Shown here: one piece after another, positions 1-64,000 of the stretch
Numbering within the stretch: the stretch's first letter is position 1
Layout: every line of letters begins with the position of its first letter
Origin: an uncultured Prevotellaceae bacterium
GTDB taxonomy: Bacteria > Bacteroidota > Bacteroidia > Bacteroidales > Bacteroidaceae
Assembly: GCA_900318115.1 (NCBI GenBank)
Contig: ONJJ01000007.1
Span: 62,001 to 126,000, forward strand
DNA: 64,000 nucleotides
Direction: 5' to 3'
Translations under genes and position numbers: made by a program
Notes under the pieces: generated by a model
Told to the model about the DNA's origin: nothing
The model's database searches: none
The model's input: only the letters and a program-made list of their open reading frames with translations

Positions 1-3000
1 AAGTTGGTACCGGCTACAACAGCATCACCACCCTTGAACATCACATTGTTGAAGGCCTTTGTCTCAGTGCTGGCGGTTGCATTGCCAATAAGGACGGGGA
101 CATTAGCCTCAATCGTATTCTCGGCCTTCGTGTTGAAATTGATGGTGGAGTTAGTTCCGTCGGGCACATCCTGGAATGTATAGACCTTAGCCTGATCACC
201 GAAGGTATTTGCCACCTGCTCTGCGGTCATATCGAAGGGCATACACACGGTGTTGAAGCCAGTCTTCACAGTACGATTCACCGTGACATTCTTAGCGTAA
301 GTGCGTTCAAAGCTTCTATATAGTCCTTCATCTTCAGCTAAGTCTATTGAGGCTGCTCGATCAAACTTCATAAGGCTGACATTGGTCATCCAAGTGTTGC
401 CGCTATTACCCAATGTGAGCACATAGTTGCCTGCTGCACCTGTCGTGAAGTAAGCGGTAGCGTCAGCCCATTCTGAGACCGAACTATTTTTTACGAAAGT
501 AGCTGCAGCCATTCCGTCCTCGCCATTGAGCACACTTACCGTAACACCCTGGTTGGAGTTGTTTTCATGAGAACGGTAGCTGAAGGTCAGCTGATAAGCC
601 GTATTGGCAGCAAGAGGCATGGTATATACACCCTGATTGCCATACTGGAGGCTACCCGGCTGGTTGTAGTATGCTGTTGCAAAGTCGCCTTCAAGTCTAG
701 ACTTCATCTCGCCCCATCCGTTGGTGCGCGTCCATCCATCAGGATAGTTCTTACCTTCGGCGACGGTAGCAAACAGACCATTGTAGATGGCATCCACGTC
801 ACCGTCGTTGGCTGTCCAGTTGTCATTAAGTGTTGCTGTGAGGGCTTCCACATCTTCCTTCCTATTTTTAGCATTTTGATCAATAGCCTTAGCAGCAGCT
901 AGAGCCTTCAGTGCTGCCACATTATTATAAGGAGCATATTCTCCATTTTGGAAACCGAGGGTCTTGGCCTCTGCTGCTGCGATGGCAGTATTCAGATCGG
1001 CATAATCGTCTGCGCCTGCCGTGACATCGCCTACGGCCAACCTGAAGTTGTCAGCCTTGATGAAGCTGGCGTCACTGCCTTCCTGGCTCTTGGTGCTGCT
1101 GGCCTTGATAACAACATCGGCAGCATCTGCAAGAGTGAACACAACGTTTACCGTGTAACCTGTGGTCTTATCACCTGCAACGGTTACTGAATTGGTGGTT
1201 TCGTTGGCAGCAAGAATCAGTTTCTCGCCTTTGAAACCTGCGAGGAGAGCACTCAGAGTGTAGGTGCCAGCCGGCAGGTTCTTGATGGTCTGATAGACAT
1301 CGTTCTCAGCACTACCGCCCCAAGAGTTGAAGAGATAGCTGCCATCTACGTCATTGCTGATAGAATATGTGCCATTACTTTGTTCTTTAACACCTGTATC
1401 GTTGCGGCTTGTTGCGCCCCAACCTGTCATGTCACCCGTTTCGAAGCTATGGTTCAGAATGACAGAGGTATAGTCAATCTTACTGTCAGCAGCCAGAGCA
1501 GCAATCTCTGCAGCCTGATATGCCTCATAAATGTCAGCGGCGGTAACATCATCAGCGTATTCGCCGTTTGTGTACTTAGAACGGATTGCTGTAGTAGCAG
1601 CAGTTGCGCTCCATTCCTCCACGTTTGTAATGGCTGTCTTCAAAGTCTTGTATGCTGCAACACTGGCCTGTGCTGTCACAAGAGCAGTGTTCAACGCATT
1701 ATAGTTATCAAGGGTTTTGCTGCCTTCGAAAGTAGCCTTGGCGGTTGCCAAAGCGCTCTTTTCGTCTGCATTATAAACGGATTCGTCGAGTGCAGTAACC
1801 TTACTTATGATGTCATTAGCGTCAGCATCGGTTACGATTACATCACCAATTCGATACACGAGGAAATTATCAATCCAGAGTTTTGCTCCGTTACCTGAAC
1901 CACCTGTAGAAGTTGTGACACCAACGCTGAAGTTGATGTCGGTAGTCTTGGCAACATCAAACTCGAATGCCTGAGCCTGCCAAACGCCTTGCTCAATGGT
2001 CTTTAGGCCTGAGTACACGAATTTGTCAGTCGTACCATAGAAGTCACCTGCATTGCCGTTGACACCGATATAATTGCTTGCAATGCCAGTGTTGCTATTG
2101 AGATTGATGACCTCATAGTAGAGAATATAGCGACCGGTAGGCAGGTTTTCAATCTTCTGCTGATAACGACCTTGGTCATTCCAACCAGCGGAGAGGTGAA
2201 GAGCTGCACCTTCACTACTACCGAGCATATCCGTAGCTGGAGGTGTGGTGGAGTTTGTGCTCCATCCATTGGCGGGCATTGCAGTGCCATACTCGGAGGT
2301 CGTTCCCTGAGCCGCAGTAGAGTTGAATTTAGAGAATTGAGTCCAGCCCGTAACTTCATACAGATAACCGTGGTCGCCAGTGTTGGCGGTCATCTCCTTT
2401 GTGTTATCAGGATTGGATGTCGCTGTTGAGAGCGTTCCACCGAAAGTGGTCGTGCCATCACCGTTCAATGTGTTATTTGGCGTTGAGTCGAAAGTGCCAT
2501 TATTCAGAGCCACGGGAGTAGCACTGCTAAGAGCACTTGTGATGGCTGAGTTTAGGGCCGTGGAAGCACTAACTGTATTATCGAAATCTTCTGCCCAATC
2601 GTTGGCTTCATTATATTGGCCTTGAGCAGTTTCGATGGCGGTAGCCAGTGTGGCATTAGAGAGTACTCCGTTCAAGGCCGTTGCCTTCTTGATGTAACCA
2701 TCCAAAGTGTACTTCGCAGCGTCGAGAGCAGCAGCATGAGCAGCGGCTTCGGGGTCAGTCCAAGTCAGTTTCAGGTGGCTGACATAGACAATCGGTGTTG
2801 TGTTCTTGTCCTCCTTGTTACCATAGCCCAAACTAATCTTAGCTGTTGTTGCGCTAGCGATGTCGAATGATATGGTATGAGTTGTCCATGAACTCTTACC
2901 TGCATTCATCCACTCAGTTTTCGTGTCAATAATCTTATTACCTCCTACTTCAACGTAAAAAAGATTGTCATAATTGATTTTTGTAGAACTATTGTTGACA

Positions 3001-3338
3001 TCTTCAACGTCATATGAGAGTTCATAATGTCCAACTGGTAGTTCAGCTGTCGTTTGTTGATAAGCCGTGTAATTGGTATTCCAACGCGCTTGAAAACCTA
3101 TGCAGTATTCGGTGTTCAAATGTGTCGCGTCAACTGTAGCAGCCGCGCTTCCTGTTGGTTTGAATGTGCCAATTAACCCGCTGCCAATATTAACAAAACT
3201 CGCAGCTTTATACTCTGTCCATCCTGTCATGGACGAGAAGTCGGCATTCGTGATGTACGTGTTCGTCACATCCGTCTGTGCCCATGCCCCAGCGGTGCAA
3301 AACAGCAGCGCTGCGGCGAGAAGTTGTTTAAATTTCAT
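1..3338 (-). CDS. Giant secreted repeat-domain protein, 3' end beyond the window (partial)
   Basis: The frame is open from an ATG at 3338 down to base 3, giving 1112 residues with no stop, so the C-terminus lies outside the window. It begins with a signal peptide (MKFKQLLAAALLFCTAGAWAQ). It then alternates carbohydrate-binding-like beta domains, recognisable by 'ITNADFSSMTGWTEY'-type openings and 'LPTGRYILYYEV'-type cores, with Ala-rich helical spacers. Near residue 1015 it enters a terminal domain reading 'KTGFNTVCMPFDMTAEQV', which matches the same domain in the neighbouring 3828-7592 protein ('KVGYNTVALPFNLTEAQV'). The two are paralogues. It is probably exported and surface attached or released; binding to a glycan is an inference from the fold-like pattern only. 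A promoter box lies at 3424-3431 and the leader is shared with its paralogue. Confidence 0.85.
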   Translation of the reverse strand, partial: MKFKQLLAAALLFCTAGAWAQTDVTNTYITNADFSSMTGWTEYKAASFVNIGSGLIGTFKPTGSAAATVDATHLNTEYCIGFQARWNTNYTAYQQTTAELPVGHYELSYDVEDVNNSSTKINYDNLFYVEVGGNKIIDTKTEWMNAGKSSWTTHTISFDIASATTAKISLGYGNKEDKNTTPIVYVSHLKLTWTDPEAAAHAAALDAAKYTLDGYIKKATALNGVLSNATLATAIETAQGQYNEANDWAEDFDNTVSASTALNSAITSALSSATPVALNNGTFDSTPNNTLNGDGTTTFGGTLSTATSNPDNTKEMTANTGDHGYLYEVTGWTQFSKFNSTAAQGTTSEYGTAMPANGWSTNSTTPPATDMLGSSEGAALHLSAGWNDQGRYQQKIENLPTGRYILYYEVINLNSNTGIASNYIGVNGNAGDFYGTTDKFVYSGLKTIEQGVWQAQAFEFDVAKTTDINFSVGVTTSTGGSGNGAKLWIDNFLVYRIGDVIVTDADANDIISKVTALDESVYNADEKSALATAKATFEGSKTLDNYNALNTALVTAQASVAAYKTLKTAITNVEEWSATAATTAIRSKYTNGEYADDVTAADIYEAYQAAEIAALAADSKIDYTSVILNHSFETGDMTGWGATSRNDTGVKEQSNGTYSISNDVDGSYLFNSWGGSAENDVYQTIKNLPAGTYTLSALLAGFKGEKLILAANETTNSVTVAGDKTTGYTVNVVFTLADAADVVIKASSTKSQEGSDASFIKADNFRLAVGDVTAGADDYADLNTAIAAAEAKTLGFQNGEYAPYNNVAALKALAAAKAIDQNAKNRKEDVEALTATLNDNWTANDGDVDAIYNGLFATVAEGKNYPDGWTRTNGWGEMKSRLEGDFATAYYNQPGSLQYGNQGVYTMPLAANTAYQLTFSYRSHENNSNQGVTVSVLNGEDGMAAATFVKNSSVSEWADATAYFTTGAAGNYVLTLGNSGNTWMTNVSLMKFDRAASIDLAEDEGLYRSFERTYAKNVTVNRTVKTGFNTVCMPFDMTAEQVANTFGDQAKVYTFQDVPDGTNSTINFNTKAENTIEANVPVLIGNATASTETKAFNNVMFKGGDAVVAGTN

Positions 3339-3370
3339 TTGTTGTTTTAATTAAGTTTTGAAGAGATAAT
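3304..3370 (-). promoter_or_regulatory. Conserved leader of the partial giant gene
   Basis: The roughly 35 bases upstream of the ATG at 3338 are almost identical to those upstream of the ATG at 7592: an ATTATCTCTTCAAA block, then a TTAATTAAAACAAC block directly before the start. Sequence further upstream does not match. Such conservation suggests a shared translation-start or post-transcriptional signal, or a recent duplication that included the 5' UTR. Confidence 0.55.
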
Positions 3371-3423
3371 GTAGTCGATTTAGTTAGTGACATCTGATAC
3401 TGAGATGCTATCTCATGCGGGTG

Positions 3424-3431
3424 CAAAAATA
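3424..3431 (-). promoter_or_regulatory. Bacteroidetes -7 box TATTTTTG
   Basis: It matches the TAnnTTTG consensus on the minus strand, about 85 bases upstream of the ATG at 3338. It would give the giant partial gene its own promoter separate from the 61-aa gene upstream. Confidence 0.5.
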
Positions 3432-3551
3432 GTGATTTGTGTTGAAAAGAGAACAGGACGAGTTGCTAAAAGTTGTTAAACGGGCCAATTTAATGATTCT
3501 GCACCTAGCTAAATGGCTTAATTTGACCTGAATGCATGGTACATAAACAAT

Positions 3552-3580
3552 GGCGGGATGCACTCGCTGTGCATCCCGCC
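3552..3580 (-). terminator. Perfect 12-bp stem hairpin after the 61-aa gene
   Basis: GGCGGGATGCAC and GTGCATCCCGCC pair perfectly around the loop TCGCT. The hairpin sits about 34 bases past the stop of the minus-strand gene at 3614 and is followed on that strand by ATTGTTTATGT, a weak U-rich tract. It most likely ends the transcript of the 7592-3614 unit before the next promoter. Confidence 0.65.
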
Positions 3581-3613
3581 AGAATACTTATATTTTGTTA
3601 TGGTATGCGGGTC

Positions 3614-3799
3614 TTATTCCTCGAAGATGCTTTCGCCGAAGAAGTTGCCTTCCTTGACGTCGGCTTCCATGGGAATTTCATTCCCTGTGCCCTGTGTGAT
3701 TCCGGAGTTACCGCCCACGCCAGTGATGCTGGCGGCAATCATCGTTTCTGTCTGCACGTGGTGTACATACACTGCAGGAGTCATATATGTCTTTTTCAT
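3614..3799 (-). CDS. Small conserved-type Bacteroidales protein, 61 aa
   Basis: The protein begins MKKTYMTPAVYVHHVQTE, has a hydrophobic/Gly-rich centre ('MIAASITGVGGNSG') and ends in an acidic tail ('GNFFGESIFEE'). From memory, many short Bacteroides/Prevotella proteins share the MKKxYxxP start and acidic end; their function is unknown. It lies 28 bases after the stop of the giant gene on the same strand and before a strong hairpin, so it is probably co-transcribed with it. No signal peptide with a cleavage site is visible. It could be a peptide precursor or a small partner of the giant surface proteins; nothing here decides that. It is chosen as a gene rather than a shadow because of its start motif, strand and spacing. 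Confidence 0.7.
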   Translation of the reverse strand: MKKTYMTPAVYVHHVQTETMIAASITGVGGNSGITQGTGNEIPMEADVKEGNFFGESIFEE

Positions 3800-3827
3800 A
3801 ATTGCGTAGAATTAGATATTTATGAAT

Positions 3828-6800
3828 TCAATCTCCCTTTCCCCTCCCACACAGGGGAGGGGTCAGGGGAGAGGCCTTTATTTTACGATCACTTTCTTGC
3901 CGTCCGTTCTCTGCGGCTTCACCGTTGATCTCGCTGATAGCGGTCTCGATGCCACCGATGAAGAGCTTGACTTCGCCACCAACTTCTTCCTTAGCCTGGA
4001 GGAATGCGCGGAAGCCCTTCATGTTCGTGTTGCCGGCACTCTTATAGAGTGCATCGTTGCCAACGAACCAGATACCCTCTGCGAGGGTGATCTTACCACC
4101 GTAGTTACCTACGAAGTCGAAGTTTGTGCCCTCGACCTTGGCAGCACCCGTCTTGACGGTTACGTCGTCAACCTTAATCTCAGTAGCTTCCTTTGAAGCC
4201 TTGACGAGGACAGGAACGTTAGCTTCAATGGCGGTAGTAGTCTTGTTGAAGTTTACGGTGGTGTTGTTAGCATCGCCTTCGTCGCTGTAGCTATAGACCT
4301 CAGCTTCGTCACCGAATACTTCCTTCACCTGAGCCTCTGTGAGGTTGAAGGGCAGGGCAACCGTGTTGTAGCCAACCTTGGAGGTGCGAGCCATCGTGAC
4401 GTTAGCTCCCTCTATGTCAGCCAGTGCGCTGAAGGCCTGAGCCTCGTTCATAGCAACGTTGATGCTTTGTCCGTAGTAATAGAGCTGGAAGTTATCGAAG
4501 ATGGTCCAGTCGCCGTCAACATGAGTTTTGGTGCTCTTGAAACCGAACTTCAGGTCGCCTTCTACAGCGGTGAGTACGCTGTTCCAATAGTGTCCGGCCT
4601 TGAAAGCCTGGGCTGCACCGTTCATGGAGTTCGCATAATAAACAGTACCATTGTTGCTGTCGTTGCCATTCTGCCACTGGTGGTCAGCGTCCGTTGCACC
4701 TTCGCTCACGAGGTTCTTAATCGTGGTCTGGCCTTCGTTGATGTAGATAACGGAGGATACATTGTTCGTGCCAGCCTGGTATGCGGTATAGACGGCATTC
4801 CACCATCCGGGACGCTGGAAGGCCTGAACCTTCAGTTCGTAGTTACCCTTAGGCATACCGGTAAGAGTCTGATTGATGTCAAACTCAGTCTGATAGTATT
4901 CGCAGTTGGTGTAGCTCTGGAAGCCAGGAGCGGGATTGGCTGTCCAACCGGTAGCATTGTTGTTGTCAAAGCTGGGGTTGGTGATGAGGAAGGTGATGTC
5001 GAAGGGATGAGCGCCGTCGCTGCGGACGCCACCAATAAAGGTCTTACCTGCAGTCTTCAGTGCGGTTACCTGTTCGGCAATAGCTTCAGCTGTGGTTGCG
5101 GCATTTACAGCCTCGTCAGCCGCTGCAACTGCTGATGTCAGAGTGGTAGTAGCACCGCTTGTGGTTTCAGTATAACCCTCAACGCTCTTCAAGGCCTCGA
5201 CCTTAGTCTTCACAGAGAGGTATTCTGCATAGGGAGCCACGAGAGCCTTAGTATTGGTCGTGGCAGTGGTTATTGCATTGATAGCAGCCAGGAAGTCAGC
5301 CTTCTTCGTATATGTCTTGTTGTTCTCTGTTACAATGTTTGTGAGATTTGCATATGCAGGAGCAGGCACGGAACCCTCTACCACTTTATTAGCTTCGGCT
5401 ATGGCAGCCTCCAGTTGCTCTTGATAAATGGAATAGTTAGGAGATCCATAGTACTTCAGTGTGAAGTCGCGGAAGATGGTCCACTTGTCGGTCTCGGTGT
5501 CCTGATTTTCAATACCGATTTCGACATTACCAGCTTCTTCAATGAGGAACTTCAGGGCAACTTTGCCATTCCCATTGTCGAAATAGGTCTTGGCTCCTGC
5601 CATATTGTTCACGACATCGCTACCTACGCCAGGAATGAGTATCTTATCTTCGCTGGCATAAAAATAGGTGCTGTGGTTGCCAGCACGGTGGAAGCCAGTT
5701 ACGCCGAATTCCCAAGTGCCAGCAGACAAATTCAATGTTTGATAGAACTTGAAGTTCTGCTGATAGAATTCAGTTTCTTCGTTGGCAACCTTACCATTGC
5801 TCTGCCCTTGGGTCACACCGTTGGGATTCTCTATTGTCCAGCCATCCGTGGTTTGACGGACAGAAGGATTTGTCACAAAGAAGTTGGTGACATCAAAGTA
5901 GGCACCCTCGTTGAGTGTCACTGATGTAATGAATGTTTCAACAGCAGCAGTCAAACCAGAAGAAGCTGTGGTCACGTCAGTTGCATTCAGCTTCTCATCA
6001 ATAGCATCGAGTACAGCCTTGAGGGTAGCTTTAGCATTGCCTGCATCGGCATAGTCGGTCTGATTGTAGATAGCCCATGCACTCTTGGTGGGCATATAGG
6101 CTGCGACCATTTCAGAGGAAGCGTAGGTGGCAACAGCAGTGTTAATTGCATTGGTAGCAGCCTCATATTCCTCGAGCGTGGAATAACTACCTTCGTTTGT
6201 TTCGACGGCTTCCTTAATCTTTGCGTATGCTGCAGCGGGAATAGTGGTCTTATCTACAGTATTGGCTGCTGTCACGGCCTTGTCCAAGTTGGCCTTAGCG
6301 AGGTTGATGGGGTCCCCATAGTAGATGAGGGAGAATGAGCGCCAGCACATCCAGTGGTCACCAGTTGTGTTGTCGGCAATCAGACCGATTTCAAGGGATT
6401 CTGTAGCCTCGTTAAGAGTGAAGTCGAGTGTGTTCACACCATTGCCAGCAGCAATCCAGTTGCTACCTTGAGTGCGATCGTTCACACTGCCGCAACCTAC
6501 GAGCTTGACTGTATTCTCACCTGCATAGAGCGTAGCAGTCATGTTGTCGCGTGTATAAGCGATAGCAGTCAGAGTATATGCGCCTTTAGGCAGATTGGAT
6601 AAGGTCTGCTTAGTTGTTCCGGCACTGACTTGCCAATATTCATAAAGTTGAGCTTGCAGGGTGGGAGAACCGGAATTTGTCCAGCCGTCCATATTGCCGC
6701 TGATGCCAGGAGCGGGGTTTGTAATCCAGGCATTGGTGATGTCGAAGCCAGAAGTGATGATAATGCTGGAGAGGAAAGTGTTGCCAGCAGCGTACACAGC

Positions 6801-7592
6801 AGCCTTAGCGTCGTTGATTGCCTCTACTGTCGTAGCCGCATCCACTACATCGTCCTGTGCATATACAGCAGCTTTCAAAGTCTCAGCAGCGCCTGTTTCG
6901 TCTGTGTAAGCAGAGGTGTTAGCAGCAAAGCCCAACACTGTAGTGCGGGCGGCAGCGTATGCCTCCTTAGCGGGGTACAGCTGAGAAAAGGTTTTAATGT
7001 TGCTACCCTCGCTGGCCGGTACAAACTGCCAGTAAATCCACTTGTCAGAATTCGCATCGGCAAAATCGGCCCATGTATAAGCTAATGTTTGGGAAACGAG
7101 GTTGGTGGCGTGTATACCAAAGTATTGTCCTTCTTTGGCTGCCATGTCAAGGCGGTAGCCGTTTTCGGTAGAAACAATCTTCCATTTACTACCAGCATGA
7201 GTTGTGTTGTTGTCAATGTAAGAAGCGTTGCCTCCAGGTTCATAGAACATGTACTTGTTAGCCTTGTTCGTACCATTGTGGATGAGATACCAAGTTCCAT
7301 CTGAGTTCTGCTGAAGAGTGAATGGTAAAGCATAATCTACATTTTCAGTTGGCGTTATCGTGGCATCGCCATCTACCCAGATACGGTCTAGTGTTGAAAT
7401 AGTACGTGTTCCATAATTACGGCCACCACCAAGAAAAGTGCCAGCGCCAACGTTGTAGATGTAATAGGTCTGTCCACTTGTAGGTGTCGCCCACTCTGTG
7501 GAATAGGACTGGTTTTTCCAGCCTTCTCCAGCCTGAGCACTCAGCCCGACCATAGCCGCCATAGCGGCCAAGAAGAGTTTGATTTTTTTCAT
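3828..7592 (-). CDS. Giant secreted multi-domain protein with damaged C-terminal tail
   Basis: 1254 residues with signal peptide MKKIKLFLAAMAAMVGLSAQA. Residues about 35-200 resemble a ricin/beta-trefoil-like module ('TYYIYNVGAGTFLGGG', 'WYLIHNG'). Three carbohydrate-binding-like domains follow near residues 284, 567 and 864, each opening with a 'ITNP..GW' pattern and containing 'LPKGAYTLTAIAY'-type strands. They are separated by Ala-rich helical segments. A terminal domain near 1067 ('KVGYNTVALPFNLTEAQV') is shared with the paralogue at 1-3338. After 'EINGEAAENG' the reading frame departs from the usual tail: 'DGKKVIVK' followed by a stop lies one base out of frame (stop at 3878-3880), so the protein reads on through a GC-rich hairpin repeat to 3828. 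A deletion or frameshift at the 3' end is inferred. It is exported; binding specificity is unknown. Confidence 0.85.
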   Translation of the reverse strand: MKKIKLFLAAMAAMVGLSAQAGEGWKNQSYSTEWATPTSGQTYYIYNVGAGTFLGGGRNYGTRTISTLDRIWVDGDATITPTENVDYALPFTLQQNSDGTWYLIHNGTNKANKYMFYEPGGNASYIDNNTTHAGSKWKIVSTENGYRLDMAAKEGQYFGIHATNLVSQTLAYTWADFADANSDKWIYWQFVPASEGSNIKTFSQLYPAKEAYAAARTTVLGFAANTSAYTDETGAAETLKAAVYAQDDVVDAATTVEAINDAKAAVYAAGNTFLSSIIITSGFDITNAWITNPAPGISGNMDGWTNSGSPTLQAQLYEYWQVSAGTTKQTLSNLPKGAYTLTAIAYTRDNMTATLYAGENTVKLVGCGSVNDRTQGSNWIAAGNGVNTLDFTLNEATESLEIGLIADNTTGDHWMCWRSFSLIYYGDPINLAKANLDKAVTAANTVDKTTIPAAAYAKIKEAVETNEGSYSTLEEYEAATNAINTAVATYASSEMVAAYMPTKSAWAIYNQTDYADAGNAKATLKAVLDAIDEKLNATDVTTASSGLTAAVETFITSVTLNEGAYFDVTNFFVTNPSVRQTTDGWTIENPNGVTQGQSNGKVANEETEFYQQNFKFYQTLNLSAGTWEFGVTGFHRAGNHSTYFYASEDKILIPGVGSDVVNNMAGAKTYFDNGNGKVALKFLIEEAGNVEIGIENQDTETDKWTIFRDFTLKYYGSPNYSIYQEQLEAAIAEANKVVEGSVPAPAYANLTNIVTENNKTYTKKADFLAAINAITTATTNTKALVAPYAEYLSVKTKVEALKSVEGYTETTSGATTTLTSAVAAADEAVNAATTAEAIAEQVTALKTAGKTFIGGVRSDGAHPFDITFLITNPSFDNNNATGWTANPAPGFQSYTNCEYYQTEFDINQTLTGMPKGNYELKVQAFQRPGWWNAVYTAYQAGTNNVSSVIYINEGQTTIKNLVSEGATDADHQWQNGNDSNNGTVYYANSMNGAAQAFKAGHYWNSVLTAVEGDLKFGFKSTKTHVDGDWTIFDNFQLYYYGQSINVAMNEAQAFSALADIEGANVTMARTSKVGYNTVALPFNLTEAQVKEVFGDEAEVYSYSDEGDANNTTVNFNKTTTAIEANVPVLVKASKEATEIKVDDVTVKTGAAKVEGTNFDFVGNYGGKITLAEGIWFVGNDALYKSAGNTNMKGFRAFLQAKEEVGGEVKLFIGGIETAISEINGEAAENGRQESDRKIKASPLTPPLCGRGKGD
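3841..3877. repeat. GC-rich palindromic repeat, copy 3
   Basis: CCCCTCCC, a 5-base loop and GGGGAGGGG form a hairpin, followed by TCAGGGGAGAGG. The same family occurs at 11425-11468 and 11593-11636. This copy is read as the last residues (PLTPPLCGRGKGD) of the giant gene after its frame is lost. It may have been the natural terminator-like element after the original stop. Confidence 0.65.
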
Positions 7593-7640
7593 TTGTTGTT
7601 TTAATTAAGTTTGAAGAGATAATGTTGTTAATTAGTATTT
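7593..7640 (-). promoter_or_regulatory. Conserved leader of the 1254-aa gene
   Basis: Nearly the same bases precede the ATG at 3338. The shared part covers about 35 bases up to the start codon and differs by one T in a run. Confidence 0.55.
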
Positions 7641-7689
7641 GATGTTATGTTTAGTTTGTTTATGGGGCCAAAGTCATTGACTTAGAGCG

Positions 7690-7697
7690 CAAAGGTA
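7690..7697 (-). promoter_or_regulatory. Bacteroidetes -7 box TACCTTTG
   Basis: It matches TAnnTTTG on the minus strand about 98 bases upstream of the ATG at 7592. It is the likely promoter of the giant gene and the 61-aa gene. Confidence 0.55.
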
Positions 7698-7800
7698 TGT
7701 TTTTTCCTTTGATGCCGCAAATATTTTGCCCTCTTTTTGATGAAAATGAGTGATTTATTGACGAAAGGGTAGGGTGAGGACCGAAAAGATGGTAGATGGA

Positions 7801-7842
7801 AGCCCCTCAACGGCTCTCCCCGTGGGGCGGGCGATTGGGGCT
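7801..7842. repeat. Nested GC-rich palindrome
   Basis: AGCCCC at 7801-7806 pairs with GGGGCT at 7837-7842 around an inner CCCCGTGGGG palindrome at 7818-7827. It could fold as a cruciform or RNA hairpin. Confidence 0.5.
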
Positions 7843-7849
7843 GCGTAGT

Positions 7850-7941
7850 GGGGGAGGGAAGGGGGATGAGGGGAGAGGAAGGAGGAGGGGAGAGGGAAGG
7901 GGATAAGGGGGAGGATGGTAGAGGAAGGGGGAGGGGTGTGT
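7850..7941. repeat. Polypurine tract, left
   Basis: About 90 bases made almost only of G and A on the plus strand, with repeated GGGGGA and GGAGGGG blocks. This composition can form triplex or G-quadruplex DNA. It mirrors a similar tract on the other side of the 590-bp element. Confidence 0.7.
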
Positions 7942-7991
7942 GAAGAGTGCAAGTCGTTTGGCGTTCGTGGTGCTCGGTGCTCGAATTTTGT

Positions 7992-8580
7992 GCGCGCGCG
8001 TAATAAATTTCGCGAAAAAATCTCGGAATCTTACGCATTTGGCACTTTCTTTGCTGATATGTAGAATGTTATGATGCGTAAGATTATGCGTAAGATTTGA
8101 GTTTTTGCGTAAGATTTTTAGGGCTTAGACGCTATTAACCTCTCCTATAGGTCCTTGGGCCGATGGGAGGTCGTAGGGGTGCGGGACGAAGTCCGTCGTG
8201 GCGGAAGGCCTTGGTCATGCGTATTTTCGAAGGGCAAGATGGGCGCGCGTCGGGGTGTACCAGCAGTGGTACTCAAAAGTACCAGCGGTGGTACTCAAAA
8301 GTACCAGCTCTGGAACTCGAGAGTACCAGCTCTGAGATGGAGGTGGTACGGCGGGCGAGGTTGAGTCGGGAGGCAGAGATGGTGGCGAGGTCAGTCGGGA
8401 GGCTTGTGTGCTGGTCGGCACATGGAATCTTGGGGAATTGGTGGAGTTTGCGGAAAAATCTTACGCAAAATAACGAATCTTACGCATAATCTTACGCAAT
8501 GGAATGCGGTGTATATCAAGCTGTAAGGTTCTAAATGCGTAAGATTCCGAGATTTTTCGTGAAATTTATTACGCGCGCGT
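7992..8580. mobile_element. 590-bp MITE-like element with long terminal inverted repeats
   Basis: The outer 49 bases at 7992-8040 are the inverted copy of 8533-8580, with two mismatches and one one-base gap. Inside them, 8074-8119 is an imperfect inverted copy of 8454-8499. The arms therefore span about 128 bases per side and are unlike flanking DNA. The decamer GCGTAAGATT occurs eight times without mismatch: inverted at 8027-8036, 8457-8466, 8476-8485 and 8488-8497, direct at 8076-8085, 8088-8097, 8107-8116 and 8537-8546. The layout is mirror symmetric. Each end carries an alternating CG run. The core (8120-8453) has a 22-bp array and no credible gene. A non-autonomous transposable element is the simplest reading; an iteron-like protein-binding locus is an alternative. 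No clear target-site duplication was seen. Confidence 0.7.
8257..8344. repeat. 22-bp tandem array of palindromes
   Basis: Four units of exactly 22 bases start with GTACCAGC at 8257, 8279, 8301 and 8323. The first two contain the palindrome GTACC-six bases-GGTAC; the third has GGAAC and the fourth has decayed. The array sits in the core of the 590-bp element. Confidence 0.8.
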
Positions 8581-8614
8581 GTATGAGAGGGCGTTGTGGT
8601 GGGGGGAGATAGAT

Positions 8615-8635
8615 GGAGGCGGACGAACCGCCTCC
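8615..8635. repeat. Mini-hairpin GGAGGCGG-ACGAA-CCGCCTCC
   Basis: A perfect 8-bp stem with a 5-base loop. Its core GGCGGACGAACCGCC differs by one base from 36506-36520, so it belongs to a dispersed hairpin family. Confidence 0.6.
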
Positions 8636-8651
8636 CACTCGACCCAAGGCA

Positions 8652-8750
8652 GGACGGAAGAGGGGAGGAGATGGAAGAGGGGGAGGAGAGGGAAGAGGGG
8701 GAGGAGAGGGAAGAGGGGGAGGTCGGAGGAGGGAGGAAGGAATTGGGGGG
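8652..8750. repeat. Polypurine tract, right, with 18-bp tandem repeat
   Basis: The unit GAAGAGGGGGAGGAGAGG repeats at 8674-8691 and 8692-8709, with a partial third copy at 8710-8722, inside a G/A-only stretch of about 100 bases. Confidence 0.75.
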
Positions 8751-8761
8751 AGCGCGGGTGG

Positions 8762-8870
8762 ATGGATGAAATAAGGGAACGCGGGCGGTGATGGATGAAA
8801 TAAGGGAGCGTGGGCAGAGGGAGGGAAGAGGGGAGGTCGGGCAGATGGATGAAATATGGGGAGCGCGGGC
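8762..8870. repeat. Three copies of a 25-bp ATGGATGAAATA repeat
   Basis: Copies at 8762-8786, 8791-8815 and 8845-8870 share ATGGATGAAATA, then GGGA and a GCGYGGGC end. No coding role is apparent. Confidence 0.7.
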
Positions 8871-8895
8871 AGAGGGCGGTTCTGCTGCGCTCCCC

Positions 8896-8970
8896 GTTCA
8901 GCCTGAGGGAAGGTGGCTGAAAAGAGGTTGATGTTGATGAGAGGTTGTTCAGCCTGAGGGGAGGTGGCTG
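8896..8970. repeat. Two direct copies of a 24-bp repeat
   Basis: GTTCAGCCTGAGGG-A/G-AGGTGGCTG occurs at 8896-8919 and 8947-8970 with one difference, just downstream of the stop of the 9034-11496 lipoprotein gene. Confidence 0.7.
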
Positions 8971-9033
8971 TTTTGGCCTTGAGGGAAATTAGGCTTTACT
9001 TATTTTATTTGTAGTATTTATGGGCTACATGGT

Positions 9034-11496
9034 TCAATTCGCAAACACGTCGGCCTGAATCATGGCTCCCGGCCACTCATTCCAATTCCAAGTGGATCTG
9101 TAGGTATCTTCCGAAATCGTATAAGGGCCGAAAGTCTTCTCGTAGTAGGTCTTATTACCTTGAGAGTCCACGGTGTAGGGCGTGACTTTGATCTCGTGGC
9201 CTTTGGACCAGTTGGTGACGAAGCTGAAGACAAGGGTCTTCTTGCCGGCTTTCATGTACGTGTTTCTCTTGCTTATATTGATTTCACTCTCTATCAGTTT
9301 CGTGCCATTGTTGGTGTCACTCGAGGTCTCAATGCGCACTTTCACGCCCCAGTGATCGACCATTCCCAGGTTCTTGATATCAAGGGCGAGGGCATGTTCG
9401 TGGAAGTACCAGTTGTTCAGGTTCTGCATCCAGGCGGGCAACTTGTCTAATCCGTATTCCTTGAGGAAGTCCTTCTGTACGTCCTCGTCGTCGAGCCCCT
9501 CTTTTTCAAAATACTTGTTGATGGAAAGGCTGACGCGCGACTTCTGCTTCACGTAGGTGAAGGATGGTTTTGCGGTGCCAAAAGTCATGGCGCTTTCGCG
9601 GAATTCGTAGTAGTGGTGGTGAACGGCATCATAGATGCTGGGTACGCAGATGATCTTGTCGTACTTGCCGGTCTCAAAATAGCGTGTGTATTGATAGCTG
9701 GTCTCTTTTGCCACATTGCGTTCATTGCCTTTACGATCGTCTTCGGGCAGTGAAGTGCATTCTCCTTCATAGCCCCCCACATACATACGCAAGCGTGGAT
9801 AACATCGTTCCGATGGCAGACCGAGCACCCACAGATTGCTGAACTCCGTCAAGATGGTGTAGCGGTTGTTGCGCGTTAAGTTCTCGTCTTCATCCATAAT
9901 CTTGTAGGTGAACGAAGTTTTTTTCTTGTCAACCTTGGGAAGAGGGTACAAAGTCTCCTTGAAGAGATTTTTCTGCACTAGTGTATGAGCGGCCTTGAAA
10001 ACTTCAACTCCTCCTGGTGAGAAGTAGATGCTGGCATCCACGAAGAAATAGGATTCAACCGTGATGTGGGGATTGTCATCAACGAGCGTCATCGTCTCAT
10101 CGTCTATCAGCTGCTGAACATCCAAGAACGGCGACTTGGCTGTGAGCTTCGCCGTGATGCCTACGCCGATGTCTCCTCCGATGCCTGTTCCGGTTATCTC
10201 AACACCTACACCGGCTCGGACCTGCGCCGACAGCGTCAGTGAACCGTAGGCTTTGTAGTCATCCACCTTGACATACCCCTCCTTGATCGTTTTGGTAGGA
10301 TGGTAGATTTCCTCACCATCCTTATACTCATAGGCGGATTCTGTCTGTGGATGGTAATGCTTGATGGTGGCGTCTATACAAATGGCTCCCTCGAAGGACA
10401 CATTGCCTTCAAGGTTGATGGCGAGGCTGATGGCCGGCATTGCCGGTATAGGGCACAAAATCTTGCCGCCCACCATCGTCTTCTTGCCAGCTGGCTTCGA
10501 TGGAGCCAGATTTTTCAGTGCTTGCTTGAGTTCTTTTAATGATTTGGCTGTCTGGTCATCATGGGCATCAAAGACATCCTTGCCTTTTGTGAGGGTGGCG
10601 GACGCTTTCCAAATGTCGTAGGACTTGTCCGTCGTCACTTGCTTTTTGTAATCCTTTTCCTTGTCTTCCTTGTAGACGATACGCTGCACGCTGTGCTTTT
10701 CCAATTCTCCATCAAGGGCGAATTTCAGACCCGTTTTTCGTTCCGTGAAGGTAAGCTTCGCCAGGTGCCAGTGCATGACGGAGTCGGACGACTTCTCGCC
10801 GCGTGTGGCCAGAATCTCATTTGGTAACTCCAGGGCCGCTCTGGTCCTCTTCCAGGAGGCGTTCTTCTTGTAGGCGCGTCGCGGCTTGTTGGCCTTGGCC
10901 ATGCTTTCCGTACCATAGTAATCCTCCAGCAAGGACAAGTCCTCGATGACGAGATCCTCACCCTTGATACCCAGGCTGTCTAAGTACAGGCTGTCATACA
11001 TCGGAACATCCGGGGTAGCCACTTCATAATCCAAGTCTATAACCAGTTTTTCGTATATCTCGCTTCGCGTGGCTTTGGTGCAGGTAACTTTATATATGCC
11101 TCCTACATCCCGCACATCAATGACCTTGTGATTCAGGCCGAAGGGAATGACGGGCGAGCACATCGCCGCAACCTTGTCGCCGACTCGTGGCAGCCACTCA
11201 CTGGGAGTATTGTCCATGAAGTAGATGATGCTGTCGTCCTCCACCTCTACGATGTACTTCTGGATGTTCTCCGTGATGGATCGCACGCCATCCTTGAACT
11301 GATAGGTCATGGTGCCGAACTCATTCTCGACGATTTCGGCTTCCTCGAAACCTTTCTGCTCCTCGGGCGTGGTCCATTCTTCCATGGAGAGGGTGCAGGA
11401 GGTGAGAAGGAGGGCGAAGAAAACGAAGACCCACCCCCTGGCCCCTCCCTGAAGGGAGGGGAGAGGCTGGCGCGATGTATGATTCTTGAGTTTCAT
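9034..11496 (-). CDS. Large lipoprotein of unknown function, signal peptide containing a DNA repeat
   Basis: 820 residues from the ATG at 11496. This start is chosen because ATGAAACTCAAG also begins the neighbouring FnIII gene; an ATG at 11532 lies inside an 8-bp repeat array and would add 12 residues. The N-terminus reads MKLKNHTSRQ, then a translated GC-rich palindrome (PLPSLQGGARGW), then the hydrophobic FVFFALLLTSC with the lipobox Cys at residue 34. The mature protein is unfamiliar. Its central part is Gly-patterned and beta-rich ('GVGVEITGTGIGGDIGVGI'), like a stretch near the C-terminus of the 1974-aa protein. It is last in the surface-protein block. A lipid-anchored surface or periplasmic partner of the giant proteins is an inference. 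Confidence 0.75.
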   Translation of the reverse strand: MKLKNHTSRQPLPSLQGGARGWVFVFFALLLTSCTLSMEEWTTPEEQKGFEEAEIVENEFGTMTYQFKDGVRSITENIQKYIVEVEDDSIIYFMDNTPSEWLPRVGDKVAAMCSPVIPFGLNHKVIDVRDVGGIYKVTCTKATRSEIYEKLVIDLDYEVATPDVPMYDSLYLDSLGIKGEDLVIEDLSLLEDYYGTESMAKANKPRRAYKKNASWKRTRAALELPNEILATRGEKSSDSVMHWHLAKLTFTERKTGLKFALDGELEKHSVQRIVYKEDKEKDYKKQVTTDKSYDIWKASATLTKGKDVFDAHDDQTAKSLKELKQALKNLAPSKPAGKKTMVGGKILCPIPAMPAISLAINLEGNVSFEGAICIDATIKHYHPQTESAYEYKDGEEIYHPTKTIKEGYVKVDDYKAYGSLTLSAQVRAGVGVEITGTGIGGDIGVGITAKLTAKSPFLDVQQLIDDETMTLVDDNPHITVESYFFVDASIYFSPGGVEVFKAAHTLVQKNLFKETLYPLPKVDKKKTSFTYKIMDEDENLTRNNRYTILTEFSNLWVLGLPSERCYPRLRMYVGGYEGECTSLPEDDRKGNERNVAKETSYQYTRYFETGKYDKIICVPSIYDAVHHHYYEFRESAMTFGTAKPSFTYVKQKSRVSLSINKYFEKEGLDDEDVQKDFLKEYGLDKLPAWMQNLNNWYFHEHALALDIKNLGMVDHWGVKVRIETSSDTNNGTKLIESEINISKRNTYMKAGKKTLVFSFVTNWSKGHEIKVTPYTVDSQGNKTYYEKTFGPYTISEDTYRSTWNWNEWPGAMIQADVFAN
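11425..11468. repeat. GC-rich palindromic repeat, copy 1
   Basis: It reads AAGACCCACCCCCTGG, then CCCCTCCCT-GA-AGGGAGGGGAGAGG. It is the inverted counterpart of 11593-11636, matching at most positions. It lies inside the signal-peptide coding part of the 820-aa lipoprotein. Confidence 0.75.
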
Positions 11497-11509
11497 ATTA
11501 TTTGGTGTT

Positions 11510-11581
11510 TCGTTATTACGATATTTCGACATTACGATATTTCGAGATTCCGATATTCCGAGATTTCGAGATTCCGATATT
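11510..11581. repeat. 8-bp tandem array, nine units (core CGANATT)
   Basis: Nine consecutive octamers follow the pattern YCGAKATT with small changes, in strict 8-base register from 11510 to 11581. The array occupies the spacer between the two lipoprotein genes. Confidence 0.8.
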
Positions 11582-11592
11582 TCATCCCGGAG

Positions 11593-11636
11593 GCTCTCCC
11601 CTCCCTCACAGGGAGGGGTCGGGGGTGGGTCTTCTT
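11593..11636. repeat. GC-rich palindromic repeat, copy 2
   Basis: CTCCCCTCCCTCACAGGGAG, then GGGTCGGGGGTGGGTCTTCTT. It is inverted relative to 11425-11468 and about 125 bases away. It touches the stop codon of the 299-aa lipoprotein gene and could act as a terminator-like hairpin. Confidence 0.75.
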
Positions 11637-12534
11637 ACTTAAACTCCATCTTATAGAGGTTGGAGAGTGTGCCGTGGGTGGCTCCGTCGAAGGTGGCGTT
11701 GAGTGTGCACTCGTAGAGTTTCAGCTTCTTCTTGTCGTAGCAGCGGAAGACGATGGTCTGCGGTTTCTGGGGCGGAGTAGGTTCTACATCCTCACCACCT
11801 TCGTCGCCACCTTCATTGTCATCATCAAAGATGTCCCAGATGTCTTCATCCTCTTCGTCTTGACCATTGCCTTTGTCATCCTCCTTTTCACCTTCGTTAT
11901 TTTCCTCATCCTCTTCGTCTTCCTCTTCCTCCTCATTGTCGTTATTGTCTTCCGACGGTGTGATGATGATTTTGTTTCCAAAGACGTCGTCTCCGCCCAC
12001 TCGGAACTGCAGGAGCTTGACTCCGTAGAATTCGAGCAGTTCGCCAATGGCCCTGCATTCGTCGCCCACGAAAGCGGCAAACACCATGTTGTTGTCCATG
12101 GGTGCGCCCTTGACGGTGGCTTCGGCGTAGAACACGGTCTCGTAGGGGAACTCTTCCTGCTGGAGTTCCCAGGGATCCATGACGCATACGGTGCAGCTGT
12201 CCTGTATGCGTGCGGACACGGATTCGACATACAGCTTGGTCCATCCTGCTCCCACGGCTGTGATGCGCCCCGTCTTCATGTCCACGTACACCACGCTGGT
12301 GTCTCCCGAGGTGTAGTACACGTCGCTGATGTTCAGCGAGTCCGGCTCGAAGGTCGGAATGACGTGCAGTGTGTAGCCGCGGTACACGTAGGCCGTGTCG
12401 AAGTTGAGCTTCATCTGGGCTGCGATCTGCGCCAGGTCGCTGTCCACATCGAAGTCCAGCAGTTCGCAGCTCGATAGCTGCACGAGCAGGAACGTGCAGC
12501 CGAGCAGGTGGAGTATTTTAGTAAGCTTTTTCAT
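11635..12534 (-). CDS. Acidic-linker lipoprotein with Ig-like and 'GDEC' modules
   Basis: 299 residues with signal peptide and lipobox QLSSC (Cys23). Residues about 45-110 read like a bacterial Ig-like domain ('SGDTSVVYVDMKTGRITAVG'). A second module contains 'FAAFVGDECRAIGE', matching 'IGAFVGDECRGEG' and 'LGAFVNGECKGMA' in the 1030-aa protein of the same block. The module is interrupted by about 60 residues that are almost all Asp, Glu, Asn and Lys, before 'QTIVFRCYDKKKLKLYECT' closes it. The acidic insert may be a flexible or calcium-binding linker. It is likely lipid-anchored and works with the neighbouring proteins; the biochemical role is unknown. It lies 103 bases after the FnIII gene, across a 10-bp repeat array. 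Confidence 0.75.
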   Translation of the reverse strand: MKKLTKILHLLGCTFLLVQLSSCELLDFDVDSDLAQIAAQMKLNFDTAYVYRGYTLHVIPTFEPDSLNISDVYYTSGDTSVVYVDMKTGRITAVGAGWTKLYVESVSARIQDSCTVCVMDPWELQQEEFPYETVFYAEATVKGAPMDNNMVFAAFVGDECRAIGELLEFYGVKLLQFRVGGDDVFGNKIIITPSEDNNDNEEEEEDEEDEENNEGEKEDDKGNGQDEEDEDIWDIFDDDNEGGDEGGEDVEPTPPQKPQTIVFRCYDKKKLKLYECTLNATFDGATHGTLSNLYKMEFK

Positions 12535-12560
12535 AGGGCTTAGTTAGATTATCTGGGGTG

Positions 12561-12640
12561 GGCTAGGATTTCCTGGAGTTTCCTAGGATTTCCTAGGTTC
12601 TCCTAGGTCATCCTAGAACTTCCTAGGCCGTCCTAGGTTA
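12561..12640. repeat. 10-bp tandem array of CCTAGG palindromes
   Basis: Eight decamers in exact register (12561, 12571 and so on to 12631), most of the form TCCTAGGNNN. It starts within the spacer and its last unit contains the stop codon of the FnIII gene. Ten bases is close to one helical turn, so the palindromes lie on one face of the DNA. Confidence 0.85.
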
Positions 12641-14923
12641 TTCATTCTTGGTGGCCTGGACGCTGACGGGGTCGCTGTCGTTGCTGCGTCGGCCGTCCTC
12701 GAACTGTAGGCGGATGTAGTAGTCGGCCTGTTCTCCGGCTTTCAGGGTGTGCTCGATGTAGGTGCGGTCCTCCTTGGGGACGGTCATGTAGAACTTGTAG
12801 TTCTCCTCGCCGGGTCCTCGGCGGAAGATGGCCCAGTACCAGTCGCCCTCGGGCAGCTGCCGCTCGTCCACATTCCAGTTGAGTACGGAGCAGTGGTCGT
12901 CGGCATTGTACATGCTGCTGAGTTCGATGTCCACTTGGAAGGAGCGTGGCCCGGTGTGGCGCCAGCTCACGGCCAGGCTTCTGGCGATGAAGGGCGATGC
13001 GTTGGTGCTCTCCATCCAATAGTAGTAGCGTTCCTTTTGCGAGTAGGGCGGGTTGTCGTCCACGCGGATGATGCAGCTGTCGAGCTTCACGCTGTCTGCG
13101 TTCCAGGTGCCAATGACCTGCGGTTCGCCGTTGTCGCCGAGGCGTCGGTAGAGGGTGTGCTCCACCATGTCGGCGTCGTTACCTACAATCCATTCCATGT
13201 GCATCCCTTTCAGGTCGTCGTGCGAGGATCGTCCCAGGTGGGGTTCCGTGGGCGGCGTGACGTGGGGACGCAGCACCTGTATCCAGGGGCTCCACTCGCC
13301 CACGTTCGTGGACCAGTCTATCGCGCGTACCTTATAATATATGTACTTTTGGTTGGCGTTGAGGGCTACGGAGTCGGTGTACATCGTCTGGCGTATGCCG
13401 CCCGTGTTGCGCACGAGGAAGTCGTGGGTGGAGTCGTTGGCGAAGGCGATGTCGAAGTAGTCGATGTCGTCGTCCTCGGGCCAGGGCTGCCAGGTGAGGT
13501 CGATGTATGCCCACTGGCGTGCCAGCAGCGCGGTGTCCTTCTCCAGGTCGATCTTCCGCACGGAGGCGCGCAGGTTGGCGGGTGTCTTCGGTGCCTGGAA
13601 GTCCGTCAGGTGGATCTGCTGCATGAAGGACTTCGACTCGTTGCCGGCCTGGTCATAGGCGGCGATGTACATCATGCCGGTGCGCTTGCCCGTCATGTCC
13701 AGGCTGAGGATGGTGTCGGTGGGCGCCAGGAGGTTGAAGTTCATCATCTGCCAGGGCGCCGCGTCGTTGTCGCGCATGGGGCGGTAATAGATGCGGTAGC
13801 CCTCGAAGTCCTGTTCCAGGGTGTCCTTCTCCCAGACCACGTGTGCGATGACCTTGGCCATGGGGTCGTTGTCGTCGGGTCGTTCGATGACGATGTACTT
13901 GATATTCGGTGGTGTGGGCGGCTGCACGTCGCGGACGAAGATGCGCCGTTCTGCCGGGCTTGTGAGTTCTGCAAAGGGGTCGTACCCCCAGATACGGTAT
14001 TCCCACAGTCCCAGTTCGGGCACCGTGTCGTGGATGACGCGGTAGTCCTCGCCCTCCGGCTGCTCCACCATGGGCACGTAGGGCTTCGCGGTCACGCGGT
14101 GCCAGGTGTCGCTGACGCTCTTGCCGTCGAGCGTGGTCACCTGCCGTCGTTCGAGCTCAAAGCTGCTGTGGTCCTTGTCCCACCATCCGAGCATCAGTGC
14201 GTAGGGCGTCGAGAGGCTGTCCACCATGCGCGGTTCGTAGGGCTCCTTCACGTAGGGCTCGTTCTTCACGCCCTCGACGACTCCCGGTTCGAAGATAATC
14301 TTACCTCCATTGTCCCACACCGTGGGCTGGATGTAGTAGTCGTAGGTCACGCCGCGTTCCACGCTGCGGTCTGTGAATCGCACGGCGAGGTCGGTGGCGA
14401 GGTCCTTGCGCCAGTCGGCCACCAGCATGGCGAATCCGTAGCTGATGTCCTGGTCGCTGCTGCGGTTCTGGGTCTGGTCGGCGAATCCGTCGTCGGTCTT
14501 GTGGTAGTTCTCCTTGTCGCCGTAGAGCACGCCCATGGCGATGTAGGCGTTGCTGTCGTTCGCAGCGTAGGTGCTGCGGAACTGCTCCAGGGTCTTGGGC
14601 AGGTACTCATAGGCCAGGGTGTCGATGCGAAAGTCCTCGTAGGGCTTGCCGTTGGCATCGAGCCGCGGCACTCGCAGGACGTTCACGCCCAGACGTGCCA
14701 GGTAGTTGTAGGAGGTGAAGTCCTCGGCCACCCACCGCAGGACGATGCTGTCGCCGTAGGCGCGCGTCAGCAGGTGGATCTTCGAGGTGACGAGCGGCTC
14801 CACCCAGGGCTGGGCCACGGTGGTGTGGGGGTTCTGGGTGGCGGTGCTGTCCGGCTCCTGTGCCGCTGCCGGGAAGGCTGCGGCCAGGAAGGCTGTGCTG
14901 AGTATGATAGACTTGAGTTTCAT
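12638..14923 (-). CDS. Secreted fibronectin type III-like protein of the giant surface block
   Basis: 761 residues from the ATG at 14923, chosen because of its clean signal peptide (MKLKSIILSTAFLAAAFPAAAQ) and the ATGAAACTCAAG start shared with the 820-aa gene; an ATG at 14941 and a GTG at 14950 are alternatives. Residues about 45-60 read 'GDSIVLRWVAEDFTSYNYL'. Later segments have FnIII-like features: 'PPTPPNIKYIVIERP', 'GYRIYYRPM', 'YYKVRAIDWSTNVGEWS' and 'PPTEPHL'. As recalled rather than searched, related FnIII proteins with an 'IVLRWAP' opening sit beside TANFOR-type giant proteins in other Bacteroidetes. No lipobox is seen. It follows the LRR protein by about 43 bases, so it is probably in the same transcript. 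Confidence 0.75.
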   Translation of the reverse strand: MKLKSIILSTAFLAAAFPAAAQEPDSTATQNPHTTVAQPWVEPLVTSKIHLLTRAYGDSIVLRWVAEDFTSYNYLARLGVNVLRVPRLDANGKPYEDFRIDTLAYEYLPKTLEQFRSTYAANDSNAYIAMGVLYGDKENYHKTDDGFADQTQNRSSDQDISYGFAMLVADWRKDLATDLAVRFTDRSVERGVTYDYYIQPTVWDNGGKIIFEPGVVEGVKNEPYVKEPYEPRMVDSLSTPYALMLGWWDKDHSSFELERRQVTTLDGKSVSDTWHRVTAKPYVPMVEQPEGEDYRVIHDTVPELGLWEYRIWGYDPFAELTSPAERRIFVRDVQPPTPPNIKYIVIERPDDNDPMAKVIAHVVWEKDTLEQDFEGYRIYYRPMRDNDAAPWQMMNFNLLAPTDTILSLDMTGKRTGMMYIAAYDQAGNESKSFMQQIHLTDFQAPKTPANLRASVRKIDLEKDTALLARQWAYIDLTWQPWPEDDDIDYFDIAFANDSTHDFLVRNTGGIRQTMYTDSVALNANQKYIYYKVRAIDWSTNVGEWSPWIQVLRPHVTPPTEPHLGRSSHDDLKGMHMEWIVGNDADMVEHTLYRRLGDNGEPQVIGTWNADSVKLDSCIIRVDDNPPYSQKERYYYWMESTNASPFIARSLAVSWRHTGPRSFQVDIELSSMYNADDHCSVLNWNVDERQLPEGDWYWAIFRRGPGEENYKFYMTVPKEDRTYIEHTLKAGEQADYYIRLQFEDGRRSNDSDPVSVQATKNE

Positions 14924-14966
14924 ATCTAATATCTTCTTCATTTTCTCCACGTGTTTACTTCGTTCA

Positions 14967-17900
14967 TCAATTTTCGGTAACCGTTATCTGCGCCCGTTTC
15001 TCCATTGTCATGCTCGTGCCGTACCCGACATATTCCTTGAACCACGACATCTTGCTGCCGGAGCGTCCGAGATTCTTCATCGTGGTGACCATGTTGGTCT
15101 TGGGCGTGCCGCTGTTACAGTCGGTGATGACAACATACTTATTACCAATGCTGGAATTCTTGTTGTTCGTTGTTACGCGAACATTGTTGTTCATCTGGAT
15201 AGTGGCTTTGTTGCATCCGCTGAACATGTAGTTTGCCTTGCTCGCCTGGGGCGACCACTGACTCTTCATCCGCATGTCGATATCCGTCAGTTCGGAGCAG
15301 TTGTAGAATGCATAGCCCACGTCGGTAGAGGCCGAGAGGGTGAAGTTGCTGATGTTTATTTCCTTCAGTTTACTGCATCCATAGAACATACTGTTCATAT
15401 TGGTCAGGGCCGATGTCTTCCACTTGCTCAGCTTGAGCCACTTGATGCCCTTGCAGTAGGCGAACATGCTGGACATGTTCGTCACCTTCGATACGTTGAA
15501 GTTCTCCACGTTGAGGAGCGTGTAGCGGTCCGTCGAAGAGCTCTCCTTGATGCCCTCGCATTCGTAGAACATACGGTACATCGTGGTGACGTTTGCGGTG
15601 TTCCACTTGCTGAGGTTCAGCGATGAGATCTTCTTGCAGCCCTTGAACATGGATTCCATCGTGGTGACGCTGCCCGTCTCCCAGTTCCAGGGCGAATATT
15701 CGCCAAAGCTGGCGGCCCAGGACTCGCATCCTTCGAACATGTGGGACATATCCTTCACGCTCTGGGTGTTGAGGTTCGTCACGGGGATGGAGGTCAGGGC
15801 CTTGCAGTTGTAGAACATATAAGCCATGGTCGTCACCTGTGCCGAATTGAAGTTCCTGTTGATGGAGAGGCTGGTCAGATTCTCGCAGCCGGAGAACATG
15901 CTGTTCATGGCCGTGCAGTTGTCTGCCTCCCACTTGCTCAGGTCGAGCTTCTTCACGGCCTTGCAGTGCCAGAACATGTGGGCCATGTTGCTGACGTGTG
16001 ACGTCTCGGTCCATCCGCTGACGTCGATGGTGGCGAGGCTCTCACACTCGTAGAACATACAGCTGAGATTGATTTTGTTGGAGGATGTTGCGGAGTAGCC
16101 CCAGGAGGTGAGGAACTTGCTCACGTCGGCGCGTGTCAGTGCCTTGCAGCCGCGGAACATGTTGTAGAAGCTCGTGCAGCTGCTGGTCTTCAGGTTGGTC
16201 AGATTGTTTACGGCGGTCAGCTTCGTGCAGTCCTTGAACCAGTTGGCGCAGCTGGTCACGGCATAGAAGGCCATCGACTCGTGGATGGTGGCGGTGGTCA
16301 TGGTGCCCTTGACGGTGTCGAGCCAGGAGGTCCAGATGGCCTGCACGTACTTCTTGTCCGAAGCCATGAATTCGCCGTTCGTTCCGCCGCTCTTCTCGAT
16401 GAAGCCCAGTTTGTTGATGATGGGGCTCTTCACGGAGTTGAGAACCGTCTCCTTGGCCGTGATTTCGCACTTGCTCACATAGGAGAAGGCGTAGGATGCC
16501 TTCGTGGACACCTTCGGGAAGTTGAAGCCACTGCCCACGGTGAGCTGGCGCAGCTTGCCCATGTCGTAGAAGAGGTAGTTGGCATTGGTCACGGCTTCGG
16601 TCGTCATCATGCTCACGTCGAGTGTCTCCAACGACGAGCATTTGTAGAACATGCAGTACATGCTGGTCACCTTCGAGGTGCTGCTGAAGCGCGTCAACAC
16701 AAGTTTCTTCAGGTTTGTGCATTCTCCGAACATATTGGAGAAGGTGGTCACCTGATTGGTGCCCCAGAGCGGGAGGCTGTTGTCGAAGACCAATTCCGTC
16801 AGGCCCTTGCAGCCGGAGAACATGTAGGACATGTCCGTGACGCTATAGACGGTGCAGAGGTTCTCCAGTCCGGTGATGCTCTTCACCTTCTCGCAGCCAC
16901 GGAACCATCCCTTGGTGGAGGTGGGGCGTGCGTTGGCGAAGGTCTTGTCGATGACAATGTTGGTGACGTCGGCCTTGACAGCCTTGGTCCACGGTGTCCA
17001 TTCGAGGGTGTTCTTGAGCACTTCGTCGCCGCTCCACTTCTGGGTCACGGTCTGTCCGTTGAAGGTGCTGCCCGCTGGTAAACCATAGTAGAAGGTTAGC
17101 GTCTTGTTGCCCTTGGTCCAGATGACCTGTGGCGTCTGGGAGGCATTCTCGTCTAAGAAGTCACCCGTGGTGCCAATCTTGAAGCCTTGTTTGCTGGTGA
17201 AGTCGCTTCGCAGGGTGCTGAGCTTTGCCTTCGGCACCATGACAGCCAGAGAATTGACATCTTGGAAGGTCTTGGTGCCTTTCCCCACTTTGCTGATATC
17301 CCAGTTGGAACCCAGCTTAAGGATTCGCAGCGAGGTGCAACCGGCAAACATACCATCCATGGACTCCAGTGATGAAGTGTTCCAGGCAGAGAGGTCCAAT
17401 TCAGAAGCGGGAGTATTCCGCATCATGTTATCTGTTTCCTTGACATTCTTGGTGTCGAATTCCTTGATGCCCTTACAAGTCTTTTCGTTCAACGAAGTGC
17501 AACCATAGAACATACTATTCATGGTTGTAGCCTTGGAAGTATTGAACAGATGTGTCGGTACGCTGACAAGATTAGAGCACCCAAAGAACATATAGCTGAA
17601 GTCCGTGACATTATCCGTGTGTGGATAATTGCTTGCTGGTATTTCCTTGAGGCTGAAACAATTGTGGAACATAGCGGACATCGATGTGATGTTCGTTCCA
17701 CTGCCGAATTTGACGGGAATCTTTTCCATACTGGCGCAGAAGGAGAACATCTGCGTCAAGTCCGTGGCTGAAGAGACATCGATAGTCCCACCGAAATCTT
17801 TCAGACTCATACAGCCGAGGAACATGCCGTAGAGACTCTTGGCCTTGCTGATATCCAGGTTTTCGATACCCGATATCTCTTCCAGCGCGCTCAGTCCCCA

Positions 17901-20900
17901 GAAGTAGCAATATGCATTCATGATCTTCACGTTCTTGAACGAACTGTGAATAGTCACCTTCTTGATTTTGTCGTTGTATTTTGAGTCGCTCCACAGCCTA
18001 TTGTCATACCAGTCTTCCTCTTTTCTGTTCTGCATCCACGAGCCAGAGAATACCGTCTCGACAGTATAGCCGCTGTATGGGGATATGTTGCAGCGGTCGC
18101 CGGACTTCAATGTGGTACGGTAACCATAGAGGAAGAGTTCATAATTTTGTCCAGAGCGTAGGAGGATGCCGCTGCACGGATATATGAGTACCCGGTTGGG
18201 GAAAGAAGCCTCGGGGCAGGCGCTGACGATCTTGCTTGCATCACTGGGAATGTATATAAAGCATTCCCGGTTTGCTTTCGAGAACATATTCGATGCGCTG
18301 GTGACAGCGTCAAAGTTATTTTTGCTCAGATCGATTTCTTTCGCGTTCGAGCATTCCGCAAACATATAATCCATGGACTTGACCTTTTCGGTGTTGAACA
18401 CTGACAGGTCTACATTTTCGAGTCTGGTACACCCATTGAACATATAGCTCATCCGGGTGACGTTTGCCGTGCTGCTCAGTAATGGCAGGTGCGCCATCGA
18501 AGTACAGCCTTTAAACATGGAATACATGTCGGTCACCTTATCGGTATTAATGCGGAATCCATATTTGGAACCATCGCACTCCAACTTGGCGCAACCAGAG
18601 AACATCCGATCCATGTCTGTGACGTTGGATGAACCGTCAATCAATGGGCCGTACGTCTGCCCGTCGAATATCAGATTGGAGCAATTCTCAAACATTCGGA
18701 ACATCGAGGTGACTCGACTGAGAGACCAACCATTCAAGTTGAGTCTTTCCAGTGAGGTACACCCACTGAACATCGCTGCCATAGATGTGACATTGCTGAC
18801 GTCGAACTTGGTGGGATATTTCTGCGAGCCAATCATGTAGAAACCTAAGCCCAGTACCTTCAGACTCGAGCAGCCGCTGAACATATCTCTCATATTGGTG
18901 ACGAGTGAGGTGTTTAAGTGTGGCAGACCGTGGATTTCCGTGACTCTCGAGAAGTTATTGAACCAATAGGAAGTATTATTAGGCTTTGCATCAAAGTCCT
19001 TGTCGATATAAATCTTGTTTACGGTGCTGGCAGCAACCTTCCACTTGGGAGAGCCAGAGGAGTTGACAACATCTTCGCCTTTCCAAGCTCCTTTCACGTA
19101 AACGTTGAAGGTCTGGCTTGCATACTGATTATTGGCTATATTGTTATTGGACATTGAGGAGTCGTAGTCGAGATATTGTACCTTTATCTCATAGGACTTA
19201 CCCACGACATAATCAGTGGATGAATAGACGAATAATAGTACTTCTTCCGTATTGGGAAGGCGTCCATATATTACTTTCGCACGCTGATCGGGAACCGCCT
19301 TCTTCGTTCCAGGAATCTGACTCACGATACGTTCGTCCAAGCTGCTGAAGTAACGGCAGGTGAGATTGTCGCTGACTCCAACGAACATATGGCCGAGGAA
19401 GTTTTTGTATACAACCTTAGGATTAAAGGTGTCGATGTTCAATTTCCGGAGTGAATTACATCCATAGAACATTTCGTGAACGACGGCATTATCGCCACCG
19501 CAAGCAACGTTACTCAAGTCGATGGACGTCAGATTGCTGCAGTCGGCAAACATTCGGGATGTGTTACGTGTGGCATCGCCCGTGAAGTTGCTCAGGTCGA
19601 GCGAGGTCAGCGACGTGCAGCCCTCGAACATGGAGTTCATGTGCTCCACCTTGGAGGTGTTGAACTTGCTCAGGTCAATCGACTTCAGCTTGGTGCAGCC
19701 GTCGAACATGTGGGACATGGAGGTGACGTTCTGCGTAATAACCTTGGAGAAGTCCAGACTGGTCAGGCTCTCGCAATTAGTGAACATAGATGCCAATTTG
19801 GTGGTCTGGTCCGTGAACAGGTACTCCAGGCCCTCGATGTTCTGCAGCTTCTTGAAGTCCTCGAAGAAGTGGCTCAGGTCCCGGAGCTCCTCCTTGGCAC
19901 AGTCGAGGAATGCAGGGATGATGAGCACGTCGGTGCAGTTGTCCCTGATTTTGGAGGTGCTCCAGGATTTGTCGGTCACCTTGGCTCCGACATAGACGTT
20001 GGATACGCGGCCGTAGTTCTTGCTGCCGACGCGGTACACATCGCCCGTCTTGATAATACTGTTGCTGACGTGGAAGATGAGGGTGTTGGTCGATCCGCAC
20101 CAGATGGCCTGCGGTATGGGCTCGTCGTAGTGGGTGGCGAGGAAGATGTCCTTAGCCTCCACGGCCTCGTACATCTTGTCCATATTCGGTGCCGTGGCGT
20201 TGCCAGTGCCGATGTTGACGGTCTTCACCCACGGTCCGCCGCCGAGGTCCTGGTTGGGGCTGACGGTGTACTGACCGGTCTGGATGTCGTAGGAATCCAC
20301 GCGGTAGAGGCGAGCCTTGAAACCGGTGACGGCCTGCAGAGCCTTGTGGGCGTCGAACTTGTCGTGCTCGATGTAGAGGGTGTTCGAGTAGCTCGGTGCG
20401 TACTTGCCGCTGAACTGCACGAAGGGCAGTGTGTTATAGCCGTAGTAGTTCGTGGCCGTTGCTGCTCCCTCGTTGAGGCGGAAGAAGAGGAGGTTGGAGG
20501 CGGCGCTGGGCCAGCGCAGGCTGAGGTTGGACGAGGCGGGGTCGCCGGACTTCATGTCGCCCTCGCCGACGGAGAAGGTGAAAGTACGCTTGCTGCGGTT
20601 GAGCGAAGATACGTTGCCGAAGGCGGCACCGTCGCCGAAGCAGTCGCCGAAGATGAGCGGCAACTGGTAGAAGGGCACGCGCACGTTGTAGCCGCGGTCG
20701 GAGGCTTCGATATACTGGCCTCGGTGGAGGCTGTTCCACGACTTCATGTAGTCGTTCAGCGACGTGTCGAACTTGCTGCTGTTGAAGGAGTCGCTGTTGA
20801 TGGCGGCGTAGTAGTAGAAGCGCTGCACCAGCTCGCCGGAGTATGCGTTGAGCTTCTGGCAGAGCTGGTCGGCCACGTTGTATGCCCCGAGGTAGTCCTT

Positions 20901-22439
20901 CACCAGGTCGCTGAAGACGTAGGTGTAGTCCGTGTAGTAGTTGATGTTCAGGGGCGCGACGGTGCTGGCCTTGCCATCCTGGTTGGCGGCGGTGAGGCCG
21001 CCGATGGTGCTGCCGACAGAGGGCAGGGGGTACTTGGGATGGTTCGTCGAGTCGTTGTAGTTCCAGGTGTTCCAGACATCGTACATCTGGTTGCGGAGCT
21101 GGAGCAGGGACTTGTTGGTCTTGTCCTTGAGGAACTCGCAGTTGACGGTGGTTCCGTTGTAGTTGAAGAGGAGGCTCTCGGAGCCGAACTTCACGGGCAC
21201 ATTGTCGAAAGCGTACTCGTCGATCTCGCGGTCGCCGATGAACACCCACTTGCCGAGGTATGCGAAGTAGAGGTAGGGGTCGATGAGGCGATAGGGCAGG
21301 TCATAGGAGTTGGTGACGCTTCCCCGTGCGTTCTTGATGCCGGTGAACTTGGCGTTGTTGAAGACGATGTCCTCGTCGGTGAGCTTGTCGCCGCCGCTGG
21401 AGTTGAAGTAGTCCTGCTCATACTCGATGGTGGGTGTCTGGTCGATGCAGCCTCCGACGAAGGGCTTGCTGTAGCCCACCACGTCAGTCTGCTCGCTGGT
21501 GGTGGTGATGAGCCAGTTGTCGCTGCGGTACAGCTCGCCGTCCACCGTCTTGTCCATGAGGCCGTGGGGCAGGGGCGTGAGGTAGAGGTCCACGAGGGCG
21601 AAGGTGCTGTCCTTGTCATCTACAATCTTGTCTGCCCACACGCGTCCGACGTACTTCCCGTTATAGTAGTCATCCACCATCTCCTTCTCCTTCTTCTTAT
21701 GGAAATAGGTGTAGAGGAGTCGCAGGCGGTACTGCTCACTGTTGAAGTCGTAGCCTTTCTTGTTGTGGTTGCGGGCGGAGGAGAACTCATTGAACTCGCG
21801 GAAGGCTTGTTCTGGTTCGAGGTTGTAGCAGTTGCCATTGACTTTGTAGGTGGCGTTGCGCTCCTGGCGCACGGTGTCGCCGTCGGCGGTGTAGCCTTCG
21901 AGCACCCAGGTCATCTTCTCTGTGGGCAGGCTGCTGCGGATGTCGCGGTTGAGGGCGATGGTGGGGTGCATGATGTCGGAGAAGTAAGCCTTGACGGTTC
22001 CCTCGCCGCGGGTATCGACCACGCGTGTGCCGTTGGTGCTGGGATAGGCCAGTGCCACATAGGGTTCGAGCAGGCGGAGGGAGTCCTCGACAACCTTGTC
22101 CTCCTCGTCGCCCTTGATGCGGAAGAACCAGGCTTTGTTCTGCTGCCAGTGGATGCGGTAGTTCTCGCCGTCCTTCTCGCTGTAGTACTCACACCAGACG
22201 CGCCGTCCGTTGTCGATCTCGTAGGCATCGGCACTCAGAATGAGCATATAGCTGTGGCCGGGCTTGAGGTCCATGTCGGTGAGGTGGAAGGTGCTGCCCT
22301 TGTCCTCGCGGAAGCTGACGTTGACCTCGCCTGATATGTTGTTCCGGTTGAGGAAATCCTGAATATCAGAAGAATCATGGCTGGTAAGTCTCTTCTTGCG
22401 GTCAGTGGTGACGCCGCTGGTGATTTCCTTGCCCTGCAT
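14967..22439 (-). CDS. 2490-aa BspA-type leucine-rich-repeat surface protein (probably the 3' part of a split gene)
   Basis: The first 800 residues form a beta-rich region ('FHLTDMDLKPGHSYMLILSA', 'PYVALAYPSTNGTRVVD'). From about 860 to 2430 the protein is a long series of BspA/DUF285-type repeats with the pattern 'F.TS.VT.M..MF.GC..L..LDLS', in several blocks. Most blocks are preceded by a linker with 'W....V..V.I...F' and 'WF.GC'. BspA-type repeats mediate adhesion in Tannerella and relatives. There is no signal peptide, which is odd for a surface protein. The frame is open upstream of the ATG into the end of the 1974-aa gene, 41 bases away. One added T in the TTT near 22491-22493 would join both frames ('GGGRIFLKKSRSATVNEAS'). 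A natural frameshift, phase variation or sequencing error is inferred. Confidence 0.8.
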   Translation of the reverse strand: MQGKEITSGVTTDRKKRLTSHDSSDIQDFLNRNNISGEVNVSFREDKGSTFHLTDMDLKPGHSYMLILSADAYEIDNGRRVWCEYYSEKDGENYRIHWQQNKAWFFRIKGDEEDKVVEDSLRLLEPYVALAYPSTNGTRVVDTRGEGTVKAYFSDIMHPTIALNRDIRSSLPTEKMTWVLEGYTADGDTVRQERNATYKVNGNCYNLEPEQAFREFNEFSSARNHNKKGYDFNSEQYRLRLLYTYFHKKKEKEMVDDYYNGKYVGRVWADKIVDDKDSTFALVDLYLTPLPHGLMDKTVDGELYRSDNWLITTTSEQTDVVGYSKPFVGGCIDQTPTIEYEQDYFNSSGGDKLTDEDIVFNNAKFTGIKNARGSVTNSYDLPYRLIDPYLYFAYLGKWVFIGDREIDEYAFDNVPVKFGSESLLFNYNGTTVNCEFLKDKTNKSLLQLRNQMYDVWNTWNYNDSTNHPKYPLPSVGSTIGGLTAANQDGKASTVAPLNINYYTDYTYVFSDLVKDYLGAYNVADQLCQKLNAYSGELVQRFYYYAAINSDSFNSSKFDTSLNDYMKSWNSLHRGQYIEASDRGYNVRVPFYQLPLIFGDCFGDGAAFGNVSSLNRSKRTFTFSVGEGDMKSGDPASSNLSLRWPSAASNLLFFRLNEGAATATNYYGYNTLPFVQFSGKYAPSYSNTLYIEHDKFDAHKALQAVTGFKARLYRVDSYDIQTGQYTVSPNQDLGGGPWVKTVNIGTGNATAPNMDKMYEAVEAKDIFLATHYDEPIPQAIWCGSTNTLIFHVSNSIIKTGDVYRVGSKNYGRVSNVYVGAKVTDKSWSTSKIRDNCTDVLIIPAFLDCAKEELRDLSHFFEDFKKLQNIEGLEYLFTDQTTKLASMFTNCESLTSLDFSKVITQNVTSMSHMFDGCTKLKSIDLSKFNTSKVEHMNSMFEGCTSLTSLDLSNFTGDATRNTSRMFADCSNLTSIDLSNVACGGDNAVVHEMFYGCNSLRKLNIDTFNPKVVYKNFLGHMFVGVSDNLTCRYFSSLDERIVSQIPGTKKAVPDQRAKVIYGRLPNTEEVLLFVYSSTDYVVGKSYEIKVQYLDYDSSMSNNNIANNQYASQTFNVYVKGAWKGEDVVNSSGSPKWKVAASTVNKIYIDKDFDAKPNNTSYWFNNFSRVTEIHGLPHLNTSLVTNMRDMFSGCSSLKVLGLGFYMIGSQKYPTKFDVSNVTSMAAMFSGCTSLERLNLNGWSLSRVTSMFRMFENCSNLIFDGQTYGPLIDGSSNVTDMDRMFSGCAKLECDGSKYGFRINTDKVTDMYSMFKGCTSMAHLPLLSSTANVTRMSYMFNGCTRLENVDLSVFNTEKVKSMDYMFAECSNAKEIDLSKNNFDAVTSASNMFSKANRECFIYIPSDASKIVSACPEASFPNRVLIYPCSGILLRSGQNYELFLYGYRTTLKSGDRCNISPYSGYTVETVFSGSWMQNRKEEDWYDNRLWSDSKYNDKIKKVTIHSSFKNVKIMNAYCYFWGLSALEEISGIENLDISKAKSLYGMFLGCMSLKDFGGTIDVSSATDLTQMFSFCASMEKIPVKFGSGTNITSMSAMFHNCFSLKEIPASNYPHTDNVTDFSYMFFGCSNLVSVPTHLFNTSKATTMNSMFYGCTSLNEKTCKGIKEFDTKNVKETDNMMRNTPASELDLSAWNTSSLESMDGMFAGCTSLRILKLGSNWDISKVGKGTKTFQDVNSLAVMVPKAKLSTLRSDFTSKQGFKIGTTGDFLDENASQTPQVIWTKGNKTLTFYYGLPAGSTFNGQTVTQKWSGDEVLKNTLEWTPWTKAVKADVTNIVIDKTFANARPTSTKGWFRGCEKVKSITGLENLCTVYSVTDMSYMFSGCKGLTELVFDNSLPLWGTNQVTTFSNMFGECTNLKKLVLTRFSSTSKVTSMYCMFYKCSSLETLDVSMMTTEAVTNANYLFYDMGKLRQLTVGSGFNFPKVSTKASYAFSYVSKCEITAKETVLNSVKSPIINKLGFIEKSGGTNGEFMASDKKYVQAIWTSWLDTVKGTMTTATIHESMAFYAVTSCANWFKDCTKLTAVNNLTNLKTSSCTSFYNMFRGCKALTRADVSKFLTSWGYSATSSNKINLSCMFYECESLATIDVSGWTETSHVSNMAHMFWHCKAVKKLDLSKWEADNCTAMNSMFSGCENLTSLSINRNFNSAQVTTMAYMFYNCKALTSIPVTNLNTQSVKDMSHMFEGCESWAASFGEYSPWNWETGSVTTMESMFKGCKKISSLNLSKWNTANVTTMYRMFYECEGIKESSSTDRYTLLNVENFNVSKVTNMSSMFAYCKGIKWLKLSKWKTSALTNMNSMFYGCSKLKEINISNFTLSASTDVGYAFYNCSELTDIDMRMKSQWSPQASKANYMFSGCNKATIQMNNNVRVTTNNKNSSIGNKYVVITDCNSGTPKTNMVTTMKNLGRSGSKMSWFKEYVGYGTSMTMEKRAQITVTEN

Positions 22440-22480
22440 GATGTAGGAAGCTTCGTTGACGGTCGCGCTCCTTGACTTTT

Positions 22481-25400
22481 TCAGGAAATTCGACCACCTC
22501 CATATTTGTTCACAATCACGACCTCGCCATTCAAGAGTTTTTTCAGGTCATTCTCTGTCCAACCGGATAAGAGGCCTACGTCGTTGAACTTTTCCATCCA
22601 CTTGGTGGAACCTTCTCCGAGGTCGAAGAGGCGGACACCCATCTTCATGCCGTTGAGGTTCTTGTCCTTGTTGATGTCGAAGACATAGGTGCGGCTGGCG
22701 TTGAGTGCATAGGACTTCTCCAAGTCTTCTTTCTTGACCTCGTCCTTGTCGGCCAGCTCACTCTCCCAGGAGGGATCCACCAGACGGTAGTGGCTGCCGA
22801 TGGAGGACTGGGTGGTGAAGGTCATGTTCTTCGCCTCGTTCAGGGAGATGGCGAAGGTGGGGTCGATCAGTGCCTGGGCAATGCTGTCGGAACCGTGGCT
22901 GACACCCTGGAACATCTCGAAGCCGTCGAGGGCGTTGCCCTTGAAGGGCACGCAGTGGTCACCGGCAGAGAAGTCGAACTTCTTGTTGATCTTGCAGAGA
23001 CCGCCGAGGAGGCTGATCTTGATGCGGGCAGAACCTTCGACCCAGGTGGGGTTCGGCAATCCGATTTCGAGGACACCGCCAATGCCGGCATCAAAGATGC
23101 TGACCTTCTCGTTGATGAGGGAACCGATGTGGACATGTATGCCCAGTTGTGCTGCCAGGTAGGCATAGAGCTGACCCATGGCGTACCAGCCATTGTAGCC
23201 CATGTGCGAGCCGGAGTTGACGCAGAAGGCGTTGTTGCCGTAGTTGACGAGGGCTGCATCGAAACCTGCGATGGCATCGAGGGAGCCGTAGAAAAGACCG
23301 AGGTCGATGCCGATGTGGCCCCAGGCGCTGGCACCGACCATGATGCCGCCCTCACAGGAGTTGGGGTCGAGGAGCTTCTTGGCAGCGGCCTTGCGGCTGC
23401 GCTCGGCCTTGCCGAGGTCGGCGCCCATGTCGGCCTTGTCGGCCTTGTGTCCGCTGAGGAACTCGGTAATCGTGGAAGGTATGGCAGGCAGTGCACCGCC
23501 ATCGGGCAGTTCGTTGCCGAGGCAGAGGTAGGCGTCGGCACCGATGTCCACATTGACGATGACGCCGTCGTACTTCAGGAAAGTGAAGCGGCAGCGCTTG
23601 TCCTTGGCGGGTTCGCCGAGGTAGAGATGCCACTTAGGCGTGGAGTATTTTTGTCCGTCCTTGGCCCAGGTAACCTTGAATTCCAGGTTGATTTCCGTTT
23701 TGCAGGCAGTGATGCCCAGCTCTTTCTTTTCCTCATCCGAGGGCTCACGCGCCTTGGTCTCTTCCGCATCTACCTCGTTGCCGGAGAGGGCAGACATGTC
23801 GCTCTTGGGACTAACGGCCCTCTCGAAGAGTTGCTGGGGATCCAGTTCTTCCTGGAACTCGGTGAATTTGCCCTTCAGGGCTTCGAGTGCTGCATTGGCC
23901 TTGGTAACCTTTTCGACAAGTGCCTTGGTATCCGCACCGGCCTCCACAGTGACGTTGAGGCATAGGTAGCGGTTCTTGGTATTGCCGCTCATGTCCTTCT
24001 CGTTCTCGTACATGAGTGAGCAGTTGGCCTTGACCATGCCTCCCACGGCCTCGAGGGTACCATCGAGCATGAAGGTGGAGAAGCAATTGTTTTTCGTATC
24101 AAAGACCACGAGCATATCGAGGTCGGCACTCAGGGTCTCCTTGCCCGCAGAAGAGGACAGGCCGAGGCCGAAAGCGATGCCGATGCACCCCTTCTTAGGT
24201 GTGGGATCGCCATTGAACTTATTCTTGGACTTTTTGGGTTCGTCACCGGACCCACCTTTGCCCTTAGTGGGTCGGCAGTTGAAGAAGAAGCCGCCGGAGA
24301 TACGGTCAATGACTACGGGGTCGAAGCGCAGGGCGGCGGACTCCAGGTTAGCCATGAAATACCCCCAGGAGTAGCTCTCGTCATCGTCGTTCTTCTCATC
24401 CTTCTTGTGCTCGAAGTAGCCACCCTCGCAATCGAGGTTGAAGAAGCCGGTGATGCCAATGTCAAGGGTTCCTTTGTAGCCCTTATTGGGTTTATCAGTA
24501 GCTTCGAGACTACCTTTCAGATGGATGGCGGTAAAGTCCATGTCAAGGCTGAGCTTCTTAAACTCAACGGTGTCGTATTCTATGGACCAGTCCTTGAGGT
24601 CGCCCTTGGTATTCAGCTTGGCGGCAATGACCACAGAAGCACTGACATCGATCTTGTCCTCCAAGAGTCCCAAGGAGCCACCGAGTTGGAGGGTGACCCT
24701 TCCGTCGGAGAATCCTGGCGAGAACTTATCCAGCGAGAAGGAGAAGGGACCGAGGTGTTTCTTCTCGGAGGCCAATGACCATTCGCCGAGGTCGAAGTAG
24801 AAGGGTTCATCAGCGGTGCCGATGTTGATTTCGTCGCTCTCCATGAGAACGGTCAGAGCCTTGTTGCGGATCTGCTCTTCCTTCTGCTCGCGTGCGGAAC
24901 GTTTCTCCTTGGCTTTCTCATCCACAGAGATCCACTCGCTACGCTTGACGTTGGAGAGACGCATCTTGGTGAAGTGGACGTCTGGAATCTTCAGTTCCAG
25001 GGGCAGATTTTTTGTCTTCTTCTTTATCCAGTCGTTGGCATCATCGACAAGTCCGATACCGATTTCACCACCCATGCAGAGTTCCACCTGGGTCTTGATC
25101 TTGTCGGCTTTCTCTTCGTCAAATGCTTCGACGAGGAAGTAGGTCTGTACGTCATCCAGTTTTGCGTGTGCGATGAAGAAACTGAAGTCCAGTTCGCCGA
25201 CGTTCTCAGTGAGGAAGACGTATGAATAGCGCGCTTTCTCGCCTTTCTTGCGGGCTTCCACACTGGTGAGACTGCGTATCTGGCAGGTGTAGTCCACGTT
25301 GCCAAAGCGTTCTTTCTCCTTGGCTTTCCCCTTGTCGCCCTCACCATCCTTCTTCGAGGCGGTCTTGAGGATGGGGATATTGATCTGTCCGGAGAAGCCG

Positions 25401-28400
25401 GCATTGTCGAAGTCGCTCTGGATAATCTGCACGTGGGCTTCGTCGAGGCTGATGCCCCATCCGCCGAGGGTGCCTTCCTTGCCCTCGAAGAGGTTCTCGG
25501 CACCTATCGTCACGGTGACGCCGCTCTGGTCCCAGTACATCTCCTTGGCATCGACCCACAGGCGCTTGTCGCCCTTGTCGTCCCCGACACCCACTTGCAG
25601 AGACTTCGGGAAACCGACGCCAACCTTGCCGATGTGCAAGCCTTGCCACAGCAAGTCGGACTTGTCGCAACCCGCCAGTTTCTTGTTATAGCCTTTTGGG
25701 AAGGCGCCCATGTGCTCGGAGTTGCGGGTCTTAGTGTGGTCATAGACGATGTCGCTGGCCTTGAATGTCCAGCCCGGGAGGTCCTTGACCTGGAAGTCCT
25801 CGATGGTGACGCGGTCTACGAGGAAGTCGTCCCAGCTGCCGACGGAAGCCTTGAGGTTCATGATGGGGCTCTCGTCGGTGGGAGTGCCATTGACATCCTT
25901 GACGAGATCGGCAATCTTCATGTCGATATCCACCCCGAGAAGCTCGAGTTTCGTCTTTTCCTCCACGGTCTTCCAAGAGATGTAGCAACCGTCACTTGGT
26001 TCAAGGACGTTCTTCGGAGCCTTGAACGTCATCTCGATGTCGGCAGAGGGTGTCAGGGTGAAGTCACCGAGCAGTGCCACGTGTCCGGCCTCGGGCAGGA
26101 ACTGGTTGGGGGAGATACAGATGCGTGGTGCTCCGAAGACGAGGACCTTGCTCTTGAGGACATCGCACTCCGGCATGGTGGCCTCGCCGAGGATGTTCAT
26201 CGTGGCGTAGGTGGGAGTGAACTTCATCTCCACAATCTGAAGATCCACGGCGTCGAACTTGTCTTGCAGAAGTTCCTTCGGGAACCTGACGGGCATATAG
26301 AGCTTGTCCATGGTACCCGTGGTAAGGAGTTTGCCGATTTCCTTGCCGTCCTGCAACTTCTTATAATAAGTGCCAAGATTCACCTTCTCGGCCAGACTCT
26401 TGACTTCGGAGGTGGCCTTGTCCTGGATTTGCTTGGCATAGGGAAGGCCAGTGTCGCCAATGAGGTTGTCGATGCCCCAGTCGCTGAAGAGCTTGTCAAC
26501 GACCTCCATGCTGCTCAGCATGGCAGGTTCCTTGGCTGTGACGGCCGTACCCTCATAGACGATGTCTTCTTTGTTGATCTTGAGCTTGTCGAAGGTCACG
26601 CATACCATGATCTTGGAGCCAAAGGGAGTCCACTCCACACGGCCTGAGCCGGAGAAACCTTCGGCGGCAGAGCCCTTGATGTCATCGATGGTGAGGAGGT
26701 ATTCGCCCATGGCCACCACCTTGCCTTTGAGGTCTTGAGCTGACTTGGTGGTGGGAGTCTTGTCGTTGATCTGCACCATGTCAGAGCACTGGAAGTACTT
26801 TTGTGAGAGTCTTTCGCAGACTCCGAAGTCCGTAATGTTGTCTTCGCCGGTGAAGGCGATGCTCTCGCCCTTGGTGACGATGGGCTTGACCTCCATCAGG
26901 ATATAGTCACCTTTTGCGACGTTCTCCTCGATGTCTTTCCATTCGATGGTTTGCTTCAGCTCCTGGGTCCTCAGGGTGTAGATGGGTTCGATCTTCAAGG
27001 TAGCCTCGCGGTCGGCTTCCTGACTTCCTTTGTAGAGGCGCAGCTCATATTCGAACTTGTTGTCGCCAGGGTTGGTGCCCTCGCCGCCGAGATGCCATAC
27101 GGGTTCCCATTCAACATCGATGTCTTCCTCAACGAAGACCTTGCGGGCGGCACTCTCGATGAACACGGGTTCCACCAGCTTGGGGTTGCGATAGGTATAG
27201 AGGGAGTCTTCGCTGATTTCTCCGCTGCCCCTGATTCCTCCGAGAAGTCCCATCAACTCCATCTCATCCTCGGGGTCTGGAGTGCTGTCGTCCTCATCTT
27301 CTACATCTTCGTCGTCGCTGTCGCTGCTGCCTCCTCCGAGGTCCGGGACGACGGGGGCCACGGCTGAGTTCAGGCGGAAGAGCTTGTAGGTGCTCTTGCC
27401 ATTGTTGGCGATGCTGACGTAGTTGAGCATGGTCCGGTTGACGTTGGCCGAGGTAGCCGTGACCTGCGCGGCATAGGTCTTGCCCTCCGTCATCAGTTTG
27501 ATGACGGTCTGTGGAATCATGCACATCGGGGTGCTGAGGTTCGACGCCTGATAGACCACGGGGTTATTGTCCATGGAGTTGTCAGGAGCCTGACCCGGGA
27601 GGAGCTCCACGATGCGGAGGGAGTAGGTGTACTGCAGCAGCGTGGGGTTGCAGGCCACGACGGGTGCCTTCCAGGTGAACTGCGGCGTCATGGGATTCAG
27701 GTCCGCCACGGCCAGCAGGCCTGAAGTGGCGGCCATGGGGGTTAGGAACTCGGGAGCCTGGGCGTTGTAGCAGACGGTGAAGTTGGCGATACCGCCGCTG
27801 GGGGAGCTGGCGACCACGGGGTCGGCGAGAGCGAGGTTCCACTGGTAGGCCGTGAAGTGCAGCTGGTACTGGCCTTCGGGAAGAAGACCGAAGGAGCCGT
27901 TGGCATAGTTGTCGAAGAGGTTGTCGGGGGCCTGGATCTCATTCAGGGGGATGTGGTTGAAGAGGCTGCGCACCTCGGCGGGAGCGAGGATGTGGGTGCT
28001 GCCGGCAGGGACCACGATAGGCAGCTTGGGCTGGCGACGGGCGGGGGTGCTCAGGCTGAGGCCGGAGGAGGGCGTGACCTGCTCCACCTGCATGACGAGG
28101 TACACGTTGGCGTCGTCCTTGCCGGTGTTGGTCAGGGAGATGTTGAAGTAGTTGGCCGGCTCCGTGATGTAGAGCATCACCTGCGGCGGCAGGATGGGCT
28201 GCGTCGGAGTGACCGTCACCGTGATGTCCTGAGCGAGCAGGGAGGAGGTGAGGAAATTAAAAAATAAAAGAATTAAGAAATAGAAAAGGTTGCTATGGGC
28301 TTTATGGGTCTCATGGGCTTTATGGGTCTCATGGGTCACATGGGCGATATGGGTCCTCTGGGACTCATGGGCGATATGGCTGATATGGGAGATATGAGCT

Positions 28401-28405
28401 ATCAT
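22481..28405 (-). CDS. 1974-aa TANFOR-like giant secreted protein
   Basis: The N-terminus is unusual. After the ATG at 28405 come 36 residues of His-x-x triplets encoded by a 9-bp array, then a hydrophobic stretch (LFYFLILLFFNFLTSSLLAQ) encoded by an 8-bp array, which should act as the signal peptide. Residues 60-230 ('PTQPILPPQVMLYITEPANY', 'FNISLTNTGKDDANVYLVMQ') resemble, from memory, the TANFOR domain of large Bacteroidetes surface proteins. An Asp/Glu-rich segment lies near 355-388. A very long beta-rich region follows, with a Gly-rich part near 1690-1800 ('GQLYAYLAAQLGIHVHIGSL'). The protein ends abruptly ('NKYGGGRIS'). The 2490-aa LRR frame follows after 41 bases, so the two probably derive from one protein of about 4480 residues. 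Confidence 0.8.
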   Translation of the reverse strand: MIAHISHISHIAHESQRTHIAHVTHETHKAHETHKAHSNLFYFLILLFFNFLTSSLLAQDITVTVTPTQPILPPQVMLYITEPANYFNISLTNTGKDDANVYLVMQVEQVTPSSGLSLSTPARRQPKLPIVVPAGSTHILAPAEVRSLFNHIPLNEIQAPDNLFDNYANGSFGLLPEGQYQLHFTAYQWNLALADPVVASSPSGGIANFTVCYNAQAPEFLTPMAATSGLLAVADLNPMTPQFTWKAPVVACNPTLLQYTYSLRIVELLPGQAPDNSMDNNPVVYQASNLSTPMCMIPQTVIKLMTEGKTYAAQVTATSANVNRTMLNYVSIANNGKSTYKLFRLNSAVAPVVPDLGGGSSDSDDEDVEDEDDSTPDPEDEMELMGLLGGIRGSGEISEDSLYTYRNPKLVEPVFIESAARKVFVEEDIDVEWEPVWHLGGEGTNPGDNKFEYELRLYKGSQEADREATLKIEPIYTLRTQELKQTIEWKDIEENVAKGDYILMEVKPIVTKGESIAFTGEDNITDFGVCERLSQKYFQCSDMVQINDKTPTTKSAQDLKGKVVAMGEYLLTIDDIKGSAAEGFSGSGRVEWTPFGSKIMVCVTFDKLKINKEDIVYEGTAVTAKEPAMLSSMEVVDKLFSDWGIDNLIGDTGLPYAKQIQDKATSEVKSLAEKVNLGTYYKKLQDGKEIGKLLTTGTMDKLYMPVRFPKELLQDKFDAVDLQIVEMKFTPTYATMNILGEATMPECDVLKSKVLVFGAPRICISPNQFLPEAGHVALLGDFTLTPSADIEMTFKAPKNVLEPSDGCYISWKTVEEKTKLELLGVDIDMKIADLVKDVNGTPTDESPIMNLKASVGSWDDFLVDRVTIEDFQVKDLPGWTFKASDIVYDHTKTRNSEHMGAFPKGYNKKLAGCDKSDLLWQGLHIGKVGVGFPKSLQVGVGDDKGDKRLWVDAKEMYWDQSGVTVTIGAENLFEGKEGTLGGWGISLDEAHVQIIQSDFDNAGFSGQINIPILKTASKKDGEGDKGKAKEKERFGNVDYTCQIRSLTSVEARKKGEKARYSYVFLTENVGELDFSFFIAHAKLDDVQTYFLVEAFDEEKADKIKTQVELCMGGEIGIGLVDDANDWIKKKTKNLPLELKIPDVHFTKMRLSNVKRSEWISVDEKAKEKRSAREQKEEQIRNKALTVLMESDEINIGTADEPFYFDLGEWSLASEKKHLGPFSFSLDKFSPGFSDGRVTLQLGGSLGLLEDKIDVSASVVIAAKLNTKGDLKDWSIEYDTVEFKKLSLDMDFTAIHLKGSLEATDKPNKGYKGTLDIGITGFFNLDCEGGYFEHKKDEKNDDDESYSWGYFMANLESAALRFDPVVIDRISGGFFFNCRPTKGKGGSGDEPKKSKNKFNGDPTPKKGCIGIAFGLGLSSSAGKETLSADLDMLVVFDTKNNCFSTFMLDGTLEAVGGMVKANCSLMYENEKDMSGNTKNRYLCLNVTVEAGADTKALVEKVTKANAALEALKGKFTEFQEELDPQQLFERAVSPKSDMSALSGNEVDAEETKAREPSDEEKKELGITACKTEINLEFKVTWAKDGQKYSTPKWHLYLGEPAKDKRCRFTFLKYDGVIVNVDIGADAYLCLGNELPDGGALPAIPSTITEFLSGHKADKADMGADLGKAERSRKAAAKKLLDPNSCEGGIMVGASAWGHIGIDLGLFYGSLDAIAGFDAALVNYGNNAFCVNSGSHMGYNGWYAMGQLYAYLAAQLGIHVHIGSLINEKVSIFDAGIGGVLEIGLPNPTWVEGSARIKISLLGGLCKINKKFDFSAGDHCVPFKGNALDGFEMFQGVSHGSDSIAQALIDPTFAISLNEAKNMTFTTQSSIGSHYRLVDPSWESELADKDEVKKEDLEKSYALNASRTYVFDINKDKNLNGMKMGVRLFDLGEGSTKWMEKFNDVGLLSGWTENDLKKLLNGEVVIVNKYGGGRIS
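28250..28281 (-). repeat. 8-bp array inside the signal-peptide code
   Basis: Read on the minus strand: ATTTCTTA, ATTCTTTT, ATTTTTTA, ATTTCCTC. The octamers resemble the array at 28429-28460 in the next spacer. They encode the hydrophobic core of the 1974-aa protein's signal peptide. Confidence 0.65.
28289..28396 (-). repeat. 9-bp tandem array, twelve units (CATNNNNCC), coding for His-x-x
   Basis: On the minus strand the units are CATATCTCC, CATATCAGC, CATATCGCC, CATGAGTCC and so on to CATAGCAAC, in strict 9-base register. It is in frame with the 1974-aa protein, so copy-number change would add or remove His-x-x triplets without frameshift. Confidence 0.85.
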
Positions 28406-28428
28406 GACCTTATATATTGTGTTTTTTG

Positions 28429-28460
28429 ATTCTTATATTCTTTAATTCTTATATTCTTTG
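28429..28460. repeat. 8-bp tandem array ATTCTTWN, four units
   Basis: ATTCTTAT, ATTCTTTA, ATTCTTAT, ATTCTTTG in register, in the 68-base spacer between the beta-barrel gene and the 1974-aa gene. Confidence 0.75.
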
Positions 28461-28473
28461 ATTCCTCTGGCGG

Positions 28474-30285
28474 CTATTCCGAGAAACCTTCGGAGATCTC
28501 TACGAGGCGCTCCATCCACTTCTTCTTGAACACTTTGCGTTCCTCCTTGTTCTTGATGGCGAAGAGGCTGAAGGTGTAGGCGTAGTTGAGGCTGACGGTG
28601 ATGTCGGTGCGGTCGAGGCTGCTGCGCAGCTTGGTGGGGTTGACGTCGCCGTATTTGTAGAATGATGCCGAGGCGGAGAAGACGTGGTACTGCTTCAGGG
28701 TGTAGCTGGCACTGATGTCGCCGCCGATATTGAGGCTCTTGCTCTGTCGCTCGACCTCGTTGTAAACCAGCGAGATGGAGCCCGAGATGTTGAGTGGGTT
28801 TTCTTCGAAGAAGGTGTGGCCTGTGGTGAAGGTGCCGATGCGGCTGATGTACTTCGTCTTGTAGCCACGTGAGGTCTGGTCACTGAGGGTGATGCCGAAG
28901 TCCGTGGCCCAGGGCTTGACGCTCAGCGTGTAGTTGGCACCGATGGCGGTGGTCTTGACGTCGCTCTCTCCGATGGCGAACTTGTTGAGGTCCTTGTTGC
29001 CCGTGTAGTTGAAGGAGAGGGATGCGGAGTGACCCAGCGTCTCGGTGTCGGCCATGTAGGAGGGGGTGAAGGTGAAGCTGGAGGTGCGGCGATGTACGCG
29101 GGTGCTGTCGTTGACGCGCACCGTGCCGTCGCCCTGCACTTGGGTGTAGCCGTTGTAGCCGGCGCTGACGCTGAAGTGGTTGCCTATGCGGGTGCTGGCG
29201 CTGGCGGAGTAGATGAAACCGCGGGTGGTGAACATCTGGCGGTTGGTGAGGTTATCGGCCTGGCCGGAGAAGTTGCCGGCGAGGGCGATTTTGCGGAAGA
29301 GCATGGTGCTCAAGGACAGGCCAAGGCTGTGGTAGTTATTGGCCATGTAGTAGGTGCCGAGCGACGTGTAGTCGGGCTGTACCAGGCGGTAGGTGACGGA
29401 GCCGGAGATGCCGGGGAACGTCAGGTTGACATTGACGTCGCCGGCAAAGCGTGCCATGGACGAATAGCGGATGTCCATGATGGCGTTGCTGAAGCGGCTG
29501 GCCAGGGGAGTGGCGAGGGAGTCGAGCTTCGGGGCGTCGGTGTCGGTGGAGAAGAGGGAGGTGGCGATGTTGCCGGAGAAGCTGAGCCACTTGGTGGGAG
29601 CGAGGGCTCCCTTCAGGGCGATGGCGACGTTCTCCTGCGGGGAGATGTAGCGGCGCCACTGCTCGTCGAGGGACTTGGGACGGTCGTAGGCGCGCAGGAC
29701 ATAGAGGTCGATGTAGTTGCGGCCCGAGCCATAGCCGGCTTTGAAACCCCAGCCCACGCGCTTGTATTGCGGCTGGCGGGCGAAGGGGTCGGTGGGGTCG
29801 TCGTTGATGGCGCTGCGCAGGGTGCCGTAGAAGGCGCCTACGCGAAATCTCTCGGAATTGTACTCCAGTCCTATGCCATTGAACGAGGTGTTCATGACAT
29901 AGGAACTGAAGGACATGCTGCTCTGCCCGAAGTGTCCGCGCCAGTTTTTGTAGGCCGGTGTGATGTGGAAGCCTAAGTGCGGGTAGTTCCAGTCCAGCCC
30001 GTCGTTGGTGAAATAGAGGGCGAAGGGCATGGAGATACCATAGACGCTGATATTCAGGTTGGCATAGATGCTATTGCTCATGGGGGAGGCGTAGCCGTTG
30101 CCCCCAGAGCTGTAGCGGTAGGTGTTCTGTGTTCCAACGGCACCCGTGATGATGAGGGGGTCGCTCTTGGCGATGGTGGAGATGGTATTGAGCGAGAGCG
30201 ACTGCGCGACCATGCCCGAAGGCATGGTCACTGCAGCCAGTGCGAGTAGTACCATCAGTATTGTTCTATGGGGAATTCGTCTCAT
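28474..30285 (-). CDS. Outer-membrane beta-barrel of the giant surface block
   Basis: 603 residues with signal peptide (MRRIPHRTILMVLLALAAVT... to MVAQ). The mature part is a long series of alternating amphipathic strands rich in aromatic residues ('NISVYGISMPFALYFTNDG', 'HFGQSSMSFSSYVMNTSFNG', 'FRVGAFYGTLRSA', 'GWGFKAGYGSGRNYIDLYV'), typical of an outer-membrane barrel. It is not a TonB-dependent receptor, since no plug domain or TonB box is seen. The C-terminus adds a charged helix ('NKEERKVFKKKWMERLVE') instead of ending in an aromatic strand. It precedes the TANFOR-like giant gene by 68 bases, suggesting a barrel serving that protein as anchor or export partner. The family is known to me only as uncharacterised Bacteroidetes barrels. 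Confidence 0.75.
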   Translation of the reverse strand: MRRIPHRTILMVLLALAAVTMPSGMVAQSLSLNTISTIAKSDPLIITGAVGTQNTYRYSSGGNGYASPMSNSIYANLNISVYGISMPFALYFTNDGLDWNYPHLGFHITPAYKNWRGHFGQSSMSFSSYVMNTSFNGIGLEYNSERFRVGAFYGTLRSAINDDPTDPFARQPQYKRVGWGFKAGYGSGRNYIDLYVLRAYDRPKSLDEQWRRYISPQENVAIALKGALAPTKWLSFSGNIATSLFSTDTDAPKLDSLATPLASRFSNAIMDIRYSSMARFAGDVNVNLTFPGISGSVTYRLVQPDYTSLGTYYMANNYHSLGLSLSTMLFRKIALAGNFSGQADNLTNRQMFTTRGFIYSASASTRIGNHFSVSAGYNGYTQVQGDGTVRVNDSTRVHRRTSSFTFTPSYMADTETLGHSASLSFNYTGNKDLNKFAIGESDVKTTAIGANYTLSVKPWATDFGITLSDQTSRGYKTKYISRIGTFTTGHTFFEENPLNISGSISLVYNEVERQSKSLNIGGDISASYTLKQYHVFSASASFYKYGDVNPTKLRSSLDRTDITVSLNYAYTFSLFAIKNKEERKVFKKKWMERLVEISEGFSE

Positions 30286-30301
30286 ACGTCAGGATGTCGT
30301 T

Positions 30302-30323
30302 CACACGCGTGTGTACACGTGTA
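30302..30323. repeat. Two adjacent perfect palindromes
   Basis: CACACGCGTGTG at 30302-30313 and TACACGTGTA at 30314-30323 abut in the 51-base spacer between the 1030-aa gene and the barrel gene. They could be an operator or an RNA processing hairpin. Confidence 0.45.
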
Positions 30324-30336
30324 TATTAATAAGGTG

Positions 30337-33300
30337 TTACTTCACGATGACCTTGCGGGTCTTGCCATCGGCCGTGCGGCGGATGGTGATTCCGCGCTGG
30401 TTGGTGATGGCGCGGCGGCCGTTGAGGTCGAAGGCGGCGTTTGCTTCACCGGACGGCGAAGCCACTGCGGTGGCGTTGATGCCATCGACGACGCCGGCAG
30501 CGTGGAGCTTGAAGGGAGCCCGGAGCGATCCTACGCGGGTCTCGGCCTGCAGGCCTTCCTCGATGGTGTAGAAGTCGCGGGTGTAGGGGCTGTAGAGCTT
30601 GAAGCTCACGAATTCTCCTGCATCGCAGTGGACGGTGATGAATGCCTTGCCGTCTTCGATGATACCCTCGCCGCGGCACTCGTCGCCAACGAAGGCACCG
30701 ATGCTGTATTGGTCAGGATGTTCTACGCCCTCGAGGGTGCCCACGATGCTCATGTTGTTCATGAAGCGGCTGTGGTCGTACTCCCAGACCTTGTCGAAGG
30801 AATCGATACCCTTGACGCCGGCAGGAGCTGTCTCGTGGCCGGGCTGGAAATCTGTCGTCTCATTCTTGAAGTTGATGACAACGTTGGAGGAGGTAGGATT
30901 CTGGATGATGTATCCTTCTCCAGCCTTCATGACCTTGAGGTCACCTTTCCAGATTCCGGACTGAAGTTCTGCTGTTGCGGTCTTGCCCACGATGACAGCA
31001 CCTTCAAGTTCCGTCGGAACGGAGACGAGAATGTTGTTGAGCAGGCGGTCGAAGAGGAAGGGCGAACCCACCCAGTTCCATCCGGGCTTCAGGGTTACTG
31101 CCAGGGAGCCGTCGGTGGGATCGGTGGTGCCAAGGCGCTGCTCGTCGGAGGTGACGCTGCTGGCGAGGAGCGTTGCCGTGTGGGCGTTCTTCATGTTCAC
31201 CTTGTAGGCCTGTCCTTGCTGGATGCCGGCAGTAGAGGTGAGTGTTCCGTAGAGTCCCCAGTTGGGATCGTTGAACAGCAACTTGTTGCTGGTGCGGATT
31301 TCCGTGAGGTCATCGATGCCGAAGATGCTGCCGAGTTCAGCCGTAGCGATGAAACCACAGGGGTTGCTGCGCCACTGCCAACCCGTTCCCAGTTCGAGCG
31401 GCCAGCCGATTTCGAAGCCCGTGAAGGAGTAGGCTGTTGGTGAATTCGGGTCGTTGATGGGGAGGGGTGTCTCTCCGCCCGTGAGGTTGTCGGCCTGAGA
31501 CACGGTGACATTTACGAAGCAGGGGATGGTGGACGTGAAGCTGTAGATCATGGCGTCGGTAGTCTCAGAAACCGTAGTGACATCAAGTTGTGCGGCCCAG
31601 GGATTGGTGGTTGCCGAGCCGTCTTCATATTGATTAAAGATGGTGACGTAGATCTCGGCAGGATCGAAGGTCGCACCTGCGGGCTGCGGCGTCAGGGTGA
31701 TGGTGCCCGTCTGTCCGGCCACGGGGTTGGTGACGGCTACGTTGAAGCCTACGAGGGACACCAAGGTCTGGACAACGATGTCGAACTGCTTCTGTGTGGT
31801 GCTGTAGGTCAGTTCATCCGAGGAAACACCCCATGCATCGTAGTTCGGCCAACGGAGGTTGATGGTCATTGTGGCGGTACCTTCAGCCACGGCTGTGTAG
31901 GTGCCGAGGAGACCCGTATTGTCGAAGGACGGGGTGGCGGGAGCACCGGAGACATCGGTGCAGGTCACGAAGGTGCCGCTGAGGGTGGCTGTGGCCTGAG
32001 TAGCCCAAAGGGTGGGGTCGCCTCCGAGGGTGATGTTGGCCTTCACCTTGTCGGTGATGTCGGTGGGATTGCCGTCGGTCAGTGTGGCATAGATGGTGTT
32101 GTTGGGAATCGTAGCCTCTTTGACAGGTTCTTCTACAATCAGACTAATGGTGTTCTGTACGGCTGCCGTGGCAGGGGAGCCATTGGCTTCGACCTTGAGG
32201 GACGCGATGCCGGAACCCACGGCTCTGAAGGTCGTGTTGCCGACTTTCTCCACAACGCCATCTCCACTTTCAATGTTAATCTTATAGGTCTTGTCCGTAG
32301 CGTCTGCGGGGAGAATGGTAATCATCTTGGCCATACGCTCGTAGAGATGTTCATCGCCGACGTTGGCCTTGAAGCTTCCGTTGAATGCGGAGTAGTCAAT
32401 GGTGATGCTTTCCACGGGCACGTTCACCGTGACGGTGATCCATGCATCGTTGCCGCCTGCGAGGGGAACAAGTTTCTTTGTGCCGCCATTTTGTAAGACG
32501 TATGGGCGCATGCGTGTGGTTCCGCCGGCCTGAGGATAGAAGGCTTTTCGGGTATCATCCCAACGGAGGATGTCCGAATTTTCGGTCTCCCAGAGGACTT
32601 CATCCGTGGAAGTCGTGGGGTTGAGCTTATAGGCAACATCTTTCTGCATGAAAGCCATCATGGATTCCATATCATTCTTGTTGATCGTCAGCGTGGTCTG
32701 GACAAGATCAATAGCCGTGGCGTGCTGAACGATATGGAAGACAGAAGATGCCAACGTAGCACCGGGACCACCCGTGGGGAGTGACGGGGCTTTGAGGTTC
32801 AGGGTCAGAGGACCATCGTACAGCGTGAGAGCAACCAACAGGGTGTCTGTGGCATGAGCGTAGCCTTCGGGGGTGATTTCCCACGTCAGGTTCACCGGAA
32901 GTTGGGCACCTGTGGGCGTGATGGTCATGTATTCCTTGAGGTTGTACTCGATGGGCTTCTCCGGAGTCCACAGTTCTGCCTCGGTGAAATTGAGGCTGAA
33001 ACTGGTAGCGGCCGTCAGACTAAGCTGTACGGCATTTGTGGACGGAGGATTGCCGTAGGTGGCTTCATCGATGAATTTGATCGATGACGGCGAGTTCAGG
33101 ACGTATTCGTATCCTGTGCCTTGGTCATAAACCCTGAAGGTGATTGGCATGTTCAGGTCTGCCTCGGCATCGCTTCGGAGGTCAAGCATATAGAACGGGT
33201 CGCCTGACAGTGTGGGGTCGGGAGAGGCCATACCCTTGCACTCCCCGTTGACGAATGCTCCTAACACCAGATTCGGACTTGATGGGAACAAGTTCGTGGA

Positions 33301-33429
33301 AAGGCGGGCATTGACAGCTGTGGAGTAGCGGTACTCCTTAGAGCCGTCCAGCACAGGTGCCGTCCAGTCTTGCGCAAACGTGCTCGCGCCCGCGAGCAAG
33401 AATGCAAGAAGAGATAAGATTTTTTTCAT
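30337..33429 (-). CDS. 1030-aa secreted protein with repeated 'GDEC' modules and tail
   Basis: Signal peptide MKKILSLLAFLLAGASTFAQ. An N-terminal module contains 'LGAFVNGECKGMASPDP' and 'PITFRVYDQGTGYEY'; a second, near residue 900, contains 'IGAFVGDECRGEGI' and 'VSFKLYSPYTRDFYTIEE'. Both match the second module of the 299-aa lipoprotein. Between them lie Ig-like and cadherin-like segments ('NGGTKKLVPLAGGNDAWITV', 'VNVPVESITIDYS'). The C-terminus ('AFDLNGRRAITNQRGITI', ending KVIVK) is a short tail of the type seen on many Prevotella secreted proteins and may be a type IX secretion-like signal. It is first in the surface block, with a promoter box at 33483-33490, divergent from the hybrid regulator. 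Function unknown; adhesion or cell-surface scaffolding is inferred. Confidence 0.8.
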   Translation of the reverse strand: MKKILSLLAFLLAGASTFAQDWTAPVLDGSKEYRYSTAVNARLSTNLFPSSPNLVLGAFVNGECKGMASPDPTLSGDPFYMLDLRSDAEADLNMPITFRVYDQGTGYEYVLNSPSSIKFIDEATYGNPPSTNAVQLSLTAATSFSLNFTEAELWTPEKPIEYNLKEYMTITPTGAQLPVNLTWEITPEGYAHATDTLLVALTLYDGPLTLNLKAPSLPTGGPGATLASSVFHIVQHATAIDLVQTTLTINKNDMESMMAFMQKDVAYKLNPTTSTDEVLWETENSDILRWDDTRKAFYPQAGGTTRMRPYVLQNGGTKKLVPLAGGNDAWITVTVNVPVESITIDYSAFNGSFKANVGDEHLYERMAKMITILPADATDKTYKINIESGDGVVEKVGNTTFRAVGSGIASLKVEANGSPATAAVQNTISLIVEEPVKEATIPNNTIYATLTDGNPTDITDKVKANITLGGDPTLWATQATATLSGTFVTCTDVSGAPATPSFDNTGLLGTYTAVAEGTATMTINLRWPNYDAWGVSSDELTYSTTQKQFDIVVQTLVSLVGFNVAVTNPVAGQTGTITLTPQPAGATFDPAEIYVTIFNQYEDGSATTNPWAAQLDVTTVSETTDAMIYSFTSTIPCFVNVTVSQADNLTGGETPLPINDPNSPTAYSFTGFEIGWPLELGTGWQWRSNPCGFIATAELGSIFGIDDLTEIRTSNKLLFNDPNWGLYGTLTSTAGIQQGQAYKVNMKNAHTATLLASSVTSDEQRLGTTDPTDGSLAVTLKPGWNWVGSPFLFDRLLNNILVSVPTELEGAVIVGKTATAELQSGIWKGDLKVMKAGEGYIIQNPTSSNVVINFKNETTDFQPGHETAPAGVKGIDSFDKVWEYDHSRFMNNMSIVGTLEGVEHPDQYSIGAFVGDECRGEGIIEDGKAFITVHCDAGEFVSFKLYSPYTRDFYTIEEGLQAETRVGSLRAPFKLHAAGVVDGINATAVASPSGEANAAFDLNGRRAITNQRGITIRRTADGKTRKVIVK

Positions 33430-33482
33430 AAAATTAGGAGTTTTTGTTTGAAGAAAAAGATGATTTCACACTTATTTGGGGA

Positions 33483-33490
33483 CAAAGATA
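33483..33490 (-). promoter_or_regulatory. Bacteroidetes -7 box TATCTTTG for the surface block
   Basis: TAnnTTTG match on the minus strand, about 54 bases upstream of the ATG at 33429. It is the likely promoter for the 1030-aa gene and possibly the whole block to 9034. Confidence 0.6.
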
Positions 33491-33598
33491 AGAACATTTC
33501 GGGGATATTGAATTGTATTAAACGGGCAAAAAAATGTATTTTTCGCGCGTTTACGCCTTTCTGGTAAGATTTCATGTCCGTTTTTACAATTCTTTTTG

Positions 33599-33606
33599 TA
33601 CTTTTG
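33599..33606 (+). promoter_or_regulatory. Bacteroidetes -7 box TACTTTTG for the hybrid regulator
   Basis: TAnnTTTG match 34 bases upstream of the ATG at 33640, divergent from the box at 33483-33490. The 108 bases between the boxes may hold the regulator's binding site. Confidence 0.6.
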
Positions 33607-33639
33607 ACCCGTCTTCACATATAACAAATAATTAAAAAG

Positions 33640-36459
33640 ATGCAAAAAACTCACGCAAAGAAGTGTCTATTTGGCAGATTGTTCAGCAGTTGCTGTGGTG
33701 TGCTGTTCTTCGTGTTGCTGTTCCTCCCCTCGGCCGTCCTCGGACAATTGCCGGAGCAGATTGACTCGCTGGTGAATGTCTATGAGTCCGCCAAAGGAGA
33801 TTCGCGTGTGGCAGCCGGTCGGCGACTGCTGGAGATTTGTTCTGCGCAGAAGGCTTTCTTTGATGATAGGCTGGAGCTGAATTCCTCGATGGAACCGAAA
33901 AAAATGGACCTCATCGTCTATTTCGCTGCCGAGCGTTATCTGCTGACCACCTCCTATTTCAAGGAAGCTCTCGCCTACAACGAAAAAGCTATGCCGCTGG
34001 CGCAGCAGGCGGAGGCGAATGATATCCATTGCACACTTCTCTGCGACCAGGCTTACAGCCTCTTTAAACTCAGCGACTACACCCGTGCGGTGGAAGCCGG
34101 ACAACAAGCGATGCGTTTGTGTCAGCAGACCGGTAATGCGTTGCAGCTCTCGCGCGCGTACCTTTATCTATCATTGGTCAATCACGCCCTGCGCAAATAC
34201 GATGAGGCCAAGGCGCTGGTCGTCAAAGCCATCGAGACCAATGAGAAGATGGGTGACAATATGCAGTTGCACAACGCACTGGGTGTGGCCTGCGAGATAT
34301 TCTGCAGTGCGCTGGAGGTGGATCAGGCCATCGAATACGGTAAGCGAGCCGTGGAGGCAGCACGTGCCATAGACTTCCTGCCGGGAGTGGCCAACCACAT
34401 GACGCAGCTGAGCTATGCCTATGACCGCAAAGGCGAATATGCCTTGGGGTTGGAGATGGCAGACTCGGCCATCACCATCGTGAGGGCCCAGGAGCCACTG
34501 GACCGCAATCAACTGGCAATTACCTTGGAGTACAAAGGTTGGAACCTCATTGACATCGGACGCAATAAAGAAGCCGTGGAAGCCCTGCGCGAGGCCATCC
34601 GCCTGGAAGAGGAAGTCGGCAACACTCACGCTGCATGGTATGACTATCGCACCCTGGCCGAGGCCATGGCACCCATCGATGCCCGTGGCGCTCTGGATGT
34701 GCTGAATCGCTATGTTAGGATGTCCGATACGATTCATGCCCAGCAGCTGAAGGAACTTATGAGCCAGGCCAACGCCGAGTTCCACAACGATGAGTTGCAG
34801 GAAGAAAATGTCGAGAGCCGTCGCATGAACCGCATTGTCCTCTGGACTTCATTGATTGTGTTTGTCCTGCTGGCCTTGGTGATTGCATCGCTCTTGTTTG
34901 GCTTCCGGCAGAAGAAACGTTCTGCGGATGCACTTCGCCGCCTGACGCAGGCGCGCGAGTCATTCTTTACCAACGTGACCCACGAGTTCCGTACACCGCT
35001 GACGGTGGTGCTCGGAGTGGGACGTGAGCTGCAAACCATGGCACCCGGCGATACGGATCGGTTGCGTGAAGCTGGCGAGATGATAGAGCGCCAGGGGATG
35101 CGGTTGCTGACGTTAGTGAACCAGATGCTTGATATCTCCAAGGTGCAGTCTGCCATCGGAGAACAACCCCTGCGGCAGGGGAACATCACCGGCGTGGTGA
35201 GCATGGTCGTGGAGACGCTGCGGGAAGTGGCGCGAGGCAAGGGCGTAGATGTATCCTTCGAGACCGATGAGGGAGGTATCGTGGCCGCCTTCGTTCCTGA
35301 CTACGTGGAGAAAGTGGTCAGCAACCTCGTGGGCAATGCCGTGAAGTTCACGCCCGAAGGCGGACGTGTACTGGTGGAATTGCATCGTCAGGGCGAACAA
35401 GTGGTACTGACAGTGGAAGATACTGGTTGTGGCATTTCGGAGACTGACCTGCCTCATATCTTCGAGCCGTTCTATCGGGCTGAAGACTCTGAAGCGGAGG
35501 GGAGTGGGGTAGGCTTGGCGCTGGTGAAGCAGATTATAGATGCAGCCAAGGGAGATATCCGGGTGACCAGCGAAGAGGGGAAGGGTACCAAGGTAGTTGT
35601 CAAGTGGGTGCCATCGTCCCTCGCAGAACCTCTTCCCGAGAACGAGGTGAGCGGCAGTGCGGAAAGCATCACACCGCTGTCTCAACCTGTAGAGGGAGTG
35701 CCTTCATTGCTGATCGTGGAGGATTCGTCCGACGTGGCGCGCTACCTCGGGCACCTGCTGGAGGGACGCTACGAACTGCATTTCGCCACAGATGGCGCAC
35801 AAGGATTGAAGATGGCGCACGAGCTGATGCCGGACCTCATCATTACTGATATTATGATGCCCCATACAGACGGGTTGCAACTCTGCCGCAACATCCGCGA
35901 GGATGAGATTATCAACCACATCCCAATCATCGTGGTCACGGCCAAAGTCACAGACGCCGACCGCGTGAAGGGATTGCGGGAAGGGGCAGATGCTTACTTG
36001 TGTAAGCCCTTCAACGAACAGGAGTTATATGTCAGGATTCAGAAACTGTTGGAGCTCCGTTCCTTGATGCAGGAGAAGTTTGCAGCAGCGCAGGATGTAT
36101 CGAGCGAAGTTGCCCAGGCCGAGGTCCGCGCCTTCCCTGCACATTCCGCATCGTTCATCCAGCGTTTCGATGCAGCTCTCACACATCAGCTGTCCCTCGG
36201 TAATACAGATGTGGAGAGCCTGGCAACCGAATTGTGCATCAGTGCCTCGCAGCTGCGCCGCAAGATGAATGCCATCACCGGAATGTCGCCCAAGCGGTAT
36301 ATCATACGCCGCCGTCTGGAGGACGCCCATCAGGAGATCCTGCAGCATCCCGAGCGCAAGTTGTCGGTCATAGCAGAGCGCTATGGATTCTATGATCTAT
36401 CGCACTTCACGCGTCTGTACAAGGAAGCCTACGGCGTCACGCCGGGACGTGGCCGGTAG
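33640..36459 (+). CDS. Hybrid two-component sensor-regulator with TPR-type sensor
   Basis: 939 residues. A signal peptide (to about residue 35) is followed by TPR-like helical repeats to about 390 ('AYNEKAMPLAQQAEANDI', 'KYDEAKALVVKAIETNEKMG', 'NKEAVEALREAIRLEEEVG'), a membrane helix near 397-420 and a histidine kinase. The H-box is TNVTHEFRTPLT (His448), with N-box 'VSNLVGNAVKFTPEGG', G1 'VEDTGCGI' and G2 'GSGVGLAL'. A receiver domain follows ('LIVEDSSD', phospho-acceptor Asp737 in 'LIITDIMMP', Lys in 'LCKPFN') and then an AraC-type DNA-binding domain at the C-terminus ('LATELCISASQLRRKMN', 'YGFYDLSHFTRLYKEAYG'). All catalytic motifs look intact. Classical HTCS proteins of polysaccharide loci carry a beta-propeller sensor; here it is replaced by TPRs. 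It is divergent from the surface block and may control it (inference). Confidence 0.92.
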   Translation: MQKTHAKKCLFGRLFSSCCGVLFFVLLFLPSAVLGQLPEQIDSLVNVYESAKGDSRVAAGRRLLEICSAQKAFFDDRLELNSSMEPKKMDLIVYFAAERYLLTTSYFKEALAYNEKAMPLAQQAEANDIHCTLLCDQAYSLFKLSDYTRAVEAGQQAMRLCQQTGNALQLSRAYLYLSLVNHALRKYDEAKALVVKAIETNEKMGDNMQLHNALGVACEIFCSALEVDQAIEYGKRAVEAARAIDFLPGVANHMTQLSYAYDRKGEYALGLEMADSAITIVRAQEPLDRNQLAITLEYKGWNLIDIGRNKEAVEALREAIRLEEEVGNTHAAWYDYRTLAEAMAPIDARGALDVLNRYVRMSDTIHAQQLKELMSQANAEFHNDELQEENVESRRMNRIVLWTSLIVFVLLALVIASLLFGFRQKKRSADALRRLTQARESFFTNVTHEFRTPLTVVLGVGRELQTMAPGDTDRLREAGEMIERQGMRLLTLVNQMLDISKVQSAIGEQPLRQGNITGVVSMVVETLREVARGKGVDVSFETDEGGIVAAFVPDYVEKVVSNLVGNAVKFTPEGGRVLVELHRQGEQVVLTVEDTGCGISETDLPHIFEPFYRAEDSEAEGSGVGLALVKQIIDAAKGDIRVTSEEGKGTKVVVKWVPSSLAEPLPENEVSGSAESITPLSQPVEGVPSLLIVEDSSDVARYLGHLLEGRYELHFATDGAQGLKMAHELMPDLIITDIMMPHTDGLQLCRNIREDEIINHIPIIVVTAKVTDADRVKGLREGADAYLCKPFNEQELYVRIQKLLELRSLMQEKFAAAQDVSSEVAQAEVRAFPAHSASFIQRFDAALTHQLSLGNTDVESLATELCISASQLRRKMNAITGMSPKRYIIRRRLEDAHQEILQHPERKLSVIAERYGFYDLSHFTRLYKEAYGVTPGRGR

Positions 36460-36468
36460 GATGAGGAA

Positions 36469-36523
36469 GTCGGCGGACGGACCGCGGGCGGCAGAATGAG
36501 AGGTCGGCGGACGGACCGCCGAC
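36469..36523. repeat. GC-rich mini-hairpin repeat, two tandem copies
   Basis: GTCGGCGGACGGACCGC occurs at 36469-36485 and 36503-36519. The second copy extends to a perfect hairpin GTCGGCGG-ACGGA-CCGCCGAC at 36503-36523. A one-base variant of the core lies at 8618-8632. Confidence 0.7.
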
Positions 36524-36560
36524 AACGGGGGGAGGACAGAGTTCGAGGGGGGCTTTAAAC

Positions 36561-36605
36561 TGCTTTGATGCAAGAGGTTTTTTAAACCTGCTTGCATCAA
36601 AAGCA
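36561..36605. terminator. Bidirectional terminator between the hybrid regulator and asd
   Basis: TGCTTTGATGCAAG, AGGTTT, a TTT loop, AAACCT and CTTGCATCAAAAGCA form a nearly perfect stem of about 20 bp with one bulge on each side. It lies between the convergent ends of the regulator (36459) and asd (36621) and can serve both strands. Confidence 0.8.
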
Positions 36606-36620
36606 AGGGGAGGCGGGGGC

Positions 36621-37628
36621 TTAGATGTTTCCTACTTTGATGAGGTACTCGGCGATTTGAACTGCATTCAGGGCAGCGCCCTTCTTGATTTGGTCGCCGC
36701 AGAGCCAGAAGGTGAGTCCGTTCTCATTAGCGATGTCGCGGCGGATGCGACCGACGAAGACATCGTCCTTGCCAGCCGTGAAGAGGGGCATGGGGTACTG
36801 CTTGTTGGCGGGGTCATCGACCACGGTAATGCCCGGAGCCTGAGCGAAAGCCTTGCGAGCCTCCTCGGGAGAAATGGGGCGCTCGGTCTCAATCCATACG
36901 GCCTCGGAGTGGCTGCGCAGGGATGGCACTCGAACACACATAGCAGAGCAGGCGGCATCGGTATGCATGATCTTGCGCGTCTCGTTGAACATCTTCATCT
37001 CCTCCTTCGTGTAGCCGTTGTCGGTGAAGACGTCAATCTGAGGAATGACATTGTAAGCCAGCTGATAGGCGAACTTATTGACGGTGGCCGGACGGCCATC
37101 GAGTACCTCGCGGTATTGCTGCTCCAATTCGGCCATGGCTGCTGCACCGGCACCGCTGGCAGCCTGGTAGCTGGCCACGTGGATGCGGCGGATATGACTG
37201 ATACGCTCCAAGGGCTGGAGGCACACGACCATCATGATGGTGGTGCAGTTGGGGTTGGCGATGATGCCACGGGGTCGGTTGAGGGCATCCTCAGCGTTGC
37301 ACTCGGGCACCACGAGGGGAACATCCTCGTCCATGCGGAATGCGGAGCTGTTGTCTATCATCACGGTGCCGTGTTTGGTGATGGTTTCGGCAAAGTCCTT
37401 GGAGGTGCCGCCACCGGCGCTGACAAAAGCTACGTCAATTCCTTTGAAGTCATCGTTGTGTTGCAGCAAGCGTACGGTGTATTCCTTGCCGCGGAAGGAA
37501 TAAGTGCGTCCGGCGCTGCGTTCGCTGCCAAACAGTACGAGTTCGTCAACAGGGAAATTGCGCTCATCGAGCACACGCAGAAATTCTTGACCTACGGCGC
37601 CGCTGGCGCCCACGATAGCTACTTTCAT
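36621..37628 (-). CDS. asd: Aspartate-semialdehyde dehydrogenase
   Basis: 335 residues from the ATG at 37628. This start puts the nucleotide-binding motif ([20 protein letters not shown]) at the N-terminus; an upstream start would add 12 residues that overlap the promoter region. The enzyme converts L-aspartyl phosphate to aspartate semialdehyde with NADPH, for lysine, threonine, methionine and diaminopimelate synthesis in the cytoplasm. The catalytic Cys128 is in NPNCTT, and the 'GAGAAAM' and 'SEAVWIE' regions expected of the family are present. Length is normal. It is transcribed alone, with a promoter box at 37654-37661 and a terminator after it. Confidence 0.95.
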
Positions 37629-37653
37629 AATGATTCGTTTTGTATTTGCGGGG

Positions 37654-37661
37654 CAAAGATA
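37654..37661 (-). promoter_or_regulatory. Bacteroidetes -7 box TATCTTTG for asd
   Basis: TAnnTTTG match on the minus strand, 26 bases upstream of the asd ATG. Confidence 0.7.
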
Positions 37662-37665
37662 CATA

Positions 37666-37700
37666 AAAGTTGAAAGTTGAAAGTTGAAAGTCGAAAGTTT
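37666..37700. repeat. 7-bp tandem array AAAGTTG, five units
   Basis: AAAGTTG three times, then AAAGTCG and AAAGTTT in register, directly upstream of the asd promoter box, in the divergent spacer with the antiporter gene. Confidence 0.8.
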
Positions 37701-37788
37701 TTGCTCCCGAAAGAGTCATTTTCGTAAATAATTGCTCTATTTGGTAAGATTTCTTTGAGCTTCCGACCTCAAACTTTAAACTTTTGCG

Positions 37789-37796
37789 TACCTTTG
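37789..37796 (+). promoter_or_regulatory. Bacteroidetes -7 box TACCTTTG for the antiporter
   Basis: TAnnTTTG match 10 bases upstream of the ATG at 37806, so the leader would be very short. This also argues against the longer reading from 37755. Confidence 0.65.
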
Positions 37797-37805
37797 TGCC
37801 CAGAA

Positions 37806-39902
37806 ATGAATGCACTAGTCACGAATCCGACGTGGATATTCCTCGTCATGTTGCTAATAATCCTGCTGGCACCCATCGTGCTGCGCCGCCTGCGTGTGCC
37901 CCATATCATTGGGCTCATTCTGGCGGGCTTGCTCGTGGGCCCCAATGGGCTTCATGTGCTGGATCGTGACGACAGCATCGTGCTCTTCGGTCAGGTGGGC
38001 ATCTACTACATCATGTTCCTGGCTGGGCTGGAGATGGATATGGGGAGTTTTCGTCGCCACGGGCGGCGGGGTGTGTTGTTCGGTGCGTTGACCTTTGCCA
38101 TCCCCCTGTTGTTCGGTTTTGCCGTGGGGCGTTGGGTGCTGGGACTTAGCACCGCTTCGTCCTTGCTGCTGAGCAGTCTGCTGTCGAGCCATACGCTGGT
38201 GACCTATCCTATTGTTGGTCGCTACGGCCTGGGCAAGCACCCTAGCGTGGTGCACGCCATCGTGGCCACGGCGATAGCCTCCTTCGGTGCCTTGCTCCTG
38301 CTTGCCATCGTGGTGCAGGGTGTTCGTGGGGGTGTCAGCGGTTGGTACTGGCTTCGCTTTGCCGTGGGTATTGTGCTGTATATCGTAGGTGTGGCCTATG
38401 TATTTCCGAAAGTCGGTCGATGGTTCCTTCGCCGCAACGAGGATGCGGTGACGCAGTTCGTCTTTGTCCTCGTGCTGGTCTTCGTCAGTGCTTTCCTCGC
38501 TTCACAGGTAGGGTTGGAAGGGCTCTTGGGCGCTTTTCTCGCGGGCCTCGTCCTGAATAGGATCATTCCTCGTGGCGGACCGCTGATGGTTCGTCTGGAG
38601 TTCGTGGGCAATGCCATTTTCGTGCCATACTTCCTCATAGGCGTAGGCATGATTATTGATATAAATGTTCTTTTTGGCAGCACCCGCACCTTGTGGCTCT
38701 CGGCAGTCATCATCACCGTTGCGGTGGTGAGCAAGTGGCTGGCAGCAGCGGTGATGCAGCGACTGACGGGCGGCCAGCCGGAGGATCGCCGGATGATGTT
38801 CGGACTGACGAACTCCCATGCGGCAGGTGCCTTAGCTATCGTCATGATAGCTACGGCTCCCGATGTTCAGTTGATGGATACGCAGGTGCTGAATGCTACC
38901 GTGTTGCTCATTCTGGTTTCTTGCGTCATCAGTTCTTTTGAGACGGGTCGTGCTGCACGGCGACTGGCGATGCAGACCACCGAGACGGAGCGTAACCGAG
39001 GTTCGTATCATGGTAAGTGCCTCACGGCCTACGCCTATCCGCAGACGGTGGACACTCTGACACAGCTGTCCATCATGATCCGGAATCCCCGAATTGCCGA
39101 TTCCCTGATGGGTCTGGCAATTTCCATGGACGATGACCCAGACGACGCACTTCGCATCAGTGGTCAACACAACCTGGAGCGAGCACGCCAGATAGCCGCA
39201 GCTGCGGACGTGAAAATGTCCACGATGAGCCGTGTCAGTTCAAACGTGGCAAGTGCCATCGTGCATACCATGCGCGAGGTGGATGCCGGCGAAGTCATCC
39301 TGGGCCTGCACGAGACTTCGGATGGTCAGTTGGCGGGCAAGTTGGGTGTGGTCACTCAAAGCATCCTTGCTACCACTCACCGTGAGGTCCTGCTCGTGCG
39401 GCTGCAGATGCCGCCTGGTACGATCCGTCGCATCGTAGTTGCCGTGCCTCCTCAGGCTGAGTACGAGGTGGGGTTCTACAAGTGGCTGGAGCATCTATGC
39501 CGCATAGGCGAGCAGACGGGGCAGTTCATGCGTTTCCACACTTGTGGCGACACTGGTTATTATATCAAGGAATACCTGAAACAGGCTCATCCCTCGGTGC
39601 AGCATGAGGTGCGCGTGGAGAAAGGCTTCGGGGCGATGCTCATCGGGCTGAAGGACGAGGTGAACGCAGACCACTTGTTGGTTATCGTGTCCTCGCGTCC
39701 AGGATTTATCTCTTTCACGCCGGCTTTCAACACCCTGCCTTCGGTGCTGGCTCGCAATTTCTCACATACCAACATCATTCTGCTCTATCCAGACCAGTAT
39801 GGCGATCCACAGGAGACGCACTCTATCTTTGCCCCCAACGGGCAGAGCGTCACCCAGCGGCAGTTGCTGTTCGAGGAGTGGTTGAGGAAGTTGAAGGGAT
39901 GA
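37806..39902 (+). CDS. CPA2-type cation/proton antiporter with cytosolic C-terminal domain
   Basis: 698 residues from the ATG at 37806 (MNALVTNPTWIFLVMLLIIL). About twelve membrane helices fill the first 400 residues, with typical Na+/H+ exchanger sequences: 'PHIIGLILAGLLVGPNGL', 'IYYIMFLAGLEMDM', 'SSLLSSHTLVTYP' and 'GLTNSHAAGALAIVMIA'. It should exchange Na+ or K+ for protons across the inner membrane. The C-terminal 290 residues are soluble and resemble a universal-stress-protein-like regulatory part ('GEVILGLHETSDGQLAGKLG', 'TIRRIVVAVPPQAEYEVG'). It is divergent from asd, and lolD follows 42 bases downstream. Confidence 0.88.
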   Translation: MNALVTNPTWIFLVMLLIILLAPIVLRRLRVPHIIGLILAGLLVGPNGLHVLDRDDSIVLFGQVGIYYIMFLAGLEMDMGSFRRHGRRGVLFGALTFAIPLLFGFAVGRWVLGLSTASSLLLSSLLSSHTLVTYPIVGRYGLGKHPSVVHAIVATAIASFGALLLLAIVVQGVRGGVSGWYWLRFAVGIVLYIVGVAYVFPKVGRWFLRRNEDAVTQFVFVLVLVFVSAFLASQVGLEGLLGAFLAGLVLNRIIPRGGPLMVRLEFVGNAIFVPYFLIGVGMIIDINVLFGSTRTLWLSAVIITVAVVSKWLAAAVMQRLTGGQPEDRRMMFGLTNSHAAGALAIVMIATAPDVQLMDTQVLNATVLLILVSCVISSFETGRAARRLAMQTTETERNRGSYHGKCLTAYAYPQTVDTLTQLSIMIRNPRIADSLMGLAISMDDDPDDALRISGQHNLERARQIAAAADVKMSTMSRVSSNVASAIVHTMREVDAGEVILGLHETSDGQLAGKLGVVTQSILATTHREVLLVRLQMPPGTIRRIVVAVPPQAEYEVGFYKWLEHLCRIGEQTGQFMRFHTCGDTGYYIKEYLKQAHPSVQHEVRVEKGFGAMLIGLKDEVNADHLLVIVSSRPGFISFTPAFNTLPSVLARNFSHTNIILLYPDQYGDPQETHSIFAPNGQSVTQRQLLFEEWLRKLKG

Positions 39903-39904
39903 AA

Positions 39905-39928
39905 GGATTTACGGATTTAGGGATTTAG
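39905..39928. repeat. 8-bp tandem array GGATTTAN, three units
   Basis: GGATTTAC, GGATTTAG, GGATTTAG fill most of the spacer between the antiporter stop and lolD. Confidence 0.7.
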
Positions 39929-39944
39929 AATATTTATAGAGCGC

Positions 39945-40706
39945 ATGATTCAATTAAGAAATATACACAAGTCATTCGGCACCCTGGAAGTGCTGAAAGG
40001 AATTGACCTCGACATTGCTCAGGGCGAGGTCGTCAGCATCGTCGGCCCCAGTGGTGCCGGCAAGACCACGCTGCTTCAGATTATGGGTACTTTGGATCGT
40101 GCCGACAGCGGTTCCGTGGTCATCAAGGGTACAGATGTCTCTCGTCTGGGTCAGAAAGAATTGGCCCGCTTCCGCAACCGCCAGATTGGCTTCGTCTTCC
40201 AGTTTCATCAGCTGCTGCCCGAGTTCACGGCGCTGGAGAATGTCATGATTCCAGGTCTCATCGGTGGTCGTAGCCGCCGGGAGACTCGTCAGAAGGCACA
40301 GGAACTGCTGGAGTTCATGGGGTTAGGTGACCGTGCAGGACACAAACCCTCAGAACTCTCGGGCGGCGAGAAGCAGCGTGTGGCTGTGGCTCGCGCGCTC
40401 ATCAATGAGCCCGCCGTCGTGATGGCTGACGAACCCAGTGGCAGTCTCGACAGTGCCAACAAGGCAGAACTCCATCGCCTCTTCTTTGATCTTCGCGACC
40501 GTTTGGGGCAGACGTTTGTCATCGTGACACACGACGAGGAACTGGCACGCACCACAGACAGGACCATTCACATGAAGGATGGAAGAATCCTCCTTGCGGA
40601 CCAGCCCCGGGAGAACACTCAGTCCTCATGCGCCGCCCCCCAGCCCGGGGAACCATCATCAGAAACCCTTAGTCCACTCCATCGCCATGAGCCGTCAGAA
40701 CAATAA
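39945..40706 (+). CDS. lolD: LolD-like ABC transporter ATP-binding protein
   Basis: 253 residues with Walker A (GPSGAGKT), the Q-loop region ('[20 protein letters not shown]'), signature [15 protein letters not shown], Walker B ('[13 protein letters not shown]') and the H-loop (VTHDEE). The family energises lipoprotein release from the inner membrane (LolCDE) or related MacB-type export. No permease gene is adjacent, so lolD is assigned by sequence resemblance. The usual protein ends near 'HMKDGRI'; this one carries an extra Pro/Ser-rich tail of about 35 residues, and its last 20 bases overlap the start of the cvfB-like gene. Confidence 0.88.
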
Positions 40707-41610
40707 TCCAGATATGCAGAAGACTAACAGTTCCCTCCATGATAGGGAGGGCGTGAGCAGAGTCCGCCTTCAACTCGGAAGAATGAATCGCCTGACCGTG
40801 GTGCGCCGTGCTGACCATGGTCTCTACCTCAGCGGTGGCCCTGAAGACATTTTGTTGCCGATGAAATATGTGCCAGAGGGTACTGAAATCGGCGATGAAA
40901 TCGACGTTTTTGTGTATCTTGATTCTGAGGAACGCCTGGTGGCAACGACCGAGACACCGAAGGCACAGGTGGGTGATTTCGCTTGGCTACGGGTGGCGTG
41001 GGTGAACAACTTTGGCGCCTTCCTCGACTGGGGCCTGACGAAAGACCTTTTCGTGCCCTTCCGGGAGCAGAAGATGAAGATGCAGAAGGATCGCAGCTAC
41101 CTCGTACATATTCACCTCGATGCGGAGACCTACCGAATTATGGCTTCGGCCAAGGTCGAGCGTTATCTCAGTGAAGACTATCCCCCCTACCACGGCGGCG
41201 ACGCGGTGGACTGCCTCGTCTGGCAGAAGACCGACTTGGGCTTCAATGTGATTGTGGACAATCGTTTCCAGGGGCTGCTCTTTGACGACGAGATATTCCG
41301 CTCCCTCCATAGCGGCGACCGCCTGACCGCCTACGTCAAGCAGGTTCGCGCAGACGGGAAGATTGACCTCTCGCTGCAGAAGAAAGGGCAGAAGGCCGTG
41401 GTGGACTTCAGTGAAGTACTGTTGCAGCATCTCCAGACGAACGGCGGTTCCACTCCGCTTGGCGACAAAAGTCCAGCCGAGGAGATTTATGCCCTCTTCG
41501 GAGTTAGCAAGAAGGTGTTCAAGAAAGCCGTCGGCGACCTCTATCGCCGCCGCCTCCTGACGATAGAAGACGACGGTTTGTTCCTCACAGCCGAGGGCGC
41601 AGCACAATAA
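40687..41610 (+). CDS. CvfB/YitL-like S1-domain RNA-binding protein
   Basis: 307 residues from the ATG at 40687; ATGs at 40714 and 40783 are alternatives, and conserved sequence begins near the last ('[19 protein letters not shown]'). Characteristic CvfB sequences are '[20 protein letters not shown]', '[20 protein letters not shown]', '[19 protein letters not shown]' and 'IDLSLQKKG'. A winged-helix-like C-terminus ('[20 protein letters not shown]') completes the family layout of S1-type domains plus winged helix. Members bind RNA and affect gene expression. It is probably translationally coupled to lolD through the 20-base overlap. Confidence 0.88.
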
Positions 41611-41639
41611 AAGGGTGCTCGCGCGCGTTATTCTTATAT

Positions 41640-42344
41640 ATGAAACGACTATTCCTCCTTCTCGCATACTTAGCGGCGACCACGTTAGCCGTCGCGCAGG
41701 AGCAGCGCATCCAGAACCGCCCTTACCTGGACACGCGATTCCTGCACTATGGCTTCTTCGTGGGAGTCGATATGATGGATCTGGAGCTGAAGAACAACGG
41801 CTACGTGGATCCGGAATCCGGCGAGCAATGGTACACGGAGGTGGACAACTATCAGCCCGGTTTCGTCGTCGGCGTACTGGGAGAGCTGCGCCTGAATAAA
41901 TACCTTGGACTACGCCTGCAGCCCTCAATTCACTTCGGGCAGAAACACATCGTCTTCCACGAACAGCTGTCTGGGCGCGATTCCACGCAGAACATCAAGT
42001 CAACCTACCTATCGGTGCCCCTGTCCCTGAAGATAGCTGCTCCGCGCTACAATAATTTCCGCCCGTACTTCTCCGTGGGTGTGTCTCCCACCATCGACCT
42101 CACGGCCCGTAAGCACAGGGCGTTGCGCACAGAGATGCTGGACTGCTACATAGAACTCGCTGCAGGCTGCGATATCTACCTTCCGTTCTTCAAGCTGATA
42201 CCAGAGTTGCGCTTCAGCTTTGGCCTGCGTGACGTCCTCGTCCACGACCGCGATGACCTTGTGGACCTCTCGTTGCTGAAGTTCACGAAGGGGCTGGATA
42301 AGGGCCATTCTAAAATGATAACGCTCGCGTTCTACTTCGAATAG
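41640..42344 (+). CDS. porT: PorT-like outer-membrane barrel of type IX secretion
   Basis: 234 residues, signal peptide MKRLFLLLAYLAATTLAVAQ. The mature start 'NRPYLDTRFLHYGFFVGVDM' and the following amphipathic strands ('GFVVGVLGELRLNKYLGLRL', 'TYLSVPLSLKIAAPRYNNF', 'FSFGLRDVLVHD') match PorT-type barrels, which are about 235-245 residues long and required for type IX secretion in Porphyromonas. The protein ends in an aromatic strand (LAFYFE), as expected for an outer-membrane barrel. It lies 29 bases after the cvfB-like gene and 22 bases before the propeller gene. Assignment to PorT itself rather than a generic porT-family barrel is probable, not certain. Confidence 0.8.
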   Translation: MKRLFLLLAYLAATTLAVAQEQRIQNRPYLDTRFLHYGFFVGVDMMDLELKNNGYVDPESGEQWYTEVDNYQPGFVVGVLGELRLNKYLGLRLQPSIHFGQKHIVFHEQLSGRDSTQNIKSTYLSVPLSLKIAAPRYNNFRPYFSVGVSPTIDLTARKHRALRTEMLDCYIELAAGCDIYLPFFKLIPELRFSFGLRDVLVHDRDDLVDLSLLKFTKGLDKGHSKMITLAFYFE

Positions 42345-42366
42345 ACACTAACTAACAATCATACGT

Positions 42367-45216
42367 ATGAAGCAATTCTTACTCTCTCTCTTTCTGACGG
42401 CCACCGCCGTCCTGACTCTTTCTGCCCAGGACTCCTACAGCGGAACCATCGTTGCCGACGAAGGTGCCTGGTGCTGGTTTGCCGACCCGCGCGCCCTTCA
42501 CTATGAGAATGCAGCAGGCACCATCAATGCCACGTACATCGGCTATATCGACGTCCACGGAAACGTCAAGGCTACGCAGTACGACTGGATTGCCAAGCGT
42601 AAGACCGACGTCCTCGTCCGTAGCTTTTTTCAGCCCGATGACCACAACAACCCCACCTTCATCGTGCTGCCCGATGAGCGTGTGATGATTTTCTATACCC
42701 GCCACACCGACGAGGCGAAGATCTGGTACCGCATCTCCCGGAAGCCGGGCGACATCACAGCCTTGGGCGAAGAGAAGTACCTGGTCACTGCCAACAATAC
42801 GACCTACCCCTCGCCCTTCATCCTCTCGGACGACCCCGCGCACATCTATCTCTGCTGGCGAGGCATCAACTGGCATCCCACCATCGCCCGTCTGACCATG
42901 CCCGATGCCGATGACAACTGCCGCTTCGACTTCGGACCCAAGCAGATTGTGCAGAGCACGGGCGCCCGTCCTTACGCCAAGTACCAGAGCAACGGCAAGG
43001 ACAAGATTTATCTTAGCTACACCACTGGTCACCCCGACAACGAACAGCCGAACTGGTTGTACTTCAACGTTATTGATATCAACAAGGGCAAGGGACCCAT
43101 CCTGCGTGACTTGAAGGGAAAGCAACTGAGCGTCATCGCCAACGGCGTCTTCAATGTCAACAAGCAAAGCAGCTATGCCAGCAGTTATCCGGCAACCATC
43201 GTGGACAACAGCGCCAATATCCGCAACTGGGTATGGCAGATTACGTTGGACAAGGACGAGAACCCCGTTATCGCCTACACGCACATCGACGACGCCAAGA
43301 CCACGCACGTCTATTGGTATGCCCGCTGGACAGGCTCGGAGTGGCGTCGCACCTGGGTGCAGTATGCCGGTCACGCCTTCCACCAGAATTGGAATTCCAC
43401 CGAGAAGTGCTACTCGGGTGGTATGGCCGTGGATCCAGAGCACGTCAATGACCTCTACCTCAGTATTCCTACCAAGGGCGGGAAATACAACAAAGATGGT
43501 GTTCACGAGATTTGGAAATACACCATCGATGACGAGGGCAAGGTGGCCGGCAGCGAGCAGATTACGCGCAATTCCGCGAAGAACAACGTCCGTCCCTTCG
43601 TCATTCCCGGCTCCGGAAACTCCAAGATGCGCCTCACTTGGATGAACGGCGACTACTATTATTGGATGGTCAGGCAAGGCTACCCCAAGGGCTACCCGAC
43701 CGATATCCGCGTGGATTATGCATGGGAGGAAGCACTGACGCGGGAGCCAGAAGGGCTGGATCATTTGCCCAACGTCTCCTTCGGCAAAAACAAGTCGGTG
43801 ACAATCGGCTACGTCATGAATACTGCGAAGTATGAGGGCACGCTGCTGACCATCGGCGGCACCACTCCCCTGACCTATAGCCTCGGAGCCGACAACTACC
43901 CCGTTGTCACCATTGGTGATAAGGTCTTCAAGAGCCAGAACCGCCTGCTCACCAGCGATGACTGGGCCACGCAAAGCACAGGTACCAGCGGCGACAATCA
44001 TCCGACGAAAGTCCCCACCTGGGTGCTCACGCTGACCTATGATGGCCACGTGCTGACCGCCTATCGCAACGGACTTGTGGATCAGGTCATCGAGGCAGAA
44101 GGCATCAACGGCGAAGTGAACACCGACTCCGAGACTGGCACCGACGGAACGCCAAAGCCCCTCAACCATAAGGCTGTCTGCATCGAGAACGACTATGTCT
44201 GCCACTCGCCCGTCACTGTGCAGACGAAAGTGCGGAAGGCTCAGGAGCAGATAGAGGCCAATATGGCAGTTACGGCTTTAGAGACCTTGTCGCTCCCGGC
44301 GGAGACCCGCACGGACCTCGTCCTGCCAGCTTCCCAATTGAACCTCGCAGTCGCCTGGAGCAGCAGCAACGAGCAGGTCATCACCTCCAAGGGTGTGCTC
44401 TGCAGCCTTGCCGAAGATACCCCCGTCACCCTGACAGCCACCATCGCCGGCGAGAGCCGCAACTTCGAGATCAAGGCCCTGGCGCGCGACATCGCCAAGA
44501 ATCTCCGCTACGCGCTGCCCTCCGCCTTGGACCTCACGAAGAACACCGCCGCAGGCTTTGCCAAGAACACCTACGGCCAGGCGCCCGAAGAACTGCTCCG
44601 CGGGCTGCGTTCCTTCACCGTTCTGCTCAAGGCCAATGCCAAGAGTTTCACCAAGGCTCCTCGCTTCTACGACTTCGGTTCCGGCAGCGGCAACAGCCTC
44701 TTCTTCCGCGCCAATCCGCTGTCGGCAGGGGTGAAGTACAACGGAGGCACAACGACGATGGTCAACAGCAACACCACCCTGAAGACCGGGCAGGACTATC
44801 TGTTGGCTGTCAGCTATGATGCCGCCTCGCGCGCAACGCGCATTTATATTAATGGTGAAGAGGACGTCCGAGGAACTGCCAATCAGGTGGAGGCCTACCA
44901 ACTCTTTGAGTTGGCACGCGACACCCGCAACTACATCGGCCGCACCCAGTGGTGGGATACTTCCTACAAAGCCGACAACGTGGACTTCGTGGGTACTATC
45001 GATGACCTGCGCGTCTATGACGTCTGCCTTACTCGTGAGGATATCCGTCAACTGCAGGGCATCGGCGTAGATGATGGAGTGGGGCAGTTGCCCAGGACGG
45101 CGTCGGCAATCGATGATACGGAGCTGTATGACCTCAGTGGCCGCCGGACCGATGCCGTGGCATCACACCTGAGAAAGGGCATCTACGTCCAGCGCGGCCG
45201 CAAGTTCATCCGATAA
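42367..45216 (+). CDS. Secreted BNR-4-type propeller protein with Ig-like and LamG domains, possible polysaccharide lyase
   Basis: 949 residues, signal peptide MKQFLLSLFLTATAVLTLSAQ. Residues 25-450 form a BNR-type beta-propeller ('GAWCWFADPRALHYENAAG', 'HNNPTFIVLPDERVMIFYTR', 'YPATIVDNSANIRNWVWQI'). Proteins of this family include polysaccharide lyases such as ulvan-type enzymes, but I cannot assign a substrate. A first LamG-like sandwich (about 475-600), an Ig-like domain (about 635-700, 'VAWSSSNEQVITSKGVLCSL') and a second LamG domain (705-905, 'RATRIYINGEEDVRG', 'FVGTIDDLRVYDVCLTREDI') follow. The tail 'LYDLSGRRTDAVASHLRKGI', ending GRKFIR, is the short C-terminal type seen on other secreted proteins here. 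It probably shares a transcript with porT. Confidence 0.82.
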   Translation: MKQFLLSLFLTATAVLTLSAQDSYSGTIVADEGAWCWFADPRALHYENAAGTINATYIGYIDVHGNVKATQYDWIAKRKTDVLVRSFFQPDDHNNPTFIVLPDERVMIFYTRHTDEAKIWYRISRKPGDITALGEEKYLVTANNTTYPSPFILSDDPAHIYLCWRGINWHPTIARLTMPDADDNCRFDFGPKQIVQSTGARPYAKYQSNGKDKIYLSYTTGHPDNEQPNWLYFNVIDINKGKGPILRDLKGKQLSVIANGVFNVNKQSSYASSYPATIVDNSANIRNWVWQITLDKDENPVIAYTHIDDAKTTHVYWYARWTGSEWRRTWVQYAGHAFHQNWNSTEKCYSGGMAVDPEHVNDLYLSIPTKGGKYNKDGVHEIWKYTIDDEGKVAGSEQITRNSAKNNVRPFVIPGSGNSKMRLTWMNGDYYYWMVRQGYPKGYPTDIRVDYAWEEALTREPEGLDHLPNVSFGKNKSVTIGYVMNTAKYEGTLLTIGGTTPLTYSLGADNYPVVTIGDKVFKSQNRLLTSDDWATQSTGTSGDNHPTKVPTWVLTLTYDGHVLTAYRNGLVDQVIEAEGINGEVNTDSETGTDGTPKPLNHKAVCIENDYVCHSPVTVQTKVRKAQEQIEANMAVTALETLSLPAETRTDLVLPASQLNLAVAWSSSNEQVITSKGVLCSLAEDTPVTLTATIAGESRNFEIKALARDIAKNLRYALPSALDLTKNTAAGFAKNTYGQAPEELLRGLRSFTVLLKANAKSFTKAPRFYDFGSGSGNSLFFRANPLSAGVKYNGGTTTMVNSNTTLKTGQDYLLAVSYDAASRATRIYINGEEDVRGTANQVEAYQLFELARDTRNYIGRTQWWDTSYKADNVDFVGTIDDLRVYDVCLTREDIRQLQGIGVDDGVGQLPRTASAIDDTELYDLSGRRTDAVASHLRKGIYVQRGRKFIR

Positions 45217-45317
45217 CAACAATCCGTGTTCTCTGCAATCTGATGCAGACAACGGATTTGACGGATTCAACGAATTATTGGCTGCGCACAGCTGGTGCTG
45301 AATTCGGAATAGACGGA
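45217..45317. repeat. Spacer with 9-bp array ACGGATTNN
   Basis: ACGGATTTG, ACGGATTCA and ACGAATTAT lie in register at 45252-45278, and another AGACGGATT follows near 45309. The spacer separates the convergent propeller and gldH genes. No clear hairpin terminator was seen. Confidence 0.6.
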
Positions 45318-45815
45318 TTATTCGACTTTCAATCCGATTTCCAGTACCCCACTTACTTCCTGCATGGGCATGATGTGATAGACCAGCAGGGTGAGTGGGG
45401 TGTTGGGCGTCGTCTGGGCAGCCGTACACACCGCCTCAGTCTCATGAATCACCGCGCCATTTCCCTTCAACTTGCCGTTCTCGTGAATGAGTGGCAGGAA
45501 GAGCGTGTCGCGGCGTGGCGGGGGTGGTGTTTCCACGAGGCCTTCGGTTGGGTTGGCCCGCTGTTCCAGCACCAGCCATAGCCCACTATACTCCACGCGC
45601 TGCGAGAAACGGGCCCCCAAGGAATAGGTGTTGAGCGATGCAATGGTGTCTGCCGGCAACTCGAAGCGGAGTGTGTCCAGGCAACTCCATCCGTGCGGGT
45701 CCACAGGCTGATAGCTGTAGAAGCGCACGCCTTTCTGGCAGGCGAGGAAACACAGTAGCAGGCCTCCTGCCACCAGCAGGCTGAGACCGCGGAGTATGGG
45801 ACTACGATGAGGCAT
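45318..45815 (-). CDS. gldH: Gliding-motility lipoprotein GldH-like
   Basis: 165 residues from the ATG at 45815; the longer frame to 45851 would overlap ricT. The signal peptide ends at lipobox FLACQ (Cys26). The mature start ('VRFYSYQPVDPHGWSCLDTL') and the later 'SGLWLVLEQR' and 'RRDTLFLPLIHENGKLKG' match GldH, a lipoprotein needed for gliding and type IX secretion in Flavobacterium and present in non-gliding Bacteroidales. Five bases separate it from ricT, and the order gldH-ricT-holB is common in Bacteroidetes. A Pro-rich stretch ('ETPPPPRRD') interrupts the middle. Confidence 0.85.
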   Translation of the reverse strand: MPHRSPILRGLSLLVAGGLLLCFLACQKGVRFYSYQPVDPHGWSCLDTLRFELPADTIASLNTYSLGARFSQRVEYSGLWLVLEQRANPTEGLVETPPPPRRDTLFLPLIHENGKLKGNGAVIHETEAVCTAAQTTPNTPLTLLVYHIMPMQEVSGVLEIGLKVE

Positions 45816-45819
45816 GATT

Positions 45820-47007
45820 CTATTCGGCGCTGGACTCGGCTGCCGGTCCACCCTTCTTTTTCTTTTTCTTTTTCTTCTTGCGCGCGCGGTCGAAGCGGGT
45901 GAGGTCTTCCTGTGTGGCGAGGTCCACGGGCTGCTGCTGCTTGGCCGCTTCCTCCTCCAGCGCGGCAGGCTTCTCGCCCTCCTTGTTCATCGCAATGATG
46001 TCCATGGCACGCTCGGCTGTGATGGTGGTCAGGTTGGCGGCTATGCGGCGGTCGCTGCTGTAGGTGATGAGCCCTGCCAGGATGTCCGCCTTGAAGTAGT
46101 AGAAGGTGCCGTCCTGCGTCTCGAGGTGAACCTCGCGGCTGGGCAGTCGACGACTGGCTTCCACGTACTGGTCCACTTCGAAGTTCATGCAGCACTTCAG
46201 CTTGGCACACTGACCGGCCAGCTTCTGCGGATTCAGGCTGAGGTCCTGGAACCTTGCAGCTGCGGTCGATACGCTGGAGAAGTTCTTCATCCACGTGGTG
46301 CAGCAGAGCTCCCGTCCGCAGGGGCCGAATCCTCCGATGCGTCCGGCCTCCTGTCGTGCGCCGATTTGTTTCATCTCGATGCGCACGTGGAACGCCTCGG
46401 CCAGCACCTTGATGAGCTGTCGGAAGTCCACGCGGCCGTCGGCGATGTAGTAGAAGATGGCCTTCAGTCCGTCGCCCTGGTACTCCACGTCTCCAATCTT
46501 CATCTCCAGTCCCAGTTCCTTGGCAATCTGTCGGCTGCGGATCATCGTCTCGTGTTCGCGCGCCTTGGCTTCCTCGAATTTCTCGAGGTCCACGGGGCGT
46601 GCCTTGCGGTACACGCGCTTGATGTCATCGGGGTTCTTGGGCGGCGTGCGTTTCATCTGCAGCAGCACCAGCTTGCCGGTGAGCGTCACCGTGCCAATGT
46701 CGTGTCCCGGCGAAGCCTCCACAGCTACCACGTCTCCTTTCTCCAGGGGAAGGTGGTTGCTGTTGTGGTAGTAGCCCTTGCGGGTGTTCTTGAACTGCAC
46801 TTCCACCAGGTCCGTGGCCTCGGCGTTTCCGGGGATGTCGGCGAAGTAGTCGTACACGTTCAGCTGCGTGCTCTGCTTGGGGCATCCCAGGCGACAGAGG
46901 CCTCGGTTGCCATTGAACGTGGGCAGGGCGGGACCCGCCGTCGGTCCGCCCGCAGCCCTCTCGGAGGGCGTTGTCGCAGTATCTTGGGTCTGTTGTATTT
47001 CTTCCAT
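45820..47007 (-). CDS. ricT: RicT/YaaT-like PSP1-domain protein with Cys motifs
   Basis: 395 residues. The PSP1 domain covers about 60-290 ('DLVEVQFKNTRKGYYHN', 'VEYQGDGLKAIFYYIADGRV', 'EMKQIGARQEAGRIGGFG'). Cysteine motifs CGRELCC and CAKLKCCMNFE are those that bind iron-sulfur clusters in the Bacillus RicAFT complex. The role in Bacteroidetes is less clear; it is usually beside gldH and holB, as here. The C-terminus is a run of Lys ('FDRARKKKKKKKKKGG'). Near the N-terminus, residues 'ERAAGGPTAGPALP' are encoded by a GC-rich repeat-like stretch at about 46928-46960. It follows holB by 42 bases. Confidence 0.9.
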   Translation of the reverse strand: MEEIQQTQDTATTPSERAAGGPTAGPALPTFNGNRGLCRLGCPKQSTQLNVYDYFADIPGNAEATDLVEVQFKNTRKGYYHNSNHLPLEKGDVVAVEASPGHDIGTVTLTGKLVLLQMKRTPPKNPDDIKRVYRKARPVDLEKFEEAKAREHETMIRSRQIAKELGLEMKIGDVEYQGDGLKAIFYYIADGRVDFRQLIKVLAEAFHVRIEMKQIGARQEAGRIGGFGPCGRELCCTTWMKNFSSVSTAAARFQDLSLNPQKLAGQCAKLKCCMNFEVDQYVEASRRLPSREVHLETQDGTFYYFKADILAGLITYSSDRRIAANLTTITAERAMDIIAMNKEGEKPAALEEEAAKQQQPVDLATQEDLTRFDRARKKKKKKKKKGGPAAESSAE

Positions 47008-47049
47008 ATTTCGAGTCTTGCTATCTTATGATTCTTGTCGGGAAATTCC

Positions 47050-48096
47050 TTATCTGATCAGCAGCACGATGATTTTCAGTGCCAGGGTGAAGAACACCAT
47101 CCGTGCGTTGACGTTCTGTGCGATGTCCGTCTCTGCGCGTGCCAGTTCCTCGGTGATGGGGATGACGTTGCGCTCGTTGATGAACCGTGCGAAGTTGCGG
47201 CTGAAGGCCGCTTCCTCTTCCGTCTGTGTGTTCAGCTCAGGCAGCCGGAAGTTGTAGATGAAGTTCTCTCGCACCTGTCGCTGGCAGAATGCCAGGAACT
47301 GCTTCTGCGGTTCGCGTCCCATGGCGGCGACGTGCTCTGACCAGTCGCGCAGGTCCTTGACCTTGCGCTGGTAGCTCAGTCGCATCAGCATCTGGAACAG
47401 CTCCATCAACTGGCGCTCGTCGCGTGGCGGGTGGGCCTGTCGGTATTCCTCCGGCGTGAGTGGCGGCACCATCAGTCGCTGTGTCCGGCTGAGAATGGTT
47501 CCCAGAACCAGGTCTGGCTCCTCGGCCACCAAGAGGAAATGCGTTCCTGCGGGAGGCTCCTCAAAGAGTTTTAGCAGTTTATTTGCCGTCTCCTGATTCA
47601 TCTTTTCCGGCAGCCAAACGATCATCACCTTGCGTCCTCCCTGATTCGACTTCAGAGCCAGTTTGCGCTGGATGTTGTCGGCCTCGGCCACGTAGTAGGA
47701 GGCCTGCTGGTTGGCGGCGTTCATGTCCTCCAGCCAGTCGTTGAGGTCGAAGTACGGGCTTTCCAGCAGTCGTGCGCGCCACTCCTTGATGAAGTAGTCG
47801 GACAGGGCATCTTTCGCATCCTTGATCTTCGCCCCCCTGACGATGGGGAAGGTGAAGTGCAGGTCGGGGTGCTCCAGCTTGGCAGCCATCTTGCAGGAGG
47901 GACATTCGCCGCAGGGCCTGCCGTCCTCGCCGGGGTGCTGGCATAGCAGCGCCTGGGCAAAGCCCACGGCCAGCGCCAGCTTGCCCGAGCCCGCAGGTCC
48001 CGTGAACATCAGCGCGTGCGGCACGCGGTCAGCCCGCAGGTCTTCCAGCAGGCGTTCCTTCACGGCGCTTTGTCCTATAACTGAATCAAACGACAT
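47050..48096 (-). CDS. holB: DNA polymerase III delta-prime subunit
   Basis: 348 residues from the ATG at 48096. A TTG at 48117 would add seven residues and overlap metF further. The AAA+ clamp-loader fold shows 'FDSVIGQSAVKERL', 'RVPHALMFTGPAGSGKLALA' (P-loop-like), zinc-type cysteines ('GRPCGECPSCKMA'), 'KLLKLFEEPPAGTHFLLV' and the sensor-like 'TILSRTQRL'. The protein is part of the replication clamp loader. Its start lies within two bases of the metF stop, so translation is likely coupled. Confidence 0.9.
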   Translation of the reverse strand: MSFDSVIGQSAVKERLLEDLRADRVPHALMFTGPAGSGKLALAVGFAQALLCQHPGEDGRPCGECPSCKMAAKLEHPDLHFTFPIVRGAKIKDAKDALSDYFIKEWRARLLESPYFDLNDWLEDMNAANQQASYYVAEADNIQRKLALKSNQGGRKVMIVWLPEKMNQETANKLLKLFEEPPAGTHFLLVAEEPDLVLGTILSRTQRLMVPPLTPEEYRQAHPPRDERQLMELFQMLMRLSYQRKVKDLRDWSEHVAAMGREPQKQFLAFCQRQVRENFIYNFRLPELNTQTEEEAAFSRNFARFINERNVIPITEELARAETDIAQNVNARMVFFTLALKIIVLLIR

Positions 48097-48097
48097 G

Positions 48098-49090
48098 CTA
48101 ATATATCTCCTTTGCAATCTTCTTGATACTCTCCACGGCGCTCAGCGTGTAGAAATGCAGGCTGGGCACTCCGCGTGCGATGAGTTCGCGGCACTGTGCG
48201 ATGCCCCATTCCACGCCCACCTGCGCCACCGCCTCGTCCGTCTTGCAGCGGCATAGTTCGGTGTAGAGTGCCTGTGGCAGGTCGCAGCGGAAGGTCTTGG
48301 GCACCACGCTGATCTGTGTGAGCTTCGTCAGTGGTTTCAGTCCCGGGATGATGGGGATGGTGACTCCCGCCTGCCGGGCCCGTTCGAGGAAGGCGAAGAA
48401 CCGCTCATTGTCGTAGAACAGCTGCGTGATGGCCACCTTGGCGCCGCGGCGTTGCTTCTCCAGCAAGATCTGGATGTCGCTCTCCAGGTTCGGTGCCTCC
48501 TCGTGCTTCTCGGGGTAGCACGCCACTCCGAACTCGAAGGGTCGGCCATTCACCTTCATCGCCGTGCCGTCGGCAAAGAACCCCTCGTTGAAGCGGTTCA
48601 CCTGATCTATGAGTTCCAGGGCGTGGGTGTAGCCTCCGGGCGTGGGCTGGTACATCGACTCCTCGCGTGCCTTGTCGCCCCGAAGCAGGAACACGTCCTC
48701 GATGCCCAGGAACTGCAGGTCCAACAGCGCGTACTCGATGTCCTGCTTCGTGGAGCCGGAGCACACCAGGTGCGGAATCACGGGGATGCCCCAGCGCTGC
48801 TGGATGGCGGCGGCGATGGCGATGGTGCCGGGGCGGCGGCGCACACGGCTGCGCTCCACCAGTCCCCCCTCCACCTCGCGATAGACGTACTCCGCGCGGT
48901 GTGTGGTGATGTTGATGTGGCGTGGGCGGAACGGCGCCAGTGCCTCGATGGTGCGGAACAGCGTCTCTGTGCCGGTGCCCTTCAGGGGCGGCAGCACCTC
49001 GAAGCTGAAGCCGGCAGACTCACCCTCACTACCCGTCCTTAACAAAGGCTGGTGCGTGGCTACGTCTTGAGTATAGAGTGTAGATAACAC
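48098..49090 (-). CDS. metF: Methylenetetrahydrofolate reductase
   Basis: 330 residues. Family motifs are 'FSFEVLPPLKGTG' at the N-terminus, 'PRHINITTHRAEY', 'PVIPHLVCSGSTKQDIEYAL', 'LRGDKAREE' and 'AKVAITQLFYDN'. It is a flavin enzyme that reduces 5,10-methylene-THF to 5-methyl-THF for methionine synthesis. Length is close to the bacterial norm of about 300, with a slightly extended N-terminus (about 25 residues before FSFE), so a later start cannot be excluded. It sits 20 bases after the fumarase stop and upstream of holB. Confidence 0.93.
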   Translation of the reverse strand: MLSTLYTQDVATHQPLLRTGSEGESAGFSFEVLPPLKGTGTETLFRTIEALAPFRPRHINITTHRAEYVYREVEGGLVERSRVRRRPGTIAIAAAIQQRWGIPVIPHLVCSGSTKQDIEYALLDLQFLGIEDVFLLRGDKAREESMYQPTPGGYTHALELIDQVNRFNEGFFADGTAMKVNGRPFEFGVACYPEKHEEAPNLESDIQILLEKQRRGAKVAITQLFYDNERFFAFLERARQAGVTIPIIPGLKPLTKLTQISVVPKTFRCDLPQALYTELCRCKTDEAVAQVGVEWGIAQCRELIARGVPSLHFYTLSAVESIKKIAKEIY

Positions 49091-49110
49091 GGGTTACTTA
49101 GTGTTTTTTA

Positions 49111-50754
49111 TCAGTTCTTGCAGCAGAGGGGTTTCAGCTGTTTGAAGAAGTCGTTGCCCTTGTCGTCCACGAGGATGAAGGCGGGGAAGTCCTCGACCTC
49201 AATCTTCCAGATGGCCTCCATGCCGAGTTCGGGATATTCCACGCACTCGATGCTCTTGATGCTGCTCTGCGAGAGCACGGCAGCCACGCCGCCGATGGTG
49301 CCGAGGTAGAATCCGCCGTGCTTCTGGCAGGCGTCGGTCACCTGCTGCGAGCGGTTGCCTTTGGCGATCATGACGAGGCTGGCACCGTGGTCCTGGAACT
49401 CGTCCACGTAAGGGTCCATGCGGTTGGCTGTGGTGGGTCCCATGCTGCCGCAGGGATAGCCCTCGGGCGTCTTGGCGGGTCCGGCGTAGAGGACGGGGTA
49501 GTCCTTGAAGTATTGCGGCATGTCCTCGCCGGCGTCCAGCCGGGCCTTCAGCTTGGCGTGTGCGATGTCGCGGGCCACGATGATCGTGCCCTTGAGGTTC
49601 ACGCGGGTGCTGACGGGGTATTTGGTCAGCTCGGCGCGCACGGCGTCTATTCCCTTGCTGAGGTCGATCTCTATTCCCTTGGTACCCTCTCCCGGACGGC
49701 GCAGTGCCTCGGGAATCAGCTCCGTGGGGTTGCTGTCCATGACTTCGAGCCAAACGCCGTCGCGGTTGATCTTCGCCTTGATGTTGCGGTCGGCCGAGCA
49801 GCTGACACCCATGCCGATGGGGCAGCTGGCACCGTGGCGTGGCAGGCGGATGACACGGATGTCATGGGCCATATACTTGCCTCCGAACTGCGCGCCGAGC
49901 CCGATGTTGTGGGCTTCGCGCAGCAGCTTCTGTTCCAGGTCCACGTCGCGGAAGGCGCGCCCGGTCTCGTCGCCCGTGGTGGGCAGGCTGTCGTAGTACT
50001 TGATGCTGGCGAGCTTCACGGTCAGCAGGTTCTTCTCTGCCGAGGTGCCTCCGATGACGAATGCGATGTGGTAGGGCGGGCAGGCGGCGGTGCCGAGGCT
50101 CTTCATCTTCTCCACGAGGAAGGGGATGAGCGTGCCCTCGTTCTGGATGGTGGCCTTGGTCATCGGGTAGAAGTAGGTCTTGTTGGCCGAACCGCCTCCC
50201 TTGGCGACCATGACGAAGCGGTATTCAGCTCCCTCGGTGGCCTCGATATCGATCTGTGCGGGCAGGTTGCAGCGGGTGTTCACCTCGTCGTACATCGTCA
50301 GCGGGGCGTTCTGGGAGTAGCGGAGGTTGTCCTGCGTGAAGGTGTTATAGACGCCGCGGCTCAGGGCCTCTTCGTCCTCGAAGCCGGTCCATACCTGCTG
50401 GCCCTTCTCGCCGTGGATGATGGCGGTGCCGGTGTCCTGGCAGAAGGGTAGGATGCCCTTGGCGGCCACCTCGGCGTTGCGCAGGAACTGCAGCGCCACG
50501 TACTTGTCGTTCTCCGTGGCCTCGGGGTCGCTGAGGATGGCGGCCACCTGCTCGTTGTGCTCGCGGCGGAGCATGAACTCCACGTCGTGGAAGGCTTGCT
50601 GCGCCAGCAGCGTCAGGGCTTCCTTGGAGATCTTGACGATCTCTTTGCCTTCGAACTCGGCGGTTGTCACGCCTTCCTTCGTCAGGAGGCGGTATTCGGT
50701 TTTGTCTTCGCCCAGCTGGAACATAGGGGCGTACTTGAATTCTGTGTTAGCCAT
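49111..50754 (-). CDS. fumB: Fumarate hydratase, class I (iron-sulfur)
   Basis: 547 residues, the normal size for the single-chain class I enzyme. The N-terminal half has '[19 protein letters not shown]' and '[20 protein letters not shown]' with the cluster cysteines; the C-terminal half has '[15 protein letters not shown]' and '[20 protein letters not shown]'. It interconverts fumarate and malate through a [4Fe-4S] centre. In Bacteroidales it works in the reductive branch that forms succinate. It is followed by metF on the same strand. Confidence 0.95.
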
Positions 50755-50762
50755 TGTTATAT

Positions 50763-50797
50763 AGTTGAGAGTTGAGAGTTTAGAATGTAGAGTTTAG
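50763..50797. repeat. 7-bp tandem array AGTTGAG, five units
   Basis: AGTTGAG, AGTTGAG, AGTTTAG, AATGTAG, AGTTTAG in register fill the spacer between the umuD stop and the fumarase start. Confidence 0.75.
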
Positions 50798-50799
50798 CG

Positions 50800-51240
50800 T
50801 CACCTCCCGCTTTTGTGTATGCAGTAGGTCACCACGCCCCATATCGAGCTCGACTGCTCCGGCGTGATTCGTATGGGCTGGTAGGCGTCGTTGTGTGGCC
50901 TGAGCCACACCACGCCTTGCTCCTTCTGGCTGAGGTCCAGTTCCTTGATGGTGAATCCTCCGTCCACGTATGCCACCACGACGTCGCCGCTCTGGGGCTC
51001 CAGCGAGCGGTCCACCACGAGCAGGTCTCCGGGCATGTAGCCGGCGTCAATCATCGATTCGCCCTTCACCCGCGCGAAGAACGTCGCTTCCCGGTGGCGG
51101 ATGAGGGTCTTGTTGAGGTCTATGGCTTCTTCCTCGTAGTCCGTGGCCGGCGAGGGGAAGCCGGCGCGGATGCCTTCGGGAAAGTACGGCAGCAGCACTT
51201 CTTCGCTCACCTCAGCAGTCAATATCTGGACTTCGTTCAT
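50800..51240 (-). CDS. umuD: UmuD-like autoproteolytic subunit of error-prone polymerase
   Basis: 146 residues from the ATG at 51240; the frame continues upstream only as an antisense shadow of umuC. It has the LexA-like peptidase fold: cleavage site Ala26-Gly27 in 'IRAGFPSPA', nucleophile Ser62 in KGESMIDAGY and general base Lys99 in 'GGFTIKEL'. The processed form joins UmuC as DNA polymerase V for translesion synthesis. It is transcribed away from umuC, with its own -7 box at 51263-51270. Confidence 0.92.
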   Translation of the reverse strand: MNEVQILTAEVSEEVLLPYFPEGIRAGFPSPATDYEEEAIDLNKTLIRHREATFFARVKGESMIDAGYMPGDLLVVDRSLEPQSGDVVVAYVDGGFTIKELDLSQKEQGVVWLRPHNDAYQPIRITPEQSSSIWGVVTYCIHKSGR

Positions 51241-51262
51241 TCTATATGATATATTTCGGGCG

Positions 51263-51270
51263 CAAAAATA
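51263..51270 (-). promoter_or_regulatory. Bacteroidetes -7 box TATTTTTG for umuD
   Basis: TAnnTTTG match 22 bases upstream of the umuD ATG. An SOS operator would be expected in the 120-base divergent spacer, but I could not identify one. Confidence 0.6.
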
Positions 51271-51344
51271 CAAAAAATAGCTGAAAAGCGTGTCGCCGCA
51301 AACGATTATTTTCACTTTCGGACTTCCGTTCCTCAACTTTTCAC

Positions 51345-51352
51345 TACTTTTG
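51345..51352 (+). promoter_or_regulatory. Bacteroidetes -7 box TACTTTTG for umuC
   Basis: TAnnTTTG match only eight bases before the umuC ATG, so the transcript would be leaderless or nearly so. Confidence 0.55.
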
Positions 51353-51360
51353 CCCCTGCA

Positions 51361-52677
51361 ATGTTCTACGCCCTGGTCGATTGTGACAACTGTTATGTCT
51401 CCTGCGAGCGTGTGTTCAATCCCTCGCTCGAGGGCAAGGCCGTCGTGGTTCTCTCGAACAACGACGGCTGTGTTGTGGCCCGCAGTCCGGAGGCCAAGGC
51501 GCTGGGCGTGTCGGAGGGGTTGCCCTTCTTCCAACTTGCCGAGCGTTTCCCCGGACAGGAGATTCACGCCTTGAGCAGCAACTACACCCTCTATGGCGAC
51601 ATGTCGCGCCGCGTGATGGGCATCCTGCGCGATGCTGTGCCGGACCTCTTTGTCTATAGTATTGACGAGGCCTTCCTCACGCTCCCGGAGTCGCCCTGCG
51701 CCCCCGCGGACTACAAGGCGTGGGGCGAGGCGCTTGCTGCCAAGGTGCGCCGCTGGACGGGTATGCCCGTGAGCATCGGTATAGCCCGGACCAAGACCTT
51801 GGCCAAGGTCGCCAGCAAGTACGCCAAGCGCTACCCCGGCTACCGCAAATGTTGCGTTATCCAGACCGATGAACAACGCCAGAAGGCTCTCTCGCTGTTT
51901 CCCGTGGGCGACGTCTGGGGCATCGGGCGCCGCCACGCCGCGCGCCTCGCCGCCGCTGGGGTGCACACCGCCCTGGACTTCACGCGCCAGTCCGCCGCCA
52001 CCGTCCGGCGGACCATGGCCGTCACGGGTCTGCGCACCTGGCGGGAGCTCTGCGGGCAGGACTGCATATCGCTGGAGCAGCTGCCGCTGAAGCAGACCAT
52101 CTGCACCTCCCGCAGCTTTCCACGGATGCTCACCTCGCGCGATGACCTTGCCGTCGCCGTAGCAGGTTTCGCTGCCCGCTGTGCCCAGAAGCTGCGTCGC
52201 CAACGAAGCATGGCTCAAATGGTCACCGTCTTCATGGCAACCAACCCCTTCCGCGAGGAACTCGACCAGTCCTCCCTCAGCCGCACTGTCTATTTGCCCG
52301 CTCCCGCCCAGTCGGACACGGAGATTGTCCACGCCGCCCACCAGTCTATGGACCTCTGCCTCGACGTTGCCGCCCGCAACGCCCTGCCGCAGTGGAAGCG
52401 TGCCGGCGTGGTTGTCAGCGGTATCGTCCCCGACAGCGAGATCCAGACCTCCTTCCTCGACATCCCCCCCGCCCTGAAGCAGAAGTTCCAGCGCCTCTCT
52501 GCCGTGGCCGACGGCATCAACCTCCGCCATGGCGACGAGGCCCTGCAGCTCGCCGCCGCCCTCCGCCCCCAGGATCCCGCCACGGGCAAGGCCCTCACCT
52601 TCCGCAACAGCATCCTCCACGCGCACCGCTCGCCTTTCTACACCACCGATATCCGGGATATCATCCAGGTGGAATGA
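51361..52677 (+). CDS. umuC: DNA polymerase V catalytic subunit UmuC
   Basis: 438 residues, a Y-family polymerase. '[19 protein letters not shown]' carries the first metal-binding Asp, and 'YSIDEAFL' carries Asp102 and Glu103. '[19 protein letters not shown]' and '[19 protein letters not shown]' mark the palm/thumb and helix-hairpin-helix regions, and the C-terminal little-finger and UmuC-specific parts are present. It replicates across damaged bases with processed UmuD. It starts 121 bases from the divergent umuD start and converges on the AraC gene, with only four bases between them. Confidence 0.95.
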
Positions 52678-52681
52678 TGTA

Positions 52682-53587
52682 TTAGCGGGTCTCCTCTTGC
52701 TGGTTCTTCAGGAATTCTTTGGGTGTGAGATTGTAGTAGGCCTTGAATTGTCGGGTGAAGTGCTGGGGGTATTCGAATCCCAGTGCCTCTGCCGCTTCGG
52801 TGACCGTGGCGCCGCCTACGAGCAACGCCCGTGCGCGCTGCATGACAAATCGGCGGATGGACAGCTTGGCATTCTCACCCGTGAGCTGGCGGATGAGGTC
52901 TCCGAAGTAGTTGGGCGAGAGGCAGAGCTCCTGGGCGCAGTAGCGCACTGTGGGCAGACCGTGTTGGCGTTGCCGGCCTGTGGCATAATAGCGTGTGAGC
53001 AGGTTCTCGAAGCGGGTGAGGAGGTCGTCCTTCTCGCGGGATGGTGCAGCAAGCTGAAGGGAATAGAAGCGTGCTACGTACTCCAGAATGAGTCGTATGT
53101 GTGCGGCGATGTGAGCATCGGAGGCCAGGGGGGCGGAGGTGAGGCTGCTACGCAGCATCTCCAGCAGGGTGACGATGGTCTGGTACTGCTCCTCGCTCAT
53201 GAGCAGAGCCTCGTTGATGCTGTAAGAGAAATAGGTGAACTGATGCATGCGGCGCCCGAGGTCGGTGTCGTGGAGCAGGGTGGGGTCGAAGAGGAGCGCC
53301 CACCCCTTGGTGTGGATTTCCTCGCCCGTGTCTGCTTTGCCGCCGAGCTGTCCGGGGGCTACACACATCAGGGCGTGGCGATGGAGGTCGTAGGTGGTGA
53401 GTCCGTAGGTGAGTTCCTCCAAGGTCTCGTCGCCGATGAAGAGGCCATAGACGTCGTAGTTGTTGAGCGAGTGGCGGCAGTGCTCCAACTCGTCGTAGTG
53501 AATGACCGAGACGAGGGGGTGCAATTCGGGGGCGCTGATGTAGCGGGCGTAGTCGTTGACGCGATGAACCTTGAGTATTTTCTTCAT
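52682..53587 (-). CDS. AraC-family transcriptional regulator
   Basis: 301 residues from the ATG at 53587. An upstream in-frame ATG at 53641 would run through the promoter box. The N-terminal sensor region ('YGLFIGDETLEELTYGLTTY', 'YDLHRHALMCVAPGQLGG') looks like the cupin-like ligand-binding part of this family. The C-terminal 100 residues hold two helix-turn-helix motifs ('VRYCAQELCLSPNYFGDLIR' and 'VTEAAEALGFEYPQHFTRQF'), followed by 'LTPKEFLKN'. It lies beside the glycoside-hydrolase genes and is divergent from them, so it may regulate them (inference). Confidence 0.9.
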   Translation of the reverse strand: MKKILKVHRVNDYARYISAPELHPLVSVIHYDELEHCRHSLNNYDVYGLFIGDETLEELTYGLTTYDLHRHALMCVAPGQLGGKADTGEEIHTKGWALLFDPTLLHDTDLGRRMHQFTYFSYSINEALLMSEEQYQTIVTLLEMLRSSLTSAPLASDAHIAAHIRLILEYVARFYSLQLAAPSREKDDLLTRFENLLTRYYATGRQRQHGLPTVRYCAQELCLSPNYFGDLIRQLTGENAKLSIRRFVMQRARALLVGGATVTEAAEALGFEYPQHFTRQFKAYYNLTPKEFLKNQQEETR

Positions 53588-53595
53588 TTCGCGTG

Positions 53596-53603
53596 CAAAA
53601 ATA
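53596..53603 (-). promoter_or_regulatory. Bacteroidetes -7 box TATTTTTG for the AraC gene
   Basis: TAnnTTTG match eight bases upstream of the ATG at 53587; the transcript would have almost no leader. Confidence 0.5.
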
Positions 53604-53711
53604 CGCAAATTCAGTTTGATTCCATAGGTTTTTAATCGCATTTAGGCCGTTTCCGGTGAAATTGTGCAATAATTCGGTAAAATGATTAAGTCAAGTTGAT
53701 AATATATTGTG

Positions 53712-53719
53712 TAATTTTG
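53712..53719 (+). promoter_or_regulatory. Bacteroidetes -7 box TAATTTTG
   Basis: TAnnTTTG match 35 bases before the GTG at 53755. It could drive the remnant and the GH39-like gene behind it. Confidence 0.45.
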
Positions 53720-53754
53720 CGTCGGAAAAAGTAACCATATAAACAAAGTAGGCA

Positions 53755-54033
53755 GTGAGAAGACTTGATTTGATAATCATTTCCACGTTTTGGCTTTTGG
53801 CAACGGGAGCCGTAGCGCAGGCTCAGAGTGTGGATTTCGAATCGTGGCGTCAGGCTACGCCGGAGAAACCCTATGACATCACAGTGCTGTTGCAGAATCC
53901 TTCGGGAACGGAGAATTTCGGATGGCAGCGCAACGCCGCGGACGCTGCTGCAGGCTACAACAAACGGAACACGGAGTTTGCCTCGAGCCTCTATAGCGGT
54001 GTCGGAATCGAATCGTGGTACTGGACCCCCTGA
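53755..54033 (+). pseudogene. Remnant of a secreted carbohydrate-binding-type protein
   Basis: A 92-residue frame starting with GTG. The signal peptide (LIIISTFWLLATGAVAQ) is followed by 'YDITVLLQNPSGTENFGWQR', which matches the opening of the beta domains in the giant protein ('DITFLITNPSF') and in the GH51 protein ('DLTFLIKNSSFTRYNVGWQ'). It stops at 'ESWYWTP', where those domains would continue for another 100 or more residues. I read it as the 5' end of a gene whose remainder was lost. A short functional secreted protein is possible but less likely. Confidence 0.6.
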
Positions 54034-54119
54034 TTGACAGATATTTGCCATCTCCACTTCGACGATTTTTATTTGAAGACTTCCCGTCAATGCGAAACCA
54101 TAAAACGAAAGAATATAGA

Positions 54120-55184
54120 ATGCGAAGATTATTTTTTTGCGCTTTTGCGCTGCTGCTGTCGGTGCTGCCGCTGCGCAGCCAGGTGACGGTGCGCGTCTAT
54201 GGCGCCCAATGGGAGGAGTTTCCGCTGGTGAAGAAGATTGGGCTGTACCAGACGCCGCTGGTGTCCCGGGAATGGCTGGACCGCGATTTCCCCAAGTTGG
54301 CGGAACTCGAGGCGCGCTCCATGCGCTATGAGATGGCCTGCGGCAAGGATGACCTCTATGGACAGCCCTGTGTGGTTGGCACAGCCGAGAAGCCAGCCTA
54401 CTCATTGGCCAACGTCGATTACCTCCTGACACAAGCGCGCAGGTACTGCCCCGTGCTCGTCATCTCCCACGGCTACACGCCCACCATCCTCCAAAGCCGT
54501 CCGGCGGAGTGGAGCGGATTCATGGACCCGCCCACCAATCTCGGCGTCTGGGGCGCCATCAATGAGCGCTTTGCACAGGAGTGGAATAAGAAAGGCTACA
54601 CGAACAGCTATGTGGAGGTGTGGAACGAACCGGATCTGAAGGACGGCTTCTTCACCGCCGGACTGGATGAGTACCTGGATATCTACGAGGCGGCCGCCCC
54701 CGCTGTAAGACGCGGTTATGCTGATATCAAAGTGGGTGAACCGGCTGGAGCCTTCAACTGGTGGCACCAGTCGCTGGTGGATCGTGTGAAGGCTCACAAC
54801 CTGCCGCTGGATTTCCTCTCGGGTCATGCCTATGGCGCGGACTACGCCTGGCAACTGGATGGTATGCGCAGTGCGCTGACCAGTCTGGGGCGGAATGAGG
54901 CCGAGATGCTGCTGACGGAGTATTCGCCCTATCCCGCCGCCGACTACCAGAAGGACGGCCCCGTCGAACGCGCCGAGGCGGCGATGACGTTCTTCAATGC
55001 CCTGCCGGGGTTCCTGGAATGTGCAGACCTGACATTCGTCAACTGGGCACAGTACATCGACCCAGGTTTCTTCGTGGGCGACAAGTTGGGACTCGTCGAT
55101 CGGGACTCGGGCGCCCGCAAGGCGCTGTTCAATGCCTTCAAGCTCTACGGGATGATGCCCGCTGACCGCCGGCGCGTGTTGTAG
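54120..55184 (+). CDS. GH39-like glycoside hydrolase, truncated at the C-terminus
   Basis: 354 residues from the ATG at 54120, where a clean signal peptide starts (MRRLFFCAFALLLSVLPLRS); the frame upstream is not signal-like. The clan-A barrel shows the acid/base Glu170 in VEVWNEPDL and nucleophile Glu267 in MLLTEYSPY, typical of beta-xylosidase-type GH39 enzymes. The sequence ends 'LFNAFKLYGMMPADRRRVL', just after the barrel. Family members usually go on with a beta-sandwich of 100 or more residues. The last 40 bases overlap the end of the GH27-like fragment on the other strand. Activity may survive because both catalytic residues remain. Confidence 0.75.
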   Translation: MRRLFFCAFALLLSVLPLRSQVTVRVYGAQWEEFPLVKKIGLYQTPLVSREWLDRDFPKLAELEARSMRYEMACGKDDLYGQPCVVGTAEKPAYSLANVDYLLTQARRYCPVLVISHGYTPTILQSRPAEWSGFMDPPTNLGVWGAINERFAQEWNKKGYTNSYVEVWNEPDLKDGFFTAGLDEYLDIYEAAAPAVRRGYADIKVGEPAGAFNWWHQSLVDRVKAHNLPLDFLSGHAYGADYAWQLDGMRSALTSLGRNEAEMLLTEYSPYPAADYQKDGPVERAEAAMTFFNALPGFLECADLTFVNWAQYIDPGFFVGDKLGLVDRDSGARKALFNAFKLYGMMPADRRRVL

Positions 55185-55789
55185 TAGAGCTGACCATATT
55201 TATTGTTGCGCACGCGCAGGTTGTCGCCCAGCCACCCGCAGGGTGAGGTGGTGCCGTTGTACACTTGTGTCCAGGGTGTCTGCTCGCTGCCCTTGAGTTT
55301 GTAGTTGCTGTCGACGACGACCTTAGGAACTCCGCGCATGAGGTGGATTCCGAATTTCAGGCCCATGGCGTGCAATTTGTCGGCCAGCGCCTTGAAGCCC
55401 TGGTTCTTGCCTTCGACCATGCAGGAAGGGAAGCGGGTGGGCGAGGGGAGGTAGCGGCCGTACTCATCCAGCACATAGTCTTGTGTGCCCTGCTGGTTGT
55501 ACCATCCGCCGCCGAGCGAGGGATGGTTGCAGTACCATCGGATATCGATGACCACGTATTCCCATCCATGGCGCATGAGGTCGTTGTCCACGAGGTATCG
55601 GGCGTTCTGCATCACCTCTTTCTCGGTGACGGAGGAGAAATAACAATCCCACGAGTTCCAACCCATGGGAGGAGTCATGGCCCACGTGCGGAAGGGGGCG
55701 ATGTCGTCCTGTGCGGAGGCTCCGCTGAAACAACTCATGAGCACCACGGCGATGGCACTCATTTTCCTGAGAAGCTGATGTATGTACAT
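55145..55789 (-). pseudogene. GH27-like alpha-galactosidase, N-terminal fragment
   Basis: 214 residues with signal peptide (to 'SGASAQ'). The barrel start 'MTPPMGWNSWDCYFSSV', the strand 'EYVVIDIRWY' and 'ALADKLHAMGLKFGIHLMRG' are typical of GH27. After 'RNNKYGQLYYN' the family sequence ends, and ten unrelated residues encoded by the antisense of the GH39-like gene follow. The second half of the barrel, with the catalytic aspartates, is absent, so no activity is expected. It starts six bases after the GH51 stop and was probably its operon partner. Confidence 0.75.
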
Positions 55790-55795
55790 TGTTTC

Positions 55796-58700
55796 TTATT
55801 TATGTGAGATATATTTCTTCCCGGCGATGATGTAAACGCCGGCAGGCAGATTGTTGAGGTGCTGTGTGGTGGCGGCAGGCAGTCGGCGTCCCGTGAGGTC
55901 GTAGAGGGGGAAGGGGGAGCCTTCGGGGGAACCCTCAGGCACCGCGGCCCCAAAGGGGGAGAAGGGGCCAGCGGGGGAGAAGGGGAGGTCGTGGATGCCG
56001 GTGGCGTCGCCGAGGTAGTGAACCTGGAAATGGTCATAGGCAACCCAGTCGGCGTCCACCGTCTGCTTCTTGCGGATTCCCAGTCGCAGGGACTGCTGCT
56101 CTGCGGGGAGAAGACAGGTGACGGAATTGCTGTAGCGCTCGTTCCCCGTGAAAGCCTTGGAGGCAGCAGTGAGGTCGTCGGGATAGCGGTAGGGGTTGTA
56201 GGTGTAGTCCTCGCAGCTATAGAGGTTCTGCAGCGGGGTGGAGATGTCGCCCAGATAGAGTTGCGCGTATTCGATGGACGGGTCGTGCTGCTGCCAGGCG
56301 GCGTAGGCTGGCTCGATGGCACCGGCGCGGTAGAAGGCATTAGCGGAGAGCTGATAGTAGCCTGCTGGCAAACCGGTCAGTTCCTGCCAGATGTCAAAGG
56401 GACGGGAGAACTGCTCGGCCGTCTCGCTGTTGTAGCCCACATAGGTTGTGGTGATATCCGTGCCTGTCCGTACTGCTGGGATATCCGTCCCTTGCCAGCC
56501 GACATTGTAGCGGGTGAAGGAACTATTCTTGATGAGGAAGGTGAGGTCGGCTGGCTGCCCGGAGCGTGCCCGCTGGAGTTGCTCCTCCTGGTAGTCGGCC
56601 ACGGCGCTGAGCAGTTGCTGGAGGCGCTGGCGGCGGGTGGCTGCGGTGCCGCTGCTGACGGCACGCGAGGCCGCATTGTAGGCCTGTGTCAGCGCGCTGT
56701 TGCCGGCATCCTTGTAGTAGTTCTTCACTTCCTTGACCAAGTTCTGGAGTTCCTGCAGGTCGGCAATTCCTTGGAACCGAGCATCATCGTGCATGGCGGT
56801 AGCGCGGGCTGCCATCTCCTGCACCTGTAGATCCGAGAGAGCGCAGTCGAAGATCTGGAAGTCATCGAACAGAGCGTGTTCCATGATGGCATCTCCAGAG
56901 AATGGTGAATGGGCAATTCGGGCGACCTTCAACTTGGCGACGAGTTCGGGCAGGCTGACGTTGATGGCCTGGGTACGACGCAGTTGGCCATCGACATAGA
57001 GGCGGAAGGTGCCGTCCTTCTGAGTACAAGTGATGTTGTGCCATTCGCCGATTCGCAGGCAGGACCAGGAAGAGATATTGCTGGTGGTGGCGGTGCTCTT
57101 CAGCTCGCAGTACCAGTTGTTGTTACTGCCGGAGTTGATGATTCCGAAGTATTGGTTGGTGCCGTTGCTCAGTTCCAGTGCCCAAGAGAAATTGTTGGTG
57201 TTGTTGCCGATGCGCTGGAGCACATTCAGGCTAATGGTGTAGTCTGTGGCTCCGGCGAGGGCGTCCTGCACGGCCTTGATGGGCAGGCTCATATAGCTGT
57301 TTTCGCCAAGCTGCCCGGTGGAGAGGACGTGGTTGCCGTCGGACTGCTGCGCGATGGAAGCCTTGCCGGCGAGTGTGCCGCGATAGGTGCCGGAGTCGTC
57401 CACGGGCTCGCCGCCCTCGAAGGAGAAGCGCAGGCGGGGCTGCGGCAGAGGCTCGGCCACGGGCACGCCTACGTCGGTCACTTTCAGGCGCAGGACATTG
57501 ACGGAGAAGGCGGCTGCCTCGTAGTTGACGGTGCCGTCGGCTTCGACACGGACTGCCTGCGAGTGCGGAGTGATGAAGAAGGGGTTGGTCAGCGTGTTCT
57601 CGTCGGTACCATTGGGAGCCGAGAGCACTTCGGCTTCGCCCGAGAGTGCACGTCCGTTGGCAAAGGAGAGCCGGACGGGGGTGGCTACGTTGTGAGGATT
57701 GACGAGTTTGACGTAGAAGATGCCCTCCTGCTCGTCGATATTCGCGCTGGTGAAGATCCGTCGGTTGGCATATTCGCGGAGGTTGGTGTCGATGATTTGT
57801 GTTCCGTTCAGATAGCATCGTACGCGCTGGCCTTCTTTCTGCACTCGGATGGTGTACTCTTGTCCTGTCTTCAGTTGTCCTTCCTTGTCGGCCAGGGTAG
57901 ATTTCACTCCGTTCTTGCACTGCTCCACGGCGTGCTTGGTGTTGCCCCATCCTCCGAGGTTCAGCCAGCTATAGTTCTGCGCGTCCTTGTAGTCGAAGAT
58001 AATCAGGAAGCCTTCGGCACCTCCGTTCTTGGTGGCATGAACGGTCATATCTACGTTGGTGGTCGTAAACCGCGTGTTGAGCACACAGGTGACGTCGGCT
58101 GCCGAGGAGTTTGTCTGGCGGAAGGTGGCATCGCTGAGTGTCCAGTTGCCACCCTTCGTGGTCCACTCGCTCGCCACCAAGTTCTTGGCCTCGAAGGTGG
58201 TGTCGCTGGCAGTGACGCTGAGGTCGGTGAAGGTGGCGCTGGTGGACCAGGTGCCCAGTCCGATGCTGCCTGCCGTGGCGTTGAGTGCCGGGTCGTTGTC
58301 CTGCTCGCTCCATCGGATATTCTGCTGCCCGATGTTGTTACTGAACATCCTTTGCACGTAGTAGGAGGGCGTGCCGTAGCTCAGCGAGGAGTTGAAGCGG
58401 ATCATGTCCGGGCGCCAGGCATAGTTCTCTTCGTGGGTGAAGATTGGTGCGTAGCTCATCATGTTGACCGACTCACTGTTGTTCTCGCACCCCTGCATGA
58501 ACACGGCTTCGCCGATGGCGGCGTTCATGTTGCCCCAGAAGCCGCAGTCCTTCGTCACGGCGTACTCGCCCACATAAATGTGCGTGGAGGACTTCGACTG
58601 GTTATCGTAGCGTCCGTACTGGCTGATGAAGAAGTCGGGCGTGTCGTAGTAGTGCTCGTCCTTCAGTTCCACAGGTTCGGTGACGTTGTCAAAGTAATAG

Positions 58701-59881
58701 CTGTCGGCCACCAGATGTAGCTCGGGCCAGCGCGTCTTGATGGCGGTGTAGAACTGCATGTAGCGCCGCATGTAGTCGTCTCGGTTGAGCATGAATTCCT
58801 GCTCGTTGCCTATTTCGAGGTATTTAAGGTCGAAGGGCTCGGGGTGTCCGTTTTGAGCGCGCAGGCGTCCGTAGAAGGTCTCGGTGGCCGAGCCGTTGGC
58901 ATACTCGATGGCGTCCAGTGCTTCCTGAATGAAGGGGTCGATATTGTCCTCGTCCACCTTCCAGTCATGTCCGATTCCCATATTGACCACGAAGAGGGCG
59001 TGGGCTCCCAGGTCCTCGGCCAGCTGCAGCAGCTCGTGGTAGCCCAGTCCGTCGGTCACCTTGTAGCCCCAGTTGCGGTTGAGGTGCCCCGGGCGCTCCT
59101 CGATGGGCCCGACGGACTTCTTCCACTCGAAGCGGTTTGTGGCGCCGTCGGCATAGGCCCCCTCGATGTAGCAGCCGCCGGGGAAGCGCATGAAGCGCGG
59201 ATGGAGGTCGGCCAGCATCTGAGCCAAGTCTTCGCGGCAACCGTTGGGACGATTCTTGAACGTCGGAGGAAAAAGGCTCACCACATCCAGGTAGAGCACA
59301 CCTTTGACCGAGCTCCGCAGCATCAGCCGACCTTGGGCCTCATTGCCCGTGGCCACGATGGTTGCCGTCAGCTTCTGCCATTCCCGCGTGGCGCTGACGT
59401 CGATGGCCGTCTGGCCCAGCCGCCCGCCGCCGGCATTCTGCAACTCTGCCGTGATGACACCCTTGAAGGTGTCTTCGGCGCGGAGCCAGAAGGAAAGGGA
59501 GTACTTCCGGCCCTTGACGATATTCATACCCCAGTAGCCTTCGTTGCGCACTCCGCCGCCGGCAGATTTGACGTCCACGCGCAGAGCTCGCCGCTGAATC
59601 GTATTCAGCATGTTGTCTCTGCTCAGGCTGATTGTGGCATTGCCGGCGGCACTCCAGGCCAGGGGACTGTTCATGTCCTCCTCGAAAGAGCGGTTGCGCA
59701 CCAACTCGGCGTACAGACCGCCGTCGCCGGCGTGGTTGATTTCTTCAAAGAAGATACCATAGTGGTCCTCGGTCACCTGCTGGCCTCGATTCTTGAAATC
59801 AAAATCGATTTTCACTTGGCCCTGAGCCGACAAGGCACACAGCACTAATGTCCATGCCGAAAACAATCTTGAAAGTCTCAT
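55796..59881 (-). CDS. GH51-like alpha-L-arabinofuranosidase with many accessory domains
   Basis: 1361 residues from the ATG at 59881, where the signal peptide begins (MRLSRLFSAWTLVLCALSAQ). Domains in order are a CBM4-like sandwich (25-200) and the GH51 barrel with acid/base Glu360 in LEIGNEQEF and nucleophile Glu439 in YVGEYAV. Next come a DUF1080/concanavalin-like domain (545-700), the catalytic beta-sandwich remainder (700-810), a LamG domain (811-1020) and a helical part. A carbohydrate-binding-like domain ('DLTFLIKNSSFTRYNVGWQ', 1111-1320) and the tail 'LYDLTGRRLPAATTQHL', ending 'GVYIIAGKKYISHK', complete it. It removes arabinose side chains from plant polysaccharides (family knowledge). 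It is far longer than the usual 500-850 residues. It is divergent from the GH31 gene, with its own promoter box. Confidence 0.88.
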   Translation of the reverse strand: MRLSRLFSAWTLVLCALSAQGQVKIDFDFKNRGQQVTEDHYGIFFEEINHAGDGGLYAELVRNRSFEEDMNSPLAWSAAGNATISLSRDNMLNTIQRRALRVDVKSAGGGVRNEGYWGMNIVKGRKYSLSFWLRAEDTFKGVITAELQNAGGGRLGQTAIDVSATREWQKLTATIVATGNEAQGRLMLRSSVKGVLYLDVVSLFPPTFKNRPNGCREDLAQMLADLHPRFMRFPGGCYIEGAYADGATNRFEWKKSVGPIEERPGHLNRNWGYKVTDGLGYHELLQLAEDLGAHALFVVNMGIGHDWKVDEDNIDPFIQEALDAIEYANGSATETFYGRLRAQNGHPEPFDLKYLEIGNEQEFMLNRDDYMRRYMQFYTAIKTRWPELHLVADSYYFDNVTEPVELKDEHYYDTPDFFISQYGRYDNQSKSSTHIYVGEYAVTKDCGFWGNMNAAIGEAVFMQGCENNSESVNMMSYAPIFTHEENYAWRPDMIRFNSSLSYGTPSYYVQRMFSNNIGQQNIRWSEQDNDPALNATAGSIGLGTWSTSATFTDLSVTASDTTFEAKNLVASEWTTKGGNWTLSDATFRQTNSSAADVTCVLNTRFTTTNVDMTVHATKNGGAEGFLIIFDYKDAQNYSWLNLGGWGNTKHAVEQCKNGVKSTLADKEGQLKTGQEYTIRVQKEGQRVRCYLNGTQIIDTNLREYANRRIFTSANIDEQEGIFYVKLVNPHNVATPVRLSFANGRALSGEAEVLSAPNGTDENTLTNPFFITPHSQAVRVEADGTVNYEAAAFSVNVLRLKVTDVGVPVAEPLPQPRLRFSFEGGEPVDDSGTYRGTLAGKASIAQQSDGNHVLSTGQLGENSYMSLPIKAVQDALAGATDYTISLNVLQRIGNNTNNFSWALELSNGTNQYFGIINSGSNNNWYCELKSTATTSNISSWSCLRIGEWHNITCTQKDGTFRLYVDGQLRRTQAINVSLPELVAKLKVARIAHSPFSGDAIMEHALFDDFQIFDCALSDLQVQEMAARATAMHDDARFQGIADLQELQNLVKEVKNYYKDAGNSALTQAYNAASRAVSSGTAATRRQRLQQLLSAVADYQEEQLQRARSGQPADLTFLIKNSSFTRYNVGWQGTDIPAVRTGTDITTTYVGYNSETAEQFSRPFDIWQELTGLPAGYYQLSANAFYRAGAIEPAYAAWQQHDPSIEYAQLYLGDISTPLQNLYSCEDYTYNPYRYPDDLTAASKAFTGNERYSNSVTCLLPAEQQSLRLGIRKKQTVDADWVAYDHFQVHYLGDATGIHDLPFSPAGPFSPFGAAVPEGSPEGSPFPLYDLTGRRLPAATTQHLNNLPAGVYIIAGKKYISHK

Positions 59882-59916
59882 AAGTTTTTTCGTTAGATCG
59901 TAAATGAATTCGGCTG

Positions 59917-59924
59917 CAAAGGTA
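59917..59924 (-). promoter_or_regulatory. Bacteroidetes -7 box TACCTTTG for the GH51 gene
   Basis: TAnnTTTG match on the minus strand, 36 bases upstream of the ATG at 59881. Confidence 0.65.
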
Positions 59925-60075
59925 CAACGAATCCTACATAAATTCATAAATAAATCACGGATAATTTTACCAAAATTACTGATTCTGGAGAAAAAGACTG
60001 CAGCGAGACGCCATTTTCCGTAAAAATGGTAGATTTATCCGTAAATCGGTTATGCAGCCCGCATCGATTTTGAGC

Positions 60076-60083
60076 TATCTTTG
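60076..60083 (+). promoter_or_regulatory. Bacteroidetes -7 box TATCTTTG for the GH31 gene
   Basis: TAnnTTTG match 25 bases upstream of the ATG at 60108, divergent from the GH51 promoter. The 150 bases between the boxes could bind a shared regulator such as the AraC protein. Confidence 0.65.
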
Positions 60084-60107
60084 CGGCGTCAAAAATATAA
60101 ATCGATT

Positions 60108-63100
60108 ATGGTTAGAAAAACTATTCTTTTTGCACTTATGCTTTCTTGCCTGCTCAGCACGAGCGCACAAGATTACTCGCTGACGTCGGGCGGTGTGACG
60201 ACAGAGGTCACATTCTACTCCCCGCAAATTGTGCGAGTGACAAAATATCAGGTGGCGGATGCACTCGGAAAGTCCGACCCGAAGGTCGTGGTGACGATGA
60301 CGCCGCAGGCTGTGGCACCGACGTTGTCGGAAGGCAGCAAGGCCGACACGCTGCTGACGGCAAACGTGAAAGTGGTATGCAACAAGCAGACGGGCGTGCT
60401 GAGTTTCTACCGCCCCGATGGCACGACGCTGATCAAGGAGCGTTCGAAGGCGACCTTCACACGACGTACTGCTCACACTATAGACCCTTATGACGTATCG
60501 CAGTCTTTCACTCTGGCCAGTGGCGAGGCCATCTATGGCTTCGGGCAGGTGCAGGACGGCAACCTGAATCATCGCAACAAGACCTATACTCACATGGTGC
60601 AGAACAACACCTCGGTGTGGATTCCTTTCTTCCACTCGGTGAAGGGCTACGGAATCTACTGGGATTTGTATGGCCCCTGCGACTTCAGCGATAACTCGTC
60701 CGGCGGCGCTACCTTCAGGACCGAGGCCGCCCATGCCGTGGACTACTACGTGCTGGTCGGCGACGAGCATCGTGGCGATGACGTGGTGCGCAGGCTGAGG
60801 GAACTGACGGGCAAGGCCACGATGGTGCCCCTTTGGACCTACGGTTATTTCCAGAGCAAGGAACGCTACCAAAGTGCCATGGAGACGCTGGGGGTGATGC
60901 AGAAGTACCGCTCGCTGAAGGTGCCTATCGACTGCATCGTGCAGGACTGGCAGTACTGGGGCGACAACAATATGTGGAACGCCATGGAGTTCCTGAACCC
61001 ACAGTTCAAGACCACCTATCCTCAGATGATCGATGGCCTGCACGCCGATGGGGCGCATCTGCTCATTTCCTTCTGGGCCAATTTCGGCCCCGACACAAAG
61101 CAATACCGGCACTTCAAGGAGCACAACCAATTGATGAAGCAGGGAGGCAGCATCATGACCTCCACCTACCCTCCCAACTCGGGTGTGGCTGTCTATAGCC
61201 CCTATCAGCAGTCGGCGCGCGACTACTACTGGAAATGTCTGTGGGAAGGCGTGGTCAGCAAGGGCGTGGACGCCTACTGGGTGGATTCCTCCGAGCCCGA
61301 CCACTACCAAGGCGGCGAGGACTGGGAGCAGACCAACGACTTCGTGGTGCTGAACAAGGGTGGTCAGGACAATGCCACCCTGAACCCGCTCTCGCTGCAG
61401 AGCGACCACACCTGGCGCTCGCTGCGCAACGTGTTCCCGCTGATGCACGCCAGCGGTGTCTACGACGGCCACCGCGCACAGAAAGATGCCCTGACGGAGG
61501 CCAAGCGCGTGATGATCATGACACGCTCGGGTTTCATCGGTATGCAGCGCTACGGCGCCGGCACCTGGAGCGGCGACATCACCGCATCGTGGGAGACACT
61601 GGCCAAGCAGATTCCCGCCGCCCTGAACTACTCGGCCTGCGGCATACCCAGCTGGAACAGCGACATCGGCGGTTTCTTCAACGGAGCCTACGGCGTGCCA
61701 GGACAGGACAACAACTACAGCGAGCTCTACTGCCGCTGGATTCAGTTCGGCGCCTTCTGCACCATCATGCGCAGCCACGGCTCCGGCACCGACCGCGCCA
61801 TCTACCAGTTCGGCAAGGAAGGCGAGAGTTACTACGACATCATCAACCGCTACATCCACCTGCGCTACGCCCTCCTGCCTTATATCTACAGCACGGCCCA
61901 CCAGGTTCACGCCGATGACTACTCCTTCATGCGCGCCATGGGCATCGCCTATCCGGCAGATCGCACGACCCATGAGCTGAAAGACCAATTCATGTTCGGT
62001 CGCGACCTGCTCGTGGCTCCCGTGGTGCAGTCTCTGGCCACGAAGCGGAGCGTCTATCTGCCCGTGGATGAGGAAGTCGCGAATGGCCAGGCCGTCAGAC
62101 GCGGCTGGGTGGACTTCTGGAGCGGCGAGCAGCATGAGGGCGGAAAGAGGGTTTCACGCGAGGTCAGTCTGGCGCTGATGCCCCTCTACGTCCGTCAGGG
62201 CACCATCCTCCCCTGGGGGAGCGACGTGCAGTACAGCTCACAGAGCAACTGGGACAACCTCGAAATTCGTGTCTATCCAGGCGCCGACGGCTCGTTCACG
62301 CTCTATGAGGACGAACGCGACAACTACCACTACGAGCAGGGACGGAGCTCGGAAATACCTTTCACGTGGGACGATGCCACGCACACGCTGACCATCGGCC
62401 AGCGCCGGGGCGACTTCGACGGGATGCTGCAGCAGCGCACCTTCCGCATCGTGCTCGTCGATGCCGAGAAGAGCCTAGGACTGGGACCGAAGGCCTCCGT
62501 CCGCTTCAGCCGCGAAGTGACCTACGACGGCCAGGAACTCTCCGTCCAGATTGACAACGAGAACCTCGTGGCTCAGGAGAAGGCGGCCGTCAAGAGCATC
62601 AGAGTGACACCCGCCAGCGTGAAACTATACCTCGGGCAGTCACGCACCCTCTCCATCAAGGCTACCCTCGCCGACGGCACCTCGCAGTTCGTCACCCTCG
62701 ACGCCCTCTGCACCAGCTCCGACCCGCAGGTCGCCTACGCCCGCGACGGTATCATTTACGCCGGCCAGAACGAGGGACATGCCGACATCCAGGTCAGCTA
62801 CACCGACGGCTTCGGCACCACGCACAACGCCACCGTCAGCGTCGAGACGGCCATCCCCACAAACCTCTACAGCTGGAAGGCGCTGGAGTGGTACCGCAAC
62901 CGCGTCAGCGACCGGCTGGCGGAATCCGAAATCCGCTACAGCAGCAAGGAAAACACCATCACCATCACCAAGAAAGGTGCACAGAACATCGCACTCCGCT
63001 ACCGCGAACAGAAATATATGGAACCCGGAATGAAATACCTCGTCGCCGTGGCCACGGAGGTCTCGAAGGACAAGGGCGACTCGCAGCTCTGGCACATCAA

Positions 63101-63458
63101 TGGCAAGTGGGTGAATATTCAGAATCCGGCCGACGTCCGCACACTGAAGGACGGACGCATCATGGTCTCGTGGAGCATCGACGAGAACAAGGGCTACGAG
63201 CTCACCGGAGAGACGGTGTTCGGACTAACCTCCACCAACACCCAGGGACGCTCCGTCGTCAGCTACGTCGGTTTCTCCTCCGACCTGAAGAAGACCGAGA
63301 AAGCACTCAATGAGGCTGTGGGCATTTCCCAGCTGCATACAGAACCGGCTGAGCCGCAGACTATCTATGCCCTCGACGGGACACAACGTCCCCGGCTGGC
63401 CCCGGGCATGAACATCGTCTCTGCCAACGGCCATGTCGCCAAGGTCTTCAAGAAATAA
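60108..63458 (+). CDS. GH31 alpha-glucosidase/alpha-xylosidase-type enzyme with C-terminal Ig-like domains
   Basis: 1116 residues from the ATG at 60108 (MVRKTILFALMLSCLLSTSAQ). The GH31 barrel has 'PIDCIVQDWQYWG', nucleophile Asp393 in AYWVDSSEPDHY and acid/base Asp490 in TWSGDITASWE; the N-terminal sandwich ('GEAIYGFGQVQDGNLNHRNK') is also typical. After the barrel and a beta-sandwich come a BIG2-type Ig-like domain (about 825-915, 'LYLGQSRTLSIKATLADGT'), another beta domain ('GAQNIALRYREQKYMEPGMK') and a short tail ('IYALDGTQRPRLAPGMNIVS'). Substrate specificity (alpha-xylose of xyloglucan or alpha-glucan) cannot be decided here. It is secreted, beside the arabinofuranosidase. Confidence 0.9.
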   Translation: MVRKTILFALMLSCLLSTSAQDYSLTSGGVTTEVTFYSPQIVRVTKYQVADALGKSDPKVVVTMTPQAVAPTLSEGSKADTLLTANVKVVCNKQTGVLSFYRPDGTTLIKERSKATFTRRTAHTIDPYDVSQSFTLASGEAIYGFGQVQDGNLNHRNKTYTHMVQNNTSVWIPFFHSVKGYGIYWDLYGPCDFSDNSSGGATFRTEAAHAVDYYVLVGDEHRGDDVVRRLRELTGKATMVPLWTYGYFQSKERYQSAMETLGVMQKYRSLKVPIDCIVQDWQYWGDNNMWNAMEFLNPQFKTTYPQMIDGLHADGAHLLISFWANFGPDTKQYRHFKEHNQLMKQGGSIMTSTYPPNSGVAVYSPYQQSARDYYWKCLWEGVVSKGVDAYWVDSSEPDHYQGGEDWEQTNDFVVLNKGGQDNATLNPLSLQSDHTWRSLRNVFPLMHASGVYDGHRAQKDALTEAKRVMIMTRSGFIGMQRYGAGTWSGDITASWETLAKQIPAALNYSACGIPSWNSDIGGFFNGAYGVPGQDNNYSELYCRWIQFGAFCTIMRSHGSGTDRAIYQFGKEGESYYDIINRYIHLRYALLPYIYSTAHQVHADDYSFMRAMGIAYPADRTTHELKDQFMFGRDLLVAPVVQSLATKRSVYLPVDEEVANGQAVRRGWVDFWSGEQHEGGKRVSREVSLALMPLYVRQGTILPWGSDVQYSSQSNWDNLEIRVYPGADGSFTLYEDERDNYHYEQGRSSEIPFTWDDATHTLTIGQRRGDFDGMLQQRTFRIVLVDAEKSLGLGPKASVRFSREVTYDGQELSVQIDNENLVAQEKAAVKSIRVTPASVKLYLGQSRTLSIKATLADGTSQFVTLDALCTSSDPQVAYARDGIIYAGQNEGHADIQVSYTDGFGTTHNATVSVETAIPTNLYSWKALEWYRNRVSDRLAESEIRYSSKENTITITKKGAQNIALRYREQKYMEPGMKYLVAVATEVSKDKGDSQLWHINGKWVNIQNPADVRTLKDGRIMVSWSIDENKGYELTGETVFGLTSTNTQGRSVVSYVGFSSDLKKTEKALNEAVGISQLHTEPAEPQTIYALDGTQRPRLAPGMNIVSANGHVAKVFKK

Positions 63459-63501
63459 AAAAGACGAATCATAGAGTATCTTCAAAAGAATAGAACAGAA
63501 T

Positions 63502-64000
63502 ATGAAAAAGACTTTTTTGAGCAGAGTGCTACTGACGTTGACAGGACTGTTAGCACTGGCCTGCAGCAGCGACGATGCCGCACAGGTGAACGCGCAGCCC
63601 ACCGAAACGACAGGAAAGATGCTGGTCGCCTACTACAGCTACACGGGCGACTGCCGCAATATCGTCAGTCAGCTGACCACACAGATCAAGGCCGACGTCG
63701 TGGAAATCCAGCCCGCAGAGAAGGGCCTGCGCTACGAGGCCAACGGCTATGCGCTGGGCACACAGCTGCTCAACGCCATCAAGGCTGCTCCCGGCGAGGC
63801 CGGCAGCTATCCCGCTATCGACCCCGTGCAAGCGACACTCGACGACTACCAAAACATCATCATAGTCACCCCGCTGTGGTGGAGCCAGATGGCTGCCATC
63901 ATGCAGAGCTACCTCTTCCGCTATGGCCCTCAGATGGCAGGCAAGAGCATCGCCCTCATCGTCTCCAGCGCCAGCAGTGGCATCAGCCAGGTGGTGGCCG
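63502..64000 (+). CDS. Flavodoxin-like lipoprotein, 5' part only
   Basis: The frame starts at the ATG at 63502 and is open to the window end (166 residues). The signal peptide ends at lipobox LALAC (Cys21). The body 'KMLVAYYSYTGDCRNIVSQL' resembles the FMN-binding loop of flavodoxins, and 'IIIVTPLWWSQMAAIMQSYL' is the second conserved part. Secreted flavodoxin-like lipoproteins are common in Bacteroidales; the electron partner is unknown. It lies 43 bases after the GH31 stop and has no clear promoter, so it may be co-transcribed. Confidence 0.85.
   Translation, partial: MKKTFLSRVLLTLTGLLALACSSDDAAQVNAQPTETTGKMLVAYYSYTGDCRNIVSQLTTQIKADVVEIQPAEKGLRYEANGYALGTQLLNAIKAAPGEAGSYPAIDPVQATLDDYQNIIIVTPLWWSQMAAIMQSYLFRYGPQMAGKSIALIVSSASSGISQVVA

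Follow-up and report, generated by a model that had tools for sequence, protein, structure and literature searches.

A gene-less element with mirror-placed multi-site arms in an uncultured Prevotellaceae bacterium, probably derived from a helicase-encoding VapE element

Main finding

The window, i.e. the whole 64-kb stretch of DNA analysed here, carries a gene-less member of a family of helicase elements that we did not find described in the open PMC papers. We consider this locus to be a non-autonomous, MITE-like derivative of a helicase-encoding element, whose arms would be assembly sites for an element protein, and we give this reading a probability of roughly 60%; its derivation from a VapE element, taken on its own, is well supported and highly probable. 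The support comes from arms common to gene-less and gene-carrying forms, a near-constant site geometry, a retained palindrome array, an internal deletion seen in a sister lineage, several copies per genome and presence/absence between species.

Architecture of the window element

The decamer GCGTAAGATT has eight exact copies in the window, all clustered at 8027-8546 and mirror-placed as the original prediction had described them, in the order R F F F / R R R F. A chance or low-complexity origin was ruled out, since 100 dinucleotide shuffles of the 64-kb window gave a mean of 0.09 copies (largest 1) and the 11-mer TGCGTAAGATT, read backwards, has 0 occurrences in the genome of origin. Nested inverted repeats of 27, 33 and 45 bp (7993-8019/8553-8579, 96%; 8016-8048/8525-8557, 91%; 8075-8119/8454-8498, 91%) enclose a core of 334 bp. 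We take the two outer pairs together to be the 49-bp terminal inverted repeats predicted originally. On both sides the sites are placed at offsets 0/+48/+60/+79, matching the geometry of the family (Table 1). The unit of the central array, a feature absent from the original prediction, is a 16-bp palindrome, GTACCA-N4-TGGTAC.

Table 1. Features of the gene-less element in the window
Feature	Position	Strand	Remark
Left alternating GTGCGCGCGCG run	7990..8000	.	Probably just outside the element
Gene-less element proper, between TAATAAATTT termini	8001..8571	.	Likely terminus, inferred from compared arms
Left arm, outer site R	8027..8037	-	Exact in 11/11 arms of the genome of origin
Left arm, site F1 (+48)	8075..8085	+	Exact in 11/11 arms of the genome of origin
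Left arm, site F2 (+60)	8087..8097	+	Exact in 8/11 arms of the genome of origin
Left arm, site F3 (+79)	8106..8116	+	Exact in 9/11 arms of the genome of origin
Central array, GTACCAGC-TGGTAC palindromes, 22-bp period	8257..8338	.	Last units imperfect
Right arm, F3 mirrored	8457..8467	-	
Right arm, F2 mirrored	8476..8486	-	
Right arm, F1 mirrored	8488..8498	-	
Right arm, outer site R mirrored	8536..8546	+	
Right alternating CGCGCGCGTG run	8572..8581	.	Probably just outside the element

The element, which likely ends at TAATAAATTT, measures about 570 bp (571 bp between the termini of Table 1), i.e. less than 1 kb, and has no recognisable gene: as predicted, nothing coding was found inside, the four overlapping ORFs (68-118 aa) having no Pfam match at E<=0.01. 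Rfam returned no family at gathering score over 7600-9000, and the reading as a known structured RNA was therefore dropped. The alternating CG runs described at both ends are indeed present and self-complementary. Such runs lie outside 12 of the 20 ends of the window lineage, against a background of 70/4861 and 76/3778 overlapping windows (1.4-2.0%), and could be either favoured targets or a part of the element ends. Strongly purine-rich (GGGGA) intergenic DNA flanks the element (window positions 7780-7950 and 8600-8880).

Copies in the genome of origin and in a second species

A DNA search of the genome of origin with 671 bp returned 32 pieces. The element is not unique, a point on which the original prediction had staked itself: five two-armed copies (C37, C38:3603, C40, which is the window copy, C42 and C45) and one half copy (C38:122578) were identified, and every arm match found in this genome belongs to a gene-less copy. 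The 11-mer TGCGTAAGATT occurs 41 times in its 3.33 Mb, 40 of them within the six element copies. Over the 11 arms, the mean pairwise identity is 92% in the site columns versus 56% elsewhere in the arm.

Outside this genome, a BLAST search with the arms gave no match in 60 relatives, and the tandem-site pattern of the window was present in two of the 139 genomes of the genus, the genome of origin and that of a second species (G123). In GTDB r220 the pattern was retrieved in two records, RUG11694, taken as G123, and a Victivallales record (L042), which was set aside as a presumable chance match, resembling part of a coding sequence. G123 carries the same elements, so that the arms are conserved together elsewhere: it has gene-less copies with two arms at C29, C31 and C79, while C69 holds a half copy and C16 a long one. 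The C31 copy is orthologous to the C37 copy of the genome of origin, with common flanks on both sides, and in this pair 110 of 110 site columns are identical versus 394 of the 429 others, 45 gap columns being set aside. Neither arm of the C42, C29 and C79 copies has the F site at +60. Repeats of a GTCTCGAATTCATG-like sequence are located beside the half copy and its ortholog (L032 3350-3540 and L065 3430-3570), and the C42 copy (L033 3230-3340) directly follows what looks, from its motif, like the 3' end of a group II intron.

The full element and its proteins

In G123, the same arms surround two genes in an element of 3.1 kb (L064, approximately 3587-6707), with a palindrome array between the genes. 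The original prediction had pointed to a transposase gene carrying the same ends; a gene carrier does exist, but a transposase was not recognised in it. Instead, it encodes DUF6078 (145 aa) and a larger protein of 703 aa that combines BT4734-like_N and VapE-like domains (ORF 4426-6537; PF08800 and PF05272 above cut-off). No transposase was detected in these two proteins by Pfam, NCBIfam or PHROGs, and no DDE transposase of the Tn7/Mu type; NCBIfam gave no match for either, and in PHROGs the second protein matches DNA helicase and primase families. Among solved structures there is one convincing relative, 7pds ('Similar to D. nodosus vapE'). It was matched at E 0.00026 in a search whose next hits were three beta-glucosidase sequences at E 0.91, and at 3.4e-11 with a profile. 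The VapE protein is under purifying selection, with a dN/dS of 0.136 between G123 and G155 and of 0.14-0.27 over four pairs.

Of the 139 genomes of the genus, 94 have homologs of the L064 BT4734-N/VapE protein, some of which are partial. The canonical motif I of AEP primases (hhhDhD/E, as defined in PMC5862659) is lost in all 27 proteins of the arm-type group and kept in 14 of the 15 others, the exception being L131. DUF6078, a protein of uncharacterised function that might conceal a nuclease, was found in 18 of the 42 loci. Since arms occur with the BT4734-N/VapE gene even where DUF6078 was not detected (L088, L090, L091, L168 and L182), we infer that BT4734-N/VapE is the reader of the sites. 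The 5.39 million open PMC papers covered yielded no description of such elements, no paper with DUF6078, and no tested function or flanking sites for the homologs of the L064 BT4734-N/VapE protein.

Arm architecture across BT4734-N loci

Forty-two BT4734-N loci were compared, 27 of them from the genus and with an L064-like VapE (best hits or paralogs), and 15 others, namely 14 from other genera of the order and L135 from the genome of origin. In seven loci without an ORF similar by phmmer to the L064 or L091 VapE, the ORFs were picked by hand, and the gene may there be another ATPase; the inverted-arm test covered the 35 loci in which the VapE ORF was found automatically. Inverted arms of at least 30 bits, the threshold of this test, surround VapE in 20 of the 35 loci: 20 of the 27 from the genus and none of the eight from elsewhere in the order; one of the 27 (L166) has an upstream flank of only 71 bp. 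For 150 mismatched pairs the median was 20.2 bits and the 95th percentile 32.8 bits, a value exceeded by 19 of the 35 loci; the high-scoring pairs of this control (42.8, 42.8, 56.3, 75.2 and 112 bits) are probably elements sharing a site.

The arms follow the order R, F, F, F, with offsets near 0/+48/+60/+79 in most lineages, a comparison for which the R and F sites were chosen by hand in each lineage. The site sequence itself varies by lineage (TGCGTAAGATT, TGCAGTAGATT, GGTGGCAGTTT, GGTGTAGGTTT and others), and these sites look like variants of one ancestral motif. A detector that knows the geometry only, and in which a flank passes when at most 2 of 100 Markov-shuffled flanks do as well, recognised at least one flank in 23 of the 27 genus loci versus 4 of the 15 other BT4734-N loci, and both flanks in 14 of 27 versus none of 15. 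Neither the arm test nor the geometry test is passed by L087 and L089; L086 fails both, and L090 fails the geometry test; by eye, weaker arms were seen in L086 and L174, and one arm only in L171 and L173. Three loci from other genera with a canonical primase motif (L123, L125 and L128) have inverted sites with the same spacing downstream of VapE (0/100 shuffles each), perhaps an older form of the arm.

Gene-less derivatives of a second site lineage and the palindrome array

The GGTGGCAG arm pattern was found in six of the 139 genomes (three of 139 for the reversed control). After removal of overlaps, G162 has 11 distinct arms and G120 has eight; the single match in G114 may be due to chance. 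Sixteen GGTGGCAG loci were inspected: two arms were seen in L238, L239 and L253, whose outer sites lie approximately 450-550 bp apart, and the other 13 show one arm in the stretch examined, several being cut by contig ends. L239 retains VapE residues 658-705, the last 48 codons, beside its right arm, and is thus an internal deletion; no VapE remnant was found in L238 or L253. No recognisable piece of VapE or DUF6078 is left in the window lineage's eight two-armed gene-less copies, so that a deletion origin is direct only in this other lineage.

The palindrome array is present in all 11 two-armed gene-less copies and in both half copies checked, with imperfect units in L031, and at least one perfect palindrome lies between the genes in 15 of the 18 loci with DUF6078, both being raw counts. 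Since gene-less copies retain the array, it is probably needed in cis. GTACCA-N4-TGGTAC arrays were also observed without arms, behind genes (L035 2608-2690, L036 2310-2370, L218 ~658-710 and L069 1915-1975), that of L036 perhaps inside a reading frame.

Evidence for mobility

The element copies sit in unrelated flanks. Empty sites in relatives, which would speak for mobility, were found in part: the element is absent at the compared loci, but no site is clean. In G123, the two flanks of the C45 copy are separated not by the element but by about 0.9 kb of other sequence, and the trpS loci of G000, G003 and G127 are without the L064 element; at neither locus was a clean insertion junction or a target duplication seen, and the flanks carry further changes. 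The original alternative of a non-autonomous mobile element or a protein-binding locus thus came close, as copies and a gene-carrying relative were found, but no transposase was recognised and no target-site duplication could be shown; both halves of this alternative may be true.

In G162, six of the 11 arms are no more than 460 bp away from the end of a contig, which is what recent repeats would lead one to expect. The arms of L244, L247 and L249 agree up to GAAATTATTATA and then diverge, L244 and L247 having more similar DNA in common further out. A boundary between L248 and L251 was dropped as an element end, these two loci being orthologous.

In viral collections, the window pattern was found in no IMG/VR contig; a scan with one protein gave no relative and a scan with an alignment gave seven, of which the three examined (L256, L257 and L259) show no clear arm pair. 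The relatives in plasmid and phage records are below 60% identity, and the one plasmid examined (L255) has no arms. Six human-gut 'Bacteriophage sp.' records were checked, and three have inverted arms above 35 bits: L265, with 107-bp arms (81%) and the geometry test passed in both flanks, and L254 and L264, with 50.9 and 38.3 bits and the geometry test failed. L263 and L266 pass the geometry test in one flank and are without strong inverted arms, and L267 scores 30.1 bits and fails the geometry test. The arm architecture therefore exists in an independent data set. L254, L264 and L265, in which VapE lies between inverted arms, are deposits from human stool and may be bacterial elements instead of phages.

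Proposed mechanism and alternative explanations

The arms are likely binding sites of the element's own protein. The full form consists of arm, (DUF6078), palindrome array, BT4734-N/VapE ATPase and arm. The primase-like N-terminal domain, having lost its canonical metal motif, may act as the site-binding domain, and the ATPase would form ring helicases on the two ends of the element. Unwinding and replication would start from these ends, and the element would be copied elsewhere, with gene-less copies served in trans by the element protein. The bold part is the movement itself, which we infer to be driven by a helicase without a recombinase. It is a tentative proposal, and rather less probable than not in our judgement, that these elements represent a recombinase-free class of transposable elements, in which a degenerate primase-helicase binds origin-like mirror arms and copies the element and its derivatives in trans, the specificities of arm and protein co-diverging. 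A point against our reading is that the gene-less copies of the genome of origin keep perfect sites despite VapE relatives only 32-36% identical to that of L064 (in an assembly 87% complete).

The sites probably read by the VapE protein follow a near-constant geometry, and copies of the form arm-array-arm offer natural minimal substrates. Should the helicase prove to move the element, the result would be mobility without a known recombinase; otherwise, a replication-type origin would have turned into a dispersed chromosomal site.

The conservation of the sites bears on an explanation that we regard as unlikely, in which the gene-less copies are immobile chromosomal binding sites with a host role (for example organising the DNA, controlling genes nearby or trapping mobile-element proteins). 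The identical site columns of the C31/C37 pair, the site identity among the 11 arms and an orthologous single arm of G162 and G019, with no change in 120 bp versus 16 in the adjoining 311 bp, would all suit such a role, as would the frequency of single arms in the GGTGGCAG loci, several of which are cut by contig ends. Conserved sites in orthologous gene-less copies are not expected of idle passengers, and leave room for a host role. Nevertheless, the site-conservation test amounts to one orthologous pair, the element is absent at the compared loci in relatives, the lineages of the element gene have different site sequences, and the tandem-site pattern of the window occurs in so few genomes of the genus.

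Being short, multicopy and gene-less with inverted ends, the window element might also be a MITE of the ordinary kind, mobilised by a conventional transposase whose gene lies elsewhere, with the VapE genes as cargo. We consider this improbable, given that multi-site arms of about 110 bp surround VapE genes in many species, that neither Pfam, NCBIfam nor PHROGs finds a transposase in the full element, and that the search of the genome of origin for arm matches gave only gene-less copies. The position of the left arm upstream of the first gene in full elements could suggest that the arms are operators of the VapE gene and the gene-less copies decayed remnants; a mirrored arm is, however, present downstream of the last gene, and both arms are intact in gene-less copies at unrelated loci, which makes operators very improbable. 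A MITE-like derivative of a helicase-encoding element remains our preferred reading.

Comparison with known systems

The window element resembles MITEs in being shorter than 1 kb without a coding gene, in its inverted ends and several copies, and in sharing its ends with a gene carrier, here in another species (L064). It is called MITE-like rather than a MITE because this carrier has no transposase match, only DUF6078 and BT4734-N/VapE being matched. As to the parent family, L064 has a gene with PF08800 and PF05272, and the window copy, without such a gene, has arms that fit the geometry. REP/RAYT systems also have palindromes in intergenic DNA, but no Y1 transposase was found among the few proteins tested here (the L064 proteins and the window ORFs). 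Tn7 and Mu have several protein-binding sites at each end, and their multi-site ends are alike to the arms described here, whereas the full element is without a recognised transposase.

BrickBuilt, a MITE of Porphyromonas gingivalis, is likewise gene-less, multicopy and intergenic, with inverted ends and central repeats; its ends measure 12 bp and resemble those of IS5-family elements, and its tandem repeat is 23 nt long, whereas the window family has multi-site arms of about 110 bp, matching a VapE element, and a 22-bp palindrome array (PMC4596501). VirE-type ATPases have been predicted to be helicases of mobile elements in a study in whose text the term 'inverted repeat' is absent (PMC5862659). 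By Pfam, the gene of the full element belongs to the BT4734-like AEP family with VirE/VapE ATPases (PF08800, PF05272), whereas arm-bearing members are without the canonical primase motif I. The origins of papillomavirus E1 and SV40 T-antigen have mirror-placed short sites, read by a DNA-binding domain fused to a ring helicase. The elements described here share this layout but differ in having two origin-like arms that bracket the gene.
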